From positions 310,001 through 374,000 of the forward strand of contig CACKAJ010000001.1 in assembly GCA_902598125.1 (NCBI GenBank): a stretch of DNA of 64,000 bases. The letters run 5' to 3'. A program made the translations under genes and the position numbers. The stretch is from an uncultured Pelagibacteraceae bacterium (lineage in GTDB: Bacteria; Pseudomonadota; Alphaproteobacteria; Pelagibacterales; Pelagibacteraceae). Position 1 is the first letter of the stretch, and each line of letters starts with the position of its first letter. Shown in pieces: positions 1 through 64,000 of this stretch. The notes beneath the pieces are model-generated. The model worked only from the letters and a program-made list of their open reading frames with translations. It was not told the DNA's origin and did not search any database.

Positions 1-446
1 AAAGTTGTGAAATTAAAATGTACTTTATAAAAAAAGATATAAATGAAAAAAATTTAAGAATGATTTTAAACTTTGGACATACTTTTGCTCACGCGATTGA
101 GGTAAAAAATAATTATTCAAAAAAAATTACTCACGGAGAAGCTGTTTTATCAGGTATGATTTTAGCTATAAAACTTTCAGTGATAAAAAAGATTTGTTCT
201 CCTAAAACTTTACAAGCAATAAAAAATATTTATATATCGAATAATTTAACTTATACATTTGAGAAATATTCAAAACAAAGCTCAATAAGAAATTTGATCC
301 CTTTTCTTAGGAATGATAAAAAAAATAATGATAGCAATATAAACTTTATTTTGTTAAAAAGAATTGGCAAAACTACAATGCCGAATAAAAGTAAACTTTC
401 TATAAATAAGTTAACTACATTAATTAGAACTATGGCTCAATACTAA
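1..446 (+). CDS. aroB: 3-dehydroquinate synthase, C-terminal part (cut by window edge)
   Basis: The reading frame is open from base 3, so the gene begins upstream; about 147 C-terminal residues are visible. AroB converts DAHP to 3-dehydroquinate in the shikimate pathway, using NAD and a divalent metal. The segment NFGHTFAHAIE and the later THGEAV carry the two histidines that, with an upstream glutamate outside the window, bind zinc in this family. The first ATG (base 18) lies inside the conserved domain and is not the real start. Its last 17 bases overlap the convergent bolA gene. The identity is clear; nothing can be said of its promoter. Confidence 0.93.
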   Translation, partial: SCEIKMYFIKKDINEKNLRMILNFGHTFAHAIEVKNNYSKKITHGEAVLSGMILAIKLSVIKKICSPKTLQAIKNIYISNNLTYTFEKYSKQSSIRNLIPFLRNDKKNNDSNINFILLKRIGKTTMPNKSKLSINKLTTLIRTMAQY

Positions 447-687
447 TCTCTAGGGCATGTATTTTTGTTTTGAGATCATTATTCAAAACTTTCATTACAA
501 TCTTTTGAGCAACTACTCTTGATAGCGAAGCTAAATAAATAGATTTTATTTTTAAGTGTAAATGAAATTTTTCAGAAGAATAAAATTTGTGTCCCTTATG
601 TTTATGAGAATTATCAACAATCTGAATTTCTTCTATTTTGATTTCTTTATTTAATTTTTTACAAATTTCATCAAAATAATTTTTCAT
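430..687 (-). CDS. bolA: BolA family protein
   Basis: An 85-residue protein of usual BolA size. BolA proteins partner monothiol glutaredoxins in iron-sulfur cluster handling or iron signalling in the cytoplasm. The central segment DNSHKHKGHKFYSSEKFHLHLK matches the family pattern of a histidine-rich loop followed by beta strand (given here as positions 26-47), and the invariant histidine region is present. It converges on aroB with a 17-base overlap and is divergent from the J-domain gene 30 bases away. In alphaproteobacteria a BolA gene next to a J-protein and cobS/cobT is a recurrent neighbourhood (recalled, not searched). The exact BolA subtype is not resolved. Confidence 0.88.
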   Translation of the reverse strand: MKNYFDEICKKLNKEIKIEEIQIVDNSHKHKGHKFYSSEKFHLHLKIKSIYLASLSRVVAQKIVMKVLNNDLKTKIHALEISIEP

Positions 688-717
688 TAATTTAATTTTA
701 CTATATAGAATTACTTA

Positions 718-1233
718 ATGAAAATAATATGTGATTGGGAAAATTGTAACGAAATCGGCTCTTATAAAGCTCCGGTTGAGAAAGATAATAGCAAAAAATA
801 TAGATTACTCTGTTTAAATCATATTAAAATTTTTAATAAAAACTGGAATTATTTTGAGAATATGAATGATCAAGAAATAGAGTTTTTTATTAAATCTGAT
901 TTAACATGGCATAAATCTACAAAAACTTTTGGATCGTCTGATAATTTTTTTAATATTTTATGGAATAATGCTTTAGATGATAAATTAAATATCTTTAAAA
1001 CTTCAAATTTTAGAGATTTTAAAAAAACAAAAGTGTCACAGCAAGATAAAGATGCGCTACAAGTAATGGAATTAAGTGAGGAGGTAAAATGGGAGCAAAT
1101 TCACTTAAAATTCAAAGAACTTGTAAAAAAATATCATCCTGATAAAAACCAAGGTAATAAGAAATTTGAGGATAAATTAAAAAAAATTACTTTGGCTTAT
1201 AGCCAGTTAAAAAAAACTTTAGGAAGAAAATGA
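718..1233 (+). CDS. J-domain (DnaJ-like) protein with N-terminal Cys/His cluster
   Basis: A 171-residue protein. The C-terminal third (about 118-170) is a J domain with the HPD tripeptide at residues 140-142, the motif that stimulates Hsp70 (DnaK) ATPase. The N-terminus has Cys5, Cys10, Cys32 and His35 in a spacing that could hold a zinc ion, then an aromatic stretch around NKNWNYF. It lacks the Gly/Phe and zinc-finger regions of true DnaJ, so it is a specialised co-chaperone. Its stop overlaps the cobS start by four bases (ATGA), which predicts translational coupling and a shared job with CobS/CobT. Confidence 0.88.
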
Positions 1234-2207
1234 GTACTCAGCAACTATTACAAAAAACTGATATTAAACTGTCAGTAAAACAAACATTTGGTTTTGAAAG
1301 TGAAATGAAAGTTGGGGCTTTTTCAAAAAAAAATGAATACGTTCCTAAAATAGATCCAGATTATAAATTTGATAAGGATACAACTTTAGCAATTTTAGCC
1401 GGCTTTTCTTTTAATAAAAGAGTTTTGATACAAGGTTATCATGGGACTGGAAAATCCACGCACATTGAGCAAGTGGCTGCAAGACTTAACTGGCCATGTG
1501 TCAGAGTTAATCTAGATAGTCATATTAGTAGGATAGATTTGATTGGTAAAGACGCGATTGTTTTAAAAGATGGAAAACAAATTACTGAGTTTCAAGAAGG
1601 TATTTTACCATGGTCAATTCAAAATCCTGTTGCATTAGTTTTTGATGAATATGACGCTGGAAGACCTGACGTGATGTTTGTAATTCAAAGGGTTTTAGAA
1701 AGTGACGGAAATTTTACATTACTTGATAAAAATAAAGTTTTACAACAGCATGATTTATTCAGAATTTTTGCAACTACAAACACTGTTGGACTAGGTGATA
1801 CAACTGGTTTGTATCATGGTACTCAACAAATTAACCAAGGTCAGATGGATAGATGGAATATTGTTTCAACATTGAATTATCTACCATTTGAAAAAGAATT
1901 AGAAATAGTTTTAGCAAAAAACAAAGATTTTAATAATAAAGATGGAAAAGAACTTCTTTCTAATATGATCAAGGTTGCTGATCTTACAAGAAAAGGATTT
2001 ATTAATGGTGATATCTCTACTGTAATGAGTCCTCGTACAGTTTTACATTGGGCAGAGAATACTAGTATTTTTAAAGATCAGGGATATGCTTTTAGAATTA
2101 CATTTTTAAATAAATGTGATGAATTAGAAAAAAAAATAATTTCTGAGTACTACCAGAGATGTTTTGGTGAAGATTTGCCGGAGTCATCTATCAATATCAC
2201 TTTATAA
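1230..2207 (+). CDS. cobS: CobS-like MoxR-type AAA+ ATPase
   Basis: A 325-residue AAA+ protein matching CobS, the ATPase subunit of aerobic cobaltochelatase, which with CobT drives CobN to insert cobalt into hydrogenobyrinic acid diamide. Walker A is GYHGTGKS at residues 69-76; Walker B is the LVFDEYD segment near residue 137-143; a sensor-type ATTNT follows near 178. Length fits the family. It sits between the J-domain gene (4-base overlap) and cobT (one base between stop and the proposed GTG start). No cobN or other cobalamin gene is in the window, so the metal-chelation role is uncertain; a MoxR/VWA-type protein-remodelling role is the alternative. Confidence 0.9.
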
Positions 2208-2208
2208 A

Positions 2209-4008
2209 GTGGAAAATAAAAAAGAAAAAATAGCTGACTTTAAAACTGCAATAAGCTCTACAGTAAGATCACTATCTAATTCAGAAAAAATTGAAGTTTC
2301 TTTTGGTAATGACAGTTCTAAATCTGGAACAAATTCAATTAGGCTGCCTGAACTCAACCCTGTTAACAATAAATTAAATTATAATCAAATAAGAGCGATA
2401 GCAGACTCAAAATCCTTGAGGCATAGATTCTCTGATTTAAAAACATTTAAACAATATGAGCCAGAAGGAAATATATCTAAACAGTTATATAGAATTTCAG
2501 AAAAAATTAGATGTGAAAAAATTGGAACTAGTTATTTTAAAGGAGTAAAAAACAATATTGAAACTTTTTATCAAGAGAGGGTAAATGGCTTAGATCTTAA
2601 AAGTAGTGAAGATAAAATAGTTGAGTCTTTTGAAAATTATTTAAGAACAAAATTTCTTGATTTTGAAAATAATAGTCATATCGATAAAAAACTTAAATCA
2701 TATAAAAAAGATTTAAATGACAAGTTTAAAGGAAAGATCGGTAAATTAAATGAGTTTACCTTAGATCAAGAAAAATTTAATTCCCTCATTTCTGAGCTTA
2801 TTGCAGATATGAATCTTGATGAAAATCTAGATGAAGAAGAAAAAAAGGACGACGAAAAAAATAACGATGATAAGCAAAATAAACCAGACAATCAGGAAAA
2901 ACAGGCAAAAGAAAAAGAAGATAAACAAGAGGAAATGTCTATAGACTCTGGTATACCTGATCTTGAAAATGAAGCCAAAGAATCAGACCAAGCTGAGGAA
3001 GATATTGAAATAGAGGACAGTTCTCAACCAGATTTAAGAAAAAAAGGAAAGAGTTCCATGAGTGACATTAATTATAAAACCTACACTGAAGAATTCGATG
3101 AAATTATTAAAGCAGAGGAATTGGAAAATACTGAAGAACTTACAAGACTAAGAAAAAATTTAGATCAGCAATTATTACAACTTAAAAATTTCATCTCTAA
3201 ACTTGCAAACAAGTTACAGAGAAAACTTTTAGCCAAACAAAATAGGTCTTGGAATTTCGACCTAGAAGAGGGTTTATTAGATACATCAAAATTGCCAAGA
3301 ATAATTATGGATCCATTTAATTCTTTATCTTTTAAAAAAGAAAAAGATATTGAATTCAAAGATACTTTAGTAACAATCTTAATAGATAACTCTGGTTCAA
3401 TGAGAGGTAAACCTATTTCAGTAGCAGCAATCTGTGCAGACATACTATCTAGGACATTAGAAAGATGCGCAGTTAAAGTAGAAATACTTGGTTTTACTAC
3501 AAAACATTGGAAGGGAGGATCTTCTAGAGAAAAATGGATGAAAAATGATAAACCAACTTTACCTGGAAGATTAAATGATCTCAGACACATTATTTATAAA
3601 TCAGCGGATATGCCTTGGAGACAGGCTAAAAATAATATGGGTCTAATGCTTAAAGAAGGATTATTAAAAGAAAACATAGATGGTGAAGCACTTAAATGGG
3701 CTTACAACAAAATGAATAGAAGAAAAGAAGAAAGAAAAATCCTTATGGTTATCTCAGATGGAGCTCCAGTTGACGATTCAACTTTATCAACGAATACTAG
3801 TGACTATCTAGAGTCTAACCTAAAAAAAACAGTCAAATGGATTGAGAATAAAACAAACATTGAATTGTTAGCTATTGGTATTGGTCATGATGTTACAAGA
3901 TATTATAAGCAAGCTGTAAAAATTACAGATGTTCAGGATTTGGGTGATGTCATGATTAATCAGCTTACTGACTTATTTGTAGAAAAGAATAAAAAAACAA
4001 TTCACTAA
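2209..4008 (+). CDS. cobT: CobT-like VWA-domain protein
   Basis: About 599 residues if translation starts at the GTG at 2209, one base after the cobS stop; an in-frame ATG at 2164 lies inside cobS and adds 15 residues unlike the family, so the GTG is preferred. The N-terminal half is a CobT domain, the middle (about 200-280) is a low-complexity Asp/Glu/Lys linker, and the C-terminus is a von Willebrand A domain with the MIDAS motif DNSGS at 393-397. CobT pairs with the CobS AAA+ ring. The 3' end overlaps the convergent VUT gene by four bases. Function beyond the CobS partnership is uncertain because no CobN is seen. Confidence 0.9.
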
Positions 4009-4580
4009 TTCTTTATTTCTGAGGCTGAACTTTCCGAAAAGTCATTTATTTTATTAATTAGTAATCTAAATGGAATTAACATTGCCAGTGCTATAAATAG
4101 CTTAACCGCTAAGTCCCCTAAAGCTAGAGTCACCCAAGGTATTCCTGTTGCGTAAAAGGCAATTGAAAAAAATAGAAAAGTATCAGTTACGGATCCAATT
4201 ATAGATGATGTGAGTGGAGCTACATACCACATTTTTTTTCTTAAAGAGTCAAAGATTTGAACATCTAAGTTTTGAGCAATAAAAAATGCAACTCCAGAGC
4301 CAATAGCTATTCTTATAGAAATAATATCTGAAAAATTAGTTGATACAAATAATGTTAAAAGAACCCCAATAGCAAATCCTACATATACAACTTTTCTTGC
4401 TACTAATTTGCCGTAAGCGCGGTTTGCTAGATCTGTTATTAAAAAAGTGATTGGGTAACTAAAAGCGCCGTAAGTTAAGATTTCATTTAATCCTAAATAT
4501 TGTATCGGAAATTGAACTAAGTAGTTTGAAAGGACTACAACCAAACCCATTAGAATTGAGAGTTTGTAAAATAAATTCAT
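4005..4580 (-). CDS. VUT-family (YhhQ-like) queuosine precursor transporter
   Basis: A 191-residue integral membrane protein with about six hydrophobic segments, matching the VUT/YhhQ family, whose characterised members import queuosine precursors (preQ0/preQ1 or queuine). The family-typical [16 protein letters not shown]-type stretch is present near residues 42-58 (here [16 protein letters not shown]), followed by ARKVVYVGF. It lies 7 bases downstream of rpmB on the same strand and probably shares its promoter. The substrate is inferred from the family only. Confidence 0.85.
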
Positions 4581-4587
4581 TGTGGAT

Positions 4588-4866
4588 TTATGATTTTGCT
4601 GAAATTGAAGCTTTAATTTTTTTAACTTTTTTTGATAGTTTAGCGTTTTTTGTTGATATTAAAAACTTATCTAAACCGCCTTTAAAATCTACAGTTCTTA
4701 AAGCGGCGTTAGCTACATTTAATTTAATATCTTTTTTTAGTATATCACTTCTAAAAGTAACTTTCTTCAAATTGGGTAAAAATCTTCTTTTAGTTTTATT
4801 TTTAGCGTGGCTAACGTTATGACCTTTTAAAGGTGATATTCCTGTTAATTCGCATCTTTTAGACAT
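4588..4866 (-). CDS. rpmB: 50S ribosomal protein L28
   Basis: A 92-residue basic protein with the L28 N-terminus MSKRCELTGISPLKGHNVSHA and the NLKKVTF core. It is a large-subunit structural protein. An AGGA ribosome-binding site lies about 8-10 bases before the ATG and a near-consensus sigma70 promoter lies at 4883-4911, so transcription can start independently of pyrD/lysK upstream. Downstream on the same strand is the VUT transporter. Identity is secure. Confidence 0.97.
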   Translation of the reverse strand: MSKRCELTGISPLKGHNVSHAKNKTKRRFLPNLKKVTFRSDILKKDIKLNVANAALRTVDFKGGLDKFLISTKNAKLSKKVKKIKASISAKS

Positions 4867-4882
4867 AATTTTTTCCTGGTGT

Positions 4883-4911
4883 TATATAATTCTTGTATAC
4901 TTTGGGGTCAA
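4883..4911 (-). promoter_or_regulatory. Sigma70-type promoter for rpmB
   Basis: On the minus strand TTGACC (4906-4911) and TATATA (4883-4888) are separated by 17 bases, with transcription expected to start about 10 bases before the ribosome-binding site. The -35 overlaps the pyrD stop codon (4908-4910). It is seen in the sequence; activity is inferred. Confidence 0.7.
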
Positions 4912-5954
4912 GCATTAATTCCAACTGCTTCACTAATATTTTTGAGATTTTCTTTTTTTAAAATCGATATTAAGTCTTTTTTAATCTCTTTAACAATACC
5001 CGGCCCTTTGTAAACCATACCTGTATATAGTTGAACCGCATCAGCGCCGGCTGTTATTTTTTCAAAAGCACTTTCTCCGGAGTCCACTCCGCCGACTCCT
5101 ATTATCTTAATCTTACCCTTAGTTTCTTTGTAGAATTTTTTAATTAAATTTGTTGAAATATCTTTAAGCGGTTGGCCTGATAATCCGCCAACTTCATGCT
5201 TTTTAATATCAGAGAGATTATCACGATTGCTATCTGTTGTATTAGAAACTATTATACCTTGTATTTTGTGGCTACTCACTAATTCAACTATTTTACTAAT
5301 TTCATTGTCATTAATGTCCGGTGATATTTTTATCGCTATTGGACAGTTGATTTTTTTTTCTTTAATAATTTTGTTTATTCCAGTTAAAAGTTTTTTCATC
5401 TCACCTTGATCATGGAAATCTCTTAAACCTTCGGTGTTCGGTGAGGAGATATTAATTGTTATATATCCAGCATACATTCCAAGTCTTGAAAGGCAAATAT
5501 AGTAATCATCCTCTTTATTTTTTGTTTCTTTATTTGGTCCAATGTTAATTCCTAAAAACCCATCAGGGTGATTATTTGATATTCTCTTTGATACAGTTTC
5601 TGATCCATGATTATTAAATCCAAGACGATTGATAAGTGCCTGGTCTTTTTCTAATCTAAATATTCTTGGTTTTGGATTTCCCAATTGTTGTCTTGGAGTG
5701 ACTGTACCTACTTCGATAAAACCAAAGCCAAATTTAAAAAGAGAGTTATAAACCTCAGCACTTTTATCAAAACCTGCAGCTAGACCTATTGGATTTGAAA
5801 TCGTTTTGCCTAAAAAATTTGTCTCAAGCATTTCCTCGCTTTCAACATTAAAAAAACTTTTTGGAAGAATATTTGCTTTCAGTGATTTTATAGCTAAATC
5901 GTGAGCCACTTCAGGATCTAACGAAAATATATAAGGTCTTAATATTGAAAACAT
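4908..5954 (-). CDS. pyrD: Dihydroorotate dehydrogenase (quinone), class 2
   Basis: A 348-residue flavoenzyme that oxidises dihydroorotate to orotate in pyrimidine synthesis, passing electrons to ubiquinone at the membrane. FMN/substrate motifs include NPIGLAAGFDK (about 55-66), NRLGFNNHG, and NISSPNTEGLRDF, where the serine is the class 2 catalytic base. The N-terminal helix region before residue 50 fits the membrane-associated class. Its ATG shares one base with the lysK stop (TAATG), so it is probably translated with lysK. Identity is secure. Confidence 0.96.
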   Translation of the reverse strand: MFSILRPYIFSLDPEVAHDLAIKSLKANILPKSFFNVESEEMLETNFLGKTISNPIGLAAGFDKSAEVYNSLFKFGFGFIEVGTVTPRQQLGNPKPRIFRLEKDQALINRLGFNNHGSETVSKRISNNHPDGFLGINIGPNKETKNKEDDYYICLSRLGMYAGYITINISSPNTEGLRDFHDQGEMKKLLTGINKIIKEKKINCPIAIKISPDINDNEISKIVELVSSHKIQGIIVSNTTDSNRDNLSDIKKHEVGGLSGQPLKDISTNLIKKFYKETKGKIKIIGVGGVDSGESAFEKITAGADAVQLYTGMVYKGPGIVKEIKKDLISILKKENLKNISEAVGINA

Positions 5955-7522
5955 TAGTTATTACTTATTTTATCTTTCATTAACTCAATTGTCTCTTTCA
6001 ATCCAAAAAAGCTGACAAAATAACCCATCCTTGGTCCATTTTCTTCTCCAAATACTACTTCATAAATTAATTTAAACCAATCTCGTAGATTTTGCTCATA
6101 CCCATTTTCTTTACCCGTCGCATAGACAATTGTTTGAATTTCTTCTGGTTTTAAATTTTGTTTGATTTCAGATAATTTTGAAACAAGGTTTTCTAAAGCT
6201 TTCTTTTCATCTGATGAAGGCTTTTTAAATTTTTTATTTGGTTCAACTTTATCTTTAAAATAGTTAATTGCAAACTTGGTTAACCCATCTAGGATTGGAT
6301 GGTCTTTTGGTTTAATCTCTTGATGAAATTTATTTATAAACTTCCATAAAATTTCTTTACTATCTGCGTTGCTAGACCCAACTAAATTCAATAACATTGA
6401 AAAAGGCATTACTATTTTCTCTGTTGGTGGCTTTCCATTATGTACATGCCAAACAGGATTTAAAATTTGATCCTTTTCTTTTTGACTTGGGTATTTTTCA
6501 ATACTTGATAAATACTCATCGACTGTTTTAGGCACAACCTCTGCATAAAGTTTTTTTGCTCTTTTCGGATTAGGGTACATATAAAGAGACAGACTCTCCG
6601 GTGATGCATATCTAAGCCACTGATCTATAGAAATTCCATTTCCTTTTGATTTAGAAATTTTCTCTCCTTTTTCGTCTAAAAAAAGTTCATAGGCGAAACC
6701 ATTAGGAGGATTTTTTCCAAGTGTTTTGCAAATCTTGTTAGATAAAATTGCACTCTCGGTTAAATCTTTCCCGTACATTTCAAAATCAACATCAAAAGTA
6801 AACCATCTCATCGCCCAGTCTACTTTCCACTGTAATTTGCAGTTGCCATCTAAAATGTTTGTCTCTATTTTTTCTCCCTTATTATCAAAAATTGCCTTTC
6901 CAGTTTTATTGTCAATTTCTAGTAACGGTATCTCTAATACCATTCCTGTTTTTGGGCAAATCGGTAAAAATGGGCAATATGTTTTTCTTCTTTCCTCTCT
7001 CAGAGTTGGAAGAATTATATTCATTACATCTTCATATTTTTCTGCAACTCTTATTAAAGATTTATTAAAAACACCTTTTTTATAATTCTCTGTTGAGCTT
7101 TTGAAAGTAAATTTAAACTTAAATTTGTTTAAAAACTCTTTAAGCATCTCATTGTTATGCTCACCAAAGCTATTAAACTTTTCAAATGGATCTGGAATAT
7201 TAGTTAAAGGTTTGCCTAGATTATCTTTTAAAACTTGATCGTTAGGAATGTTATCAGGGACTTTTCTAAGACCATCCATATCATCAGAAAAAGTAATAAG
7301 CTCATGATTTATTTTCTCTATATGATTAAGAGCATTAATCATCATAGTGGTTCTAGCCACTTCGCCAAAAGTTCCTATATGTGGTAATCCGCTTGGTCCA
7401 TAACCTGTTTGAAAGGTTATTTTGTTCTTTTTTTTGATAATTTCTTTTCTATCTTTTAATAGCTTTCTTATTTCAACAAAAGGCCAGGATGAAGTAGATT
7501 GAATTAAGTTATTATCAAGCAT
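5954..7522 (-). CDS. lysK: Class I lysyl-tRNA synthetase
   Basis: A 522-residue class I (archaeal-type) LysRS rather than the class II LysS of most bacteria. It charges tRNA-Lys. The class I signatures are HIGT at residues 48-51 and KISKS near residue 290. Class I LysRS is established in many alphaproteobacteria, so this fits the lineage. No class II lysS is seen in the window. It heads a minus-strand operon with pyrD (one-base overlap); 92 bases separate it from the divergent trkH. Confidence 0.95.
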   Translation of the reverse strand: MLDNNLIQSTSSWPFVEIRKLLKDRKEIIKKKNKITFQTGYGPSGLPHIGTFGEVARTTMMINALNHIEKINHELITFSDDMDGLRKVPDNIPNDQVLKDNLGKPLTNIPDPFEKFNSFGEHNNEMLKEFLNKFKFKFTFKSSTENYKKGVFNKSLIRVAEKYEDVMNIILPTLREERRKTYCPFLPICPKTGMVLEIPLLEIDNKTGKAIFDNKGEKIETNILDGNCKLQWKVDWAMRWFTFDVDFEMYGKDLTESAILSNKICKTLGKNPPNGFAYELFLDEKGEKISKSKGNGISIDQWLRYASPESLSLYMYPNPKRAKKLYAEVVPKTVDEYLSSIEKYPSQKEKDQILNPVWHVHNGKPPTEKIVMPFSMLLNLVGSSNADSKEILWKFINKFHQEIKPKDHPILDGLTKFAINYFKDKVEPNKKFKKPSSDEKKALENLVSKLSEIKQNLKPEEIQTIVYATGKENGYEQNLRDWFKLIYEVVFGEENGPRMGYFVSFFGLKETIELMKDKISNN

Positions 7523-7614
7523 AGTAATGGTTTATTAAATTTTATATGCAAAATACAGATATAATTACGTCATATTAAGTTGAATTTTGAAACTATTTAA
7601 ATAATCTCATTTTA

Positions 7615-9063
7615 ATGGCTAACAACAAAACAGTTTTTTTCTTAATCGGTATATTGCTCATAGTATTGGGATTATCAATGCTAGCGCCTTACTCAATGCA
7701 AGTTATATACAAAGAAAATAGTCATAGCTTTATATCATCCTCTTTTGTGACAATATTTATTGGAATCTTGTGTATATTGGCAAATTTAGAAAAAGATTTG
7801 AAATTAAATCTTAGGCAAACTTTTCTATTCTCAACTCTTGCTTGGGTAACGGTTGCAATTTTTGGAAGTTTACCATTTATTTTATCTAACCAAACATTTT
7901 CATTCAGTGATGCTTTTTTTGAGAGTATGTCTGGAATCACAACTACAGGCGCAACTATTATCTCAGATTTAGATAATAGTCCAAAAAGTATTCTATTGTG
8001 GAGAGCTATTATGCAGTGGTTAGGAGGGATAGGTATTGTTGTCATGGCAATTACAATTTTGCCATTGTTAAAAGTAGGTGGGATGCAACTTTTTAAAATG
8101 GAAGGTCCAGATAGTACAGAAAAAATTTTACCTAGAACAGTTGAGGTTGCTACAATTATAATTTCAACCTACATGCTTCTTACTTTGTTTTGTGGTTTTT
8201 TTTATTGGCTATTTGGAATGACTATCTTTGACAGCGTTTGCCACGCAATGACAACTATAGCTACAGGAGGATTTTCTACTCATAATGACTCTATAGGTTT
8301 TTTTAAAAATTCAAATATAGAAATTGTTGCAAGTTTATTTATTATTTTAGGTAGCATACCTTTTATATCTTATTTAAAGTTTTCTCAGGGAAATAAAAAA
8401 ATATTTTTTCAAGACGTGCAAATTAAAGGTTTGATATATCTATTATTTTTTTCAATACTAATAATGTTTCTTTATTTACTATTTATAAATTATGAGAGTA
8501 ATTTATTTGATAAAATAAGAATTGCTTCATTTAACGTTATCTCTATTTTATCCGGAACAGGGTATGTCACTGACGATTTTGGTCTTTGGGGAAAATTCTC
8601 TTTAATTTTTTTCTTGTTATTAATGTTCATTGGTGGTTGTGCTGGATCAACTGCGTGCGGTATAAAAATTTTTAGATTACAAATGCTATTAATCTTTTTA
8701 AAAAATCAGGTGAAAAAGTTAATTTACCCTAATAGTATTGTAATAGCAAAGTACAACAATCACAAAATTTCAGACGATTTTATAAGATCTGTAATTATCT
8801 TTATCTTTTCATTTTTATTTATTTTTTTGATTATTGCTATGCTCCTATCGATAAGTGGGTTAGATTTTGTTACTTCAATTTCTGGTGCTGCAAGTTCAAT
8901 TTCGAATGTAGGACCTGGATTAGGTGAAATAATTGGACCAGACGGAAATTACAAAAGTTTACCTGATTTATCAAAATGGATATTAGCTGCAGGAATGTTG
9001 CTTGGAAGATTGGAATTATTTGCTGTCTTAGTACTTTTCTTTCCATCTTTTTGGAGAAATTAA
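7615..9063 (+). CDS. trkH: TrkH family potassium uptake protein
   Basis: A 482-residue inner-membrane protein with many hydrophobic segments and the four-fold M1-P-M2 architecture of Trk/Ktr channels. Selectivity-filter loops are visible as SGITTTGATI (about 104-113), TIATGGFSTH, SGTGYVT, and SNVGPG. TrkH moves K+ (with Na+ or H+ drive) and normally needs the cytoplasmic TrkA ring; trkA is not in this window. It begins a plus-strand run with the AmpG-like and NlpC genes, three bases apart from the next ORF. Confidence 0.93.
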   Translation: MANNKTVFFLIGILLIVLGLSMLAPYSMQVIYKENSHSFISSSFVTIFIGILCILANLEKDLKLNLRQTFLFSTLAWVTVAIFGSLPFILSNQTFSFSDAFFESMSGITTTGATIISDLDNSPKSILLWRAIMQWLGGIGIVVMAITILPLLKVGGMQLFKMEGPDSTEKILPRTVEVATIIISTYMLLTLFCGFFYWLFGMTIFDSVCHAMTTIATGGFSTHNDSIGFFKNSNIEIVASLFIILGSIPFISYLKFSQGNKKIFFQDVQIKGLIYLLFFSILIMFLYLLFINYESNLFDKIRIASFNVISILSGTGYVTDDFGLWGKFSLIFFLLLMFIGGCAGSTACGIKIFRLQMLLIFLKNQVKKLIYPNSIVIAKYNNHKISDDFIRSVIIFIFSFLFIFLIIAMLLSISGLDFVTSISGAASSISNVGPGLGEIIGPDGNYKSLPDLSKWILAAGMLLGRLELFAVLVLFFPSFWRN

Positions 9064-9066
9064 TTT

Positions 9067-10440
9067 ATGGATATATATAAAAAACAAAGTCTAGCTGAAA
9101 CTTTCTCTGTTTATTTTGATCGTAGAATGATCAAAATATTATTACTCGGTGCTATTAGTGGTTTCCCATGGGTTATTATTGGAAGCAGCTTAAGTCTTTG
9201 GTTAAAAGAAGACGGTTTAAGTAGAAGCACCATTGGATGGGCTGGATTAATTTTTGCAGTCTATGCTTTTAACTATTTATGGGCTCCAATTATAGATAGA
9301 GTAAGAATTCCTTGGTTAACAAATAAAATCGGTCACAGACGTGGATGGATAGTTTTAATGCAAACTATCATACTAATTAGTTTAATTTTTTGGAGTATGA
9401 TTGAGCCGTCTACAAATTTAGCATTAGTAATAAGTGTTGGGCTTATAATTGCTATTGCTTCAGCCACACAAGATATAACTGTCGATGCATTAAGAATTGA
9501 ACAAATTGGAGAAAACGAGGGAAAATCTATGCAAGCTGGTGCAGCAATGGCAGTAGTAGGTTGGTGGACTGGATATAAGTTAGGAGGTGTAGTGGCCCTT
9601 ACCTCAGCAGAATTCTTTCAAAATTTTGGTTTTGAAAATTATTGGCAAGTAACTTTTCTAGTTCTAGGAGCTGTTATTATAGCCTGCAACATTGGTTTAA
9701 TGTTTGTTAACGAAGCATTGCAAACAAATAGAAGCGAGTCTCAAAAAAGAACCGACAAAATGATTGAAGATAAATTAGGTGCTTCAAACCTTTTAACAAA
9801 AATTGTTGCCTGGCTTACAGGGACAGTTGCTGGTCCAATCATAAGCTTTTTTAAGAAAAATGGTTTTAATATCGCTTTAGCAATATTAGCTTTTATTTTC
9901 CTTTTTAAAATTGGTGAAGCTTTTCTTGGCAGAATGTCAGTAATTTTTTATAAGGAAATAGGTTTTACTAAAACAGATATAGCATTGTATTCAAAAGGTC
10001 TTGGATGGTTAACTACAGTAATTTTTACACTGTTAGGTGGTTTATTCGCTATTAGATCTGGTGTGATAAAAGCTATGTTTGTTTCAGGAATACTTATGGC
10101 CTCGACAAATTTACTTTTTTCTTTATTAGCATGGTCAGGGAAATCAGAATTATTGTTTGCTATTGCAGTAATATTTGATGATATGGCAGCAGCCTTTGCA
10201 ACAGTTGCTTTTGTAGCTTTCATTTCGATGCTAGTTGATAGAACTTACACTGCAACACAATATGCTTTATTAGCTTCGATCGGAACAGCAGGTCGAACAA
10301 CTTTAGCGGCATCCTCTGGGGCTTTAGTTGATTGGTTAAATGGAGACTGGGGTATATTTTTTATTATTACGGCAATAATGGTAATTCCATCTCTTATATT
10401 TCTTTACATGATAAGACATAAACTAAATTTAAATGACTAA
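9067..10440 (+). CDS. ampG: AmpG-like MFS permease
   Basis: A 457-residue major facilitator superfamily protein with about 12 membrane segments, resembling AmpG, the permease that imports anhydromuropeptides for peptidoglycan recycling. Family-type features are GAISGFPWVIIGSSL near the N-terminus, SATQDITVDALRIE (about 137-150) with the conserved acidic residues, and a C-terminal half containing VALLASIGTAGRT-like sequence. The next gene, overlapping by eight bases, is an NlpC/P60 cell-wall peptidase, which supports a muropeptide role. Substrate is inferred. Confidence 0.85.
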   Translation: MDIYKKQSLAETFSVYFDRRMIKILLLGAISGFPWVIIGSSLSLWLKEDGLSRSTIGWAGLIFAVYAFNYLWAPIIDRVRIPWLTNKIGHRRGWIVLMQTIILISLIFWSMIEPSTNLALVISVGLIIAIASATQDITVDALRIEQIGENEGKSMQAGAAMAVVGWWTGYKLGGVVALTSAEFFQNFGFENYWQVTFLVLGAVIIACNIGLMFVNEALQTNRSESQKRTDKMIEDKLGASNLLTKIVAWLTGTVAGPIISFFKKNGFNIALAILAFIFLFKIGEAFLGRMSVIFYKEIGFTKTDIALYSKGLGWLTTVIFTLLGGLFAIRSGVIKAMFVSGILMASTNLLFSLLAWSGKSELLFAIAVIFDDMAAAFATVAFVAFISMLVDRTYTATQYALLASIGTAGRTTLAASSGALVDWLNGDWGIFFIITAIMVIPSLIFLYMIRHKLNLND

Positions 10441-11170
10441 ATATTTTACAAATAATTTTTCAGTAATAAATCTTTATAAGAAACCCTCGTTAAAATCTGA
10501 ATTAGTTACACAAATGATTTATGGTGAAAGCTTTTCTGTAATTAAGAAATCGAAAAAATGGCTAAAAATAAAAATTAAAGAAGATAATTACAAAGGATAT
10601 ATATTAAATAAAAAATATTCTTCTTATTTAAAACCTACTCATAAAATAAATTTATTAAAGGCGAAAATTTATAAATTTCCAAATAAAATCAAAAAAGGAG
10701 AAATTACATTTGGCTCTAAAATTAGAGTTATTGACCAAAATTTAAAATCATTTAAATTTTCTGGAGGATGGGTGAGCAAACAAGATGTAAAGCCGATTTT
10801 ATTTAAAGAAAAAGACCCCTTTAGAAAAATTATATATTTTAAAAATGTAAGATATAAGTGGGGTGGAAAATCTTTTAAAGGAATTGATTGTTCAGCACTT
10901 GTACAAATATTTTTAAATTTTAATAATAAATTTTGCCCGAGAGATGCTAAAGATCAGGTTAAATATTTCAAAAAAAACGTAAAATTAAAAAACATAGAAA
11001 AAAACGATATCATTTATTGGAAAGGCCATGTTGCTGTAGCATTATCAAAAAAAAAATTAATTCATGCTTATGGGCCAATGAAAAAAACAGTTATAATGGA
11101 TATCAATCAAACAATTAAAAGAATTGAACGTACTGCCAAACTTAATGTAATTGGAATTAAAAGGCTTTAA
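10433..11170 (+). CDS. NlpC/P60 family peptidase with SH3-like domains
   Basis: A 245-residue protein. Residues 1-120 look like bacterial SH3 (cell-wall-binding) repeats; residues 125-245 are an NlpC/P60 cysteine peptidase with GIDCSAL (catalytic Cys153), KGHVAVA (His199) and LIHAYG (His211). Such enzymes cut gamma-D-Glu to diamino acid bonds in murein peptides. No signal peptide is visible, so it may act on imported muropeptides in the cytoplasm, consistent with the eight-base overlap with the AmpG-like permease upstream. It is well supported as a family member; the exact bond cut is inferred. Confidence 0.88.
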   Translation: MTKYFTNNFSVINLYKKPSLKSELVTQMIYGESFSVIKKSKKWLKIKIKEDNYKGYILNKKYSSYLKPTHKINLLKAKIYKFPNKIKKGEITFGSKIRVIDQNLKSFKFSGGWVSKQDVKPILFKEKDPFRKIIYFKNVRYKWGGKSFKGIDCSALVQIFLNFNNKFCPRDAKDQVKYFKKNVKLKNIEKNDIIYWKGHVAVALSKKKLIHAYGPMKKTVIMDINQTIKRIERTAKLNVIGIKRL

Positions 11171-11208
11171 AAAGCAAAGGCAGCTTCAGTCTCCCTCCAC
11201 TGCCCTTG
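11169..11208 (-). terminator. Rho-independent terminator after tRNA-Ser
   Basis: CAAAGGCAG (11175-11183) pairs with CTGCCCTTG (11200-11208) with one mismatch and a 16-base loop. Read on the minus strand the stem is followed by CTTTTTA (11168-11174), the polarity expected for ending tRNA-Ser transcription. It may also slow transcription arriving from the NlpC gene, whose stop it abuts. Confidence 0.65.
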
Positions 11209-11274
11209 TTAATTATTTAGCTGATTCGTAAAAATAATTTAAGACTCTTTTAAGTTGTATGTGGATATTTAAAA

Positions 11275-11364
11275 TGGCGGAGAGAGAGGGATTCGAACCC
11301 TCGAAACGGTTTCCCGTTTACACGCTTTCCAAGCGTGCGCCTTCAACCACTCGGCCACCTCTCC
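11275..11364 (-). tRNA. tRNA-Ser (anticodon GGA)
   Basis: The minus strand folds into a 90-base serine tRNA including an encoded CCA (11275-11277). Acceptor GGAGAGG pairs with the 3' side, the anticodon stem CACGC/GCGTG encloses loop TTGGAAA (anticodon GGA, reading UCC/UCU), a long variable arm (ACGGGAAACCGT type) identifies serine, and GGTTCGAATCC gives the T arm. Its first G (base 11364) is also the last base of the stop codon of the glycosyltransferase upstream, so the two are almost certainly co-transcribed. Confidence 0.97.
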
Positions 11365-12386
11365 TAATTAAAATCATCTATAAGTTTTATGAATTTATCT
11401 ATGAACTCTTTATTTGTTGGTAGCTTATTTTTCTTCATGTCTTTTTGAATTTTTTTATAATTTTTTTTAATATTATTTAAAGTTCCTAGAAAACTTAAAA
11501 AATTTCTTTTTGTTACAAAAATCCCTTTTTTGTCTCCTATCACATGGCTAATTTCATCAAAAATAACTACCGGCCTTCTTCTAGCCAAAGCTTCTAGCAA
11601 AACCATCGGATGACCTTCCGTAAATGAAGGTAAAACAAATATATTATGATCATCATAATGTTTTATTAATTTAGTTTTGTTACTTTGAGTGGGAAGAATT
11701 TTAATGTTACTTTGGTTTATTTTATTTGAACTTTCTTTTTCTGCACCAATAATTGTCAAAGAGATATCTCTTTTATTTCTAATCAACTCTGACAGAGCAA
11801 AAATTCCTTTTTCAACTCTTACTCTTCCAACATACAAAAGTTTAAAATTTCTTATTTCTATATTCTTGGGTTGTCTTAACCAAACAGAGTCTAATTGAGA
11901 TGGGTTTATAAGTTTTCCTTTTTTTCCACGAAGTATATAATCTCTACAGCTTATCAAATTTGAAATCGCTCCAGTAATGCTAAACATAAAGTGATAGATA
12001 GGAGGTCCAATTCTTCCAAAAATCGCTTTGTATTCACCATAACCATCGCTTCTCAAATAAACTATTGGTTTTTGTCCTAGGATTTTAAGGAATAGAGAAA
12101 TCATGAAAGTATAAGGAGAAATAGAAATTATCAAAAATTTAGAGTCTTTATTTTTTGAAGCGCTTTTTACCTCTGATAAATAAGAAAAAATATTATTAAA
12201 TACTTTTATTCGTTTTAACTTTATTTCATGCGATCTTTTTTTAATTGATTTTCTGCCTAGTAAATTAACTTCAAATTTTTTATTTAAACCTTCTGGTGTC
12301 GATTTTAAATCTAGGTTATCACAATAAAATTTATTATCTTCTACAGAAATACTTTCATTAGAAAAAATAAATAATTTTTTTTTCAT
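11364..12386 (-). CDS. GT4-type glycosyltransferase
   Basis: A 340-residue glycosyltransferase of the GT-B fold. The C-terminal nucleotide-sugar-binding half shows [12 protein letters not shown] (about 183-194), LTIIGAE, and the family signature [20 protein letters not shown] with the acidic EGxP/LE residues near 256-275. The N-terminal half is divergent, with [11 protein letters not shown]. The acceptor is unknown; envelope polysaccharide or lipid glycan synthesis is likely given the other glycosyltransferase and O-antigen-like genes nearby. Its start overlaps the lepA stop by one base and its TAG stop shares a base with tRNA-Ser. Confidence 0.85.
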
Positions 12387-14194
12387 TATGCGTCTTTATT
12401 TATCTTTAAAACTCCTATGAAAGCTTCTTGAGGAATCTCAACTTTACCAAACTGTTTTGATCTTGCTTTACCTCTTTTTTGTTTTTCTAAAAGTTTTCTT
12501 TTTCGATCAGTGGCCCCACCACCATGTATTTTTGTTAAAACGTCTTTTTTAAATCCTTTTATAGACTCTCTGGCTACAATTTTTCCACCAATTGCTGCTT
12601 GAACTGGAATCATAAAATTGTGTCTAGGTATTAAATCTTTTAATTTTTCACAAACTTGTCTGCCAGTAGATTGTGCAAAATCTTTATGAATTATCATGGC
12701 TAGTGCATCGACTGGCTCTGAGTTTACCAGAATGCCAAGTTTAACTAGGTCTCCTTCCCTATAACTAGAAATTTCATAATCAAAACTTGCATAACCACTT
12801 GAAATAGATTTTAATTTATCATTAAAATCAAATACTACTTCATTTAGGGGCAAGTCATAGGATAAAACTGCTCTTTTACCTGAGTAGCTTAAATTTGTTT
12901 GAATTCCTCTTTTGTCCTGACAAATTTTTATAATTGATCCTAAATATTCGTCTGGTGTGATGATTGTAGACTTAATCCATGGTTCCTCTATTTTTTCAAT
13001 TTGAGATGGATCAGGCATGTTTGATGGATTTTGTAAATCTAAAACTTTACCCTTGGTTTTGTGAACTTTGTATATTACTCCTGGAGTTGTTGTAATTAAA
13101 TTGACGTCAAATTCTCTCTCAAGCCTTTCCGTAATTATTTCAAGATGTAGCAAACCTAGAAATCCACATCTAAAGCCTAATCCTAAAGCGCTAGATGACT
13201 CCGGCTCATAAGAAAAACTTGCATCATTAAGTTTTAATTTTGCTAAACCATCTTTCAATTTTTGATATTCAGAACTATCGACTGGAAATAGTCCGCAAAA
13301 TACAACAGGTTTACTCGGTTTAAAGCCTGGAAGAGGTTTATCAATAGGTGTACTAGCATCACAAATAGTGTCTCCAACTTTTGTTTCTGATAGGGATTTA
13401 ATTCCTGTAATAATAAATCCAATCTCGCCAGAGCATAATTCTTCTATATCATTTGGTTTAGGAGTAAATACTCCTACTTTTTCAACTACATATTCTTGAT
13501 CATTAGACATTAATTTGACTTTCATATTTTTTTTTAATTTACCATTGATGACTCTGACCAAAATGACTACGCCGAGATAACTGTCATACCAGCTGTCTAC
13601 AAGTAAACATTTTAATTTTTCATCAATAATCCCATTTGGGGCAGGTAATTTGTGAATTATTGCCTCTAAAATTTCATCTATACCTTCTCCTGTTTTACCA
13701 GAACAAGAAATAGCATTCGTTGTCTCAATTCCAACGACCTCCTCGATTTCTGTTTTTGTTTTTTCGATATCTGAGGCAGGTAAATCTATTTTATTTAAAA
13801 TTGGTATAACCTCATGATTAATTTCTAAAGCTTGATAGACATTCGCCAAAGTTTGAGCCTCTACTCCTTGAGTACTATCAACAACTAAGAGAGACCCTTC
13901 ACATGCTGATAAAGACCGGCTTACTTCATAACCAAAATCTACGTGACCAGGGGTATCAATTATATTCAAAATATAATCTTTACCATCTTTGGCTTTATAA
14001 TTGAGTTTTACAGTTTGTGCTTTGATTGTAATTCCTCTTTCTCTCTCAATATCCATTGAGTCAAGGACTTGTTGTTTCATTTCACGATCAGTAAGACCGC
14101 CACATTTATGTATAATCCGATCTGCAATAGTTGATTTACCATGATCTATATGCGCAATTATAGAAAAATTACGTATTCTGTTTATATCTGACAT
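12386..14194 (-). CDS. lepA: Elongation factor 4 (LepA)
   Basis: A 602-residue translational GTPase of standard LepA length. It binds ribosomes and affects initiation and elongation. G1 is AHIDHGKS (14-21), followed by the DTPGHVDF G3 and NKIDLP G4 motifs; the diagnostic C-terminal domain ends with [16 protein letters not shown] and the [15 protein letters not shown] region. The gene follows pheT with a one-base TAATG overlap and is followed the same way by a glycosyltransferase. Identity is secure. Confidence 0.97.
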
Positions 14195-16596
14195 TAGGAC
14201 CTAATTGTAGCGCCAGTTTTTTTACTTACTGTATCGATAATTTTTTTACTGATATCGTCTAAATCATTCTCTGATAAAGTTTTATCAATAGCCTGTAAAG
14301 TTACGTTAATTGCAACTGACTTTTTATTTTTTGGAATATTTTCTCCCTCATAAACATCAAAAGTAGATACATTTTGAATTAAATTGTCATCTACGTCTCT
14401 TATAATTTTCTCTAGAGTTCCTATTTTAAAAATTTTATCGATGACAAAAGCAAAATCTCGATCTGATTTCTGATAATCTGAAGCATGAAAGCTTTTTTTG
14501 CTTTGTCTCAATTTTTTTTTTGGTTCGGGGATATTTTTCAAAAATATTTCAAATCCAAAGATATTTTTATCTTTACAATCTAAATTCTTAATTATTGCTG
14601 GATGTATTTCTCCAAAATAGGCTAAATGTGGTCCTTTCTCTGATTTTAAAGTTATAGATCCTGATCTTCCAGGATGGTAACTAGATTTTGTGTTGTCATT
14701 AACAATTAGGTTTTTTTCTTCAATACCAAGCTCGACTAAAGATCTAATAACATCGCTTTTAATATCAAAAACATCCACGTCTCTTTCTTTATCTAACCAA
14801 CTCTTTCTATTTATTTTTCCAGATTTCAAACCTCCAACCACAATTTGTTGCTCTCCTGGATTTTTTCCAAAAAAAGTTGGACCAATTTCAAATAGAGATA
14901 AGTCTTCGTATCCTCTGTCCTGATTCTTTTTTAAATAAATAGCTAAGTTAGATAAAATTGAACGTCTTAAAACATCAAGATCAGACGAAATTGGATTAAA
15001 TATTGGTATTTCTTTTTCACCTTTAGAAAACTGTTTATCAATTTTTGAGTCTGTAAAAGACCAAGTTACTATTTCCATATAGCCTTTTGATGCTAAAGAT
15101 CTCTGCGATAAATGGAAAAGTTTTTGTTTAAAGTTTAAAGTATCTTGAGTTCTATTTTTAGTCGGTTCAATTAATCTTATATTATTAAATCCTTTGATCC
15201 GAATTAACTCCTCAATCAAGTCTTCATCCAAACTCACATCTGGCCTCCAGCTTGGAATTTCTACTTTTATGCTTTTTTGACTTTTTTTACATTTAAAACC
15301 TAAAGAAGATAAAATTTTATCAATTTCTTTAGCAGTGATTGAAATACCAATTAGTTTCTCAAACTTATTTAATTCAAAGTTTATTATTTTATTTTTTTTA
15401 CTCGTTTTTCCTGTAATTTGAAACTTACTAGCTTCCCCGCCACAAATTTTTAATATAAGTTCAGTCGCAAGTTCCAACCCATCTTTAACTGAATTAGGAT
15501 CAATCCCTCTTTCAAATCTATATTTTGCATCAGTATTAATATTTAGTTCTTTAGCAGTTTTTCTTATTGATGATGGTTTGAAATAAGCTGCTTCTAAAAG
15601 TATATTTTTTGTATCTAATTCAGTAGAGGTAGTTGTTCCTCCAATAATTCCACCTAAACCAAGAACACCAGATTTATCAGAGATGACGCACATGTTTTTA
15701 TTCAATTTATATTTTTTATTATCCAATGCCTCGAACATCTCACCCTCTTTGGCGTTTCTAACTATAATTTCTTTATTAATTTTATCTGCATCATAGGCAT
15801 GCAATGGTCTATTTAGATCAAACATTACGTAATTAGTAATATCTACTACAGCAGAGATTGGTTTTAAACCTAATGCGATTAATTTATTTTTAAGCCATTC
15901 AGGACTTTCTTTGTTAGTAATATTTTTAATGTAGCAGCTTCCAAAGATATCACATCCTTGATTTTTTTCTTTTATAATTGATGTTTTAATTTGGTGTTTT
16001 GTATTTTGTTTAATTTTTTTTCTCTTTGTTAGTATTAATTTTCCAACTCCTGCCGATGAAAGATCTCTTGCTATACCTCTAACACCTAAGCAATCAGCAC
16101 GATTAGGAGTTATGGAAATATCAATAGCTTTTTGTGAGCTACTTTTAAAATAGCTTTTTCCTATTTCTCTCTCGTTATTTTTAAGTTCAATAATCCCTTC
16201 GCTCTCGTCAGATAAATTGAGTTCACTTTCTGAGCAAAGCATCCCTCTCGACTCTACACCTCTTATTTTAGCAATCTTTAATTCAAAATTAGTTTTAGGT
16301 ATTACAGCTCCAGGAGGTGCATAAATTGTGATTAGACCTTCTCTGGCATTTGGAGCTCCACAGACAACTTTTAAAATCTCTTTCCCACCGATAGTAACAT
16401 CGCAAACTTTTAACTTATCTGCATTAGGATGTTTTTCAGCTTTTAAAACTTTAGCAATTTTAAACTTACTCATCTCTCCGAGGTTTTCTTTTACGCCTTC
16501 AACTTCAAGTCCAATATTTGTAAGACGATCAATAATCTCATTTTCTTTAGCTGATGTTTTGAGATGTTCTTTGAGCCAAGGTATAGTGATAATCAT
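14194..16596 (-). CDS. pheT: Phenylalanyl-tRNA synthetase beta subunit
   Basis: An 800-residue PheT of normal length. It forms the alpha2beta2 synthetase with PheS and carries tRNA recognition and editing. Visible domains are the EMAP-like tRNA-binding domain (about 40-150, with ADKLKVCDV and VCGAPN), B3/B4 editing (about 210-390, with FERGIDP near its end), B5 (about 400-475), the core-like region, and a C-terminal anticodon-binding FDX-ACB domain starting near [11 protein letters not shown]. It overlaps pheS by four bases (ATGA) and lepA by one. Confidence 0.97.
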
Positions 16597-17660
16597 TTAC
16601 TTAGCCCCCTGTAATTTGTTGGAACATCTAATGGGTCAAATCCAAAATGGCTTAGCCACCTATAATCTGCCTCGAAGAAAGCTCTTAGATCATTAATTCC
16701 ATATTTTAACATTGCTAAACGATCAATACCTATTCCAAAAGCAAATCCTTGATATTTTTTTGTATCTACTTTTACATTTTTTAAAACGTTAGGATGAACC
16801 ATTCCACATCCTAAAACTTCTAACCATTTATCTCCTTCACCAATAACTATTTTTCCTTTTTCAATTTTATATCCAATATCAACTTCTGCTGATGGTTCTG
16901 TAAAAGGAAAATGACTTGGTCTAAATCTCATTTTTACATTTTTAACTTCAAAAAATTCTTTAATAAAATAATCTAAGCATCCTTTGAGATGACCCATAGT
17001 GACTCCTTTATCTATGTGTAGACCCTCTAATTGATGAAACATTGGAGCATGAGTCTGATCGCTGTCGCATCTATATGTTCTTCCAGGTACGATTATTTTA
17101 AAAGGTGGTTTGCTTGATAGCATCGTTCGAATTTGAACTGGTGATGTGTGTGTTCTTAATAATAATTTTTTATTTTTTTCTAAATAAAAAGTATCATGCA
17201 TATCTCTAGCAGGGTGCTCCTCAGGAGTATTTAATGCTGTAAAATTATTATATTCTGTCTCAACATCAGGCCCTTCAGCTACTGAAAAACCTATTTCTGA
17301 AAAAATAGAGGATATTTCATCTATAACTTGTGAGACTGGATGAATTTTTCCTTGGCGTTGAGGTCTAGTTGGTAAAGTGACATCAACTTTTTCATTTTTA
17401 AGTTTTTCATTTATTTCACTAGTTTCAATCTCAATATTTTTTTGCTCTAATTGATGAGTGAGATCATCCTTAATTTTATTCAAATTTGATGCAAATTCTT
17501 TTCTTTTTTGTGGATCTAAAGATCCTAGAGATTTGAACTGTTGCGTGATTTGACCATTTTTTCCAAAAAATTCTGTCTTAATGTTTTGAAGATCGTCTTT
17601 TGTTTTCACGGAGTCAATCTTTGCGTTAAATACGGAAGTTATTTTATCTAAATCACTCAT
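16593..17660 (-). CDS. pheS: Phenylalanyl-tRNA synthetase alpha subunit
   Basis: A 355-residue catalytic subunit of PheRS. The N-terminal 90 residues form the charged coiled-coil tRNA arm; the class II core carries [21 protein letters not shown]-type motif 2 (about 192-212), the EPSAEVDI segment and the C-terminal [14 protein letters not shown] motif 3. It follows rplT by 48 bases with no visible leader peptide or attenuator of the pheM kind. Identity is secure. Confidence 0.97.
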
Positions 17661-17708
17661 TAGTTAATTGATTTTTTATATTAAGTTGAGATTAAATCAA
17701 AGACCCTT

Positions 17709-18065
17709 TTAAGCTAGGGAGGATTGAACCTTTTTTACTACTGATTTAAAGACTTCGGGATTATTATAAGCAAGCTCTGCTAGAACTTTTCTATCTAACT
17801 TAATTTTTGATTTAGCCAAACCATTGATAAATTTTGCATAAGTTAAACCCTCAGCTCTTACTCCAGCATTAATCCTTTGTATCCATAGAGATCTGAATTC
17901 TCTTTTTTTTGCTTTTCTATCACGGTAAGCATATTGCATCGCCTTTTCCATTGCTTGACGAGCAATTCGAATAGTATTTTTTCTTCTTCCTCTCTGACCT
18001 TTTACAGATTTTAAAACTTTATTATGTTTTGCTCTACTTACTACACCACGTTTAGTTCTAGCCAT
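17709..18065 (-). CDS. rplT: 50S ribosomal protein L20
   Basis: A 118-residue basic protein with the L20 hallmark [18 protein letters not shown] and the ANRIN-type [17 protein letters not shown] region. L20 is needed early in 50S assembly and represses rpmI-rplT translation in well-studied bacteria. It lies one base after rpmI in the infC-rpmI-rplT order. Whether autoregulation occurs here cannot be read from the short leader. Confidence 0.97.
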
Positions 18066-18066
18066 A

Positions 18067-18273
18067 TTATCCTCTTAAGTTATATGGCATGTACGATTTG
18101 ACAATTTTTGTATCTTGTTTTGTCATAATTGTAGTGCCTCTTTGTTTTCTTATTTGTGAATTTGTTCGTTTAATCATACCATGACGTTTTCCAGCTTGCG
18201 GCATCTTAATTTTTCCAGAAGCAGTAAATCTAAATCTTTTTTTTGCTGAGCTTTTTGTTTTAAGTTTTGGCAT
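18067..18273 (-). CDS. rpmI: 50S ribosomal protein L35
   Basis: A 68-residue basic protein beginning [20 protein letters not shown], a textbook L35. It sits between infC and rplT. The 58-base spacer from infC is AT-rich and shows no terminator. Identity is secure. Confidence 0.96.
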
Positions 18274-18331
18274 AAAATAATGGACTTATATAGGCATTAA
18301 TAAATCTTTACAAGATGATTTTATTCGCGAT

Positions 18332-18877
18332 TTACAGAGGCTGAATTATCATAACCATCTGTCTACCTTCAAATTTTGGCTTGCTTTCAATTTTAGCAAC
18401 ATCTTTGGTTTCTTCAATAATCTTATTCATCAAGTCTTTACCAAGATCTGTATGTTGCATTTCTCTTCCTTTAAATTTAACAGTGAATTTTACTTTGTTA
18501 CCTTTAGAGATAAATTTTTTAGCATTTTTAATTTTAAAATTATAATCATGTGTTTCTGTTCCTGGTCTTAATTTAATTTCCTTAAGTGAAACCGTTTTTT
18601 GTTTTTTCTTAGCTTGATTGGCTTTTTTCTGTAAATCATATTTATATTTACCCATATCCATAATTTTACATACAGGTGGATTTGCATTTGGTGAGATTTC
18701 GATTAAATCTAATCCCTCTTGTTTGGCCAATTCAATAGCTTTATTTAATGGCATAGCTCCAAGATTGCCACCATCACTTCCAATGACCTGAACATCTAAA
18801 GCTCTTATTCTCTCGTTCGCTTTTGGCCCTTGAGGTTTACTTCTTCTCTGAAAATAATTGGGTTTAAAGTTTGACAC
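18332..18877 (-). CDS. infC: Translation initiation factor IF-3
   Basis: A 181-residue IF-3 with the N domain (about 20-95, NERIRALDVQVIGSDG to VCKIMDMGKYKYD) and the C domain (about 100-181, KEIKLRPGTETHDYNFKIKNA and VKFKGREMQH). It binds 30S subunits and proofreads start codons. The only upstream start consistent with family length is a GTG at 18875-18877 directly abutting the thrS TAA, with no Shine-Dalgarno sequence before it. Rare infC start codons are the basis of autoregulation in enterobacteria (AUU there); here the codon is GUG. Confidence 0.95.
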   Translation of the reverse strand: MSNFKPNYFQRRSKPQGPKANERIRALDVQVIGSDGGNLGAMPLNKAIELAKQEGLDLIEISPNANPPVCKIMDMGKYKYDLQKKANQAKKKQKTVSLKEIKLRPGTETHDYNFKIKNAKKFISKGNKVKFTVKFKGREMQHTDLGKDLMNKIIEETKDVAKIESKPKFEGRQMVMIIQPL

Positions 18878-20794
18878 TTAATTTAAAGGCAACTTATTTG
18901 TGGCAAGCATATTTTTAATTAAATCTTCTCTTTTCATGATCTCTTGTTTATCAGAACCCAACTTCCTAACTGTAACTGTATTATCTGTTACTTCTTTTTT
19001 ACCACAAACAATTATATATGGAACCTTTGCGAGAGAATGTTCTCTTACTTTATAGTTTATTTTTTCATTTCTTAAATCCATCTCACATTTTATACCCTCT
19101 TTAAATAAATCTTTAAATAACTTTTTTACATAGTCATTGTTCTCTTCGGCTATAGAGCACACAACAGCTTGTGCTGGTGAGAGCCAGAAAGGTAATTTGC
19201 CAGCATAATTTTCAATTAAAATTCCAATAAATCTTTCAAGAGAACCAAATAGTGCTCGATGTAACATAACCGGTACTTTTTTAGTACCATCTTTTGCAAC
19301 ATAAGTTGCACCTAATCTATTAGGTAAATTTAAATCTACCTGTAAGGTTCCACATTGCCAATCTCTACCAATTGCATCTCTTAAAACAAATTCAATTTTA
19401 GGACCATAAAAAGCTCCCTCTCCTTTATTGATTGTATACTCAAGTTTGGATTGTTTAATTGCTGATAGAAGCGCCGCTTCAGATTTATCCCATACACTAT
19501 CATCACCAACTCTTTTCTCTGGCCTATCAGAATATTTTAAGATTACATTTTCAAAACCTAAATCTTTATAAATTTCTAAAATTAAATTAGTGACTGAAAG
19601 TGACTCATCTGTAATTTGATCTTCTGTACAAAATATATGAGCGTCATCTTGCGTAAACGCTCTCACTCGTAATAAACCATGTAAAGCTCCTGATGGTTCA
19701 TACCTATGTACTTTTCCAAACTCAGATAACTTAAGTGGTAAATCTCTATAACTTTTTAAACCTTGGTTAAAAACTTGAACACAACCAGGACAGTTCATAG
19801 GTTTTACTGCGAATATTTTTTCATCAGGTGTTTCAGATGTAAACATGTGTTCCCCGAATTTTTCCCAATGACCCGATTTTTCCCAAAGAGTTTTATCTAA
19901 AAGTTCGGGTGTGTTGATTTCTTTATATCCTGCGAGTCTTTGTTTCGCTCGCATGTATTCCACAAGTCGCTGAAATAATAACCAACCTTTCTCGTGCCAA
20001 AATACTGCACCTGGGCTCTCCTCTCTAAAATGAAATAAATCCATTTCCTTTCCAAGTTTTCTGTGATCTCTTTTTTCAGCTTCATCTAATCGGTGAAGAT
20101 AATCGTCAAGTTCTTTTTTTGAGGTCCAACAAGTACCATAAATTCTTTGAAGCATTTCATTATTAGAGTCTCCTCTCCAATAAGCACCTGAAACTTTTGT
20201 TAATTTAAAAGCTTTGCCTATTTTCCCTGTTGAAGCCAAATGAGGTCCTCTACATAAATCATGCCATTTGCCATGATGATAAATAGATACCTCTTCACCT
20301 GAGGGGATGCTCTCAATTATTTCAGCTTTATATTTTTCACCTATTTTTAAAAAATGTTTAACTGCATCGTCTCTTTTCCATATCTCTCTACGTGTCTTTT
20401 CATCTCGGTCAACTATTTCCTCCATCTTTTTTTCAATTTTTTTTAAATCATCTTCGGTAAAAGGATCTTTTCTTGAAAAATCATAATAAAATCCATTATC
20501 TATTACAGGGCCAATTGTAACTTGAGTGCCGGGATAGAGTTCTTGAACTGCCATAGCTAAAATATGAGCAGTGTCATGTCTCATAACTTCTAAACCTTCT
20601 TTATCTTTAGGAGTAATAATTCTTACTTTTGCGTCTTTAGTAATTTGATGGCTTAAATCTTTTAAATCACCATCGACTTCCATAATTAAGGCAACTTTTT
20701 CGAGTGACTTGCTAATTTTTTTTGTTAAATCAAATCCATTAATTGATTTTTCAAAATCTATCTTTTTTCCATCTAATAATTGAATTTGCGGCAT
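18878..20794 (-). CDS. thrS: Threonyl-tRNA synthetase
   Basis: A 638-residue class II synthetase of full length: TGS domain (1-60), editing domain with the RHDTAHILAMAV metal-type histidine motif (from about 73), catalytic core and C-terminal anticodon domain. Zinc-site residues are visible in MNCPGC, QDDAHIF and MLHRALFGS. It charges tRNA-Thr. It starts the thrS-infC-rpmI-rplT-pheST cluster, itself sharing one base with the glycosyltransferase upstream. Confidence 0.97.
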   Translation of the reverse strand: MPQIQLLDGKKIDFEKSINGFDLTKKISKSLEKVALIMEVDGDLKDLSHQITKDAKVRIITPKDKEGLEVMRHDTAHILAMAVQELYPGTQVTIGPVIDNGFYYDFSRKDPFTEDDLKKIEKKMEEIVDRDEKTRREIWKRDDAVKHFLKIGEKYKAEIIESIPSGEEVSIYHHGKWHDLCRGPHLASTGKIGKAFKLTKVSGAYWRGDSNNEMLQRIYGTCWTSKKELDDYLHRLDEAEKRDHRKLGKEMDLFHFREESPGAVFWHEKGWLLFQRLVEYMRAKQRLAGYKEINTPELLDKTLWEKSGHWEKFGEHMFTSETPDEKIFAVKPMNCPGCVQVFNQGLKSYRDLPLKLSEFGKVHRYEPSGALHGLLRVRAFTQDDAHIFCTEDQITDESLSVTNLILEIYKDLGFENVILKYSDRPEKRVGDDSVWDKSEAALLSAIKQSKLEYTINKGEGAFYGPKIEFVLRDAIGRDWQCGTLQVDLNLPNRLGATYVAKDGTKKVPVMLHRALFGSLERFIGILIENYAGKLPFWLSPAQAVVCSIAEENNDYVKKLFKDLFKEGIKCEMDLRNEKINYKVREHSLAKVPYIIVCGKKEVTDNTVTVRKLGSDKQEIMKREDLIKNMLATNKLPLN

Positions 20795-21951
20795 TAATTT
20801 TTAATTAATCTTTTATATTCTTTTAAATTAGATTGACACATTATTTCAACATCGAATTTTTTAGTAATATTTTTTCTACCTTCATTTCCCATTAATTTTA
20901 ATTCATCTGATGATAATTGAATAACAGTATTTAAAATTTTAGCAAGTTCTCTTGGATCGTCATGCCTGTACAAAAAACCAGTTTTTTTATTAATTATTGT
21001 TTCTTTTGATCCTCCAATATTACTAGCAACAATTGGTTTACCCATAGATTGAGCTTCTACTGAAACTCTTCCAAAGGCTTCAGGTTCTATTGATGCTGAT
21101 ACTACAACATCAGCTAAAGAGTAAGCTAAAGGCATCTCCCTGCAATGTTGAATAAATTTTACCTTTTTGTTTAAACTATATCTTTGAACCAAGTTAATTA
21201 ATTTTTTTGAGTAAACTTTTCTTCCTTGATCTGACCCAAGTATAATAGCTTGAAAATTAGTTATATTATAATCTTCAATCAAAATGTTTAATGACTCGAT
21301 AAACTTTTCTTGACCTTTCCAATAAGTTAATCGCCCTGGTAAAAGGATTGTAAATTTGTTTGAAGCTAAATTCCATTCTTGTTTTAGTTTTTCTTGTTTA
21401 AGAATTGATATATTTTTTGGATTGAAATAATCAACATTTATGCCTCTAAAAATCACTCTAAGTTTTTTTTCTTTACTTAAATATTCACTATAGTTTTCGT
21501 TAATATGACCAAATATAAAATTTGATCCTGCAATAGTTAGTTTAGCTCGAAGCATTATGCTATTATAAAATTTTTTTAAATTGCTCTTAAAATTATAAGT
21601 TCCATGGAATGTAGTCACGAAAACTTTTCTTGTTATAATGGATGCAAAATAACACGACCATGCTGGAGCTCTACTCCGTGCATGAATAATATTTATATTA
21701 AATATAAGAATATAAATGATTAAAACTAAAGTATTAAATAATATCAAAATAGGATTTTTTGAGTGAACTGGTAGCCTAATCAATTTTACTTTTTCCTTTT
21801 TAACAAATTTTAAAAGTTCTCCACCAGAAGTAGCTAGAAATGAGCCACAATCATTTTCAGATAGAAAATGGGCAATATCGTAGCAGCCTGTTTCGGCACC
21901 ACCGTATCCAAGTTTTGGAATTACTTGAAGAACATTTAATTTAGTAGTCAT
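20794..21951 (-). CDS. GT4-type glycosyltransferase
   Basis: A 385-residue GT-B glycosyltransferase. The N-terminus VLQVIPKLGYGGAETG is the Rossmann start typical of GT4 enzymes; the C-terminal half has ILLPGRLTYWKGQEKF (about 203-218) and the signature EAFGRVSVEAQSMGKPIVAS with the catalytic-site glutamates. It resembles lipopolysaccharide-core or polysaccharide transferases, but donor and acceptor are unknown. It is the first gene of the thrS-side operon (one-base overlap with thrS) and is divergent, 36 bases away, from an alpha/beta hydrolase. Confidence 0.88.
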   Translation of the reverse strand: MTTKLNVLQVIPKLGYGGAETGCYDIAHFLSENDCGSFLATSGGELLKFVKKEKVKLIRLPVHSKNPILILFNTLVLIIYILIFNINIIHARSRAPAWSCYFASIITRKVFVTTFHGTYNFKSNLKKFYNSIMLRAKLTIAGSNFIFGHINENYSEYLSKEKKLRVIFRGINVDYFNPKNISILKQEKLKQEWNLASNKFTILLPGRLTYWKGQEKFIESLNILIEDYNITNFQAIILGSDQGRKVYSKKLINLVQRYSLNKKVKFIQHCREMPLAYSLADVVVSASIEPEAFGRVSVEAQSMGKPIVASNIGGSKETIINKKTGFLYRHDDPRELAKILNTVIQLSSDELKLMGNEGRKNITKKFDVEIMCQSNLKEYKRLIKN

Positions 21952-21987
21952 CTTATTTGTTATATAATAGCACTAAAATATTCTCAT

Positions 21988-22743
21988 ATGAAAAAATTCA
22001 AATACTTAAAAATTTCAAAGACAAAAAAACTTAGATTTATAGACAATTATTATAAAAAAAATCTCTATATTGTTTTTCTTCCTGGTTTTATGTCTGATAT
22101 TGATGGAGAAAAACCTCAAGCCTTTAAAAAATATGCTGTAAAAGGTAAATTAGGTTTTTTAGCTATTGAGTATTCAGGACACGGTAAGTCATCGGGTAAA
22201 TTTACAAAAGGAAATATAACTATATGGTCAAATGATGCTAAGAATTCAATTAAAAAAATTGTTAGAAAGAATAAATTTATACTTGTTGGTTCTAGCATGG
22301 GAGCATGGATTTCTTTAAATCAATTTAAATATTTTAAAAATCAAATTGTAGGTTTTGTTGGTATAGGCTCAGCTCCCGAATTTCTTGAAAGATTAATGTG
22401 GAAAAAATTTCCTAAAAAAATTAAAAATGAAATTGTTACTAAAGGATTAAGTGTTATTAAGAATGGGCAATATGAGTATCCTATTACATATCAGCTTATT
22501 AAAGATGGGAGAAAAAATAAAATTCTATCTAAAAAAATTAGATCTAGAATTAAAATAACAATGGTTCATGGCAGCAAAGATGAAGTTGTGCCGGTATCCT
22601 TTTCAAGAAAAGTTCTTTCGGTATTTACAAATGCACAAAAAAAGTTAGTAGTAATTAAAAACGGAGACCATAGTTTATCAAATCAAGTTCCTTTAAAAAA
22701 AATTATTAAAGAATTAGAGAGTATTGTTAAAGATATAATTTAG
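21988..22743 (+). CDS. Alpha/beta hydrolase
   Basis: A 251-residue alpha/beta-hydrolase. The nucleophile elbow is GSSMG (about residues 101-105), the acid is likely the Asp in HGSKDEVVP and the base the His in NGDHSLS. A HG-type oxyanion segment FLPGFMSD precedes. No signal peptide is seen, so it is cytoplasmic. Related alphaproteobacterial proteins are often annotated as hydrolases near the ThrS/SDR region, but the substrate is unknown. Its last 30 bases overlap the convergent SDR-type gene. Confidence 0.83.
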   Translation: MKKFKYLKISKTKKLRFIDNYYKKNLYIVFLPGFMSDIDGEKPQAFKKYAVKGKLGFLAIEYSGHGKSSGKFTKGNITIWSNDAKNSIKKIVRKNKFILVGSSMGAWISLNQFKYFKNQIVGFVGIGSAPEFLERLMWKKFPKKIKNEIVTKGLSVIKNGQYEYPITYQLIKDGRKNKILSKKIRSRIKITMVHGSKDEVVPVSFSRKVLSVFTNAQKKLVVIKNGDHSLSNQVPLKKIIKELESIVKDII

Positions 22744-23592
22744 TCCTTCAACATAAGTTGGGTACTTTAATTTGTGATTAAAAAATTCTTTCATTTTTTT
22801 ATTGTCCACTTTTTTTGAATCTTTATAAAAATTTCTTAACATTTCGCTTTCAACTTCCTCGATTTTCACTGAATTAGGTTTCTTTATTTTTAGTAGTTTT
22901 GCGCCGTAGGCTGCTATTTCAATTTGCGAAGCAGGTTTATCATCACAAATATTATAAATTTCATTATTTCTAAAATTATCAAGGGACTTGAATAAAATGT
23001 TAGCTATGTCCTCAACATGAATTCTTGAAAAAAAGTGATTTTTTTTATCTACAATTTTTACTTTACCAGTTTTTAATCTTTTCAATATATTAAACTCATT
23101 TGAATATATGCCGGCTAATCTAAAAATTTGAAGTGGATAATTTTTTTTATTCGACAAACTTTTCCAGTTTTTTTCTGCTTCTAATCTACTTCTACCATTA
23201 TCTGATGTAGGCTGAGTAACGCTATCTTCGTTAACCCAATCACCTTTATGATCCCCGTATACACTAGTTGCAGATAAATATGTAATCCATTTACAATTAG
23301 TTAATTTTTTCAGATTTTTTTCAAAGTAAGTTGCTACAATATCCTTACCATCAATAGGCGGAATAGAAACTAAAATGTGATCTGCTTCCTCTATTTTTTT
23401 TTTAATAGAGTTTTCAAACTTGTCTTCAGTAAATTGGTATGAATTTATTTTAATATTATTAAACTCTATCTGATGTGTTTCCTGTCTAGAAGTAACGCTT
23501 AAATCAAAGTCTTTTTTTTCGTTTATTAACTTATTGATGAAACTTTCTGCGACTTGGCCAAAGCCAAAGCAAAAGATTTTAGTTTTGCTCAT
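22714..23592 (-). CDS. NAD-dependent epimerase/dehydratase-like (YeeZ-type) protein
   Basis: A 292-residue extended short-chain dehydrogenase relative. The N-terminus KIFCFGFGQVAESF holds a Rossmann glycine pattern; SATSVYGDHKGDWVNE (about 107-122) resembles the YeeZ/epimerase active-site region, and RLAGIYS follows. Reaction unknown. Its start shares one base with the gltB stop, so it is the third cistron of gltD-gltB; its 3' end overlaps the convergent hydrolase by 30 bases. Confidence 0.82.
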   Translation of the reverse strand: MSKTKIFCFGFGQVAESFINKLINEKKDFDLSVTSRQETHQIEFNNIKINSYQFTEDKFENSIKKKIEEADHILVSIPPIDGKDIVATYFEKNLKKLTNCKWITYLSATSVYGDHKGDWVNEDSVTQPTSDNGRSRLEAEKNWKSLSNKKNYPLQIFRLAGIYSNEFNILKRLKTGKVKIVDKKNHFFSRIHVEDIANILFKSLDNFRNNEIYNICDDKPASQIEIAAYGAKLLKIKKPNSVKIEEVESEMLRNFYKDSKKVDNKKMKEFFNHKLKYPTYVEGLNYIFNNTL

Positions 23593-26500
23593 TAACCTGC
23601 TTTCTTAGTATGAGATCTTAAACTAATAGGATTGTCTAATTTATCAAGCATTTCTATCGGACAAACTTGTTTAAATTTTTTTAATTCATTATCAAAGTCA
23701 TTTAGTACTTTCTTAGCAATTTTTGAATTTGTTTCTTTGACAAAAGTATTTAAACTTTCTTTTAAAAAATTTTTCCAATAATCTGTTTCTACCTCTTGCC
23801 AGATAATTGAAGCTGGATTAACAAAATTTTCAAAGGTATTTTTTTCATCATAAATAAAAGCCATACCACCGGTCATTCCTGCTCCAAAATTGTCACCTAC
23901 TTCTCCTAATATAATTGCTGTCCCTCCAGTCATGTATTCACATCCATGAGCTCCACATCCTTCAACTATCGAATTGCTTCCGGAATTTCTAACTGCAAAT
24001 CTCTCTCCAGCTTGTCCTGATGCAAATAATTTTCCTGAGGTTGCTCCATATAAAACAGTGTTTCCAATTATTGTATTTTCATTTGAAACTATGGAGCTTT
24101 TTGGAGATGGATAAACAACAATAGTTCCTCCAGATAATCCTTTTCCCACATAATCGTTACAATCTCCCTCAACAGTAAGTTTAACCCCTTTAGTCAAAAA
24201 AGCTCCTAGAGACTGTCCTGCAGATCCCTCCAGTTTAATATGAACAGTGTTTTCAGCCAATTTATTATTACCAAATTTTTTGTATATGTGATGAGATAAC
24301 CTTGTTCCTACAGACCTTGATGTGTTTTCTATTTCATAATTAAACTTATTTTCTGAATTAGTTTTAATCTTATTTTTTATATCAGACCAAATTTTTTCAT
24401 CGAGGGTGTCTGGTACTTTGTTAATGTGTTTACCTTTACAATATCTAAGATTTTCACCTGGATCCGCTTGGACTAATAGTGGATTTAAATCTAAATCATC
24501 TAAATTAGATGCACCTTTGTTTACTTGGCTTAATAAATCTGTTCTTCCAATAATTTCATTAATTGACTTGAATCCTAGAGAGGCAAGTATTTCTCTTACT
24601 TCTGTTGCCGCAAATTTAAATAAATTTACAACTTTCTCTGGAGTTCCAGTAAACTTTTCGCGTAATGTTTCATCTTGGCTACAAACTCCGACCGGACAAG
24701 TATTTGAATGACATTGCCTAACCATAATACATCCCATAGCAACTAAAGATGAAGTTCCCATCCCGAACTCCTCCGCTCCCATCATAGCTGCCATAACGAT
24801 ATCCCTTCCAGTTTTTAATCCACCGTCTGTTCTTAAAGTAACGTTATGTCTTAAATTATTTAACGTGAGAATCTGGTTTGCTTCAGTTAAACCCATCTCC
24901 CAAGGTATACCAGCATATTTAATGCTTGTTTGCGGGCTTGCGCCTGTCCCGCCTGAGTGACCTGAAATTAAAATTATATCAGCTTTTGCTTTGGCAACTC
25001 CTGCAGCTATGGTCCCGATTCCAGTTGATGCAACCAACTTAACTCCAACTCTTGCGCCAGGGTTGATTTGTTTTAAATCATAAATTAATTGTGCTAAGTC
25101 CTCTATTGAATAAATATCGTGATGTGGGGGCGGTGATATCAAAGTAACACCTGGCGTCGAATGCCTTAATCGCGCAATTTCCTCTGTTACTTTAAAGCCT
25201 GGCAGCTGTCCTCCTTCACCCGGTTTAGCACCTTGAGCAATTTTTATCTCTATTTCATTAGCATTATTCAAATAATCTACAGTAACTCCAAATCTTGCAG
25301 AAGCAATTTGTTTTACCCTTGAGTTTGCACTATCCCCATTAGGTAGTGTCTTAAACCTTTTAGCATCCTCACCACCTTCTCCACTACATGAGGCACCTTT
25401 AATTCTGTTCATTCCCACTGCTAAAGTTTCGTGAGCCTCTGCTGATAATGCTCCATGAGACATACTTCCACTACCAAATCGTTTCAAAATTTCCTCTATA
25501 GGCTCTACCTCATTTATGCTGATTGGTTTTCTCTGCTTTTTAAATTCTAACAAGTCTCTAATATTAATTGGAGGCAAATTATGAATTCCAGCTGAATACT
25601 TTTTATATAATTCGTATGAACCGCTACCAACAGCACTTTGTAATAAATGAATTAGTTTTCCTTGATATTGATGATCTTCTCCACTTTTTCTATATCTATA
25701 TAAACCGCCTATAGGTAAAGAATATACATTTTTTGCATTAAATTTTTCATGAAGTTCTTTAATCTTTTTCTCAATTCCGATTATACCAATTCCTGAAATT
25801 CTTGAGGACATGCCAGGAAAGTAATCGGAAACAATTGCTCTACTTAAACCTACTGCTTCAAAATTACATCCACCTCTGTATGAACTTATTACTGATATTC
25901 CCATCTTTGACATAATTTTTAAAAGTCCGGCATCAATTGATTTTTTATATTTTCTAACACATGTTTGAAAATCTGATTTACCAAATAGTTTTTTTTCAAA
26001 TCTTTGGTGGATGCTATCTATTGCTAAATATGGATTTACTGTTGTAGCGCCAACTCCTATTAAAATCGCAAAGGAATGTGTGTCCATTGCATCAGAACAT
26101 TCAACATTCAAAGAACAGTAACCTCGTAAACCATGTTTTACTAGGTGAGAGTGAACCGCTCCTACAGTTATTATACTTGGAATACTAGCTTTTTGAGCTG
26201 TAATATTTTTATCAGATAATACTAAACAAGTACTTCCTTCTCTAACAGCTGTTTCCGCTTCTTCTCTAATTGATTCTATTCTATCTTTAAGAGATCCATC
26301 AATGTCAAAAGTGCAGTCAATTATTTTTACTTTTTTTGAAAAAAATTTTTTAAATTTTCTCAATTGTGAGTTTGTTAGTATTGGACTGTCTAAAACATAA
26401 ATATTTTCTTCGGTTAAATTATCGAAATCTAAAATATTACCTAAATTTCCAAATCTTGTTTTTAAACTCATCACTTTATTCTCTCTAAGAGAGTCTATGG

Positions 26501-28088
26501 GTGGATTGGTCACTTGACTGAAATTTTGTCTAAAATAATGTGAAACAGGTCTAAAATGACTAGACAAAACTGCAACAGGTGTGTCGTCACCCATTGAGCC
26601 TGATGCTTCTTTACCCTCCTCGGCCATAGGATGGAGTATCAGCTCCAAATCCTCTATACTCAGTCCTGACAGGTACTGTCTTTTTCTTAAGTCTTCACTT
26701 AAAAAGTTTGGCTTTTCATCCTCAGATGAAATTTTTTTCTCTAAATCAATAATTTGTTTATTATATTTTTTATAATCTTTAGCTAAAAGATCTTTTATTT
26801 CTTTATCTTTAAATAGTTTCCCTTTTTTTAAATCAATTGCAATTATTTGGCCTGGGCCGAGTTTGCCTTTCTCAATAATCTTTTCTTCAGGAATTTTAAT
26901 CATACCTGTCTCAGATCCTGCAAAAAATAAATCATCTGAAGTAATTGAGTATCTAAGTGGTCTTAATCCATTTCTATCAGAAGAGGCTAAAACCCATTTG
27001 GCATCAGTTGCACAAATTGCTGCTGGGCCATCCCATGGCTCTATTGTACTGTTAAGGAAATTAAATAAATCTTGGTGATTTTTTGGAACCGTTTTACTTC
27101 TCTTTGACCATGAGTCTGGAATCATCATTAATTTAATTAATGGAGCTAATTTTCCAGAGTGAGTTAAAAGTTCAAAAACATTGTCAAGTGCGCCGGAGTC
27201 CGAAGAGCTTCTAATAACTGGTTTCAAATTTTTAACATCTTTAAAAAGTGAACTTGACATATCTTGCTCATGAATTTTCATCCAATTAATATTTCCTTTA
27301 ACGGTATTAATCTCGCCATTGTGCGCTAAGGTTCTAAAAGGTTGGGCTAGATCCCAGCTAGGGAAGGTGTTAGTAGAATATCTTTGGTGAAATATTGCAA
27401 ATCTTGAAGTTAACTTTTCATCATGAAGATCTGGATAAAACTCAGATAACATTTCAGCTAGAAACATGCCTTTGTAAACAATTGATCTTGAACTAAAAGA
27501 ACAGATGTAAAAATCTTTGATTTGTTTTTCTCGTGCAACCTTTTCTATTTTTTTTCTTGTTTCAAATAAATCTCTTTCGAGATCATTAGTTTGTAATGTC
27601 TCATTTTTTTTAAACATTACTTGAGCAATTTCTGGACGATTTTGATCAGCTGTTTTACCTAAAACATTTGGATTAATTGGAACTTGTCTCCAACCATATA
27701 TATAATAATTTTCTGCTAATAAAGCGGCCTCGATAATCTCTCTACATTTTTCCTGCTCAGAATAATCTGTTCTTGGTAAAAAAACCATTCCTACACAAAT
27801 TCTTTTACTTTCATCAAGAGTATGCCCTGTAGATAAAATTTTTTCTTTAAAAAATTCTGGTGCTATCTCTATTTGAATGCCTGCACCGTCGCCAGATTTT
27901 CCATCTGCATCTACAGCGCCTCTATGCCAAATAGCTTTTAATGCTTCAATTCCATAATCGACAATTTTTCTAGATTTTTTTCCATTCGTAGACGCAATTA
28001 ATCCAACTCCGCAAGCGTCGTGCTCCATCTCCGAAGTGTAATTAAAACTTTTTTCTAAAATTTTTTTATTTTTTTTATAATTTTTCAT
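23592..28088 (-). CDS. gltB: Glutamate synthase (NADPH) large subunit
   Basis: A 1498-residue GOGAT alpha chain. Glutamine plus 2-oxoglutarate gives two glutamates, the exit of ammonium assimilation. Residues 1-25 are a propeptide; Cys26 (HDACGVG) would be the N-terminal nucleophile of the class II amidotransferase domain. The central and FMN-binding synthase domains follow, with a 3Fe-4S site in CIMVRQCHSNTCPVG, and the C-terminal GXGXG beta-helix domain ends the chain. It lies 5 bases after gltD, so gltD-gltB are co-transcribed from the promoter at 29605-29634. Confidence 0.97.
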   Translation of the reverse strand: MKNYKKNKKILEKSFNYTSEMEHDACGVGLIASTNGKKSRKIVDYGIEALKAIWHRGAVDADGKSGDGAGIQIEIAPEFFKEKILSTGHTLDESKRICVGMVFLPRTDYSEQEKCREIIEAALLAENYYIYGWRQVPINPNVLGKTADQNRPEIAQVMFKKNETLQTNDLERDLFETRKKIEKVAREKQIKDFYICSFSSRSIVYKGMFLAEMLSEFYPDLHDEKLTSRFAIFHQRYSTNTFPSWDLAQPFRTLAHNGEINTVKGNINWMKIHEQDMSSSLFKDVKNLKPVIRSSSDSGALDNVFELLTHSGKLAPLIKLMMIPDSWSKRSKTVPKNHQDLFNFLNSTIEPWDGPAAICATDAKWVLASSDRNGLRPLRYSITSDDLFFAGSETGMIKIPEEKIIEKGKLGPGQIIAIDLKKGKLFKDKEIKDLLAKDYKKYNKQIIDLEKKISSEDEKPNFLSEDLRKRQYLSGLSIEDLELILHPMAEEGKEASGSMGDDTPVAVLSSHFRPVSHYFRQNFSQVTNPPIDSLRENKVMSLKTRFGNLGNILDFDNLTEENIYVLDSPILTNSQLRKFKKFFSKKVKIIDCTFDIDGSLKDRIESIREEAETAVREGSTCLVLSDKNITAQKASIPSIITVGAVHSHLVKHGLRGYCSLNVECSDAMDTHSFAILIGVGATTVNPYLAIDSIHQRFEKKLFGKSDFQTCVRKYKKSIDAGLLKIMSKMGISVISSYRGGCNFEAVGLSRAIVSDYFPGMSSRISGIGIIGIEKKIKELHEKFNAKNVYSLPIGGLYRYRKSGEDHQYQGKLIHLLQSAVGSGSYELYKKYSAGIHNLPPINIRDLLEFKKQRKPISINEVEPIEEILKRFGSGSMSHGALSAEAHETLAVGMNRIKGASCSGEGGEDAKRFKTLPNGDSANSRVKQIASARFGVTVDYLNNANEIEIKIAQGAKPGEGGQLPGFKVTEEIARLRHSTPGVTLISPPPHHDIYSIEDLAQLIYDLKQINPGARVGVKLVASTGIGTIAAGVAKAKADIILISGHSGGTGASPQTSIKYAGIPWEMGLTEANQILTLNNLRHNVTLRTDGGLKTGRDIVMAAMMGAEEFGMGTSSLVAMGCIMVRQCHSNTCPVGVCSQDETLREKFTGTPEKVVNLFKFAATEVREILASLGFKSINEIIGRTDLLSQVNKGASNLDDLDLNPLLVQADPGENLRYCKGKHINKVPDTLDEKIWSDIKNKIKTNSENKFNYEIENTSRSVGTRLSHHIYKKFGNNKLAENTVHIKLEGSAGQSLGAFLTKGVKLTVEGDCNDYVGKGLSGGTIVVYPSPKSSIVSNENTIIGNTVLYGATSGKLFASGQAGERFAVRNSGSNSIVEGCGAHGCEYMTGGTAIILGEVGDNFGAGMTGGMAFIYDEKNTFENFVNPASIIWQEVETDYWKNFLKESLNTFVKETNSKIAKKVLNDFDNELKKFKQVCPIEMLDKLDNPISLRSHTKKAG

Positions 28089-28093
28089 TTAAA

Positions 28094-29539
28094 TTATGCT
28101 GCGACTACTGATTTATTTTTGTTAGCTTTTAATTGTAAATATTTTTCAATTTGAACAGCCGCGTCCCGTCCGTCTCTGATCGCCCATACTACAAGTGAAG
28201 CTCCTCTTACAATGTCACCTGCTGCAAATATCCCATCTAAATTTGTTTGCATTGATTTCAAATCAATTTTTAAAGTTCCCCATTGTGAAACTACAAGTTC
28301 TTTAGCGTTAAATAATTTAGGTAGGTTCTCAGGATCAAATCCTAAAGATTTAATTACAAGATCTGCTTGGATCATATATTCAGATCCCTTTTCAATTTCG
28401 GGTCTTCTCCTTCCAGAGGTGTCAGGATCACCTAATTTCATTTTATTTACTTCCACCGCTTCAACTTTATTTGTTCCAATGAAGCTTTTTGGACTTGTTA
28501 ACCAAACAAATTCCACTCCTTCTTCAATTGCATTTCCTACCTCTCTTGCTGACCCTGGCATATTTTCTCGATCACGTCTGTATAAACATTTTACTGACTT
28601 TGCTTTTTGCCTTACCGATGTCCTCACGCAGTCCATAGCAGTATCTCCTCCGCCTATTACGACAACATTTTTTCCTTCAGCATTTAAAGTCCCGTCATCA
28701 AATAATTTAACTTTGTCACCCAATCCTTTTCTGTTAGATGCAGTTAAAAATTCCATAGCAGGATAAATATTATGAAGATTATGACCGGGTATATCTATCT
28801 CTCTCGCTTTATAAACTCCAGTAGCGATTAGTATTGCATCATGTAACTCCCTTAATTCATATAGAGTTTTATCTTTTCCAACCTCAAAGTTTTGAACGAA
28901 TTTAATTCCTGAGTCTTTAAGTAGCTTTGTTCTCCTTTCAACAACAAATTTTTCTAATTTGAAGTTTGGAATTCCATAAATTAAAAGACCACCAGGCCTG
29001 TCGTATCTATCATAAATTGTTACTTGATAACCTAATTTTCTAAGCTCTTCAGCACAAGCCATACCTGCAGGACCTGCACCTATAATTCCGATTGATTGTT
29101 TTAATTCTTTTTTTACTTTAAAGGGCTTTACCCATCCTTTATCCCAAGCTGTATCCGTAATATATTTTTCTATAGAACCTATTGTTACAGTTCCATGACC
29201 TGATTGCTCTATTACACAATTACCTTCACATAGCCTATCTTGCGGACAGATCCTACCGCACACCTCTGGCATGTTATTTGTGCTTTGTGATACTTCATAA
29301 GCCTCTTTAAGTCGGCCTTCAGCAGTCAATTTAAGCCAATCAGGAATATTATTACTTAAAGGACAATGAATTTGACAAAAAGGAACTCCACATTGAGAAC
29401 ACCTACTTGACTGTTCCGATGCTTTATTAGTTATGTAATCTTTATAGATCTCGTTAAAATCACCTTTTCTTTTTTCAGTACCTCTTTTCTCAGGCGTCTC
29501 TTGTTTAAGGTCTACAAACTGTAACATTTTCTTTTTCAT
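28094..29539 (-). CDS. gltD: Glutamate synthase small subunit
   Basis: A 481-residue flavoprotein that passes NADPH electrons to GltB. The N-terminal 4Fe-4S region has CSQCGVPFCQIHCP and CGRICPQDRLCEGNC; the FAD site is GAGPAGMACAEEL (about 152-165) and the NADPH site includes GGGDTAMDCV. Length matches the family. It is the first gene of the gltDB operon, unlike the gltB-first order in enterobacteria. The 163-base upstream region carries a promoter and a perfect 17-base palindrome. Confidence 0.97.
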   Translation of the reverse strand: MKKKMLQFVDLKQETPEKRGTEKRKGDFNEIYKDYITNKASEQSSRCSQCGVPFCQIHCPLSNNIPDWLKLTAEGRLKEAYEVSQSTNNMPEVCGRICPQDRLCEGNCVIEQSGHGTVTIGSIEKYITDTAWDKGWVKPFKVKKELKQSIGIIGAGPAGMACAEELRKLGYQVTIYDRYDRPGGLLIYGIPNFKLEKFVVERRTKLLKDSGIKFVQNFEVGKDKTLYELRELHDAILIATGVYKAREIDIPGHNLHNIYPAMEFLTASNRKGLGDKVKLFDDGTLNAEGKNVVVIGGGDTAMDCVRTSVRQKAKSVKCLYRRDRENMPGSAREVGNAIEEGVEFVWLTSPKSFIGTNKVEAVEVNKMKLGDPDTSGRRRPEIEKGSEYMIQADLVIKSLGFDPENLPKLFNAKELVVSQWGTLKIDLKSMQTNLDGIFAAGDIVRGASLVVWAIRDGRDAAVQIEKYLQLKANKNKSVVAA

Positions 29540-29604
29540 GATTGTGTAAATAAGTTAAGTTTTTAAGTAATGATAGTATTTAAGGGTCAATAATAGTTAC
29601 CTAT

Positions 29605-29634
29605 ATTATAAAAAGCTTAAAAATATAATGTCAT
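29605..29634 (-). promoter_or_regulatory. Sigma70-type promoter for gltDB
   Basis: On the minus strand ATGACA (29629-29634) and TATAAT (29605-29610) are 18 bases apart, leaving an untranslated leader of roughly 60 bases before the gltD ATG. A perfect -10 and five of six -35 bases support it. The palindrome at 29639-29655 ends five bases upstream of the -35. Confidence 0.65.
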
Positions 29635-29638
29635 TTTT

Positions 29639-29655
29639 TGCATACCTGGTATGCA
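29639..29655. promoter_or_regulatory. 17-bp palindromic operator candidate between gltD and uppP
   Basis: TGCATACC-T-GGTATGCA: eight perfectly paired bases on each side of one centre base. Its centre is about 50 bases upstream of the predicted gltDB start point, a typical place for an activator. It could also act on uppP, whose GTG is 48 bases further right. The form resembles sites of dimeric helix-turn-helix regulators (GntR-like), but the regulator is not identified. Confidence 0.6.
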
Positions 29656-29702
29656 TTTAGAATTGCCAATAAAAAAACAACCTTTAATTTTATTTTTTAA
29701 CT

Positions 29703-30461
29703 GTGACTGAAATATTTATCTTATCTCTAATACAAGGAATTACAGAATTTTTACCAATAAGTTCTTCCTCTCACCTCATCTTAACATCCGAGTATCTTGA
29801 TCTTGAAAACCAAAATCTATCTATTGATGTAAGTTTACATATAGGGTCATTCTTTGCTGTTTTAATATATTTTTATAAAGATTTAATTAATTTTTTTGAA
29901 AATAGGCTTCTTTTTCTTAAAATTATTGTCTCTTCCATACCAGTTATTTTAGTTGGATTTTTTCTTGTAAAATCTGGAACAATTGAAAAAATAAGAAATT
30001 TAGAGTTTATAGCATGGACAACTCTTTTATTTGGTTTCTTGCTTTATATAAGTGATAAATTCAAAACAGAAAAAAATATTGATAAAAATTTTACATTTAA
30101 AAAAGCAATTTTTATCGGACTATTACAAATACTATCATTAATCCCTGGAGTTAGTAGATCAGGGATATCTATAACGGCTGCGCGTTTATTAAATTTTAAA
30201 AGGGTGGACTCAGCTAAGATTTCTTTTTTGATATCAATTCCTATTTTAGCGGCAGTTTCAATTTATGGATTAAAAAATATTTTTTTTTCACAAGATAATA
30301 GTTTTGCGATGATTAATTTAATTGCAATTTGTTTATCATTTTTATTTTCATTTATAACAATAAAATATTTTTTAATTTATATTAAAAAATTTAATTTAAA
30401 CATTTTTGTTTTTTATAGAGTATTATTAGGAATATTGCTTTTGACGCTAACTTATTTATAA
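29703..30461 (+). CDS. uppP: Undecaprenyl-diphosphatase
   Basis: A 252-residue membrane protein of the BacA/UppP family, which dephosphorylates undecaprenyl diphosphate to recycle the lipid carrier for peptidoglycan and polysaccharides. The signature QGITEFLPISSSSHL (residues 10-24) with its catalytic glutamate and the PGVSRSG motif (about 147-153) are present; six to eight hydrophobic segments follow. Translation begins at a GTG, chosen because residue numbering then fits the family. It is monocistronic, followed by 125 bases to tRNA-Arg. Confidence 0.95.
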   Translation: MTEIFILSLIQGITEFLPISSSSHLILTSEYLDLENQNLSIDVSLHIGSFFAVLIYFYKDLINFFENRLLFLKIIVSSIPVILVGFFLVKSGTIEKIRNLEFIAWTTLLFGFLLYISDKFKTEKNIDKNFTFKKAIFIGLLQILSLIPGVSRSGISITAARLLNFKRVDSAKISFLISIPILAAVSIYGLKNIFFSQDNSFAMINLIAICLSFLFSFITIKYFLIYIKKFNLNIFVFYRVLLGILLLTLTYL

Positions 30462-30533
30462 TATTAAGGTTAAAGTAAATATAAATACTAAAATTAGTAG
30501 GAAAAATATTATTACAGATTTTTGTAGTGACAT
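30456..30533 (-). CDS. Possible 25-residue single-membrane-segment peptide
   Basis: Between uppP and tRNA-Arg the minus strand encodes a 25-codon frame starting MSLQKS and continuing as an unbroken hydrophobic stretch of Ile, Phe, Leu, Val and Thr, long enough for one membrane crossing. It overlaps the last codons of uppP. No Shine-Dalgarno sequence is visible and AT-rich DNA yields such frames by chance, so this is only a candidate. It would be co-transcribed downstream of tRNA-Arg. Confidence 0.22.
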   Translation of the reverse strand: MSLQKSVIIFFLLILVFIFTLTLIL

Positions 30534-30586
30534 ATAATTTATATCAGTAACAGTATTTAATATTTAAAGAAGAAAATCAATCAAAA

Positions 30587-30663
30587 TGGTGCGCCTGCTA
30601 GGATTTGAACCCAGAACCTCCTGGTCCGTAGCCAAGCGCTCTATCCAGTTGAGCTACAGGCGC
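30587..30663 (-). tRNA. tRNA-Arg (anticodon ACG)
   Basis: A 77-base tRNA with encoded CCA (30587-30589). Acceptor GCGCCTG/CAGGCGC, D stem GCTC/GAGC, anticodon stem CTTGG/CCAGG with loop CTACGGA (anticodon ACG, presumably inosine-modified to read CGN), and T arm GGGTTCAAATCC are all present. It is on the strand opposite both neighbours. Confidence 0.97.
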
Positions 30664-30730
30664 GAAAATTAAACTAACTATACAAAATTGTTTAAATTTA
30701 GACTTTTTTGTATATAAATTATTCATTGTA

Positions 30731-32047
30731 ATGCAACAAAATATTATTAGTTTTAATAAACCTTTTTTTGCAAACTTTCTAATATGTTTAATACCTATTA
30801 GTTTCATTTTAGGAAATCTTGCAATAAATTTAAACATTGTTCTCATAATTTTATTTGCATTCTTTGTATTTATCAAGAATGGATTTAATTTTAAATTAAT
30901 ACTTTTTGATAAACTTCTCCTAATTTTTTTTTGTTATATAGTTTTAGTAGCAATTATAAACTATATCGAAATTGACCAAATTCACCAAAATAATCAAATA
31001 ATTGTAAAATCAATTTTTTATTTTAGGTACTTAATGCTTTATTTTGCAATAAGATTTTTATTTGAGTATAAATTGATAAATTTAAAAATATTTTTTTACG
31101 TTTGTTCTTTGTGTGTAATTTTTGTTTCTTTAGATCTTATTTACCAATTTATCTTCGGTAAAGATATTTTTGGTTTTGAAGCAACAAATAGAAGATTAGG
31201 TGGACCATTTGGCGATGAGTTGATTGCTGGATCGTATCTATACCGTTTTTCTTTTTTTTTAATTTTTTTATTTTTTGTTTTTGAAAATTTTAAAAAAATT
31301 GAATTTAAGATTAAATTTCCATTATTTTGTACCGCTTCTATTATTATAAGCATCAGTCTTATTATTGCTGGCAATAGAGTACCTTTCTTTATTTTTTTAA
31401 TTGTAATTATTTTATGTTTTTTATTAATAAAAAATTTAAGAAAATATCTTATCTCTCTAATTTTCATTTCAATAAGCGCATTAATTATCTTAATGAACTT
31501 AAATATTGAAATAAAAAAGCACTACGGGATGTTCCAAACAAAAGTTATTAATTCTCTAAAATCATTTTCTGAGGATAAAGAAATAAAATATAAAGATGAT
31601 AAAAGTCCTACCCCTGACGAAAAAAATTATACAATTACTTTTAGAGGAAAAGATTATTTTTACTCTTCGGTGTATTTAAAAGAATTTTACTCAGGATATA
31701 AAACATGGAATGAAAATAAATTTTTTGGGGGAGGAATTAAGTCCTTCAGATATAATTGTCCAAAGATTTTTATAAATTGTAATACTCATCCCCATAATTA
31801 TTATTTAGAAATATTGAGCGATCTAGGTGTTATTGGGTTTTTGATGATAGTATCTTTTTTTATCTACCTCACTTACAAATCTTTCTTAGTAAATAAAATT
31901 ATTTTAAACCCCTTTTTATTTTTGTTTATTGGTGAAGTATTTCCCATTAGAACCACAGGAAGTTTTTTTACAACATCTAATGCTGTATTTATATTTTTAC
32001 TAATTTCTATTATTATAAGTGTTTTAAATAGAAAAGATTTGAATTAA
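30731..32047 (+). CDS. O-antigen ligase / polymerase-like membrane protein
   Basis: A 438-residue polytopic membrane protein with about 11-12 hydrophobic segments and a large hydrophilic loop (about residues 270-350). NRVPFF in the middle and the THPHNYYLEILSDLGVIGF stretch (about 353-371) match the Wzy_C / WaaL family, which joins O-antigen or polymerises polysaccharide repeats on undecaprenyl diphosphate at the periplasmic face. The uppP gene close upstream recycles the same carrier. Ligase versus polymerase cannot be told from sequence. Confidence 0.82.
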   Translation: MQQNIISFNKPFFANFLICLIPISFILGNLAINLNIVLIILFAFFVFIKNGFNFKLILFDKLLLIFFCYIVLVAIINYIEIDQIHQNNQIIVKSIFYFRYLMLYFAIRFLFEYKLINLKIFFYVCSLCVIFVSLDLIYQFIFGKDIFGFEATNRRLGGPFGDELIAGSYLYRFSFFLIFLFFVFENFKKIEFKIKFPLFCTASIIISISLIIAGNRVPFFIFLIVIILCFLLIKNLRKYLISLIFISISALIILMNLNIEIKKHYGMFQTKVINSLKSFSEDKEIKYKDDKSPTPDEKNYTITFRGKDYFYSSVYLKEFYSGYKTWNENKFFGGGIKSFRYNCPKIFINCNTHPHNYYLEILSDLGVIGFLMIVSFFIYLTYKSFLVNKIILNPFLFLFIGEVFPIRTTGSFFTTSNAVFIFLLISIIISVLNRKDLN

Positions 32048-32071
32048 GCTTCTGAAGATATATTTTAAATT

Positions 32072-33232
32072 ATGAATTATAAAAATATAGTAATCACTTC
32101 TGCAAAAAGAACCGCTGTAGGATCTTTGGGAAAATCTCTAAAAAATGTTCAAAGTTTTGAATTAGGCGCTAGTGTAATTAAAGAGTTATTATTAGATTCA
32201 AAAATAAAAGGTGATGAGGTCGATGAGATAATTTTGGGTCAAGTTTTAACTGCTGCGATAGGACAAAATGCTGCTCGTCAAGCAGCAATGAAATCCGGGA
32301 TACCAAAAGAGAAACCAGCCTTCATCGTCAATCAAGTTTGCGGGTCTGGAATAAGATCAGTTGCATCAGCTGCACAAAGTATTAGATCGGGAGATTCAAA
32401 AATTGTTATTGCAGGTGGTCAAGAAAATATGTCTCTATCTCCACACGCAATTTTTATAAGAGATGGAAAAAAATTAGGTGACGCCGAAATGATTGATACT
32501 ATGATCAAAGATGGCTTGTGGGATGCTTTTCATGGGTATCATATGGGGATTACCGCAGAAAATGTTGCAGAAAAATTTCAAATTACAAGAACGGAGCAAG
32601 ACAAATTTTCATTAAATTCTCAAAATAAAGCCTTAAAAGCTATAGAAGAAAAAAAATTCAAAAATGAAATCATTAATTTACCAGAAATAGATTTTAATGT
32701 TGATGAACATCCTCGCGAAGGTTTAAATTTAGACTCTCTCTCCAGATTACAACCAGTATTTAAAAAGAACGGCACAGTTACAGCAGGAAATGCCTCGGGA
32801 ATTAACGATGGTGCAGCTGCTGTAGTTTTAATGTCTGATGACGAGGCAGAAAAAAGAGGCTTAGAAAAACTAGTATCTATAAAGTCATGGGCTAGCTGTG
32901 GTGTTGATCCTTCATTGATGGGCACTGGACCAATTCCATCATCTAAAAAAGCTTTAGACTTAGCAGGATGGAGTATTAAGGATGTAGATCTTTTTGAAAT
33001 AAATGAGGCTTTTGCAGCACAAAGTCTTGCAGTTTTAAAAACACTTTCAGTGCCGGATGAAAAGGTTAATGTAAATGGTGGTGCTATTGCTTTAGGGCAT
33101 CCGATTGGTGCCTCTGGAACTAGAATACTGGTTACCTTGATTCATGAAATGATTAAAAGGGATGTTAAGAAAGGCTTAGCAACACTTTGTATTGGTGGTG
33201 GTATGGGAATTTCAATGTGTGTTGAAAGATAA
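32072..33232 (+). CDS. atoB: Acetyl-CoA C-acetyltransferase (thiolase)
   Basis: A 386-residue biosynthetic-type thiolase (two acetyl-CoA to acetoacetyl-CoA, reversible). The acylated cysteine is Cys90 in NQVCGSG; the C-terminal signature VNVNGGAIALGHPIGASGTR supplies the catalytic His, and LCIGGGMG the second Cys. Length matches the 390-residue family. It is 12 bases upstream of the HDAC-family gene, and an acetoacetyl-CoA synthetase lies convergently just beyond, suggesting acetoacetate or hydroxybutyrate use. Confidence 0.94.
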   Translation: MNYKNIVITSAKRTAVGSLGKSLKNVQSFELGASVIKELLLDSKIKGDEVDEIILGQVLTAAIGQNAARQAAMKSGIPKEKPAFIVNQVCGSGIRSVASAAQSIRSGDSKIVIAGGQENMSLSPHAIFIRDGKKLGDAEMIDTMIKDGLWDAFHGYHMGITAENVAEKFQITRTEQDKFSLNSQNKALKAIEEKKFKNEIINLPEIDFNVDEHPREGLNLDSLSRLQPVFKKNGTVTAGNASGINDGAAAVVLMSDDEAEKRGLEKLVSIKSWASCGVDPSLMGTGPIPSSKKALDLAGWSIKDVDLFEINEAFAAQSLAVLKTLSVPDEKVNVNGGAIALGHPIGASGTRILVTLIHEMIKRDVKKGLATLCIGGGMGISMCVER

Positions 33233-33243
33233 ATTATTTTTTA

Positions 33244-34137
33244 ATGGAATTACCTGTTGTAAATCACCCTGATTATGTAGCTAAAATTAACGACGATAAC
33301 AAATTTCCTATTCAGAAATTTGGTGCCTTAGCAGAACATTTATTAAATGTTGGTGTAGTTAAGAAGTTTTATATCCCTCAAGAATGTTCTACAGAAACAA
33401 TGAAAACATCACATTCATTAGAATATATTAATCATATTAGAAATAAAACTTTAGATACGAAACTGCAGAAAAAAATCGGCTTTCCAATTAACGATAGTGT
33501 TGTGAGGAGATCATTTATTGCGACTGGTGGAACTGTTCTTGCTAGTAAACTTGCCTTAGACTCAAAGTTAGCATGTAATACTGCAGGTGGTAGTCATCAT
33601 GCTACATTCGATTGTGGTGCTGGCTATTGTGTCTTTAATGATGTCGCTGTTGCAGCAAATTATTTAAAAAATAAAAACTATGCTAAAAAAATACTTATAA
33701 TCGATTTAGATGTGCACCAAGGAAACGGTAATTCTGAAATATTTAAAAATGATCCAAATACTCTAACATTTAGTATGCACTGTGCATCTAATTACCCAGC
33801 AAAAAAATCAAAGAGTGATATTGATATTGAGCTCAAAGATAAAATGGAAGATGAAGAATATTTAAATATTCTACATAAAAATTTAAAAGAACTTAACAAA
33901 AATAAGTATGATTTTGTATTTTACGTAGCTGGAGTTGACATTCATTTTGAAGATCGTTTAGGCAAACTAAAAATCACTGATGATGGAATTAATAAAAGAG
34001 ATCAAAGAGTGATTGAAAATTTTTTCTCTAAAAATACTCCTTTATGTGGTGTTCTCGGAGGAGGCTATAATAGGAGTTTTGAAAAACTTATTGAGCTTCA
34101 TTCAATGCTACACAAAAATTGCGCTGAAATTATTTGA
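33244..34137 (+). CDS. Histone deacetylase-family protein
   Basis: A 297-residue class II HDAC-like zinc hydrolase. The active-site GGSHHATFD (His-His pair, about 115-123), the GYCVFND segment and IDLDVHQGNGN (Asp and His zinc ligands, about 155-165), with a later Asp in YVAGVDIHFED, are in the family order. Bacterial members deacetylate acetylpolyamines, acetoin-related or protein substrates; which applies is unknown. It is probably co-transcribed with the thiolase, an acetyl-CoA consumer. Confidence 0.88.
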   Translation: MELPVVNHPDYVAKINDDNKFPIQKFGALAEHLLNVGVVKKFYIPQECSTETMKTSHSLEYINHIRNKTLDTKLQKKIGFPINDSVVRRSFIATGGTVLASKLALDSKLACNTAGGSHHATFDCGAGYCVFNDVAVAANYLKNKNYAKKILIIDLDVHQGNGNSEIFKNDPNTLTFSMHCASNYPAKKSKSDIDIELKDKMEDEEYLNILHKNLKELNKNKYDFVFYVAGVDIHFEDRLGKLKITDDGINKRDQRVIENFFSKNTPLCGVLGGGYNRSFEKLIELHSMLHKNCAEII

Positions 34138-34140
34138 ACT

Positions 34141-34182
34141 CAGCCCCAACTGCCTTTGATAGGAGTTCCAGGGTCAGGGCTA
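34141..34182. other. Structured GC-rich spacer between convergent genes
   Basis: In a spacer of 115 bases between the HDAC-family gene and the convergent acetoacetyl-CoA synthetase, AGCCC (34142-34146) pairs with GGGCT (34177-34181), enclosing a smaller hairpin AACT-G-CCT / AGG-AGTT (34148-34167). No U-run follows on either strand, so it is not a standard intrinsic terminator. It may be a 3'-end structure or a small RNA; the rest of the spacer shows nothing. Confidence 0.35.
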
Positions 34183-34252
34183 AGCTTAAAATTAATTTAA
34201 CTGAATTATCAACGCAAATTAATGTAAGAAAATGACGCGCTATTTAAATTTA

Positions 34253-36184
34253 CTAAGATTTAAGTTGTGACAAATTTTCATAAAACTTTAGGGCTTCAGG
34301 ATTCGCAATTGCCTCTTTATTGTTAATCTTTTCCCCATTTACGACCTGTCTTACAGCTAGCTCAACAATCTTTCCGCTTTTGGTTCTTGGAATCTCTGGA
34401 ACTTTGATGATTATTGAAGGAACATGCTTAGGGGAACAATTTTTTCTAATTCTAGATTTGATTAATTTGATTTTTTCATCGTTTAATTCCTCATTATTTT
34501 TTGTTGTTACAAACAAAATTACTCTTACATCATCATTGTAATCTTGTCCGATAACTAAGCCTTCTGTGATAAAATCAATATTTTCGACTTGTTGATAAAT
34601 TTCTGATGTTCCAATTCTTACGCCTCCAGGATTTAACGTAGCATCGGATCTTCCTCTCATAATAAAACCATTATTTATAGTTCGTTCAATGAAATCACCA
34701 TGATGCCAAATATTTTTAAATCTATTAAAATAAGCTTTATGATATTTTTGTCCGTCGCCGTCTTCCCAAAATTTTACTGGCATGGATGGAAAAGGTTTTT
34801 TAACTACTAATTCCCCCTTCTCCCCATCTTTTACGCTTTTTCCCTTATCTGTAAAAACGTCAACATCAATACCTAGACTCTGACCTTGAATTTCTCCCAT
34901 GTACACATTTGAGAAGAGATTTCCTAAAACTAAACAACCAACTAAATCTGTTCCTCCGGCAATAGATGCAAGATGAACATCTTTTTTTATATTGTTGTAT
35001 ACATACTTAAAACTTTCTTCAGCTAGAGGAGAGCCTGTTGAAGTTATTATTTTTATTGAGCTTAGATCTAGGTTTTTACTATTATATTTTTCATTCTTTA
35101 AATGATCTATGTATTTAGCGCTTACTCCAAAAAGATTAATTTTCTTATTTTGACAATATTCTAAAAGAATATCTATTTTTGGATAAACAGGTGCCCCATC
35201 AAATAAAAATATAGATGAGCCTGTTGCTAATCCTCCAACCAACCAATTCCACATCATCCAGCCTGTGGTGGTATAGTAAAATAATTTTTCATCATCTCTA
35301 ATATCGCAATGAAGCATGAATTCTTTGTTATGTTCGATTAAAACATTCCCAGCTCCATGCGTTATACACTTGGGTTTTCCAGTTGTACCGCTTGAAAACA
35401 GAATATAAATAGGATGATTAAACTCAAACCGTTCAAAGCTTTCATCTGCTTCTGTCTCATCTAAAACTTTATTAAAGTTTATATAATTTTGAAGACTCAT
35501 CTCTTCTTTTTTATTGTACGCAAATACTAAAGTTTTTTTAATTGAAGGAATTTCCTTTAAGATATCCTCAATTTTTTCAAGAATATTTATTTTCTTACCA
35601 CTATAAAAGTAGTGATCGCTCGTTATTAAAATACTTGGTTCAATTTGTTTGAATCTATCTACAACTCCCTGCGTGCCAAAATCTGGAGAACATGATGACC
35701 ATATAATTCCATTTTTTGCACAAGCTAAAAAGCTTATAATAGATTCAATTTTATTTGGAACATAAGCTGCAACACGGTCTCCTTTTTTTAAACCCAAAGA
35801 TTTTAGGTAATTTGAAAATTTACAAACTTTAGTATAAAGTTGATCCCAAGAAATCTCTTCTTCAAACCCTTTCTCGGATAAAAAACTTACGGCAACCTCA
35901 GATGATTTTTTCTTTAAAATATTTTCGGTATAATTCAATTTTGAGTCTGGAAAAAATTTAGTTTTATTAAAAATATTATTATATCTAATTACTTCTTTAC
36001 CTTTATCTCCTATAATCTTTGAATAATCCCAAAACTTTGACCAAAATTCATCAGGATGATCTACAGACCATTTCCACAAATTTTTGAAATTATAGTTTGA
36101 TTTAAAATTTATAAATTTTGAAAAATCTTCAAGAATAGATTCTTTTTTTCTTTTTCCAGAAGGTTCCCACAAAAATTTTTGCAT
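34253..36184 (-). CDS. Acetoacetyl-CoA synthetase
   Basis: A 643-residue ANL-superfamily ligase most like acetoacetate-CoA ligase (AacS), which activates acetoacetate with ATP and CoA. The N-terminal WEPSGKRKKES and the extended ACS-type N-domain, the P-loop-like ILFSSGTTGKPKC (about 263-275) and the C-terminal PRTKSGKIVELAVR with the adenylation lysine are visible. Acetyl-CoA synthetase is the alternative, but length and N-terminus favour AacS. It converges on the thiolase/HDAC pair, supporting an acetoacetate theme. Confidence 0.87.
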   Translation of the reverse strand: MQKFLWEPSGKRKKESILEDFSKFINFKSNYNFKNLWKWSVDHPDEFWSKFWDYSKIIGDKGKEVIRYNNIFNKTKFFPDSKLNYTENILKKKSSEVAVSFLSEKGFEEEISWDQLYTKVCKFSNYLKSLGLKKGDRVAAYVPNKIESIISFLACAKNGIIWSSCSPDFGTQGVVDRFKQIEPSILITSDHYFYSGKKINILEKIEDILKEIPSIKKTLVFAYNKKEEMSLQNYINFNKVLDETEADESFERFEFNHPIYILFSSGTTGKPKCITHGAGNVLIEHNKEFMLHCDIRDDEKLFYYTTTGWMMWNWLVGGLATGSSIFLFDGAPVYPKIDILLEYCQNKKINLFGVSAKYIDHLKNEKYNSKNLDLSSIKIITSTGSPLAEESFKYVYNNIKKDVHLASIAGGTDLVGCLVLGNLFSNVYMGEIQGQSLGIDVDVFTDKGKSVKDGEKGELVVKKPFPSMPVKFWEDGDGQKYHKAYFNRFKNIWHHGDFIERTINNGFIMRGRSDATLNPGGVRIGTSEIYQQVENIDFITEGLVIGQDYNDDVRVILFVTTKNNEELNDEKIKLIKSRIRKNCSPKHVPSIIIKVPEIPRTKSGKIVELAVRQVVNGEKINNKEAIANPEALKFYENLSQLKS

Positions 36185-36310
36185 AAAAGCTAGCTTAGCT
36201 TTTATTTTTTTATCTTAACAGGTATTTTTTAAGAATAATTTTCTGAACTAAAACTGCTCTATTCGTTTTAATTTCTCTTTTTTTAAATAAAAAATTTATT
36301 AGCCAACGCA

Positions 36311-36360
36311 TGTCACATATGAATAAAACTAATTGACGAAAAAAAGCAGAAAATGTGACA
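36311..36360. repeat. Spaced inverted repeat upstream of aceE
   Basis: TGTCACAT (36311-36318) and ATGTGACA (36353-36360) are perfect inverted copies with centres 42 bases apart. They lie in the 269-base spacer between the divergent acetoacetyl-CoA synthetase and aceE genes. Half-sites of this TGTGA/TCACA kind are used by dimeric regulators, but no regulator is assigned. The rest of the spacer is AT-rich without a hairpin terminator or an ORF. Confidence 0.5.
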
Positions 36361-36364
36361 AAAA

Positions 36365-36394
36365 TTGATCTTATCCGACTATTTGCCCTATTCT
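36365..36394 (+). promoter_or_regulatory. Possible aceEF promoter
   Basis: TTGATC (36365-36370) and TATTCT (36389-36394) are 18 bases apart, leaving a leader of about 50 bases before the aceE ATG. The right arm of the spaced inverted repeat ends five bases upstream of the -35. A TATAAT at 36440-36445 is a competing -10 with no fitting -35. Moderate evidence only. Confidence 0.35.
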
Positions 36395-36453
36395 TTAATG
36401 TTTATTAATTATTTATTTTTTATTATGTTGCACCCAGTTTATAATAGCTAATT

Positions 36454-39400
36454 ATGGCTCAGAATATTTCAGTTCCAGATATAGGTGATTTTAAAGACGT
36501 TGAGGTCATTGAAGTTTTGGTCAAGCCTGGAGATCAAATAAACAAGAATGATCCTATTGTTACAATCGAGAGTGATAAGTCAAGCGTTGAGATACCTTCT
36601 CCTGCAGCTGGAGAGATTAAAGATTTAAAAGTTAAAATTGGAGACAAAGTTTCAGAGGGAAGTGTATTAGCAACAATAGAAAATGGTCAAGCGGCCTCGG
36701 CCCCAAAAGAGAAAAAAATCAAAAAAGAAGTTCAAACTCAAGAAAAACCAAAAACCAATGGTGAGCTTAATCAAGTAAGACAAGTAAAAAAAGTTTTTGC
36801 TGAACCAGCTTCAAAAGATGATATTGATCCTATTGAAACAAATGAATGGATAGACTCTCTAAATTCAGTTATTGAAAATGATGGTTCTTCACGAGCAAGT
36901 TACTTATTAAACAAGGTAATCGATCAAGCTTATAAATCTGGTCTTGTTCTTCCGGATACTAGAACAACTCCTTACATTAATACTATTCCGCCAGAGGCTG
37001 AGATTAAGTCACCTGGTGATCAAAATATTGAAAAAAAAATACGGGCATATGTAAGGTGGAACGCGGCAGCTATGGTTGTAAAGGCTAATAAAAAAAGTCC
37101 TGAACTAGGAGGTCACATCGGTACCTTTGCATCTGCAGCTACACTTTACGATGTGGGAATGAATCATTTTTGGAGAGCAAAGAATAACAAATTTGGTGGA
37201 GATTTAATTTATTTTCAAGGGCATTCGGCGCCAGGAATGTACGCGAGAGCTTTCTTAGAAGGAAGACTTACTTCAAAACAACTAGATGGTTTTAGACAAG
37301 AAGTGAATAAAGGAGGTTTGTCCTCATATCCTCACCCTTGGTTGATGCCAAAGTTCTGGCAGTTTCCTACTGTATCTATGGGTCTTGGACCTATCATGGC
37401 TATCTATCAAGCCAGATTTTTAAAATATCTTATCAATAGAGGATTAATTAAAGATGAGGGAAGAAAAATTTGGGTATTTCTTGGTGACGGTGAAATGGAT
37501 GAACCGGAGTCACTTGGTGCAATTGGTTTAGCTGCTCGTGAAAAATTAGATAATTTAATTTTTGTAGTAAATTGTAATTTGCAAAGACTGGACGGTCCTG
37601 TTCGAGGAAATAGTAAAATTATTCAGGAACTGGAGGGAAGCTTTAGAGGTTCGGGCTGGAATGTAATAAAAGTTATTTGGGGATCATACTGGGATCAATT
37701 ATTGGCTAAAGATAAAACAGGTCTTCTTATTAAGAGGATGAATGAATGTGTAGACGGGGAATACCAAGCATTTAAGGCTAAAGGTGGATCTTATGTTAGA
37801 GAAAAGTTTTTTGGAAAATATCCTGAACTTACTGAGCTTGTTTCTTCTTTAACAGATAAAGATATTTGGAGGTTAAATAGAGGAGGTCATGATCCTCACA
37901 AAGTTTATGCAGCTTACGCAGCAGCAATGCAACATACTGGATCACCTACAGTTATCTTAGCAAAAACTATCAAAGGATATGGAATGGGTAAAACAGGTGA
38001 AAGTGTAAACACTACCCATCAACAAAAAAAATTAGATGAGGAAGATCTGCTTTACTATAGAGATAGATTTAATGTTCCACTAACAGATAAACAGGTAAAA
38101 GATATAGAATATTATAAACCAAGCGAAAATTCCGAAGAGATAAAATATTTGAAGGATAAGAGAATAAAACTAGGAGGTTTTATTCCAGAAAGATCATCTT
38201 TTGCAAAACAAATTAAAGCTCCACCAAAAGACATCTTTGATGCATTTATGAAATCAACCGGGGAAAAAGAAATGTCTACTACAATGGCTTTGGTAAGAAT
38301 GATGACTGCACTGCTTAGAGATAAAAACGTTGCTCCAAGATTAGTGCCAATCATTCCTGATGAAGCTAGAACTTTTGGAATGGAAGGTTTCTTTCAAAAA
38401 ATCGGTATTTACGCACATGAAGGGCAGAAATATGAACCAGTGGACTCCGAACAATTAAGTTCATATCGAGAAGATAAAAGTGGCCAAGTATTAGAGGAAG
38501 GCATCAACGAGTCTGGAGCAATGTCATCCTGGATTGCGGCTGGAACTGCTTACACTAATCACGATATCGAGATGATACCTGTTTATATTTTCTATTCTAT
38601 GTTCGGATTTCAGAGAGTTGGGGATTTAGCATGGGCAGCTGGGGATTCTCAAGCTAGAGGGTTTTTAATTGGAGCAACAGCTGGTAGAACCACATTAGCC
38701 GGAGAAGGATTGCAACACCAAGACGGGCACAGCCAATTATTAGCATCGAATATTCCAAACTGTATCAGCTATGACCCTACTTTTGCTTACGAGATGGCAA
38801 CAATATTTAGAGAAGGCTTAAGAAGAATGCATGAAAAGAAAGAGAATGTCTTCTACTACATCACTGCAATGAATGAAAATTATTCTCACCCAGAAAAACC
38901 TAAAGGTTGTGATGATGGAATTTTAAAAGGTATGTACTTATTCAAAGAAGGAAAAAATAAAGGAAAAACTAAAGTTCAATTATTAGGTTCAGGAACAATT
39001 TTAAGAGAAATTATAGCCGCATCTGAGATCTTATCAAAAGAATATAATATAGATGCAGACATTTGGAGCGTGACGAGTTTTAATGAATTAAGAAGAGATG
39101 GAATGGAAACTGAAAGATTGAATCTTTTAAATCCAAATAAAAAACCAAAAAAATCTTATGTTCAAGAATGTTTGTCTAAAAGAGATGGGCCAGTCATAGC
39201 AGCTTCTGATTATACTAGAGCATTCACAGATCAAATAAGACCTTACACAGATAAAAAGTTTTACTCATTCGGAACAGATGGTTACGGAAGAAGTGACACT
39301 AGAAAAAATCTTAGAAAGTTCTTTGAAGTAGATAAAGAACATATAGTAGCCTTTACCTTAAGCGCATTAGCAAAAGAACAACTTGTTGGTTCTGAAGAAG

Positions 39401-39462
39401 CAGAAAAGGCAATTAAAAAGTATAAGATAGACAAAGAGAAAGATTTCCCAGCAAATTTATAA
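36454..39462 (+). CDS. aceE: Pyruvate dehydrogenase E1 (homodimeric type) with N-terminal lipoyl domain
   Basis: A 1002-residue AceE-type E1 that decarboxylates pyruvate with thiamine diphosphate and acetylates lipoyl groups. Residues 1-77 are a complete biotinyl/lipoyl domain with the modifiable Lys42 in ESDKSSVE, then a charged linker (about 78-118). The rest matches E. coli-type AceE, with the thiamine-diphosphate motif GDGEMDEPES and NCNLQRLDGPVRGN. The usual enzyme is near 890 residues and has no lipoyl domain. It is one base from aceF, whose lipoyl domain is closely similar. No E3 gene is nearby. Confidence 0.96.
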   Translation: MAQNISVPDIGDFKDVEVIEVLVKPGDQINKNDPIVTIESDKSSVEIPSPAAGEIKDLKVKIGDKVSEGSVLATIENGQAASAPKEKKIKKEVQTQEKPKTNGELNQVRQVKKVFAEPASKDDIDPIETNEWIDSLNSVIENDGSSRASYLLNKVIDQAYKSGLVLPDTRTTPYINTIPPEAEIKSPGDQNIEKKIRAYVRWNAAAMVVKANKKSPELGGHIGTFASAATLYDVGMNHFWRAKNNKFGGDLIYFQGHSAPGMYARAFLEGRLTSKQLDGFRQEVNKGGLSSYPHPWLMPKFWQFPTVSMGLGPIMAIYQARFLKYLINRGLIKDEGRKIWVFLGDGEMDEPESLGAIGLAAREKLDNLIFVVNCNLQRLDGPVRGNSKIIQELEGSFRGSGWNVIKVIWGSYWDQLLAKDKTGLLIKRMNECVDGEYQAFKAKGGSYVREKFFGKYPELTELVSSLTDKDIWRLNRGGHDPHKVYAAYAAAMQHTGSPTVILAKTIKGYGMGKTGESVNTTHQQKKLDEEDLLYYRDRFNVPLTDKQVKDIEYYKPSENSEEIKYLKDKRIKLGGFIPERSSFAKQIKAPPKDIFDAFMKSTGEKEMSTTMALVRMMTALLRDKNVAPRLVPIIPDEARTFGMEGFFQKIGIYAHEGQKYEPVDSEQLSSYREDKSGQVLEEGINESGAMSSWIAAGTAYTNHDIEMIPVYIFYSMFGFQRVGDLAWAAGDSQARGFLIGATAGRTTLAGEGLQHQDGHSQLLASNIPNCISYDPTFAYEMATIFREGLRRMHEKKENVFYYITAMNENYSHPEKPKGCDDGILKGMYLFKEGKNKGKTKVQLLGSGTILREIIAASEILSKEYNIDADIWSVTSFNELRRDGMETERLNLLNPNKKPKKSYVQECLSKRDGPVIAASDYTRAFTDQIRPYTDKKFYSFGTDGYGRSDTRKNLRKFFEVDKEHIVAFTLSALAKEQLVGSEEAEKAIKKYKIDKEKDFPANL

Positions 39463-39463
39463 A

Positions 39464-40726
39464 ATGACAATTCAAAAAATTTTAGTTCCAGATATGGGTG
39501 ACTTTAAAGATGTAGAAGTCATCGAGGTTCTTGTAATAAAAGGTCAAGTTATTAAAAAAAATGACTCTTTAATAACTTTAGAAAGCGACAAATCAAGTGT
39601 AGAGGTGCCCTCAACTCACGAAGGTAAGATAGAAAAAATTAATGTTTCTGTAGGTGATAAAATTAATAAAGGAGATTTAATTCTTACTTTAGAATCAAAA
39701 CAAGAAACAAATGAACCTGTAAAAGAAAAATCTAAAAAAGAACCAGCAAAACAGAAAATACAAAATGAAGAAGTTCAGGTACAAAAGCAACAACCTGCAC
39801 CTATTGTTCCTGCTTCAGGAAAAAGTTCTGCAAGTCCAAAAATAAGAAAATTTGCAAGAGAGCTGGGAGCGGATATTTCTAAAATTTCTGGCACACAACG
39901 TGCTGGGAGAGTTTCAGCCGAAGATGTTAAAAATTTTGTAAGATCTCAAGTTACAGTTTCTCAAGGTGAGGTGCAAAAAAAAGAAGTTACAAAATATGTG
40001 GAAGAATATTCTCACGAAGAATTTGGGGAAATTGCAACACAAGATCTACCACGTGTTAAGAAACTTTCAGGACCACATTTAGTCAGATCTTGGACAGAAA
40101 TTCCACATGTTACTCAACATGATGAAATAGATGTTACTGACATGGAACAGTTTAGAAATTCTTTGTACGATTATTATACTGGTGAAAAAATAAAAGTAAC
40201 TCCTCTTGCTTTTATTGCAAAAGCCTTAGTGAGCGCTCTAAAAGAATTTCCAAATTTTAACGCATCATTAAACTCTGAGAGTAATAAAATTATTTATAAA
40301 AAATATTTTCATATTGGTTTTGCCGTTGATACTCCTCATGGTCTTATGGTTCCAAAATTGAGAAACGTTGATCAAATGAGTATTCAAAAAATTGGGGAAG
40401 AGCTTAAAAATATAAGTCAACTTTGCAGAGAACTTAAGATTGATAAAAAAGAATTTTTTGGTGGATCGATGACTATCTCAAGTTTAGGAGGAATTGGCGG
40501 AACACATTTTACACCCATTATTAATCCGCCAGAAGTAGCAATTTTAGGAATTGGAAGAACTTTCGATCGACTTGTAAAAGAAAAAAATCAAATAGCTTCT
40601 AGAAAAATACTTCCGATATCATTATCTTATGATCACAGATTAATAGATGGCGCGGAAGGTGCTAGATTTTGTGTTTATCTTGGAAAATGTCTTGGAAAAG
40701 ATTTTGCCTTTAAGCTTGCTGTTTAG
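39464..40726 (+). CDS. aceF: Dihydrolipoamide acetyltransferase (PDH E2)
   Basis: A 420-residue E2, the core acetyltransferase of pyruvate dehydrogenase. It has one lipoyl domain (1-78, Lys43), a linker rich in Lys, Glu, Gln and Pro, a peripheral-subunit-binding domain (about 124-163, SPKIRKFARELGADI) and a catalytic domain ending with YDHRLIDGAEG, the HxxxDG active site. Homologues paired with AceE often carry one to three lipoyl domains; here a second lipoyl domain is on the E1 chain instead. Co-transcribed with aceE. Confidence 0.96.
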   Translation: MTIQKILVPDMGDFKDVEVIEVLVIKGQVIKKNDSLITLESDKSSVEVPSTHEGKIEKINVSVGDKINKGDLILTLESKQETNEPVKEKSKKEPAKQKIQNEEVQVQKQQPAPIVPASGKSSASPKIRKFARELGADISKISGTQRAGRVSAEDVKNFVRSQVTVSQGEVQKKEVTKYVEEYSHEEFGEIATQDLPRVKKLSGPHLVRSWTEIPHVTQHDEIDVTDMEQFRNSLYDYYTGEKIKVTPLAFIAKALVSALKEFPNFNASLNSESNKIIYKKYFHIGFAVDTPHGLMVPKLRNVDQMSIQKIGEELKNISQLCRELKIDKKEFFGGSMTISSLGGIGGTHFTPIINPPEVAILGIGRTFDRLVKEKNQIASRKILPISLSYDHRLIDGAEGARFCVYLGKCLGKDFAFKLAV

Positions 40727-40750
40727 ATCTTCTTAAACTATTAACCCCTG

Positions 40751-41653
40751 ATGGATAAAAAATCGTTCTCACTGATTTGTGCTATTGTTACGTCTGTTCT
40801 TTGGGGCTCAGCTTTTGTGGCGCAAGACATGGGTATGGATTTTATTGGACCTCATACCTTTAATGTGGGAAGGTTTTTAATTGGGTTTTTAACTTTACTA
40901 CCATTTTTTTTTATTTTTGAATTTAAAAATATTACTTTTAAAAAACTTGATAAAGAAAAAGTAGCATATTTTTTATTTTTTCTTGGTTTTGTTTTAGCTA
41001 TAGGACAAGAACTGCAACAAATTTCTTTAATATATACCGATGTAGCTAACACTGGTGTTTTTACAGTCTTCTATGTTTTAGTCGTCCCTGTAATTTCTTA
41101 CTTTATATTTTCAAAAAAAATGCATTGGTCTATTTGGCCATCGGTTTTTATCTGCATTCTTGGTGGCTTACTTCTAAGTGAGCTAAATAATTATTCGGTA
41201 AGATTAGGTGATACTTTAGGTATCTTAAGTGCCTTTTGTTGGGGAGTTCATATTTTGCTTATTAGAAAAACTGTTGAATTTTTTAACTTTCCTATAACTA
41301 TAGCAATGTCTCAGTGTCTTGTAGCATGTTTAGTTTTAATTGGCCCAATGTTCTACTTCGAAGATCCAACTTTTAAAAATTTTTTAAAGGACTCATACGA
41401 AGTTTTATATGTAGGAATTTTATCAAGTGGACTAGCTTTTTTATTACAAACATACAGTTTACAAAATATATCTCCAGCTCCTGCTGCGATTGTATTCTCA
41501 TTGGAAGGAGTATTTGCAGCGATACTTGCTTGGTTAATACTTGATCAATTTTTAAATGAAATTAAAATTTTAGGAATTTTCTTGATATTGACTGCTGTAA
41601 TTTTCTCACAACTAATGCCAATATATGATAAAAAAAAATATGGACGAAACTAA
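40751..41653 (+). CDS. EamA/DMT-family transporter
   Basis: A 300-residue membrane protein with about ten hydrophobic segments in two EamA repeats (about 5-140 and 150-290), the drug/metabolite transporter arrangement. The N-terminal ICAIVTSVLWGSAFVAQ is typical. Such proteins export amino acids or small metabolites; substrate unknown. It follows aceF by 24 bases and its 3' end overlaps the hotdog thioesterase start. Confidence 0.87.
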   Translation: MDKKSFSLICAIVTSVLWGSAFVAQDMGMDFIGPHTFNVGRFLIGFLTLLPFFFIFEFKNITFKKLDKEKVAYFLFFLGFVLAIGQELQQISLIYTDVANTGVFTVFYVLVVPVISYFIFSKKMHWSIWPSVFICILGGLLLSELNNYSVRLGDTLGILSAFCWGVHILLIRKTVEFFNFPITIAMSQCLVACLVLIGPMFYFEDPTFKNFLKDSYEVLYVGILSSGLAFLLQTYSLQNISPAPAAIVFSLEGVFAAILAWLILDQFLNEIKILGIFLILTAVIFSQLMPIYDKKKYGRN

Positions 41654-42017
41654 CAAAGGTTTTATGAAACATTTAGGTGGTCTGGAATTAAAACAGATCA
41701 GCGATACTCAATATGAATTTATAGTTGAAGTAAAAGAAATGCATTTAAATACTGGAAAAATTGCTCATGGTGGTTTCTTGTCAACGATAGCAGATACAGG
41801 AATGGGTACTGCGGCACATAAAGTTGCAGGGAACAAAAGATGCGTAACGATAAATTTAGATATAAAATTTATTTCATCGGGAAAACTAAATGATAAACTT
41901 AAAGGAAAAGTTAAGATTTTAAAAAAAACAAATACTCTTATCTTTATCTCTTGTGAAATTTCAAATTCTAGCGACATTGTTGCCTCTGCAAGTGGTACTT
42001 GGAAAATACTAAAATAG
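41640..42017 (+). CDS. Hotdog-fold (PaaI-type) thioesterase
   Basis: About 125 residues from the ATG at 41640; an ATG five codons upstream (41625) is also possible but would lengthen the overlap with the EamA gene. The core HLNTGKIAHGGFLSTIADTGMGTA holds the HGG/active-site helix of PaaI-like acyl-CoA thioesterases (given as positions about 36-59). It would hydrolyse an acyl- or aryl-CoA. Context gives no substrate. Confidence 0.87.
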   Translation: MDETNKGFMKHLGGLELKQISDTQYEFIVEVKEMHLNTGKIAHGGFLSTIADTGMGTAAHKVAGNKRCVTINLDIKFISSGKLNDKLKGKVKILKKTNTLIFISCEISNSSDIVASASGTWKILK

Positions 42018-42023
42018 TTAATA

Positions 42024-43475
42024 ATGCACACAAAATCTGTTTTAGTTTACGCTCTACTCTCTCTTTTTATATTTAATAACGCATCAGCAAATTTTTTTAA
42101 GAATATAACTAACTTAATTGAGGAAAATTACGAAAGCCTCAGGTACGGAATATCAGTTGCTGATGTAGACAACAATGGAACGTATGAATTTATAGTTGCC
42201 GGTTTTGGAAGTGAAAATTTAGCTCTTTCATACAAAGATAATAAATTAAAAAATATTATTGATGATGAAAAATTTACTGATAAAAAAAGTTTTACTATTG
42301 GTGTCGCTGCGTGCGATATTGACTCTGATGGTTATGAAGAAATTTATTTTCTTAACACAGACACATATAGTGGTGAAAAAAGATATTCAGATAGACTAAT
42401 AGATCTAAAAAACAAAAAATTTTTTGATATTTTTGAACAGAAGAAAAATCAATCAGATTTAAACTTTACAGCTGGTCGTTCGGTAGTCTGTGTAGATAGA
42501 AAAGGAAATGGAAAATTTGGTATTTATGTTGCTAATTATGGAGGCCCTACAAGATTTTATGAAAAATTTAAAGGAAGAATTGCTGATAAAGCAACAGAGT
42601 TTGGGTTGGACAAAATAACTGGAGGACGAGCAGTTGTTGCGGGCCACATTCTATCCAGCAATATTGATATTTTCGCTGCAAACGAAAGAGGAGTTAATTT
42701 TTTGTATAAAAATGTTGATGGTACTTTCTATGATGTTGCCTCAAGCTACGACGTTTTAGACCCCTATGAAAATGGAAGAGGAACAGCCTTAAGTGATGTT
42801 TTATACAGAGGACAGTTAGATATAGTGAGTGGTAATTGGGACGGAGAGCATAGAATTTTTGTAAAAAAAGAAAACAATTATAAGGACATTGCTAAAGGAA
42901 ATTTTAAGACACCCTCCAAAATAAGGACGGTAATATCTGCAGATTTTGATAATGACGGTTACGATGAAATCTTTTTAAATAACATTGGAGAACCAAATAA
43001 ATTATTTAAAATTAAAGAAAATGGAGAGCTAAAGGAAATTGATTTAGCAATTAATTCTGAACCTAATGGACTTGGTACAGGCGCAGCTGTAGCCGATATC
43101 GATAAAGATGGTATTTTAGAATTATTAATCTCACACGGAGAAACAGGTAACCAAATACTAACTCTTTATAAAGCTGATATAAAAAAAAATAATAATTATT
43201 TAAGAATAAAACCCTTAAATAAAAATGGAGCACCCGCAAGAGGTGCCACGGTTACACTTACTTCTAATCTAAGAGAGCACTCTAAAACAATCGATGCAGG
43301 ATCAGGATATTTATGCCAAATGGAGCCTGTTGCTCATTATGGACTTCGGGAAGGTGAAGAAGATTTTAAAGTTTCAATTAAGTGGACAAACGGAAAGACT
43401 AATAATTATAAAATAACAAAAACTGGTAAGACTTATATTTTTAAACAAAGTAAGATGTCTATCTCGCCATCTTAA
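42024..43475 (+). CDS. Secreted FG-GAP/ASPIC-UnbV (CRTAC1-like) protein
   Basis: A 483-residue exported protein. Residues 1-22 are a signal peptide (hydrophobic core, cleavage after NASA). FG-GAP/VCBS-type blades with calcium loops of the form DxDxxG recur at D47-G52, D98-G103 and near 309 and 357 (DFDNDG, DIDKDG), and the C-terminus (about 390-475) is an ASPIC/UnbV domain with RGATVTL and IKWTNGKT. This suggests a beta-propeller with a binding role outside the cytoplasm. The ligand is unknown. The last 17 bases overlap the convergent Cys-rich gene. Confidence 0.86.
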   Translation: MHTKSVLVYALLSLFIFNNASANFFKNITNLIEENYESLRYGISVADVDNNGTYEFIVAGFGSENLALSYKDNKLKNIIDDEKFTDKKSFTIGVAACDIDSDGYEEIYFLNTDTYSGEKRYSDRLIDLKNKKFFDIFEQKKNQSDLNFTAGRSVVCVDRKGNGKFGIYVANYGGPTRFYEKFKGRIADKATEFGLDKITGGRAVVAGHILSSNIDIFAANERGVNFLYKNVDGTFYDVASSYDVLDPYENGRGTALSDVLYRGQLDIVSGNWDGEHRIFVKKENNYKDIAKGNFKTPSKIRTVISADFDNDGYDEIFLNNIGEPNKLFKIKENGELKEIDLAINSEPNGLGTGAAVADIDKDGILELLISHGETGNQILTLYKADIKKNNNYLRIKPLNKNGAPARGATVTLTSNLREHSKTIDAGSGYLCQMEPVAHYGLREGEEDFKVSIKWTNGKTNNYKITKTGKTYIFKQSKMSISPS

Positions 43476-44157
43476 TAAAGATATCACCCATTCCAATATT
43501 CATTTCCTCTAAAGGAATATCATTTTTGAAAGCACAGAATTTTCCGGTGATTTCATTAGACTGTATTTTTTTAATATCTGCTTTTTGACATTTTCTTGCT
43601 TCGTATAAAATTCCTATTACTAACTTACTATCAACCACATGAACTTCTTCTTTATTTAACTTTTGACCATTACAGAAATAATTTCTGTTTACTTCCCTTG
43701 GAAAATCTTTTTTTGTACATGGATTATCTATTAAGAGGACATCAATCGTTTTTGGGCCATCCTTAAATTTATGTTTGATTTTTTTAATCTTAGTGTAATT
43801 CATGAGGTCACAAGAACATGGCCAACAGCATCTGTAAAGTTCACCACAAATATTTTTTTGAGTCCTTAATTCTTTGACAAAAATAAAATCTGGTTTTTCT
43901 CCCGGGTTAATCAATGAACCTGATACGGGACAATATAATTTATTATACTCAATAAACTCTTCATATGTTAAACCTTGGTCAATTAAATATTTAAAAAATC
44001 TTGGTCCAGCTGCATTTCTATTACTGTCTGGAAAGATTTTAGTCCAGTTTTTAACAAGATCTTCATAGTAAAATTTTTTTTGCTGGAAGTTGGTCTCAGA
44101 AAAACTTAATGATATTAATAAAAAATATATTAAAGTTATTTTTAAAATAAATTTCAT
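43459..44157 (-). CDS. Secreted Cys-rich protein of unknown function
   Basis: A 232-residue protein I do not recognise. Residues 1-20 form a signal peptide ending LSLSFS. Ten cysteines follow in the mature part, six of them within residues about 75-115 (YCPVSG, NICG, RCCWPCSC). Such density suggests disulfides or a metal site in the periplasm. The gene converges on the FG-GAP protein with a 17-base overlap and lies 41 bases downstream (minus strand sense) from nothing else, so it is probably monocistronic or reads on toward the TRAP permease terminator region. A thiol-oxidation link (dsbB lies elsewhere in the window) is only a guess. Confidence 0.75.
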   Translation of the reverse strand: MKFILKITLIYFLLISLSFSETNFQQKKFYYEDLVKNWTKIFPDSNRNAAGPRFFKYLIDQGLTYEEFIEYNKLYCPVSGSLINPGEKPDFIFVKELRTQKNICGELYRCCWPCSCDLMNYTKIKKIKHKFKDGPKTIDVLLIDNPCTKKDFPREVNRNYFCNGQKLNKEEVHVVDSKLVIGILYEARKCQKADIKKIQSNEITGKFCAFKNDIPLEEMNIGMGDIFIKMAR

Positions 44158-44183
44158 TTAATTATTTAATTAAAATTCTGAAA

Positions 44184-44200
44184 AAAAGCACTGCGCTTTT
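44184..44200 (-). terminator. Weak terminator after the TRAP permease
   Basis: AAAAGC (44184-44189) pairs with GCTTTT (44195-44200) around a five-base loop, and on the minus strand the stem runs into further Ts (44181-44183). The stem is short and AT-rich, and it overlaps the permease stop codon, so confidence is modest. Confidence 0.4.
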
Positions 44201-46535
44201 ATGATGCTCTTAAAGATTTATTCCTAGAGTTTATGAAACCAAATATAAAGAGAGAAATTAAAGCAAAAGGGTAAACAATAGCTTTATTCGGTCTTTCTGG
44301 ATTTTCAATTTTAAAATTACTTATGATGTCACCCATTTGAATACCAGATTTTTTTGCCTCCCCTTTCCAATTTAATTTATCAACGGTAAGTTGGTCATTC
44401 TGATCTACTAATGTCACTCCGTATTCTTCAAGATTGTAATCATTTTCAAACTTCCCTTTATCAATAACAAATAATTTATATCTTTCGCCGTATTCAGTAA
44501 TTCGAGTGACTTTTATGTGCACTTCTTTTGAGGGATCAAAAGATAAATTTTGAATACTTTCTGCTGAAAGATTTTGCTCATTAAATTTTGGATAGAATTT
44601 ACCTAATACATAATCTGGAGCTAAAAAAGATAAAGATATTATTAAAAAAGCTACAGTCTCGTACCACCTTAATTTATTTATGAACCATTGTTGTGTTGCT
44701 GCAGTGAAAACTAAAATACCTATTAATGAAGTGACTATCACCAATAGTGCCTGCCAGATACTGTCTACTCCAATTAATAAAAGTTCATGGTTAAATAAGA
44801 AGACGATCGGTAAAATTCCTGTTCTTAAACTATACCATATAGCTTGAAGTCCCGTTCTTAATGGATCGCCGCCGGAAATTGCTGCTGCTGCATAAGATGC
44901 TAAACCAACAGGTGGTGTGACATCTGCCATTAAACCAAAATAAAATACGAACAAATGAACTGCTATTAATGGAAAAATAAAACCTGAAGCATTTCCAACA
45001 TCAACTAATACTGTAGCCATTAATGATGCTACAACCACGTAGTTTGCAGTTGTAGGAAGGCCCATACCGAGAAGTAAACAAAGTATGATAGTTAATAAAA
45101 TTAATATAATTACATTATCTCTTGCAATTGTCTCGATGACTATAATTAAATTAGTGCTCAGTCCTGTAGATCCAACTGCACCTACTATTATACCTGCGGT
45201 AGCAATCGCTATTCCAACTCCAACCATATTAATCGCACCTTTTTGAAGGCCAACAATAGTTTGGTTCCACCACTCAATTAAGCCAATTTTATAATCTGAA
45301 TTTTTAATAATACGATTTATTAAATTCACTAAAATTAAAGAGATGGTTGCATAAAAAATTGAAAAACCTGCCGTATATCTCATGTAAACAAGTAAAAAAA
45401 TTAAAACAAAGATTGGTATTAGAAAATGTAATCCAGATAAAAAGGTTTTCTTAAGATGAGGTACGTCTGCATCATCCATTCCTTTAAGTCCTAATTTAAG
45501 AGCCTCTAGATGGGATATATAAAATAAAGCAATGTACGAGATAATAGCTGGTAAAAAAGCATGTTTGACAACTTCAAAATAAGTAACACCGATAAAACTT
45601 GCCATGACGAAAGCTGCAGCTCCCATAACCGGCGGCATAATTTGACCATTTACAGATGATGAAACTTCAATTGCTCCTGCTTTCTCTTGAGAGAAACCAG
45701 TTTTTTTCATTATAGGAATCGTAAAAGTTCCAGTAGTAACGGTGTTAGCAATTGAAGAACCTGAAATCATACCTGTCATTCCAGAACCTAAAATAGCAGC
45801 TTTAGCTGGCCCTCCTCGCATCTTACCAACCATTGCGAAAGCTAAATCTAAAAAATATTTTCCTCCACCTGCGGTTTCTAATAATGCTCCAAAAAGAACG
45901 AATAAAAATATAAAATCAACAGAAACACCAATAGGTATTCCAAAAATAGCCTCTTGATCAAACCATTGAAAGCCAACTAGTCTTTTGACAGATAGACCAC
46001 CGTGAGAAATAATATCTGGTGCATATTTGCCAAAATAAGAAAATAAAAGAAAACAGATGGCAATTATTACTAATGGTAATCCGATGGCTCTTCTTGTGGC
46101 CTCTAAAAGTATTAAAATACCTGTTGCCCCAATAATAAGCTCTACAGGAACTTTAAATCCGAATATCTCTTTGACTAAAAGTATCCCGCCCCTATTAACA
46201 AGATCATCATAAAAAAAATAAATATAAAGACAACAGAATGCAGCGACAATACTTATAAGAATATCAAAAACTGATATTTTCTTTCCTCGTACAACAGGAA
46301 AAATTAAAAATGTAAGTGTAAGTGCGAAACCTAAATGTATTGCTCTAGCAGGCAAACCTTTGAACATTCCAAAGTTAAACCAAAAGGGGAAAGGAGAAGC
46401 ATACCAAAGCTGAAACAATGTCCAGAGAATAGCTATGCCGAAAACTATTTTTAAATGTATGCCTGATAAATTACGTGTTGGAGAAATATCTTCTTGAATT
46501 TTGTCTTTAATCTTACTTTGAATAGTTTGATTCAT
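44199..46535 (-). CDS. TRAP transporter fused permease subunit (TAXI type) with C-terminal DUF3394-like domain
   Basis: A 778-residue fusion of the small (DctQ-like, 4 TM) and large (DctM-like, 12 TM) TRAP membrane subunits, the form that works with TAXI binding proteins for Na+-driven uptake of organic acids or similar solutes. DctM-like motifs include GSGMTGMISGSSIANTVTTG (about 250-269) and LGMGLPTTANYVV. After the last permease helices, residues about 660-750 form a soluble PDZ-like/DUF3394 segment (GEAKKSGIQMGDIISNF) and a final TM anchor. The partner binding protein is directly upstream, separated by a terminator hairpin. Confidence 0.93.
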   Translation of the reverse strand: MNQTIQSKIKDKIQEDISPTRNLSGIHLKIVFGIAILWTLFQLWYASPFPFWFNFGMFKGLPARAIHLGFALTLTFLIFPVVRGKKISVFDILISIVAAFCCLYIYFFYDDLVNRGGILLVKEIFGFKVPVELIIGATGILILLEATRRAIGLPLVIIAICFLLFSYFGKYAPDIISHGGLSVKRLVGFQWFDQEAIFGIPIGVSVDFIFLFVLFGALLETAGGGKYFLDLAFAMVGKMRGGPAKAAILGSGMTGMISGSSIANTVTTGTFTIPIMKKTGFSQEKAGAIEVSSSVNGQIMPPVMGAAAFVMASFIGVTYFEVVKHAFLPAIISYIALFYISHLEALKLGLKGMDDADVPHLKKTFLSGLHFLIPIFVLIFLLVYMRYTAGFSIFYATISLILVNLINRIIKNSDYKIGLIEWWNQTIVGLQKGAINMVGVGIAIATAGIIVGAVGSTGLSTNLIIVIETIARDNVIILILLTIILCLLLGMGLPTTANYVVVASLMATVLVDVGNASGFIFPLIAVHLFVFYFGLMADVTPPVGLASYAAAAISGGDPLRTGLQAIWYSLRTGILPIVFLFNHELLLIGVDSIWQALLVIVTSLIGILVFTAATQQWFINKLRWYETVAFLIISLSFLAPDYVLGKFYPKFNEQNLSAESIQNLSFDPSKEVHIKVTRITEYGERYKLFVIDKGKFENDYNLEEYGVTLVDQNDQLTVDKLNWKGEAKKSGIQMGDIISNFKIENPERPNKAIVYPFALISLFIFGFINSRNKSLRAS

Positions 46536-46561
46536 TTCGTTTAAGATACATTATTATAAAA

Positions 46562-46591
46562 AAAAAGGCCCAAAAAATATTGGGCCTTTTT
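46562..46591 (-). terminator. Intra-operon terminator between TAXI binding protein and permease
   Basis: AAAAAGGCCCAA (46562-46573) pairs perfectly with TTGGGCCTTTTT (46580-46591) around a six-base loop. On the minus strand the stem's T side continues into more Ts (46560 and below). Placed just after the binding-protein stop and 27 bases before the permease ATG, it should make most transcripts carry only the binding protein. Confidence 0.85.
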
Positions 46592-46612
46592 CAATTAAAC
46601 TAAAAAGTTGAA

Positions 46613-47617
46613 TTACATTAATCCAGCTTCTTTGTAGTACTTAATTGCACCTGGATGTAATGGAGCCGATAAACCATCAGCTATCATATTTTTCTTTTCC
46701 AGAGGTCCAAAAGCAGGGTGTTGAGCTCTGAAGTCATCAAAGTTCTCCATTACCGCTTTTGTTACTAAGTATACAAGTTCCTCAGAAACATCTGCACTTG
46801 TAACAACTGTAGCTTTTACACCAAACGTTGTAGCGTCTTTTTTCTGATTAGAATAAGTTCCTTTTGGAATTACAGCTTTTGCATAGTAGTCAGCTCCGTC
46901 AATTAAACCTTGAACCGGCGCACCAGTTAAGTTGATTGGGCTAGCTTTTGCTTTACAAGTTGCTGCTTGCTCCATAGCTCCATTAGGAAATCCAACTGAA
47001 TATCCAAACGCATCTATTTTACCATCGCAAAGAGCTTTAACTTGTTCAGAAGAAGTAAGTTCAGTAGTTGCTTTGAACATACTCATATCTGCTCCCATTG
47101 CTTTCATAAGTTCTTCCATAGTTCCTCTTTGACCAGAACCTGGGTTACCTATGTTTACTGTTTTTCCTTTTAGGCCTTTGAAATTTTTAATTCCAGATTT
47201 TTTACTTGCCCAAATTTGGAAAGGTTCATTGTGGACAGAAAATACAGCTCTTAAATTGCTAAACTGTTTTCCTTCCCATTTGCTTGAACCATTGTAAGCA
47301 TGATACTGCCAGTCTGACTGAGCAACACCAAATTGAAACTCACCATCTTTGATTTGTCCAATATTGTAGTTAGAACCACCTGTAGAAGGTGCAGTACATC
47401 TATATGCTTTAGCTGTACCTTTTTTTCTACCGTGATCAGCACTTATTGCTGACTTGTGTAACATTTTACAGATAGCATTACCTGTTTGGAAGTATACTCC
47501 AGTAGGTCCGCCTGTTCCTATTGTAAAGAACTCTGCTGATTTTGCGATTGAAGTGAATGGGCTTGAAAAAGCTATCATTACTAAAAACGCTGAAATCATT
47601 GATATCATTTTTTTCAT
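46613..47617 (-). CDS. TAXI-family TRAP transporter solute-binding protein
   Basis: A 334-residue periplasmic binding protein. A signal peptide spans about residues 1-28; the mature start FFTIGTGGPTGVYFQTGNAICK is the TAXI hallmark (positions 31-52), and FGVAQSDWQYHAY and GNPGSGQRGTMEELM are conserved ligand-site regions. Ligand unknown (TAXI proteins are linked to glutamate, 2-oxoglutarate or other organic acids). An AAGGAT ribosome-binding site lies about 8 bases before the ATG, and a promoter with an overlapping palindrome is at 47638-47672. Confidence 0.94.
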   Translation of the reverse strand: MKKMISMISAFLVMIAFSSPFTSIAKSAEFFTIGTGGPTGVYFQTGNAICKMLHKSAISADHGRKKGTAKAYRCTAPSTGGSNYNIGQIKDGEFQFGVAQSDWQYHAYNGSSKWEGKQFSNLRAVFSVHNEPFQIWASKKSGIKNFKGLKGKTVNIGNPGSGQRGTMEELMKAMGADMSMFKATTELTSSEQVKALCDGKIDAFGYSVGFPNGAMEQAATCKAKASPINLTGAPVQGLIDGADYYAKAVIPKGTYSNQKKDATTFGVKATVVTSADVSEELVYLVTKAVMENFDDFRAQHPAFGPLEKKNMIADGLSAPLHPGAIKYYKEAGLM

Positions 47618-47637
47618 GTGTACATCCTTTTGTTAGT

Positions 47638-47652
47638 TAGTTAATTTAACTA
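47638..47652. promoter_or_regulatory. Palindrome over the -10 of the TAXI promoter
   Basis: TAGTTAA-T-TTAACTA is a perfect 7+7 palindrome with one centre base. It covers the predicted -10 hexamer (47644-47649), the position expected for a repressor. Its AT content makes a chance origin possible. Confidence 0.45.
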
Positions 47653-47672
47653 CGTTATTGAATTGAGGTCAA
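47644..47672 (-). promoter_or_regulatory. Promoter for the TAXI transporter genes
   Basis: Minus-strand TTGACC (47667-47672) and TTAAAT (47644-47649) are separated by 17 bases, with the ribosome-binding site AAGGAT following about 15 bases later. The promoter sits in the 63-base gap after the aminotransferase gene, so the transporter can be expressed separately from it. Confidence 0.55.
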
Positions 47673-47680
47673 AGAGATTC

Positions 47681-48919
47681 TTATAAATTTTTAACCCAAT
47701 TTGACAATTTAGAAACACCTTCAACTACATTTGGGGCATGCTTTTTGATCATTTCATCATCTATCATTTTACAGTTTGTAACGTTTCTGAAAAAATCTAT
47801 ACCATCGAAATCAGTATAACTTAGTCTTGTTAACATTTTTTTTGGTTTAAAACCAAAATCTGATCCCGGCAACATCGCTACTCCAGTTTCACTTAAAATT
47901 GCTTCACACAAATCTGAAGATGTTTTATATTTTTTATTTTTAAATTCTGGCATTAAATAAAATGCTCCTTGAGGAGGAGCTATTAAGATTTTATTTGATT
48001 TAAGATTATTATAAACATAATTGCCAACTGCTTGCAAAATAGCCCTAACTTTAAGTTTGTATATTTCGTGTTCGTGAGCGTAAGCTTCTACTGAAGCGTA
48101 TTGTGTGGGTGTATTAACTGTCGAATAAGACTCGCTGGCTAGTGACTTTAAACTTTTTAAAAATTCAGTTAATTTTTTAGGTACAGCTAAAAATCCAAGT
48201 CTCCATCCACCGGCCCCACACCATTTACTTAATCCTCCCGTTATAAAAGTTAATTCAGGATAAAATTTCGATATAGAATTATACTCGTTTGAAAATGTAA
48301 GGTCAGTGTAAATTTCGTCTGACAAAACCATAATTTTATATTTTTTTGCTACTTTTGCTAATTCCTCTAGATTTTCACAAACAGATCCGGATGGATTGTT
48401 GGGAGAATTAAGAATTAAAATTAAATTCTTTTTTTTTCCAACAGATTTAATTTTTTTTTCAAGTTCTTTTCCAGTTGGGAACCAATTATTTTCTCTAGAT
48501 GTTTCTAACCAATGTACTTTATTTGAACCTATTTCTGCTTGAGGTTCATATGAAACCCAACCAGGAGCGGGAATAATAATTTCTCCGTTAAATGCTATAT
48601 GTATTAATAGCATCGCCTCTTTAGAACCAGGCGTAATTAATATATTTTCTTTTGGATATTCGTTTCCTGTTCTATTGAATAAGTATTTTGAGATATTTTC
48701 TCTTAATTCAGGCAATCCTTGAATTGGTAAATACTCTTTTCTATGAGCATTTTTTTTTAACGCATCTACAATTTTTTCTGGAACTGGAAACGGTGATTGA
48801 CCAAAACCAAATTGATATACCTTTTTCCCGTTAGAAATTAATTCTTTTGACTTTTCGTTTATTACAAGTGTAGAAGACTCTTTAAGTTTTAAAATTTTTT
48901 TTTTTACCTTAGAAGACAT
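47681..48919 (-). CDS. Class I/II aminotransferase
   Basis: A 412-residue PLP-dependent fold type I aminotransferase. The PLP lysine is in GGLSKWCGAGGWRLGF (about 228-243) and the SPNNPSG substrate/PLP motif is near 168-174; DEIYTDL supplies the PLP aspartate and tyrosine, and the C-terminal arginine motif is TRLSY. It is related to aspartate/aromatic aminotransferases, with specificity unresolved. It is upstream of the TAXI binding protein on the same strand, so its substrate may be linked to the imported solute, though the transporter has its own promoter. Confidence 0.88.
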   Translation of the reverse strand: MSSKVKKKILKLKESSTLVINEKSKELISNGKKVYQFGFGQSPFPVPEKIVDALKKNAHRKEYLPIQGLPELRENISKYLFNRTGNEYPKENILITPGSKEAMLLIHIAFNGEIIIPAPGWVSYEPQAEIGSNKVHWLETSRENNWFPTGKELEKKIKSVGKKKNLILILNSPNNPSGSVCENLEELAKVAKKYKIMVLSDEIYTDLTFSNEYNSISKFYPELTFITGGLSKWCGAGGWRLGFLAVPKKLTEFLKSLKSLASESYSTVNTPTQYASVEAYAHEHEIYKLKVRAILQAVGNYVYNNLKSNKILIAPPQGAFYLMPEFKNKKYKTSSDLCEAILSETGVAMLPGSDFGFKPKKMLTRLSYTDFDGIDFFRNVTNCKMIDDEMIKKHAPNVVEGVSKLSNWVKNL

Positions 48920-48934
48920 TTTTGCTTTAAATTA

Positions 48935-48964
48935 CCTATACGGGGACTGCCTATTAGAAGTCAA
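48935..48964 (-). promoter_or_regulatory. Possible promoter for the aminotransferase gene
   Basis: Minus-strand TTGACT (48959-48964) and TATAGG (48935-48940) are 18 bases apart and the ATG follows about 20 bases later. The -35 lies in one arm of a 7-base inverted repeat, GTCAAAT (48960-48966) / ATTTGAC (48986-48992). Supported by spacing only. Confidence 0.4.
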
Positions 48965-49075
48965 ATCAATTGTTAAAATTGGAACATTTGACAAAACGAT
49001 TCGGTCATGTTTTAATCTTACTTTGTTCTCAATTTTGATCTACATATAGTATAAAAAAAATTACCTAGCACAAAT

Positions 49076-51541
49076 ATGAATTCCTACTCATCAAAAATCA
49101 TAGCACTCCTTGGACCTACTAACACTGGGAAGACTTATGTGGCTATTGAAAAGATGCTGGAATTTAAGACAGGTATTTTTGGCTTACCTTTAAGGCTTTT
49201 AGCGAGAGAGGTTTATGATAAATGCGTAAATAAAGTCGGGTTAGAAAAAGTTGCTTTAATAACTGGAGAAGAAAAAATAATTCCAAGCTCAGCCTGTTAT
49301 TTTATTTGCACTGTTGAGTCGATGCCTAAAAACAAATCAGTAGATTTTGTTGCAATTGACGAAATACAGATGTGTGCAGATAGAGAAAGAGGTCATATTT
49401 TTACAGAGCGATTATTAGAGTCGCGGGGAACAAAATTAACTATGTTTCTTGGCTCCCAAGTCATGGCAAAAATTATTGATGAACTAGTTAAAGACGTGGA
49501 ATTCGAAAAAAAAGAGAGATATTCAAAGTTAAGTTATTCTGGAATTAAAAAAATTTCTAGATTAGATCGAAAAGTTGCAATTATAGCTTTCTCTATAGAA
49601 GAAGTTTATGCAATCGCAGAATTAGTAAGACGTCAAAAAGGTGGAGCTGCAGTGATAATGGGTTCTTTAAGTCCTAAAACAAGAAATTCTCAAGTAGGTT
49701 TATATCAGTCAGGTGATGTTGATTATCTTATTGCTACAGATGCAATTGGAATGGGTTTAAATATGGATATCAATGAAATTTATTTTTCAAATTTAAAAAA
49801 ATTTGACGGAAAAAAAACAAGACGACTTAATTTAATCGAAATGTCACAAATTGCTGGTAGAGCTGGAAGATATAAAAATGATGGTGGATTTGGAACAACG
49901 GGAGATTGTGAAACTTTAAATTCAGATGAAATCGAAAAGATTGAAAAACATCATCTCCCAGATACTAAAACAATTTATTGGAGAAACTCTAAATTAGATT
50001 TTAGTAATCCAGAAAAATTGATCACCTCCCTTGAATTGAAACCAGAAAAAAGAAATCTTCTCAGAACTAATGACTCGCTTGATGAAAGTGTATTGAGGTT
50101 TTTTCTCAAAAAAGGTTCAAATAATATTATCTATCATAAAAATTTAGAACTATTATGGGAATGTTGTCAAATACCAGACTTTGAGAAAAAAGCTTACGGA
50201 CAACATATTAATGTTATCGATAAGGTTTTCCAATTTCTCTCTATGCGAAAAAATAGAATTCCAAACACTTTTATGAAAGAACAACTTAAGGGTTTAGAAC
50301 GGGATCACGGCAATGTAGATTTATTATCTCATCGACTATCAAACGTTAGAACTTGGTCTTACGTTGCTAATAAGAAAAATTGGGTAGAGAATGCAGATTA
50401 TTGGGTACAATTAACAAAAAATATTGAAGACAAGTTATCTGATAAATTACACACTGAGTTAACAAAAAGTTTTATCGACAAAAAAATAAGTATACTTTCA
50501 AGAAGTTTAAAGCAAGATCTTGTTTTAAATACTGAAATTAATGAAGATAATAAAGTTTATATTGATGGACAACTAATCGGTGAACTTAAAGGGCTAAAAT
50601 TTTTAATTGAGGTTACGTCAAAAACTCTAGATACAGACATTAAATCTATTAAAAAAGCTGCAAGAAAAGGTGTTGAAAAAGAACTCGTCAAAAGAGTTGA
50701 CGAAATATTAGAAAAAACAGAAATCAAAATGAATAATGAAAATAATATTATTTGGAAAAAACAACCAATTGCTAGACTAAAAAAAGGTAATGATTACCTT
50801 AATCCACAAATAGATATTATTGCTGACGAATCACTAACTTTAGAGTCTAAAGAAAAATTAAATACATTTTTATCAAAATGGTTAAATGATTACACAAATG
50901 AAGTATTAGGTGATCTAATAAAATTAACAAAACATAAGATTAATAATCAATATCTGAGAGGTTTAGTATTTCAACTTTATGAAAATAATGGAGTAATAAA
51001 AAGAAGCGATGTAGATAAAATTGTAAGATCAATACCTGCTGAAGAGAGAAAAAAATTATGGGGCATGGGTATAAAGATTGGAAGATATCATATCTATTTG
51101 CCTAAAATGCTTAAACCAAAAGCAGTGGAATTTAGAATAAATTTATGGAAAATATTTCATAATTTATCTGACAAAAATAAAATTCCCAAATCTGGGTTAA
51201 ATTTTTTATCTGACACCTCTTTAGAAAAGAATTTTCTTTTATTGTGTGGATTTGAAAAATTTAGAGAATTTTTCGTAAGAATTGACATACTTGAGAAATT
51301 ATTTCTTAAAATACTGAATAATACTAAAGATAAAAAATTCAAAATTAACTCTGAAATGATGAATTTACTAGGCTGTTCTAAAGAAAATTTTTATAAATTA
51401 ATGACTTATATGAATTATAAAAAAGATAAAAACGTTGATACTTATATATTTAAGGGCGAAAAGAAAAAAAGAGAGAAAATAATACAATTTGACAAAAAAG
51501 AAAATCCATTTAATAAACTTCTCTCTTTAAATATAAAATAG
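49076..51541 (+). CDS. SUV3-like DExH-box RNA helicase
   Basis: An 821-residue superfamily 2 helicase like mitochondrial SUV3 and its alphaproteobacterial relatives. Motif I is GPTNTGKTY (residues 14-22), motif II AIDEIQMC (about 98-105), and motif VI QIAGRAGRY (about 257-265). The C-terminal 450 residues are helical and Lys-rich. SUV3 unwinds RNA for degradation; a role in RNA turnover is inferred here. TerB-like, FdxA and CarD genes follow with no gaps, forming one operon. Confidence 0.9.
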   Translation: MNSYSSKIIALLGPTNTGKTYVAIEKMLEFKTGIFGLPLRLLAREVYDKCVNKVGLEKVALITGEEKIIPSSACYFICTVESMPKNKSVDFVAIDEIQMCADRERGHIFTERLLESRGTKLTMFLGSQVMAKIIDELVKDVEFEKKERYSKLSYSGIKKISRLDRKVAIIAFSIEEVYAIAELVRRQKGGAAVIMGSLSPKTRNSQVGLYQSGDVDYLIATDAIGMGLNMDINEIYFSNLKKFDGKKTRRLNLIEMSQIAGRAGRYKNDGGFGTTGDCETLNSDEIEKIEKHHLPDTKTIYWRNSKLDFSNPEKLITSLELKPEKRNLLRTNDSLDESVLRFFLKKGSNNIIYHKNLELLWECCQIPDFEKKAYGQHINVIDKVFQFLSMRKNRIPNTFMKEQLKGLERDHGNVDLLSHRLSNVRTWSYVANKKNWVENADYWVQLTKNIEDKLSDKLHTELTKSFIDKKISILSRSLKQDLVLNTEINEDNKVYIDGQLIGELKGLKFLIEVTSKTLDTDIKSIKKAARKGVEKELVKRVDEILEKTEIKMNNENNIIWKKQPIARLKKGNDYLNPQIDIIADESLTLESKEKLNTFLSKWLNDYTNEVLGDLIKLTKHKINNQYLRGLVFQLYENNGVIKRSDVDKIVRSIPAEERKKLWGMGIKIGRYHIYLPKMLKPKAVEFRINLWKIFHNLSDKNKIPKSGLNFLSDTSLEKNFLLLCGFEKFREFFVRIDILEKLFLKILNNTKDKKFKINSEMMNLLGCSKENFYKLMTYMNYKKDKNVDTYIFKGEKKKREKIIQFDKKENPFNKLLSLNIK

Positions 51542-51928
51542 ATGAGTAAACTAGATAAAAATAGTATTATTGGTTTGGCGGCTTTACTTGTTCATGCTGC
51601 GAATATTGATGAAATTTATTCAAATCACGAAAAGGAATTAATTAAAGATTTTATTAAATCATATTTAAAAAATGATGACTCTGAAGAAATTTTGAAAAAA
51701 GCTGAAGATATAGAAAGTAACTCAAATCAATTACTTAATTATACAAATATTATTAAACAAAACTCTACAGATATAAAAAAAGATATTATTGAACACCTTT
51801 GGAAAGTAATTATTTCAGACAATACGGTGGATCAATACGAGTCTAACTTGATGAGAAGAATTTGTGGTCTAATATATTTTCCCGATAAAGAGTGTGCAGA
51901 AATTAAACTTAAATTGTTAAATAAATAA
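51542..51928 (+). CDS. TerB-like protein
   Basis: A 128-residue helical, acidic protein resembling the TerB family: [23 protein letters not shown] near the N-terminus (positions 12-34) with conserved acidic residues, and a second similar segment [19 protein letters not shown]. TerB domains bind metal in some proteins; the function is not established. The ATG immediately follows the helicase stop and the stop shares a base with fdxA, so it is translationally embedded in the helicase-ferredoxin-CarD operon. Confidence 0.8.
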
Positions 51929-52269
51929 TGACTTATATTGTTAAAGATGAATGTATTAAATGTAAACTGACTGATTGTGTAGAGGTCTGTCCAGTAGATT
52001 GTTTTTATGAGGGTGAAAATATGCTTGTGATCAATCCAGATGAATGTATTGATTGTGGTGTTTGTGAACCCGAATGCCCGATTGATGCTATTAAAGCTGA
52101 CACTGATGAGAGTGTAAAAGATATGGAAAAATGGTTGTTGCTAAATAAAAAGTTTTCTGCAATATGGCCTAATATTTCAAAAAAAAAAGAGCCTATGCCT
52201 GAACACGAAAAATTTAAAGAAATTAAAAATAAGTACGATAAACACTTTTCTGAAAAACCAGGAAAATAA
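51928..52269 (+). CDS. fdxA: 7Fe-type ferredoxin (FdxA)
   Basis: A 113-residue ferredoxin. [18 protein letters not shown] (about 9-26) and [12 protein letters not shown] (about 40-51) hold cysteines in the 3Fe-4S plus 4Fe-4S arrangement, and the C-terminal extension is the FdII type seen across alphaproteobacteria. It carries electrons in the cytoplasm; the partner enzyme is not known. Overlaps the TerB-like gene by one base; carD follows by two bases. Confidence 0.94.
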
Positions 52270-52271
52270 AT

Positions 52272-52937
52272 ATGCCAAAAAAGAAAAAAGTAAAAAAATC
52301 GAAAAAAGTAAAAAAAACGAAATTACAAAACAAGATAAAACCATCAGCTAAAACTTTAGATAAAAAAAACACTTTATCAGGAGTAGAAGAAAAGCCTGAA
52401 ATAAAAAAAGTTAAAAAACAACCCACAGAAAAACGAATTTATAATTTAAAAGATTTCGTAGTTTATCCTAAGCATGGGGTAGGTAAAATAACTGCTATTG
52501 AAAAAGCAAAAATTGGAGAAATAGACATTCAATTTTATAAAATATTAGTTGAGAAAGAAAAACTAACTTTAACAGTTCCTATAAATCAACAGTCAAAGTT
52601 AAGACCGATAGCCTCAATTAATCAAATAAATAAATGTATATCTATATTAAAAACAAAACCAAAAATAAAAAGAACAATGTGGAGCAGGCGTGCTCAAGAA
52701 TATGATCAAAAAATTAATTCTGGTAAAATATATGAGCTAGCTGAGGTAGTAAAAGATTTAAATAAGAATACCGATATCATTGCAGATCAATCCTATTCTG
52801 AAAGACAGTTGTTTGAGAAAGCTTATGAGCGATTAAAATCAGAGTTTGAAGCAGTTCTACAAGTAAGTCCTGACGATGTTCAAAAAAAAATGGATAAAGC
52901 TTTAGGAAGAACGAATATTTCTGAAAACACTGAATAA
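52272..52937 (+). CDS. carD: CarD-family transcription factor with Lys-rich N-terminal tail
   Basis: A 221-residue CarD/TRCF-domain protein. The CarD domain starts near residue 56 (IYNLKDFVVYPKHGVGKI) and binds RNA polymerase beta to stabilise open complexes at promoters; the helical C-terminal region (about 120-215) contacts DNA. Residues 1-55 are a highly basic, disordered tail rich in Lys, longer than the short N-terminus I recall for alphaproteobacterial CarD (not searched). A bidirectional terminator at 52940-52974 follows and the convergent polybasic peptide gene lies just beyond. Confidence 0.9.
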   Translation: MPKKKKVKKSKKVKKTKLQNKIKPSAKTLDKKNTLSGVEEKPEIKKVKKQPTEKRIYNLKDFVVYPKHGVGKITAIEKAKIGEIDIQFYKILVEKEKLTLTVPINQQSKLRPIASINQINKCISILKTKPKIKRTMWSRRAQEYDQKINSGKIYELAEVVKDLNKNTDIIADQSYSERQLFEKAYERLKSEFEAVLQVSPDDVQKKMDKALGRTNISENTE

Positions 52938-52939
52938 AA

Positions 52940-52974
52940 AAACGCCCTTCTTAAAATATTTAAAAAGGGCGTTT
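52940..52974. terminator. Bidirectional terminator between carD and the polybasic peptide gene
   Basis: AAACGCCCTT (52940-52949) pairs perfectly with AAGGGCGTTT (52965-52974) around a 15-base loop. On the minus strand the stem is followed by seven Ts, the stronger polarity, which ends the tiny minus-strand gene; on the plus strand GTTTAGTT follows, adequate for carD. Confidence 0.8.
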
Positions 52975-52988
52975 AGTTAAAGAGAAAA

Positions 52989-53063
52989 CTATCTTCTTTT
53001 TCTTCTTCTTTTTTTAGCTTTCTTTTTAGTTTTCTTTTTAGCTTTTTTTCTTCTTTTAGCCAT
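52989..53063 (-). CDS. 24-residue polybasic peptide
   Basis: A complete 25-codon frame: ATG at 53061-53063, TAG at 52989-52991. Nineteen of 24 residues are Lys or Arg; the rest are the initiating Met, three Ala and one Thr, giving KKAKKKTKKKAKK in the middle, reminiscent of histone-H1-like tails. A good Shine-Dalgarno sequence, AAGGGAG, lies about seven bases before the ATG, a perfect TTGACA is at 53136-53141, and a U-rich terminator follows. These make it a likely gene despite its size. Function unknown: nucleic-acid or ribosome binding are inferences. Confidence 0.72.
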   Translation of the reverse strand: MAKRRKKAKKKTKKKAKKRRRKRR

Positions 53064-53113
53064 CTTTTCTCCCTTGTTATTAAACAAATCTTAATGATTC
53101 GTTCGTTAATTAA

Positions 53114-53141
53114 ACATTAGTTATTAAAAGATTCATGTCAA
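53114..53141 (-). promoter_or_regulatory. Possible promoter for the polybasic peptide gene
   Basis: A perfect minus-strand TTGACA (53136-53141) is followed 16 bases later by TAATGT (53114-53119), a poor -10. It lies in a 208-base AT-rich spacer (53064-53271) that otherwise shows only A/T runs and no other gene. Confidence 0.4.
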
Positions 53142-53271
53142 ACATAAATTAATTTACAAAATTGATTCAAAATTTAAATTTTTAATTATTTTTTTAAATT
53201 TTTATTAATTTTAAAAAAAGTTAACAATATCAATGTTTTTTTAAGCAAAAAATTAACTTTTAATTGTAAAT

Positions 53272-54948
53272 TTAATAAAGTTTTTCTAATTGTTGTTTAT
53301 AATTTTTAATTATTTCTTTTCTTTTTAACTTTAAAGTTGGTGTTAACATTCCGTTTTCAATTGTAAATTCTTTATGAATTAAAACAAATTTTTTAATTTT
53401 TTCTATTAAAGTTAAACTTTTATTTGTATTTTCAATTATAAGTTTAATTTTTTCTTCATTAATTTCTTTTTCAGTAACTAATATTGCAACTAAGTAATTT
53501 TTTTTGTCTCCATAAACAAAAGATTGTTTAATATTTTCATTTAAACATAAAATATTTTCAATTTTACTTGGTGAAATGTTGTCACCTCCTAAATTGACTA
53601 TAATATCTTTTTTTCTATCTGTTATTTTTAAATAATTGTTTTGATCAAACTCACCAATGTCTCCGGTATATAACCATCCATCTTTAATTACTTTTTCAGT
53701 TTCTTCTTTTAGGTTCCAATAACCTAACATCACATTTTCACCCTTTATTAAGATTTCACCGTCCCCTGCTATTTTAACTTTATTTGTTCTAAATGGAGGA
53801 CCGACTGATTCGACTTTGACTAAATCTGGCAAATTACAGCTTACGACAGGAGAGGCCTCTGTAAGACCATAACCTTGCAAAGTAGGTAATCCTATAGCAT
53901 TTAAAAATTCTCCAATATTTTGATCTAATGCTCCTCCACCAGAAACGAAGGCTTGAAGGTTTCCTCCAAATTGACCTCTAATTTTTTTTCTTACTAATTT
54001 TTCACATAAAAAATTTATAATTTTTTCACTTAAACTTAATTGTTCTTTTTTAAGTATTTTTTTTCCTAATTCTAAAGTTTGGTTAATTAATTTTCTTTTA
54101 AGTCCTTTTTGTTTTTCAAAATTCATGTTTATTTTAGTAAAAAGATTTTGATAAAACCTTGGAACAGCTGTCATAATAGTTGGCTTAGCAATACTCATAT
54201 TTGAAATTAATTTTTCAAGACTCTCTGCATAAAAAACTTTTGCGCCAACTATAATTTGTATAAATTGGACAGTATGTTCATAGGAATGTGATAAGGGTAA
54301 CCAAGTTAAAAATGTAGGATCTTTTTTTTTAGTTAAAGTTTCTAGTAACTCAACTGCTCCTTCGCAGTTTGATAAAATGCCTCCATGACTTAAAATAACT
54401 CCTTTAGGATTGCCTGATGTGCCTGAAGTATAAATGATACATGCAGGCATATTTCTTTTTAACTTATTATTAATCTCTTTCTTAAAATTTTCTTCATCTA
54501 GGATATTTTGAATTAATAAACTGTCAGTATCTATCTCTTCAAAAGATATTATTTTTTGCTCGTTTATATTTATATGATTTTTAATCTTTTTAAATTGATC
54601 ATTATTTGAAACTATAATTAAAGATGGCTTACAATCATTTAAAATATATTCATAATCATTTGAAGAATATGTTGTAAAAATTGGAACTGATATTCCTCCT
54701 GCATTCATCACAGCAAGATCTGCAATTAACCAATACGGTCTATTTTCAGATAATATTAAACAACGATCACCTTCTTGAATTAATGATTTTATCTTTGATG
54801 AAAGTTTCAATACTCTCTCTTTGATATCACCCCAGCTATAAGTTGGTTTTCCTGGTTTTAACCATTTTAAAAAAGATCTGTTAGGATCAACTTCATCACA
54901 CTTTTTAAAGTACAATTCTACAAGACTATTAAGTTTATCTATTTCCAT
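53272..54948 (-). CDS. fadD: Long-chain fatty acid-CoA ligase (AMP-forming)
   Basis: A 558-residue ANL-superfamily enzyme. ACIIYTSGTSGNPKGVILSHG (P-loop-like motif, about 170-190), LQGYGLTEASPV, and GWLYTGDIGEFDQN with the hinge region near ITDRKKDIIVNLGGDNISP identify a FadD/FACL-like acyl-CoA synthetase; C-terminal adenylation lysine is in a shortened tail (LTPTLKLKRKEI). It activates fatty acids for degradation or lipid synthesis. Its ATG is only four bases after the 3' CCA of tRNA-Leu on the same strand. Confidence 0.9.
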   Translation of the reverse strand: MEIDKLNSLVELYFKKCDEVDPNRSFLKWLKPGKPTYSWGDIKERVLKLSSKIKSLIQEGDRCLILSENRPYWLIADLAVMNAGGISVPIFTTYSSNDYEYILNDCKPSLIIVSNNDQFKKIKNHININEQKIISFEEIDTDSLLIQNILDEENFKKEINNKLKRNMPACIIYTSGTSGNPKGVILSHGGILSNCEGAVELLETLTKKKDPTFLTWLPLSHSYEHTVQFIQIIVGAKVFYAESLEKLISNMSIAKPTIMTAVPRFYQNLFTKINMNFEKQKGLKRKLINQTLELGKKILKKEQLSLSEKIINFLCEKLVRKKIRGQFGGNLQAFVSGGGALDQNIGEFLNAIGLPTLQGYGLTEASPVVSCNLPDLVKVESVGPPFRTNKVKIAGDGEILIKGENVMLGYWNLKEETEKVIKDGWLYTGDIGEFDQNNYLKITDRKKDIIVNLGGDNISPSKIENILCLNENIKQSFVYGDKKNYLVAILVTEKEINEEKIKLIIENTNKSLTLIEKIKKFVLIHKEFTIENGMLTPTLKLKRKEIIKNYKQQLEKLY

Positions 54949-54952
54949 AACC

Positions 54953-55039
54953 TGGTGGGCGAAGAGAGACTCGAACTCTCAAGGTATTGCTACCACCGGA
55001 TTTTGAGTCCGGCGCGTCTACCAGTTCCACCATTCGCCC
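54953..55039 (-). tRNA. tRNA-Leu (anticodon CAA)
   Basis: An 87-base tRNA with encoded CCA (54953-54955). Acceptor GGGCGAA/TTCGCCC, anticodon stem CCGGA/TCCGG around CTCAAAA (anticodon CAA, reading UUG), a long variable arm and T arm GAGTTCGAGTC are present. It lies 15 bases downstream of the BASS transporter and four bases upstream of fadD, inside a minus-strand run. Confidence 0.97.
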
Positions 55040-55054
55040 ATTTTTTGAAATAAT

Positions 55055-55900
55055 TTAATTTATTTTTCTTACTAAGAGAACAAAAATAATTGAAGTCACA
55101 AACATAATTAGTGCATATGCAGCTGTTGGCACCATAAAAACAATATCATCCCATAATTGAGTGGCTACGAAAACAGCTAAAGTTCCGTTTTGTAAGCCGC
55201 ACTCAAGTGAAATACATTTTCTTTGTTCTAATCCTGAGGCTAAAAATTTTGCCATGTAGTAACCTATAAAAATCATTGTGATATTTAAAATAAAAGCTAC
55301 TAAACCTGCTCTAGTTATAAAACTTATAATTCTATCCCACTCTTCTACCCAAATAGAAATAAAGACAATTAAAAACAATATTACCGATAACCTCTGAACT
55401 AATAGAGTTTTGGATACGATGAAATCTGTCATTAAACTTCTTACAATCATGCCAAAAATTACAGGAACGGTTACTACAAAAAACATTTTACCAGCAATAT
55501 TAATCATGGATATTTCTTTAGTTATTTCAAAACCAAGAAAGCTTGCTGAATTGTATACAATTAAAGGAACTGTTATCACAGATATTAAACTCACAACTGC
55601 AGTTAATGTTACAGAAAGTGCTACATCTCCATTAGCAAATTTAGTTAATATATTTGATGTAACTCCACCTGGAGCTGCTGCAATTATCATTAAACCAAGA
55701 GCTATTTCTGGTGACATTGAAATAAGATGAATTAAGATAAAAGCGATAATTGGAAGTATTATGACTTGACCAAAAAAACCTACTATAAAGTCTCTAGGAA
55801 TTGTAACTACTCTTTTAAAGTCTGCTACGGTTAGGCCAAGACCTAATCCGAACATTATTACGGCCAAACATACTGGTGCTATTGTTTTTGCTATCTCCAT
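55055..55900 (-). CDS. BASS-family (bile acid:Na+ symporter-like) transporter
   Basis: A 281-residue membrane protein with about nine to ten hydrophobic segments of the BASS family. MIIAAAPGGVTSNILTKFANGDVALSVTLT (positions about 71-100) carries the conserved GG...SN and sodium-site pattern, and ECGLQNGTLAVFVA is the second half's crossover motif. Bacterial members carry organic acids, pantoate or similar anions with Na+. Substrate unknown. The tandem-wHTH regulator gene lies 17 bases upstream and tRNA-Leu 15 bases downstream. Confidence 0.88.
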   Translation of the reverse strand: MEIAKTIAPVCLAVIMFGLGLGLTVADFKRVVTIPRDFIVGFFGQVIILPIIAFILIHLISMSPEIALGLMIIAAAPGGVTSNILTKFANGDVALSVTLTAVVSLISVITVPLIVYNSASFLGFEITKEISMINIAGKMFFVVTVPVIFGMIVRSLMTDFIVSKTLLVQRLSVILFLIVFISIWVEEWDRIISFITRAGLVAFILNITMIFIGYYMAKFLASGLEQRKCISLECGLQNGTLAVFVATQLWDDIVFMVPTAAYALIMFVTSIIFVLLVRKIN

Positions 55901-55917
55901 AATATTTTTGAATAAGT

Positions 55918-56940
55918 TTAAATACTAAATTTTGAAAATTTCATCAAGTTAAACATTGTAGTACAATATTCACTAAATGCTCTTTGAGAGACTCTGTAGT
56001 TTTCTCCTATTACTTTCATATGTTCTCGATTATTTCCAATTGAATATTCTAGTTTTTTATTTCTAATTATGTGTTTCTTTTTTTCCAAATACTTAAGTTT
56101 TCGAATTACAGTTGCCCTTGGTATGGCTGATATATCTGAAATTGAAGAAGCATTAATTCCTCGTTTAGACTTATGTTTTAGGGTAGCTAAAAAGAAATCA
56201 CCATAAGTTTCGGGTTTTCTTGTAACGTCATTTTCAATAGACTCTATTAAATCTCTAATTTGAACTAAGCCAATTGACCCCCACACGTTCCAAGACTCTA
56301 AATCTCCAAAAAAAGATCTATGTCTCACTAAATAAGGTATTTGAAATCTATACCAATACTCCCAACTTACAGTAAAGTGCTCTATAATAAACTTTTTAAT
56401 ATCCTCTTTTTCTAATGGTTGACCAAACCAGTCTTCGGCAGATAAGTGCATTGAAAGTTTGGATAATAGTCCGGACAGATTTTCAATTGTACTCATGGGT
56501 TTTTGGATTTCCAATCCTTTGGAATGTAAAAAGATTGATTTTCCTGATCTTATAATAATGTCGTTAGATTGAAGATAATTAACTTTCCGTCTGATTGTTT
56601 CTTTTGGTATATTAAGATCTTTCGATATCTCAATTAAATTTAATTTTTCGATGCCTACTTTGTCTTGGCCATAAAAAGCTTCCATTGACATATAGTGAAA
56701 TCGATCTGAATAATTAATGTAAGCCTTATTCATTAAATACATTAAAATTAAATATGTGTCGAAGTCGTTAAAGTTCTTATAAGCGCGGTTTACCCAGTCT
56801 TGTTGTAGTCTATAAAATGACTTCAATTTATCATTGATGTTTCGCTGAAAAACTTCGTGAACTTTATCTTTATCTATGCTTTTACTTGTATTTTCATCTT
56901 TATTTATATGGGCAATTTTTATGTCTACAGGTTTGCTCAT
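55918..56940 (-). CDS. Putative regulator with two winged-helix domains
   Basis: A 340-residue protein with no signal peptide. Two similar helix-turn-helix segments are visible: about 102-145 (LIEISKDLNIPKETIRRKVNYL) and about 265-305 (SISDISAIPRATVIRKLKYL), each followed by a wing-like basic strand. The middle (150-250) is helical and aromatic. The two-wHTH layout suggests an intramolecular pair that binds DNA without dimerising. It is upstream of the BASS transporter (17 bases), a natural target. I do not know a named family for it. Confidence 0.7.
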   Translation of the reverse strand: MSKPVDIKIAHINKDENTSKSIDKDKVHEVFQRNINDKLKSFYRLQQDWVNRAYKNFNDFDTYLILMYLMNKAYINYSDRFHYMSMEAFYGQDKVGIEKLNLIEISKDLNIPKETIRRKVNYLQSNDIIIRSGKSIFLHSKGLEIQKPMSTIENLSGLLSKLSMHLSAEDWFGQPLEKEDIKKFIIEHFTVSWEYWYRFQIPYLVRHRSFFGDLESWNVWGSIGLVQIRDLIESIENDVTRKPETYGDFFLATLKHKSKRGINASSISDISAIPRATVIRKLKYLEKKKHIIRNKKLEYSIGNNREHMKVIGENYRVSQRAFSEYCTTMFNLMKFSKFSI

Positions 56941-56945
56941 GATAA

Positions 56946-57131
56946 TTATTTATTCCAAGTAACGCTTTGATTTATAAGAATAGCCATCAAAATCCAAATG
57001 ATAAACGTATCACCTGGAGAAAATCCATAATCGGCACCAAACATTCCCGCTACTATTACGATAGCGTAGATAACAATTGTCGATAAAATTAAACTTGCGA
57101 GGTATCTAAGAATTGTGCATTTTAAATTCAT
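56946..57131 (-). CDS. Small membrane protein, two hydrophobic segments
   Basis: About 61 residues from the ATG at 57129-57131; a longer in-frame start at 57212 lies inside the divergent gene and gives an unlikely N-terminus. Two hydrophobic segments (about 9-31 and 42-55), separated by FGADYGFSPGD, and an NK-type tail look like a real membrane protein. Function unknown. Its start codon overlaps the start of the divergent DedA-like gene in one CATG. Confidence 0.55.
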   Translation of the reverse strand: MNLKCTILRYLASLILSTIVIYAIVIVAGMFGADYGFSPGDTFIIWILMAILINQSVTWNK

Positions 57132-57729
57132 GTTAAAAAAATTATACGATAGAAGTGTAGAACTTGCTAGGCATAAATTTTCTAAGCCTTTACTTGGCTT
57201 TGTGGCCTTCATCGAAAGTTTCTTTTTTCCTGTTCCACCAGATTTGATGATCGTACCTATGGTCGTGGCTAAAAGAGAGGATTACTTAAAAATATTCTTA
57301 ATTGCTACTGTAGGTTCAGTTTTAGGTGGATTGTTTGGTTACATGTTGGGTGTATTTTTTTTAGATGCTTCAATGGTCATTATTGAATTTTACGGCTATG
57401 AGGAGAAAGTTTTTCAAATTCAAGATAAGATGTCTACAAGAGGTGGTTTTTTGGCTTGGCTTGGTATTATGTTTTTAGCTGGCTTTACACCTTTGCCTTT
57501 TAAAGTTTTTACTATCACCAGCGGTGTAATCGGTTTTAATCTTGCTGTTTTCTTTTTTATCTGTCTTTTTACAAGAGGTTTGAGATTTTTATTGATTTCT
57601 TACTTTACTTATATTTTTGGTAAAAAATTTGGTGACTTTATCGAAAAGAAAGGTGCGTTATGGTTTACTTTGACTGGAATATTTATTGTAATTTTAGCAG
57701 CTGTCCTATACATAATTTTCGTTAAATGA
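57130..57729 (+). CDS. YqaA-like DedA/SNARE-associated membrane protein
   Basis: About 199 residues from the ATG at 57130; an ATG at 57115 would add five residues. LLGFVAFIESFFFPVPPDLMIVPM (positions about 20-43) is the re-entrant helix of the DedA superfamily, with the proline-flanked acidic pattern, and GFTPLPFKVFTI and a conserved arginine (TRGLRFL) follow in the second half. Members act in membrane homeostasis and may flip undecaprenyl phosphate or phospholipids. dsbB overlaps its stop by four bases. Confidence 0.87.
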   Translation: MLKKLYDRSVELARHKFSKPLLGFVAFIESFFFPVPPDLMIVPMVVAKREDYLKIFLIATVGSVLGGLFGYMLGVFFLDASMVIIEFYGYEEKVFQIQDKMSTRGGFLAWLGIMFLAGFTPLPFKVFTITSGVIGFNLAVFFFICLFTRGLRFLLISYFTYIFGKKFGDFIEKKGALWFTLTGIFIVILAAVLYIIFVK

Positions 57730-58202
57730 ATTCTAATAAGCTAGTATTAAATGGCATTTTAGCCTTTAGCATTCTCTCGCTCTCAATAGCCTATTTCATA
57801 CAATATGTGCTTGGCCATAAACCTTGTAACTTATGTATAGTTGAGAGAATTCCTTATATTGCTGCGATAATACTTATTTCACTAATCTTTATTTTAAACA
57901 GATATCAAAAAATAATTTCTACCCTAATTTTAATATTCTTTATTTTTGGTGCTGTAGTTTCGTTTTATCATTTTGGAATAGAGCAAGGTTTTTTTAGCGA
58001 ATCTTTAGTTTGTGATTTAGGCAATAGCCAACCCATAAATAAAGAAGAACTTCTAAATCAGCTTAAAAAAGCAGAGATAGTAAGCTGTAAAGACGTAACT
58101 TTTAGATTTTTAGGACTTTCGCTTGCTACAATAAATACAATTATCTCAATAATACTTAGTGGTATTATGATCAAAATTATTAATAGTTATGGAAAAAACT
58201 AA
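57726..58202 (+). CDS. dsbB: Disulfide bond formation protein DsbB
   Basis: A 158-residue membrane protein with four hydrophobic segments. The first redox pair is KPCNLC (Cys33, Cys36 in about the right place) and a second pair is likely the cysteines in LVCDLG and VSCKDV. DsbB re-oxidises DsbA with ubiquinone, so it fits the adjacent coq7 gene. It overlaps the DedA-like gene by four bases and coq7 by fourteen. Confidence 0.9.
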   Translation: MNSNKLVLNGILAFSILSLSIAYFIQYVLGHKPCNLCIVERIPYIAAIILISLIFILNRYQKIISTLILIFFIFGAVVSFYHFGIEQGFFSESLVCDLGNSQPINKEELLNQLKKAEIVSCKDVTFRFLGLSLATINTIISIILSGIMIKIINSYGKN

Positions 58203-58722
58203 CCAAAAAACTTTAGAAGAAATTATAAGAGTTGACCATGCGGGTGAGCGCGGTGCTATTAAAATATATGAAGGACAACTTCTAGCCCTTAAAACGTTCA
58301 AACAAGATGAATTTTTGAAAAAGAAAATTGAGGAGATGAAAGAACATGAAAAAAAACACTATGAGTTTTTTGATAAAGAAATTAAGAAAAGAAATATTAA
58401 ACCAACAAAACTATTACCTCTCTGGGATATAATGGGTGTAACTCTTGGATTTGGAACTGCAATGCTTGGTGAAAGAGCGGCTATGCTTTGCACAGCATCG
58501 GTAGAAGAAGTAATTGATGGTCACTACAAAGATCAGACCTATAAATTAGGTGATGACGAAAAAGAATTAAAAGAAAAAATAAAAAAATTTAGAGACGATG
58601 AGTTACATCATAAAGATATTGCTTATGATAACGGAGCTACTAAAAAAGGTTTATTTGGAGTTTTAGATAAGGTGATCAAAACTTCATCAAGAATAGCGAT
58701 AACGATTTCCGAAAAGATTTAA
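58189..58722 (+). CDS. coq7: Demethoxyubiquinone hydroxylase (Coq7)
   Basis: A 177-residue di-iron protein that hydroxylates 2-octaprenyl-3-methyl-6-methoxy-1,4-benzoquinol in ubiquinone synthesis. Ligand motifs appear in family order: VDHAGERGAIKIYEGQL (Glu), EHEKKHYEFF (Glu, His), SVEEVIDGHY (Glu) and DDELHHKDIA (Glu, His). Its stop abuts the stop of the convergent HNH gene without a gap. Confidence 0.94.
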   Translation: MEKTNQKTLEEIIRVDHAGERGAIKIYEGQLLALKTFKQDEFLKKKIEEMKEHEKKHYEFFDKEIKKRNIKPTKLLPLWDIMGVTLGFGTAMLGERAAMLCTASVEEVIDGHYKDQTYKLGDDEKELKEKIKKFRDDELHHKDIAYDNGATKKGLFGVLDKVIKTSSRIAITISEKI

Positions 58723-59292
58723 TTAAGGTTCTAGTTCGATATCCCAGTATAAATAATCCATCCAACTTTCATGTAAAAAATTTGGAGGAAAATTTCTTCC
58801 ATTTCTATGTAAGTCTTCTACAGTTGGTGCGTAAGGTTTATTAGCTAATTTAAGATCACAATCTTTATAAAGTTTTCCACCTTTTTTAACATTACAACTT
58901 GAACAAGCTGTAACAACATTATGCCAATCTGTTAATCCACCTCTTGATTTTGGTAATAAATGATCAAATGTTAAATCTTTTTTATCTCCACAATACTGGC
59001 AAGCAAACTTGTCTCTTAAAAAAACATTGAACCTTGTAAAGTTTGGGTTTTTTGAGGGTTGTATAAAATTTTTAAGCGCAATCACACTTGGTAAATTCAT
59101 TTCAAACGAAGGACTTCTTATTTTTCTTTTGTAATTTGAAACTATACTCACTCTATCTAAAAAAACTGATTTTACTGCATCTTGCCAACACCAAATTGAA
59201 AGTGGGTAATAACTTAAAGGCCTAAAGTCAGCGTTCAGCACTAACGCTGGGCATTTTTCAAGAGGCACTTTATCGACAGAAGAAATAATCAT
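58723..59292 (-). CDS. HNH endonuclease
   Basis: A 189-residue protein with an HNH motif: CQYCG and CSSCN zinc pairs flank FDHLLPKSRGG (His in DH) and WHNVVTAC (Asn). Residues 95-145 form the nuclease domain; the N-terminal 90 residues (NADFRPLSYYPLSIWCWQDAV) are typical of the alphaproteobacterial housekeeping HNH protein found near many core genes. It may cleave DNA, but its cellular target is not known. Monocistronic, 62 bases from the esterase gene. Confidence 0.87.
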   Translation of the reverse strand: MIISSVDKVPLEKCPALVLNADFRPLSYYPLSIWCWQDAVKSVFLDRVSIVSNYKRKIRSPSFEMNLPSVIALKNFIQPSKNPNFTRFNVFLRDKFACQYCGDKKDLTFDHLLPKSRGGLTDWHNVVTACSSCNVKKGGKLYKDCDLKLANKPYAPTVEDLHRNGRNFPPNFLHESWMDYLYWDIELEP

Positions 59293-59354
59293 AACTTAAA
59301 GCTAACTGATACAAAAAATTATATCAAGTTATAATTATGTATCACTATAAATAA

Positions 59355-60011
59355 TTAGGAATTAAATTGTTTTTTAATAAATTGTAGGCCCAAACTTGAC
59401 CCTTCGGTTGGTATACGATGTTCACAATTTTTAAAAATTTTTGTTTCAATTTCGTAATTATTTTTACTAAAAAAATCTTTGGCCTCTAATAATGAGTCGA
59501 TTGAAACAACTTGGTCAATGTCCCCATGCATTAATATTATTTTGGGTCTGGAATTTATATTTTTTGAAAGGTGTTCGGTGTCAATAATTCTACCTGAATA
59601 GCCAATTACAGAATTCACTGTGTCTTTTCTTTTTAAACCGGTTTGTAGAGTAATCATGCAACCTTGGCTAAATCCTCCAATAATAATTTGTTTTGCTTCA
59701 AGATTATTATCTTTTTTTACCTCATCAATAAGTTTATTTAATTTGTTTTCAGCTACAAGTGATTTAGCTAAAACTTGTTCGGGCGTTTGATCCATTAAAT
59801 CAAACCATTGAAATCCTGAAGGACTTGCTGCACATTTTTCAGGAGCATCGGGACAAATAAATATTGTATCTGGTAAATGAGCTCGCCAATAATTTGCAAG
59901 GATTGAGATATCGTTCCCATCTCCACCATAACCGTGGCAAAGTATTACGGCGTTTTTGGGTTTATTTTTAGAAAGAGGTTCTAAAACAATTGTATTTAAT
60001 GAATAGGTCAT
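59355..60011 (-). CDS. Phospholipase/carboxylesterase family alpha/beta hydrolase
   Basis: A 218-residue hydrolase with the nucleophile GFSQG (about 112-116), acid Asp in HGDIDQVV and base His in NCEHRIPTEG. It resembles acyl-protein thioesterase/carboxylesterase proteins such as EstB. No signal peptide, so cytoplasmic. It is divergent from the HIG1 gene by 16 bases. Confidence 0.87.
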   Translation of the reverse strand: MTYSLNTIVLEPLSKNKPKNAVILCHGYGGDGNDISILANYWRAHLPDTIFICPDAPEKCAASPSGFQWFDLMDQTPEQVLAKSLVAENKLNKLIDEVKKDNNLEAKQIIIGGFSQGCMITLQTGLKRKDTVNSVIGYSGRIIDTEHLSKNINSRPKIILMHGDIDQVVSIDSLLEAKDFFSKNNYEIETKIFKNCEHRIPTEGSSLGLQFIKKQFNS

Positions 60012-60027
60012 GATAGTAGAATATTAA

Positions 60028-60228
60028 ATGACTGAATTTTTTTTTAATTTTATAGGTTTTACTTTATTAGGTGCTGTAGCCATAGTTTTAATAATGGGTA
60101 TATATACTTTATTTAAGGGTGGAAGTACTAGTAAAAAATATTCTAATAAATTAATGCAATTACGGGTCTTGCTTCAGTTTATTGCAATTATAGTTTTGGT
60201 TTTAATGGCTTATTTTTTTAAAAACTAA
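60028..60228 (+). CDS. HIG1-domain (twin transmembrane) small protein
   Basis: A 66-residue protein with two hydrophobic segments (about 4-30 and 45-62) separated by a basic loop, LMQLRVLLQF, matching the HIG1 domain family. Eukaryotic members assist respiratory complexes; a similar role in respiration is inferred. Its last four bases overlap the convergent TlpA-like gene (shared CTAA). Confidence 0.78.
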   Translation: MTEFFFNFIGFTLLGAVAIVLIMGIYTLFKGGSTSKKYSNKLMQLRVLLQFIAIIVLVLMAYFFKN

Positions 60229-60752
60229 ATATATTCTTTTATTAAGCTTATAAAATCATCGCTCACAAAATCAATTTCGCCAATGACTCTACCAAATTCA
60301 TTGCCATTTTTATCGATCAAAATACTTGTGGGAAGTCCTCGCATTTTGAATTGCTTTACTAATTTTAACTTTGGATCATAGTAAGTGTCTAGACTGGCAA
60401 CACCAATGCTTCTGAAAAAGTCTCTAACTTTTAGCTTATTAGGTTGTTCCATATTAATAGCGTAAACTTTAACTTGTGGAAATTGATTTGTTAGTTTTTC
60501 AAGCGAAGGCATCTCTCTTTTACAGGGAGCACACCAGGTTGCCCAGAAATTCAAGATCATGATGTTGCCTTTTTTGTTAGTTAAATCGACATCATTAAGA
60601 TCTGAATCTTTGAATTTTAATTCTTTAATTTGAGTCGGTTTTTCGTGGATTATTATATTTTTTGAAAAATCTTCTGCCCCGTAAAGATTGTGGCTAATCA
60701 GATATAGAAGGATTATGTGAATATAGATTTTAAAAGATTTACTAATTTTCAT
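60225..60752 (-). CDS. TlpA-like thioredoxin
   Basis: A 175-residue exported thioredoxin: an N-terminal signal or anchor (about 1-26) then WATWCAPCKREMPSLEKL with the CAPC redox site (about 73-76) and the cis-Pro region RGLPTSILID. TlpA/ResA-type proteins reduce disulfides on the outer face of the membrane, for example in cytochrome maturation. It converges on the HIG1 gene and is divergent from argH. Confidence 0.88.
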   Translation of the reverse strand: MKISKSFKIYIHIILLYLISHNLYGAEDFSKNIIIHEKPTQIKELKFKDSDLNDVDLTNKKGNIMILNFWATWCAPCKREMPSLEKLTNQFPQVKVYAINMEQPNKLKVRDFFRSIGVASLDTYYDPKLKLVKQFKMRGLPTSILIDKNGNEFGRVIGEIDFVSDDFISLIKEYI

Positions 60753-60782
60753 ATTAATTTAAATTAGAAATAACACAGTAAA

Positions 60783-62162
60783 ATGAAAAATAAAACAATT
60801 TGGTCTAATAGATTTAAAAACAAAACGTCTCAATCTTTTCAAAAGATTGGGTCTTCAATTCATATTGATAAAAGACTTTATGAACAAGATATCGCTGCAT
60901 CTATTGTACACACGCAAATGCTTATAAAACAAAAGATCATTAAAAGTGAAGATGGTAACAAAATTATCAATGGACTTAAAAAAATTAAAGTTCAGATAGA
61001 TAAGGGGAATTTTGAGTTTAAAGAAAAGTTCGAGGATATACACCTAAATATAGAAAAAGCATTATTTGAGATCATTGGTCCATCAGCTGGATTTTTGCAC
61101 ACTGCAAGATCTAGAAATGATCAGGTCGTGACTGATTTTAAATTATGGATAAAAAAAGCATCAAACGAAATTATAAAAGATATTTCGATTCTCATGAGAA
61201 ATCTTATAAAAAAAGCTGAAAAAAATACAGATACGGTTATGCCTGGATTAACGCATTTAAAAAATGCACAACCTATTTCATTCGCACATTATTTGTTGTC
61301 ATACTATGAGATGTTAAAAAGAGATAAAAAAAGATTTGAAAATAATCTTGAGCTATTAAATGAGTGTCCGCTTGGATCTGCGGCACTTTCAGGAACATCT
61401 TATAAAATAGACAGAACCTATACTGCAAAAAAACTTGGTTTTAAAAAACCTACAGATAACTCTATGGACTCTGTATCGGATAGAGATTTTGCAATTGATT
61501 TTTTATATGCGTCTGCTGTTTGTGCAATGCACCTATCTAGATTGGCAGAAGACTTTATTATTTATAATTCCGATGCTTTCAATTTAATTTCATTCAAAGA
61601 TAGCATGCTTACAGGATCATCAATTATGCCACAAAAAAAGAATCCTGATCCTGCAGAACTAATAAGAGGAAAAGTTGGAATGAATTATGGAAAGTTAAAT
61701 GCGATGCTAACAATAATGAAAGGTCTTCCCATGTCATATTTTAAAGATATGCAAGATGACAAGGAGTTAGTTTTTGATGGCTATGATACTTTAGTAGATA
61801 CTCTGACTATTAGCGCTGAATTAATAAATTCTGTAAATGCTAATAAAGCAAATATGCTTTTTATGGCTAACCAAGGATATACAACAGCAACTGATTTTGC
61901 AGACTATCTTGTTAAAAATAAAAATTTATCGTTTAGAGAGTCTTACGCTATTTCAGCAAAAGTTGTGAATTATGCAGAAAAAAATAAAAAGATTTTATCT
62001 GAATTAAATTTGGATGAAATCAAAAAATTTTATAAAGATTTAGATAAAAGTGTTTTAAAAGTGTTTGACGTTAAAAACTCTATGAATGCAAAAAAATCTC
62101 ATGGAGGAACATCTATAATTAATGTTAAATCAATGATAAAAAAATATAAAAGGGAAATTTAA
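60783..62162 (+). CDS. argH: Argininosuccinate lyase
   Basis: A 459-residue homotetrameric lyase of the fumarase superfamily, the last step of arginine synthesis. The signature GSSIMPQKKNPDPAE (about 280-294) with the catalytic Ser and Lys is exact. The ATG is 30 bases from the divergent TlpA-like start. Its TAA shares a base with the following lipoprotein ATG, starting an argH-lptM-lysA-plsC run. Confidence 0.97.
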   Translation: MKNKTIWSNRFKNKTSQSFQKIGSSIHIDKRLYEQDIAASIVHTQMLIKQKIIKSEDGNKIINGLKKIKVQIDKGNFEFKEKFEDIHLNIEKALFEIIGPSAGFLHTARSRNDQVVTDFKLWIKKASNEIIKDISILMRNLIKKAEKNTDTVMPGLTHLKNAQPISFAHYLLSYYEMLKRDKKRFENNLELLNECPLGSAALSGTSYKIDRTYTAKKLGFKKPTDNSMDSVSDRDFAIDFLYASAVCAMHLSRLAEDFIIYNSDAFNLISFKDSMLTGSSIMPQKKNPDPAELIRGKVGMNYGKLNAMLTIMKGLPMSYFKDMQDDKELVFDGYDTLVDTLTISAELINSVNANKANMLFMANQGYTTATDFADYLVKNKNLSFRESYAISAKVVNYAEKNKKILSELNLDEIKKFYKDLDKSVLKVFDVKNSMNAKKSHGGTSIINVKSMIKKYKREI

Positions 62163-62272
62163 TGAAAATAATAACTGCTTTTTTCCTGGTGATTTTTATT
62201 TTAACTAGTTGCGGAAAAAAATCTGAACCTAAATACCAAGGTCAAATAGATCAGGTCAATATAATTTCATAA
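62162..62272 (+). CDS. lptM: LptM-like small lipoprotein
   Basis: A 36-residue lipoprotein: a hydrophobic signal and lipobox LTSC with the modified Cys at residue 17, then about 19 polar residues (GKKSEPKYQG onward). Tiny lipoproteins with this layout precede lysA or dapF in many proteobacteria and include LptM (YifL), which assists the LptD disulfide pattern. The name is assigned by position and shape only. It overlaps argH by one base (TAATG), with lysA four bases later. Confidence 0.72.
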   Translation: MKIITAFFLVIFILTSCGKKSEPKYQGQIDQVNIIS

Positions 62273-62276
62273 TCTT

Positions 62277-63506
62277 ATGCAAAATCTAGGATATGTAGGA
62301 AATAATTTATTTGTTGAAAAACTATCAATTAAGAATATTTTAAAAAAAAATAAAACACCTTTTTATATTTATTCGGAGAGTCAAATTGCTTTTAATTTTT
62401 TAAAGTTTGCCAACACATTTAAAAAAACTGATCCTTTAATTTGCTTTGCAGCGAAATCTAATAGTAATTTAAATATACTAAGAGTTCTTGGTAAATTAGG
62501 TGCTGGAGCCGATGTAGTTTCAGGAGGTGAATTATTAAAAGCCTTAAAAGCAGGTATTAGACCTAATAAAATTGTTTTTTCTGGGGTGGGTAAAACTGAA
62601 GAAGAACTTAAAATTGCAATTAACAAAAAAATATTATTAATCAATTGTGAGTCTGAAAGTGAAGCTAAATTAGTAAATAATTTAGCAAAAAAATTAAGAA
62701 AAAAGGTTTCAATAGGATTTAGACTAAATCCAAATGTTGATGCTAAAACACATAAAAATATATCAACTGGTAAAGCTGAAAATAAATTCGGTTTATCGAT
62801 TGAAAATTTTAAGGTTTTTTTAAAAACAGTAAAAACTTTTAAAAACGTAAAATTAGAAGCTTTAAGTGTGCATATCGGTAGTCAAATATTGAACGATACA
62901 CCTTTTAGAAAAACTCTTAATGTGATGAGTAAATTAATAAAAGAATTAAAACTGAATTTGAAATATGTCGATTTAGGTGGTGGTTTCGGTATTAATTATA
63001 CTGATAAAGAAAAACCAATTAATCTAAATAAATATTCTAAACTGGTGCATAATTTTTCTAAAAAGTTAAATTGTAAAATAATCTTTGAACCTGGAAGATC
63101 TATTATTGGTAATACTGGTCTTTTAATAAGTAAAATACAATTTATTAAAAAAGGTGCTAATAAAAACTTTATTATACTAGATGCTGGTATGAATGATTTT
63201 ATGCGCCCTGCTTTGTATGAAGCTGTTCATAAAATTATTCCTATTTCTAGAAAATCATCGAGAATGAAAGGTAAAATAGAATTTGTTGGACCAATATGTG
63301 AAACCACTTGCAAATTCGGAGTTTATAAAAACTATCCTAAAATAAATGAAAATGAATTTGTGGCAATAACTAATGTTGGGGCATACGGTTCATCATTATC
63401 CTCAAATTATAACACTAGACCATTAATTGCTGAAATTTTAATAAACAAAAATAAGCTTAAATACATTAGAAAGAAACAAAATTTACAAAAATTGATTAAT
63501 TCTTAA
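62277..63506 (+). CDS. lysA: Diaminopimelate decarboxylase
   Basis: A 409-residue PLP enzyme (fold type III) making lysine from meso-diaminopimelate. The PLP lysine lies in CFAAKSNSNLNILRVLG (about 58-74), the glycine phosphate loop in LGGGFGINY and FEPGRSIIG, and the cross-subunit Cys in GPICETTC. Length fits the family. It follows the lipoprotein in an argH-lptM-lysA-plsC run and overlaps plsC by one base. Confidence 0.96.
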   Translation: MQNLGYVGNNLFVEKLSIKNILKKNKTPFYIYSESQIAFNFLKFANTFKKTDPLICFAAKSNSNLNILRVLGKLGAGADVVSGGELLKALKAGIRPNKIVFSGVGKTEEELKIAINKKILLINCESESEAKLVNNLAKKLRKKVSIGFRLNPNVDAKTHKNISTGKAENKFGLSIENFKVFLKTVKTFKNVKLEALSVHIGSQILNDTPFRKTLNVMSKLIKELKLNLKYVDLGGGFGINYTDKEKPINLNKYSKLVHNFSKKLNCKIIFEPGRSIIGNTGLLISKIQFIKKGANKNFIILDAGMNDFMRPALYEAVHKIIPISRKSSRMKGKIEFVGPICETTCKFGVYKNYPKINENEFVAITNVGAYGSSLSSNYNTRPLIAEILINKNKLKYIRKKQNLQKLINS

Positions 63507-64000
63507 TGCAATTAATTAGATCATTAATCTTTAATATTTTTTTATATGTTGGTCTTATAACAATTTTTATTTTAGCTATACCGACCTTAATTTTACCGAG
63601 TAAATTCACAATATTTTTTGGAAGGTTATCTGCAAGATATATAGTGCTGATTTTAAGAGTAATCTTAAGTACAAAAGTAGTCTTTCATGGAGTAGAAAAT
63701 CTTAAAAAAGTAGATAATTATTTTGTCGCTTCTGCACATCAGTCTATGTTTGAAACTTTTGCCCTTCAGATACCCTTGGATGGTCCAATTTTTATTTTAA
63801 AAAAAGAGCTACTTAATATTCCGTTGTTTGGTTGGTATTTAAGAAAAATAGGTTCAATAGCAATTGTCAGAGAAACAACAACAAAAGAAAATTTGAACTT
63901 TTTTGATAAAGTGAAAGAAAAAGTTGAAAAAAGTAAAAGACCTCTATTAATATTCCCCCAAGGAACAAGAGTAAAACTGGAAGATCAACCGCCCTTTAAA
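63506..64000 (+). CDS. plsC: 1-acyl-sn-glycerol-3-phosphate acyltransferase, N-terminal part (cut by window edge)
   Basis: 165 codons are visible before the window ends. An N-terminal hydrophobic helix (about 8-32) is followed by the acyltransferase motifs AHQSMFET (HX4D-like, with Glu) and FPQGTR; KKELLNIPLFGWYL lies between. PlsC adds the second acyl chain to lysophosphatidic acid at the inner membrane. The gene continues beyond 64000. The ATG shares one base with the lysA stop. Confidence 0.92.
   Translation, partial: MQLIRSLIFNIFLYVGLITIFILAIPTLILPSKFTIFFGRLSARYIVLILRVILSTKVVFHGVENLKKVDNYFVASAHQSMFETFALQIPLDGPIFILKKELLNIPLFGWYLRKIGSIAIVRETTTKENLNFFDKVKEKVEKSKRPLLIFPQGTRVKLEDQPPFK

Follow-up and report, generated by a model that had tools for sequence, protein, structure and literature searches.

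The C-terminal tails of histone H1 and the bacterial H1-like proteins (chlamydial Hc1 and Hc2, AlgP-like tails) are chains of Lys, Ala, Pro, Thr, and Arg. Protamines are very short and mostly basic, and their sequence drifts while their charge remains constant. The eukaryotic ribosomal protein eL41 has 25 residues, mostly Lys and Arg, and also holds Trp, Leu, and Met; ribosomal proteins, in turn, repress their own mRNA. Here, we describe a locus of the SAR11 bacteria whose product shares the H1-like trait, being a chain of Lys, Ala, Pro, Thr, and Arg with hardly any acidic residue. We know of no histone-H1-tail-like or protamine-like protein that is shorter.

A small polycation gene facing carD

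The window, a stretch of 64,000 nucleotides from an uncultured Pelagibacteraceae bacterium, contains a minus-strand open reading frame (ORF) that encodes 24 residues, 12 of them Lys and 7 Arg, together with three Ala and one Thr. A first-pass annotation made from the sequence had reported this frame and its 19 basic residues, and translation bore it out, although its title, which described the peptide as consisting only of Lys and Arg, was too strong; its text had the Ala and Thr right. Such frames are rare: the window holds a single ATG-initiated ORF of 15–60 residues with at least 60% Lys/Arg, compared with none in 100 dinucleotide shuffles. The features of the locus are the following:

52272–52937, plus strand: carD (RID and CarD_C domains), with a Lys-rich N-terminal tail; convergent neighbor
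52940–52974, minus strand: intrinsic terminator of the small gene, a 16-pair stem and a T-run
52989–53063, minus strand: gene of the 24-residue polycation MAKRRKKAKKKTKKKAKKRRRKRR, stop codon TAG (from translation, conservation beside carD, and the codon test)
53069–53075, minus strand: Shine–Dalgarno sequence AAGGGAG, 5 bases before the ATG
53082–53104, minus strand: predicted leader hairpin, a 9-pair stem with a 5-base loop, about 3 bases past the predicted RNA start
53095–53101, minus strand: CGAATCA box, TGATTCG on the plus strand (fitting YGAKTCG), with a GANTC site at 53096
53114–53119, minus strand: weak −10 candidate TAATGT, 16 bases after TTGACA, 3 of 6 positions as in the consensus (by eye)
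53130–53134, minus strand: second GANTC site, at 34 bp from the box and one base behind TTGACA; missing in some relatives
53136–53141, minus strand: −35 candidate TTGACA, conserved in upstream regions
53164–53168, minus strand: third GANTC site, 34 bp further upstream; not kept in all relatives
53272–54948, minus strand: AMP-binding gene (acyl-CoA synthetase/FadD-like), upstream neighbor, kept in the family

The signals around the frame largely agreed with the earlier description. The AAGGGAG at 53075–53069 is present, at a distance of 5 rather than 7 bases from the ATG, and both the perfect TTGACA further upstream (53141–53136) and the minus-strand terminator after the stop (stem at 52974–52940, followed by the T-run) were found; a scan detected one terminator, compared with a mean of 0.1 in shuffled sequences. 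The overall claim of a small protein gene equipped with a ribosome-binding site, a promoter candidate, and a terminator is strongly supported by the conservation described below.

With 25 codons including the stop, the gene falls short of the 30 codons that gene finders usually require and could therefore escape annotation. It could likewise escape tryptic proteomics, since trypsin would cleave such a peptide into pieces only a few residues long. The locus thus marks a likely blind spot of both gene finders and trypsin-based proteomics. Pfam and NCBIfam scans of four forms of the peptide, with E-values up to 10, recovered no histone-like or other true family, bearing in mind that profile models handle low-complexity chains poorly and that such chains may be filtered. 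The HU/IHF family (PF00216) was not matched by the peptide, and a hit of PF25424 to an 85-residue form (E 6.9) was a chance match. No chain in the PDB was matched by sequence at E-values up to 10, a weak search given a query of only 24 residues. Among the literature matches listed, the titles and abstract openings from the Pelagibacter/SAR11 field contained no report of the small gene, and carD goes unmentioned in the main text of the survey of P. ubique structured RNAs published in 2009 (PMC2704228).

Conservation across the family, the order, and the class

Searching with the peptide itself proved to be of limited use. The 24-residue query matched 62 of 151 genomes of the genus, a figure that reflects the limit of the search, as genomes that were missed (for example, G033 and G105) do carry the gene (at loci L033 and L040). 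Similarly, the exact pattern GGGAG-MAKRRK was found in 103 of 197 family genomes and missed other starts (MPKKR, MATKR, MAKKR), and the 85-residue form matched 0 of 106 genomes of the class in a search that is uninformative for such a query. Loci were therefore chosen by their place beside carD, which was matched in 162 of 197 family genomes.

We read the DNA behind 90 of the family carD loci, the window's own included (30 and 60 loci). A convergent Lys/Arg-rich ORF was present in 89 of them, ending 46–70 bases from the carD stop; in the remaining locus (L058), the contig ends after 82 bases. The small ORF was also found in all of 15 further family loci (25 rows, of which 10 were repeats). The peptide has 19–50 residues across the family and 21–24 in the window's genus.

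The first-pass annotation had made its proposal depend on the start codon, frame, and ribosome-binding site persisting among relatives. Among 103 distinct family loci, the start codon is ATG in 102 and GTG in one, and GGAG occurs at most 25 bases upstream in 102 (GGGAG in 98), as it does in all 19 sister-family loci. The frame is open in 103 of 104 distinct family loci, the exception being L113 (genome G155), in which it is thrown off in an A-run, leaving only a 14-codon piece. Sequencing error, slippage, and real loss are all possible there.

In the sister family (f115), 19 of 21 loci hold, at the equivalent slot, a protein of 40–91 residues of the type MEELKVIFAKARKKAKKKAAPKKKRKAAKRKPAKKK..., and in the other two (L190 and L193) the contig ends. 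This protein carries histone-H1-like AAPKKKK repeats, which strengthens the likeness to H1-like tails proposed at first pass. The 36 Glu and 2 Asp found in its 19 rows are accounted for by the starts MEEL and MEDL. The CarD proteins of the sister family are 44–48% identical to that of the window.

In other orders of the class, we found no clear counterpart at the 28 carD loci that we read, among 97 genomes with a match. Weak, short GTG or TTG frames near the slot in L132 (12 residues), L145 (21 residues), and L148 (18 residues) have mixed residues and were taken as chance, as were looser frames more than 500 bases off in L129, L131, L136, L147, and L149. A search of phage DNA returned no match, and one viral match (L208) was an unrelated phage protein. 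The small gene thus appears, as far as sampled, to be a trait of the order.

Some assemblies deserve separate mention. Nine of 53 genus genomes (G150, G005, G134, G061, G065, G108, G010, G287, and G016), one of them 98% complete, yielded no match to carD and no hit to the pattern of the small gene. Two contigs (G109:C20 and G177:C6) hold two inverted copies of the locus and are perhaps mirrored misassemblies, and several other contigs terminate beside the small gene.

The other neighbor of the small gene is not the same in the two families. Among loci with more than 600 bases read (those with 600 or fewer downstream were left out, reducing 122 to 117), the FadD-like gene lies upstream in 98 of 98 family loci and in none of 19 from the sister family. 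There, the longest listed frame in that place looked, by eye, photolyase-like in 4 of 19 loci and RpoH-like in 15. As carD, the small gene, its promoter, and its box all stay in place although the upstream neighbor differs, the small gene seems to have its own promoter.

The tail of CarD, which the first-pass annotation had correctly described as Lys-rich, is N-terminal, and it is held in the 11 carD loci that we read from both families, with a length of about 50 to more than 100 residues. Long, Lys-rich, H1-like tails of this kind can be seen at 52272–52450 of the window and in L121, L150, L154, L158, L162, and L172–L176. Since both convergent neighbors carry Lys-rich chains, CarD and the small peptide share a polycation chemistry.

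SAR11 bacteria count among the most numerous cells of the ocean, and most of their spare DNA has been lost. Despite these streamlined genomes, they keep the small gene, with its upstream box unchanged, between families, and this one locus supplies natural polycations of 19 to 91 residues.

Codon use indicates selection on the protein

To separate coding from non-coding conservation, we relied on codon counts across 103 distinct family loci (114 rows minus L113 and 10 repeats), comprising 2454 codons after the start. These include 961 AAA, 313 AAG, and 655 AGA codons, and not a single GAA, GAG, or AGG. The encoded peptides consist after the start only of Lys, Arg, Ala, Thr, Gly, Pro, and Ser, plus one Val, which is the sole hydrophobic residue in the 2454 codons; acidic residues are absent. 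The other two frames of the identical DNA hold 549 and 293 GAA/GAG codons. As such a placement of G would serve nothing in a non-coding purine-rich RNA, the counts favor coding. In addition, among the 85 of 103 rows that begin with MAKRR, and are hence selected for Arg, AGA is exchanged for CGT or CGA at Arg4 in 17 rows and for CGT at Arg5 in 15. A pairwise test of A/G differences by codon position within the genus, muddied by indels, found positions 2 and 3 alike (0.105 and 0.109). Since this test alone gave no support, the coding case rests on the codon counts.

Along a FastTree tree of the neighboring FadD-like protein (98 loci), the length of the peptide changes at least 43 times and its sequence at least 71 times, with the frame kept open. 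Drift of sequence and length at a maintained charge is a mark of a disordered polycation. From these comparisons, we regard it as near certain that the ORF is a real, translated gene, and it is presumably expressed in the cell.

A conserved box and hairpin upstream of the gene

We compared 119 upstream regions (101 from the family and 18 from the sister family), of which 118 are distinct, after leaving out those shorter than 110 bases (L043, L171, and L186, reducing 122 to 119). TTGAC is present in all 119 and TTGACA in 111. Further downstream, all 119 contain CGAATC, extended to CGAATCA in 118 and to CGAATCG in L104. The box, the leader hairpin, and a possible link to GcrA and CcrM were all absent from the first-pass annotation. 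In every region, 32–36 bases separate TTGACN from the box (L185 has two TTGAC, with box gaps of 4 and 32, of which the farther was counted), while the distance from box to ATG varies from 36 to 63. This fixed spacing, set against the varying distance to the ATG, ties the box to the promoter rather than to the start codon.

If TTGACA serves as −35 and TAATGT as −10, transcription is predicted to begin near 53107, which would put the start of the box at about +7. A consensus promoter scan listed two sites (2.3 expected by chance), neither using the TTGACA at 53141–53136, which it skips because no nearby −10 hexamer reaches its cut-off.

The box forms the 5′ arm of the predicted leader hairpin. 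Of 93 leaders retained after removing those too short or identical to one already counted, 92 fold with z below −1.5 relative to mononucleotide shuffles (mean −3.56), and the hairpin is predicted in every lineage sampled. Outside the box, its pairs are of several types with both sides changed, as compared without a tree. In 10 of the 93 leaders (L110–L112, L115, L118–L121, L172, and L173), the stem is shifted such that CGA is unpaired, yet CGA is unchanged, which suggests that pairing is not the only constraint on the box. The predicted mRNA of the window's small gene folds at z −4.89, and Rfam provided only sub-threshold matches (best E 0.032).

The combination of TTGAC and box occurs once in the gene's own genome. 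In the window, the heptamer CGAATCA/TGATTCG occurs 4 times, with 4.7 occurrences expected, and thus shows no enrichment. Another CGAATCA, at 11222–11228, lies by eye between a tRNA-like stretch and a sequence resembling a small stable RNA. We also observed CCC or CTCC stretches before GGGAG that could pair with the ribosome-binding site and hide it; these occur in the sister family and some genera (L174–L194, L115–L121, L172, and L173), and none was seen in the window's genus.

Possible control by GcrA and CcrM

On its other strand, the box reads TGATTCG in 118 of 119 regions and CGATTCG in one (L104), all of which fit YGAKTCG. This is the extended motif at which GcrA was reported to activate methylated promoters (Haakonsen et al. 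2015, as described in an excerpt of PMC7987155). Both regulators are encoded in the gene's own genome: GcrA matches PF07750 with E 3.5e-39 and NF050816 with 6e-35, the latter under the curated cut-off; CcrM, the GANTC methylase, here with a RAMA domain, matches PF01555 with E 3.4e-66 and NF050803 with 4e-170 over nearly its full length, yet under the curated cut-off. Across the order, 53 of 58 genomes hold GcrA, and the control for the PF07750 search gave matches in Caulobacter and Sulfolobus, 2 of its 14 genomes. In line with this, excerpts of earlier work report a CcrM in SAR11 (PMC3973325) and genome-wide GANTC methylation in Pelagibacter, where 42 sites lacked methylation in every sample and two thirds of the unmethylated sites were intergenic (PMC9516812).

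Three GANTC sites spaced by 34 bp (53096, 53130, and 53164) are present here in the gene's own genome. GANTC is under-represented in the window (110 found, 186 expected), a rarity that is not specific, since CTNAG is likewise low (121 versus 191). The fixed YGAKTCG/GANTC box suggests that transcription of the small gene may be sensitive to CcrM methylation and GcrA.

Several observations temper this suggestion. In one timing class of GANTC promoters in Caulobacter, according to part of a published account, the site lies between −10 and −35 (PMC4287350). The invariant box does not lie there; it follows the predicted RNA start, 32–36 bases past TTGACN. The site at 53130 does sit between −10 and −35, and it is not kept in all relatives. 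Within excerpts of PMC7987155, very few P. ubique orthologues, among those ranked, have a high probability of GcrA control, and some disagreement of the data with the Caulobacter model is reported. A TTGAC–box pair that occurs once in the gene's own genome would fit gene-specific control at least as well as GcrA/CcrM, and the heptamer shows no enrichment in the window. CGAATCA/TGATTCG was also not found upstream of ccrM or gcrA in that genome.

Two related loci are also of note. Upstream of ccrM at L197:2250–2330, there are two GANTC sites (2293 and 2311, plus strand of the locus) and a TTGACC, possibly reflecting methylation feedback on ccrM; an earlier survey describes a motif that is conserved between the genes rnhB1 and a DNA methylase (Meyer et al. 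2009, PMC2704228). At G242:C3:19889–20367, the match to gcrA is split into two parts, the second of which contains stops. The box provides a concrete GANTC site for probing the role of CcrM and GcrA in an organism in which, according to an excerpt of one study, no ctrA was found (PMC2877005).

What the polycation may do

Peptides built from Lys, Arg, Ala, Thr, Pro, and Gly are unlikely to fold or catalyze, and by its composition this one would rather bind polyanions. The H1-tail-like repeats of the long form point to DNA, which is probably the nucleic acid that the polycation coats; RNA and ribosomes are possible targets as well, and composition alone does not separate them from DNA. We lean, by a modest measure, towards a disordered polycation resembling H1 tails and protamines that coats nucleic acid and is expressed from its own, methylation-sensitive promoter. 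The small gene would be transcribed from that promoter into a short mRNA bounded by the 5′ hairpin and the 3′ terminator, and a good ribosome-binding site would drive translation of the short disordered chain. It would act by charge, neutralizing and bridging phosphate backbones, above all those of DNA, alongside the two HU-type proteins whose genes lie elsewhere in its own genome. Its output would follow replication through CcrM methylation and GcrA at the YGAKTCG/GANTC box. The narrower proposal of a dedicated mini-protamine of the order, whose promoter reads the methylation of the chromosome through this fixed box, we put forward only tentatively. If true, the packing of DNA would be coupled to replication in genomes that rank among the smallest of free-living cells.

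The polycation could alternatively be a partner of the ribosome or of RNA, like eL41, with the leader hairpin serving as its own regulatory site at which the protein represses its mRNA. We consider this unlikely, yet several points favor it: size and charge fit, the hairpin is predicted in all lineages sampled even where CGA is unpaired, and the single occurrence of box plus TTGAC in the genome is what gene-specific autoregulation would be expected to leave. However, the family has one hydrophobic residue (Val) in 2454, the sister form, built of a long AAPKKKK repeat, does not resemble a ribosomal protein, and no PDB chain was matched by the short, and hence weak, query.

Another explanation, which we find improbable, is that the peptide is a partner of CarD, working or competing with its Lys-rich tail at promoters. 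The convergent pair persists in two families though the other neighbor differs, both proteins carry Lys-rich chains, and 9 of 53 genus genomes lack both genes at once. Yet, as carD served to locate the loci, the pairing is in part an effect of sampling; convergent order and separate promoters imply no shared function; and the joint absence may represent an assembly gap.

That the conserved entity is an RNA with an incidental ORF, be it a small RNA or a transcript antisense to carD, is very improbable: the strong leader hairpin and terminator and the mRNA folding at z −4.89 would suit it, but it is contradicted by the codon test, with its frame-specific codon use and length changes that keep the frame open, and the terminator precedes carD. 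Control of a downstream gene through translation of the ORF as a leader peptide is hardly credible, for although the peptide is short, has few residue types, and is followed closely by a terminator, the gene order contradicts it, with the next downstream gene, carD, on the opposite strand, and the sister form reaches 91 residues.

Comparison with known systems

Our preferred reading, a nucleic-acid-coating polycation, places the gene beside several described systems. It resembles the Caulobacter promoters controlled by GcrA and CcrM in having a YGAKTCG box with a GANTC site and in a genome that encodes both regulators, but the SAR11 box lies after the predicted start, within a predicted leader hairpin. 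With eL41, it shares a length of about 25 residues that are mostly Lys and Arg; unlike eL41, the SAR11 peptide family has no Trp, Leu, or Met after the start. The likeness to protamines lies in a very short, mostly basic chain whose sequence drifts at constant charge, although the SAR11 peptide is bacterial and richer in Lys. With H1 tails, Hc1, Hc2, and AlgP-like tails, it shares the chain of Lys, Ala, Pro, Thr, and Arg, extended in the sister form by AAPKKKK repeats, while differing in its 24 residues, the lack of a profile match, its fixed place beside carD, and the conserved upstream box with a GANTC site. What is new here, compared with these systems, is an H1-tail-like polycation of minimal size with a conserved promoter box.
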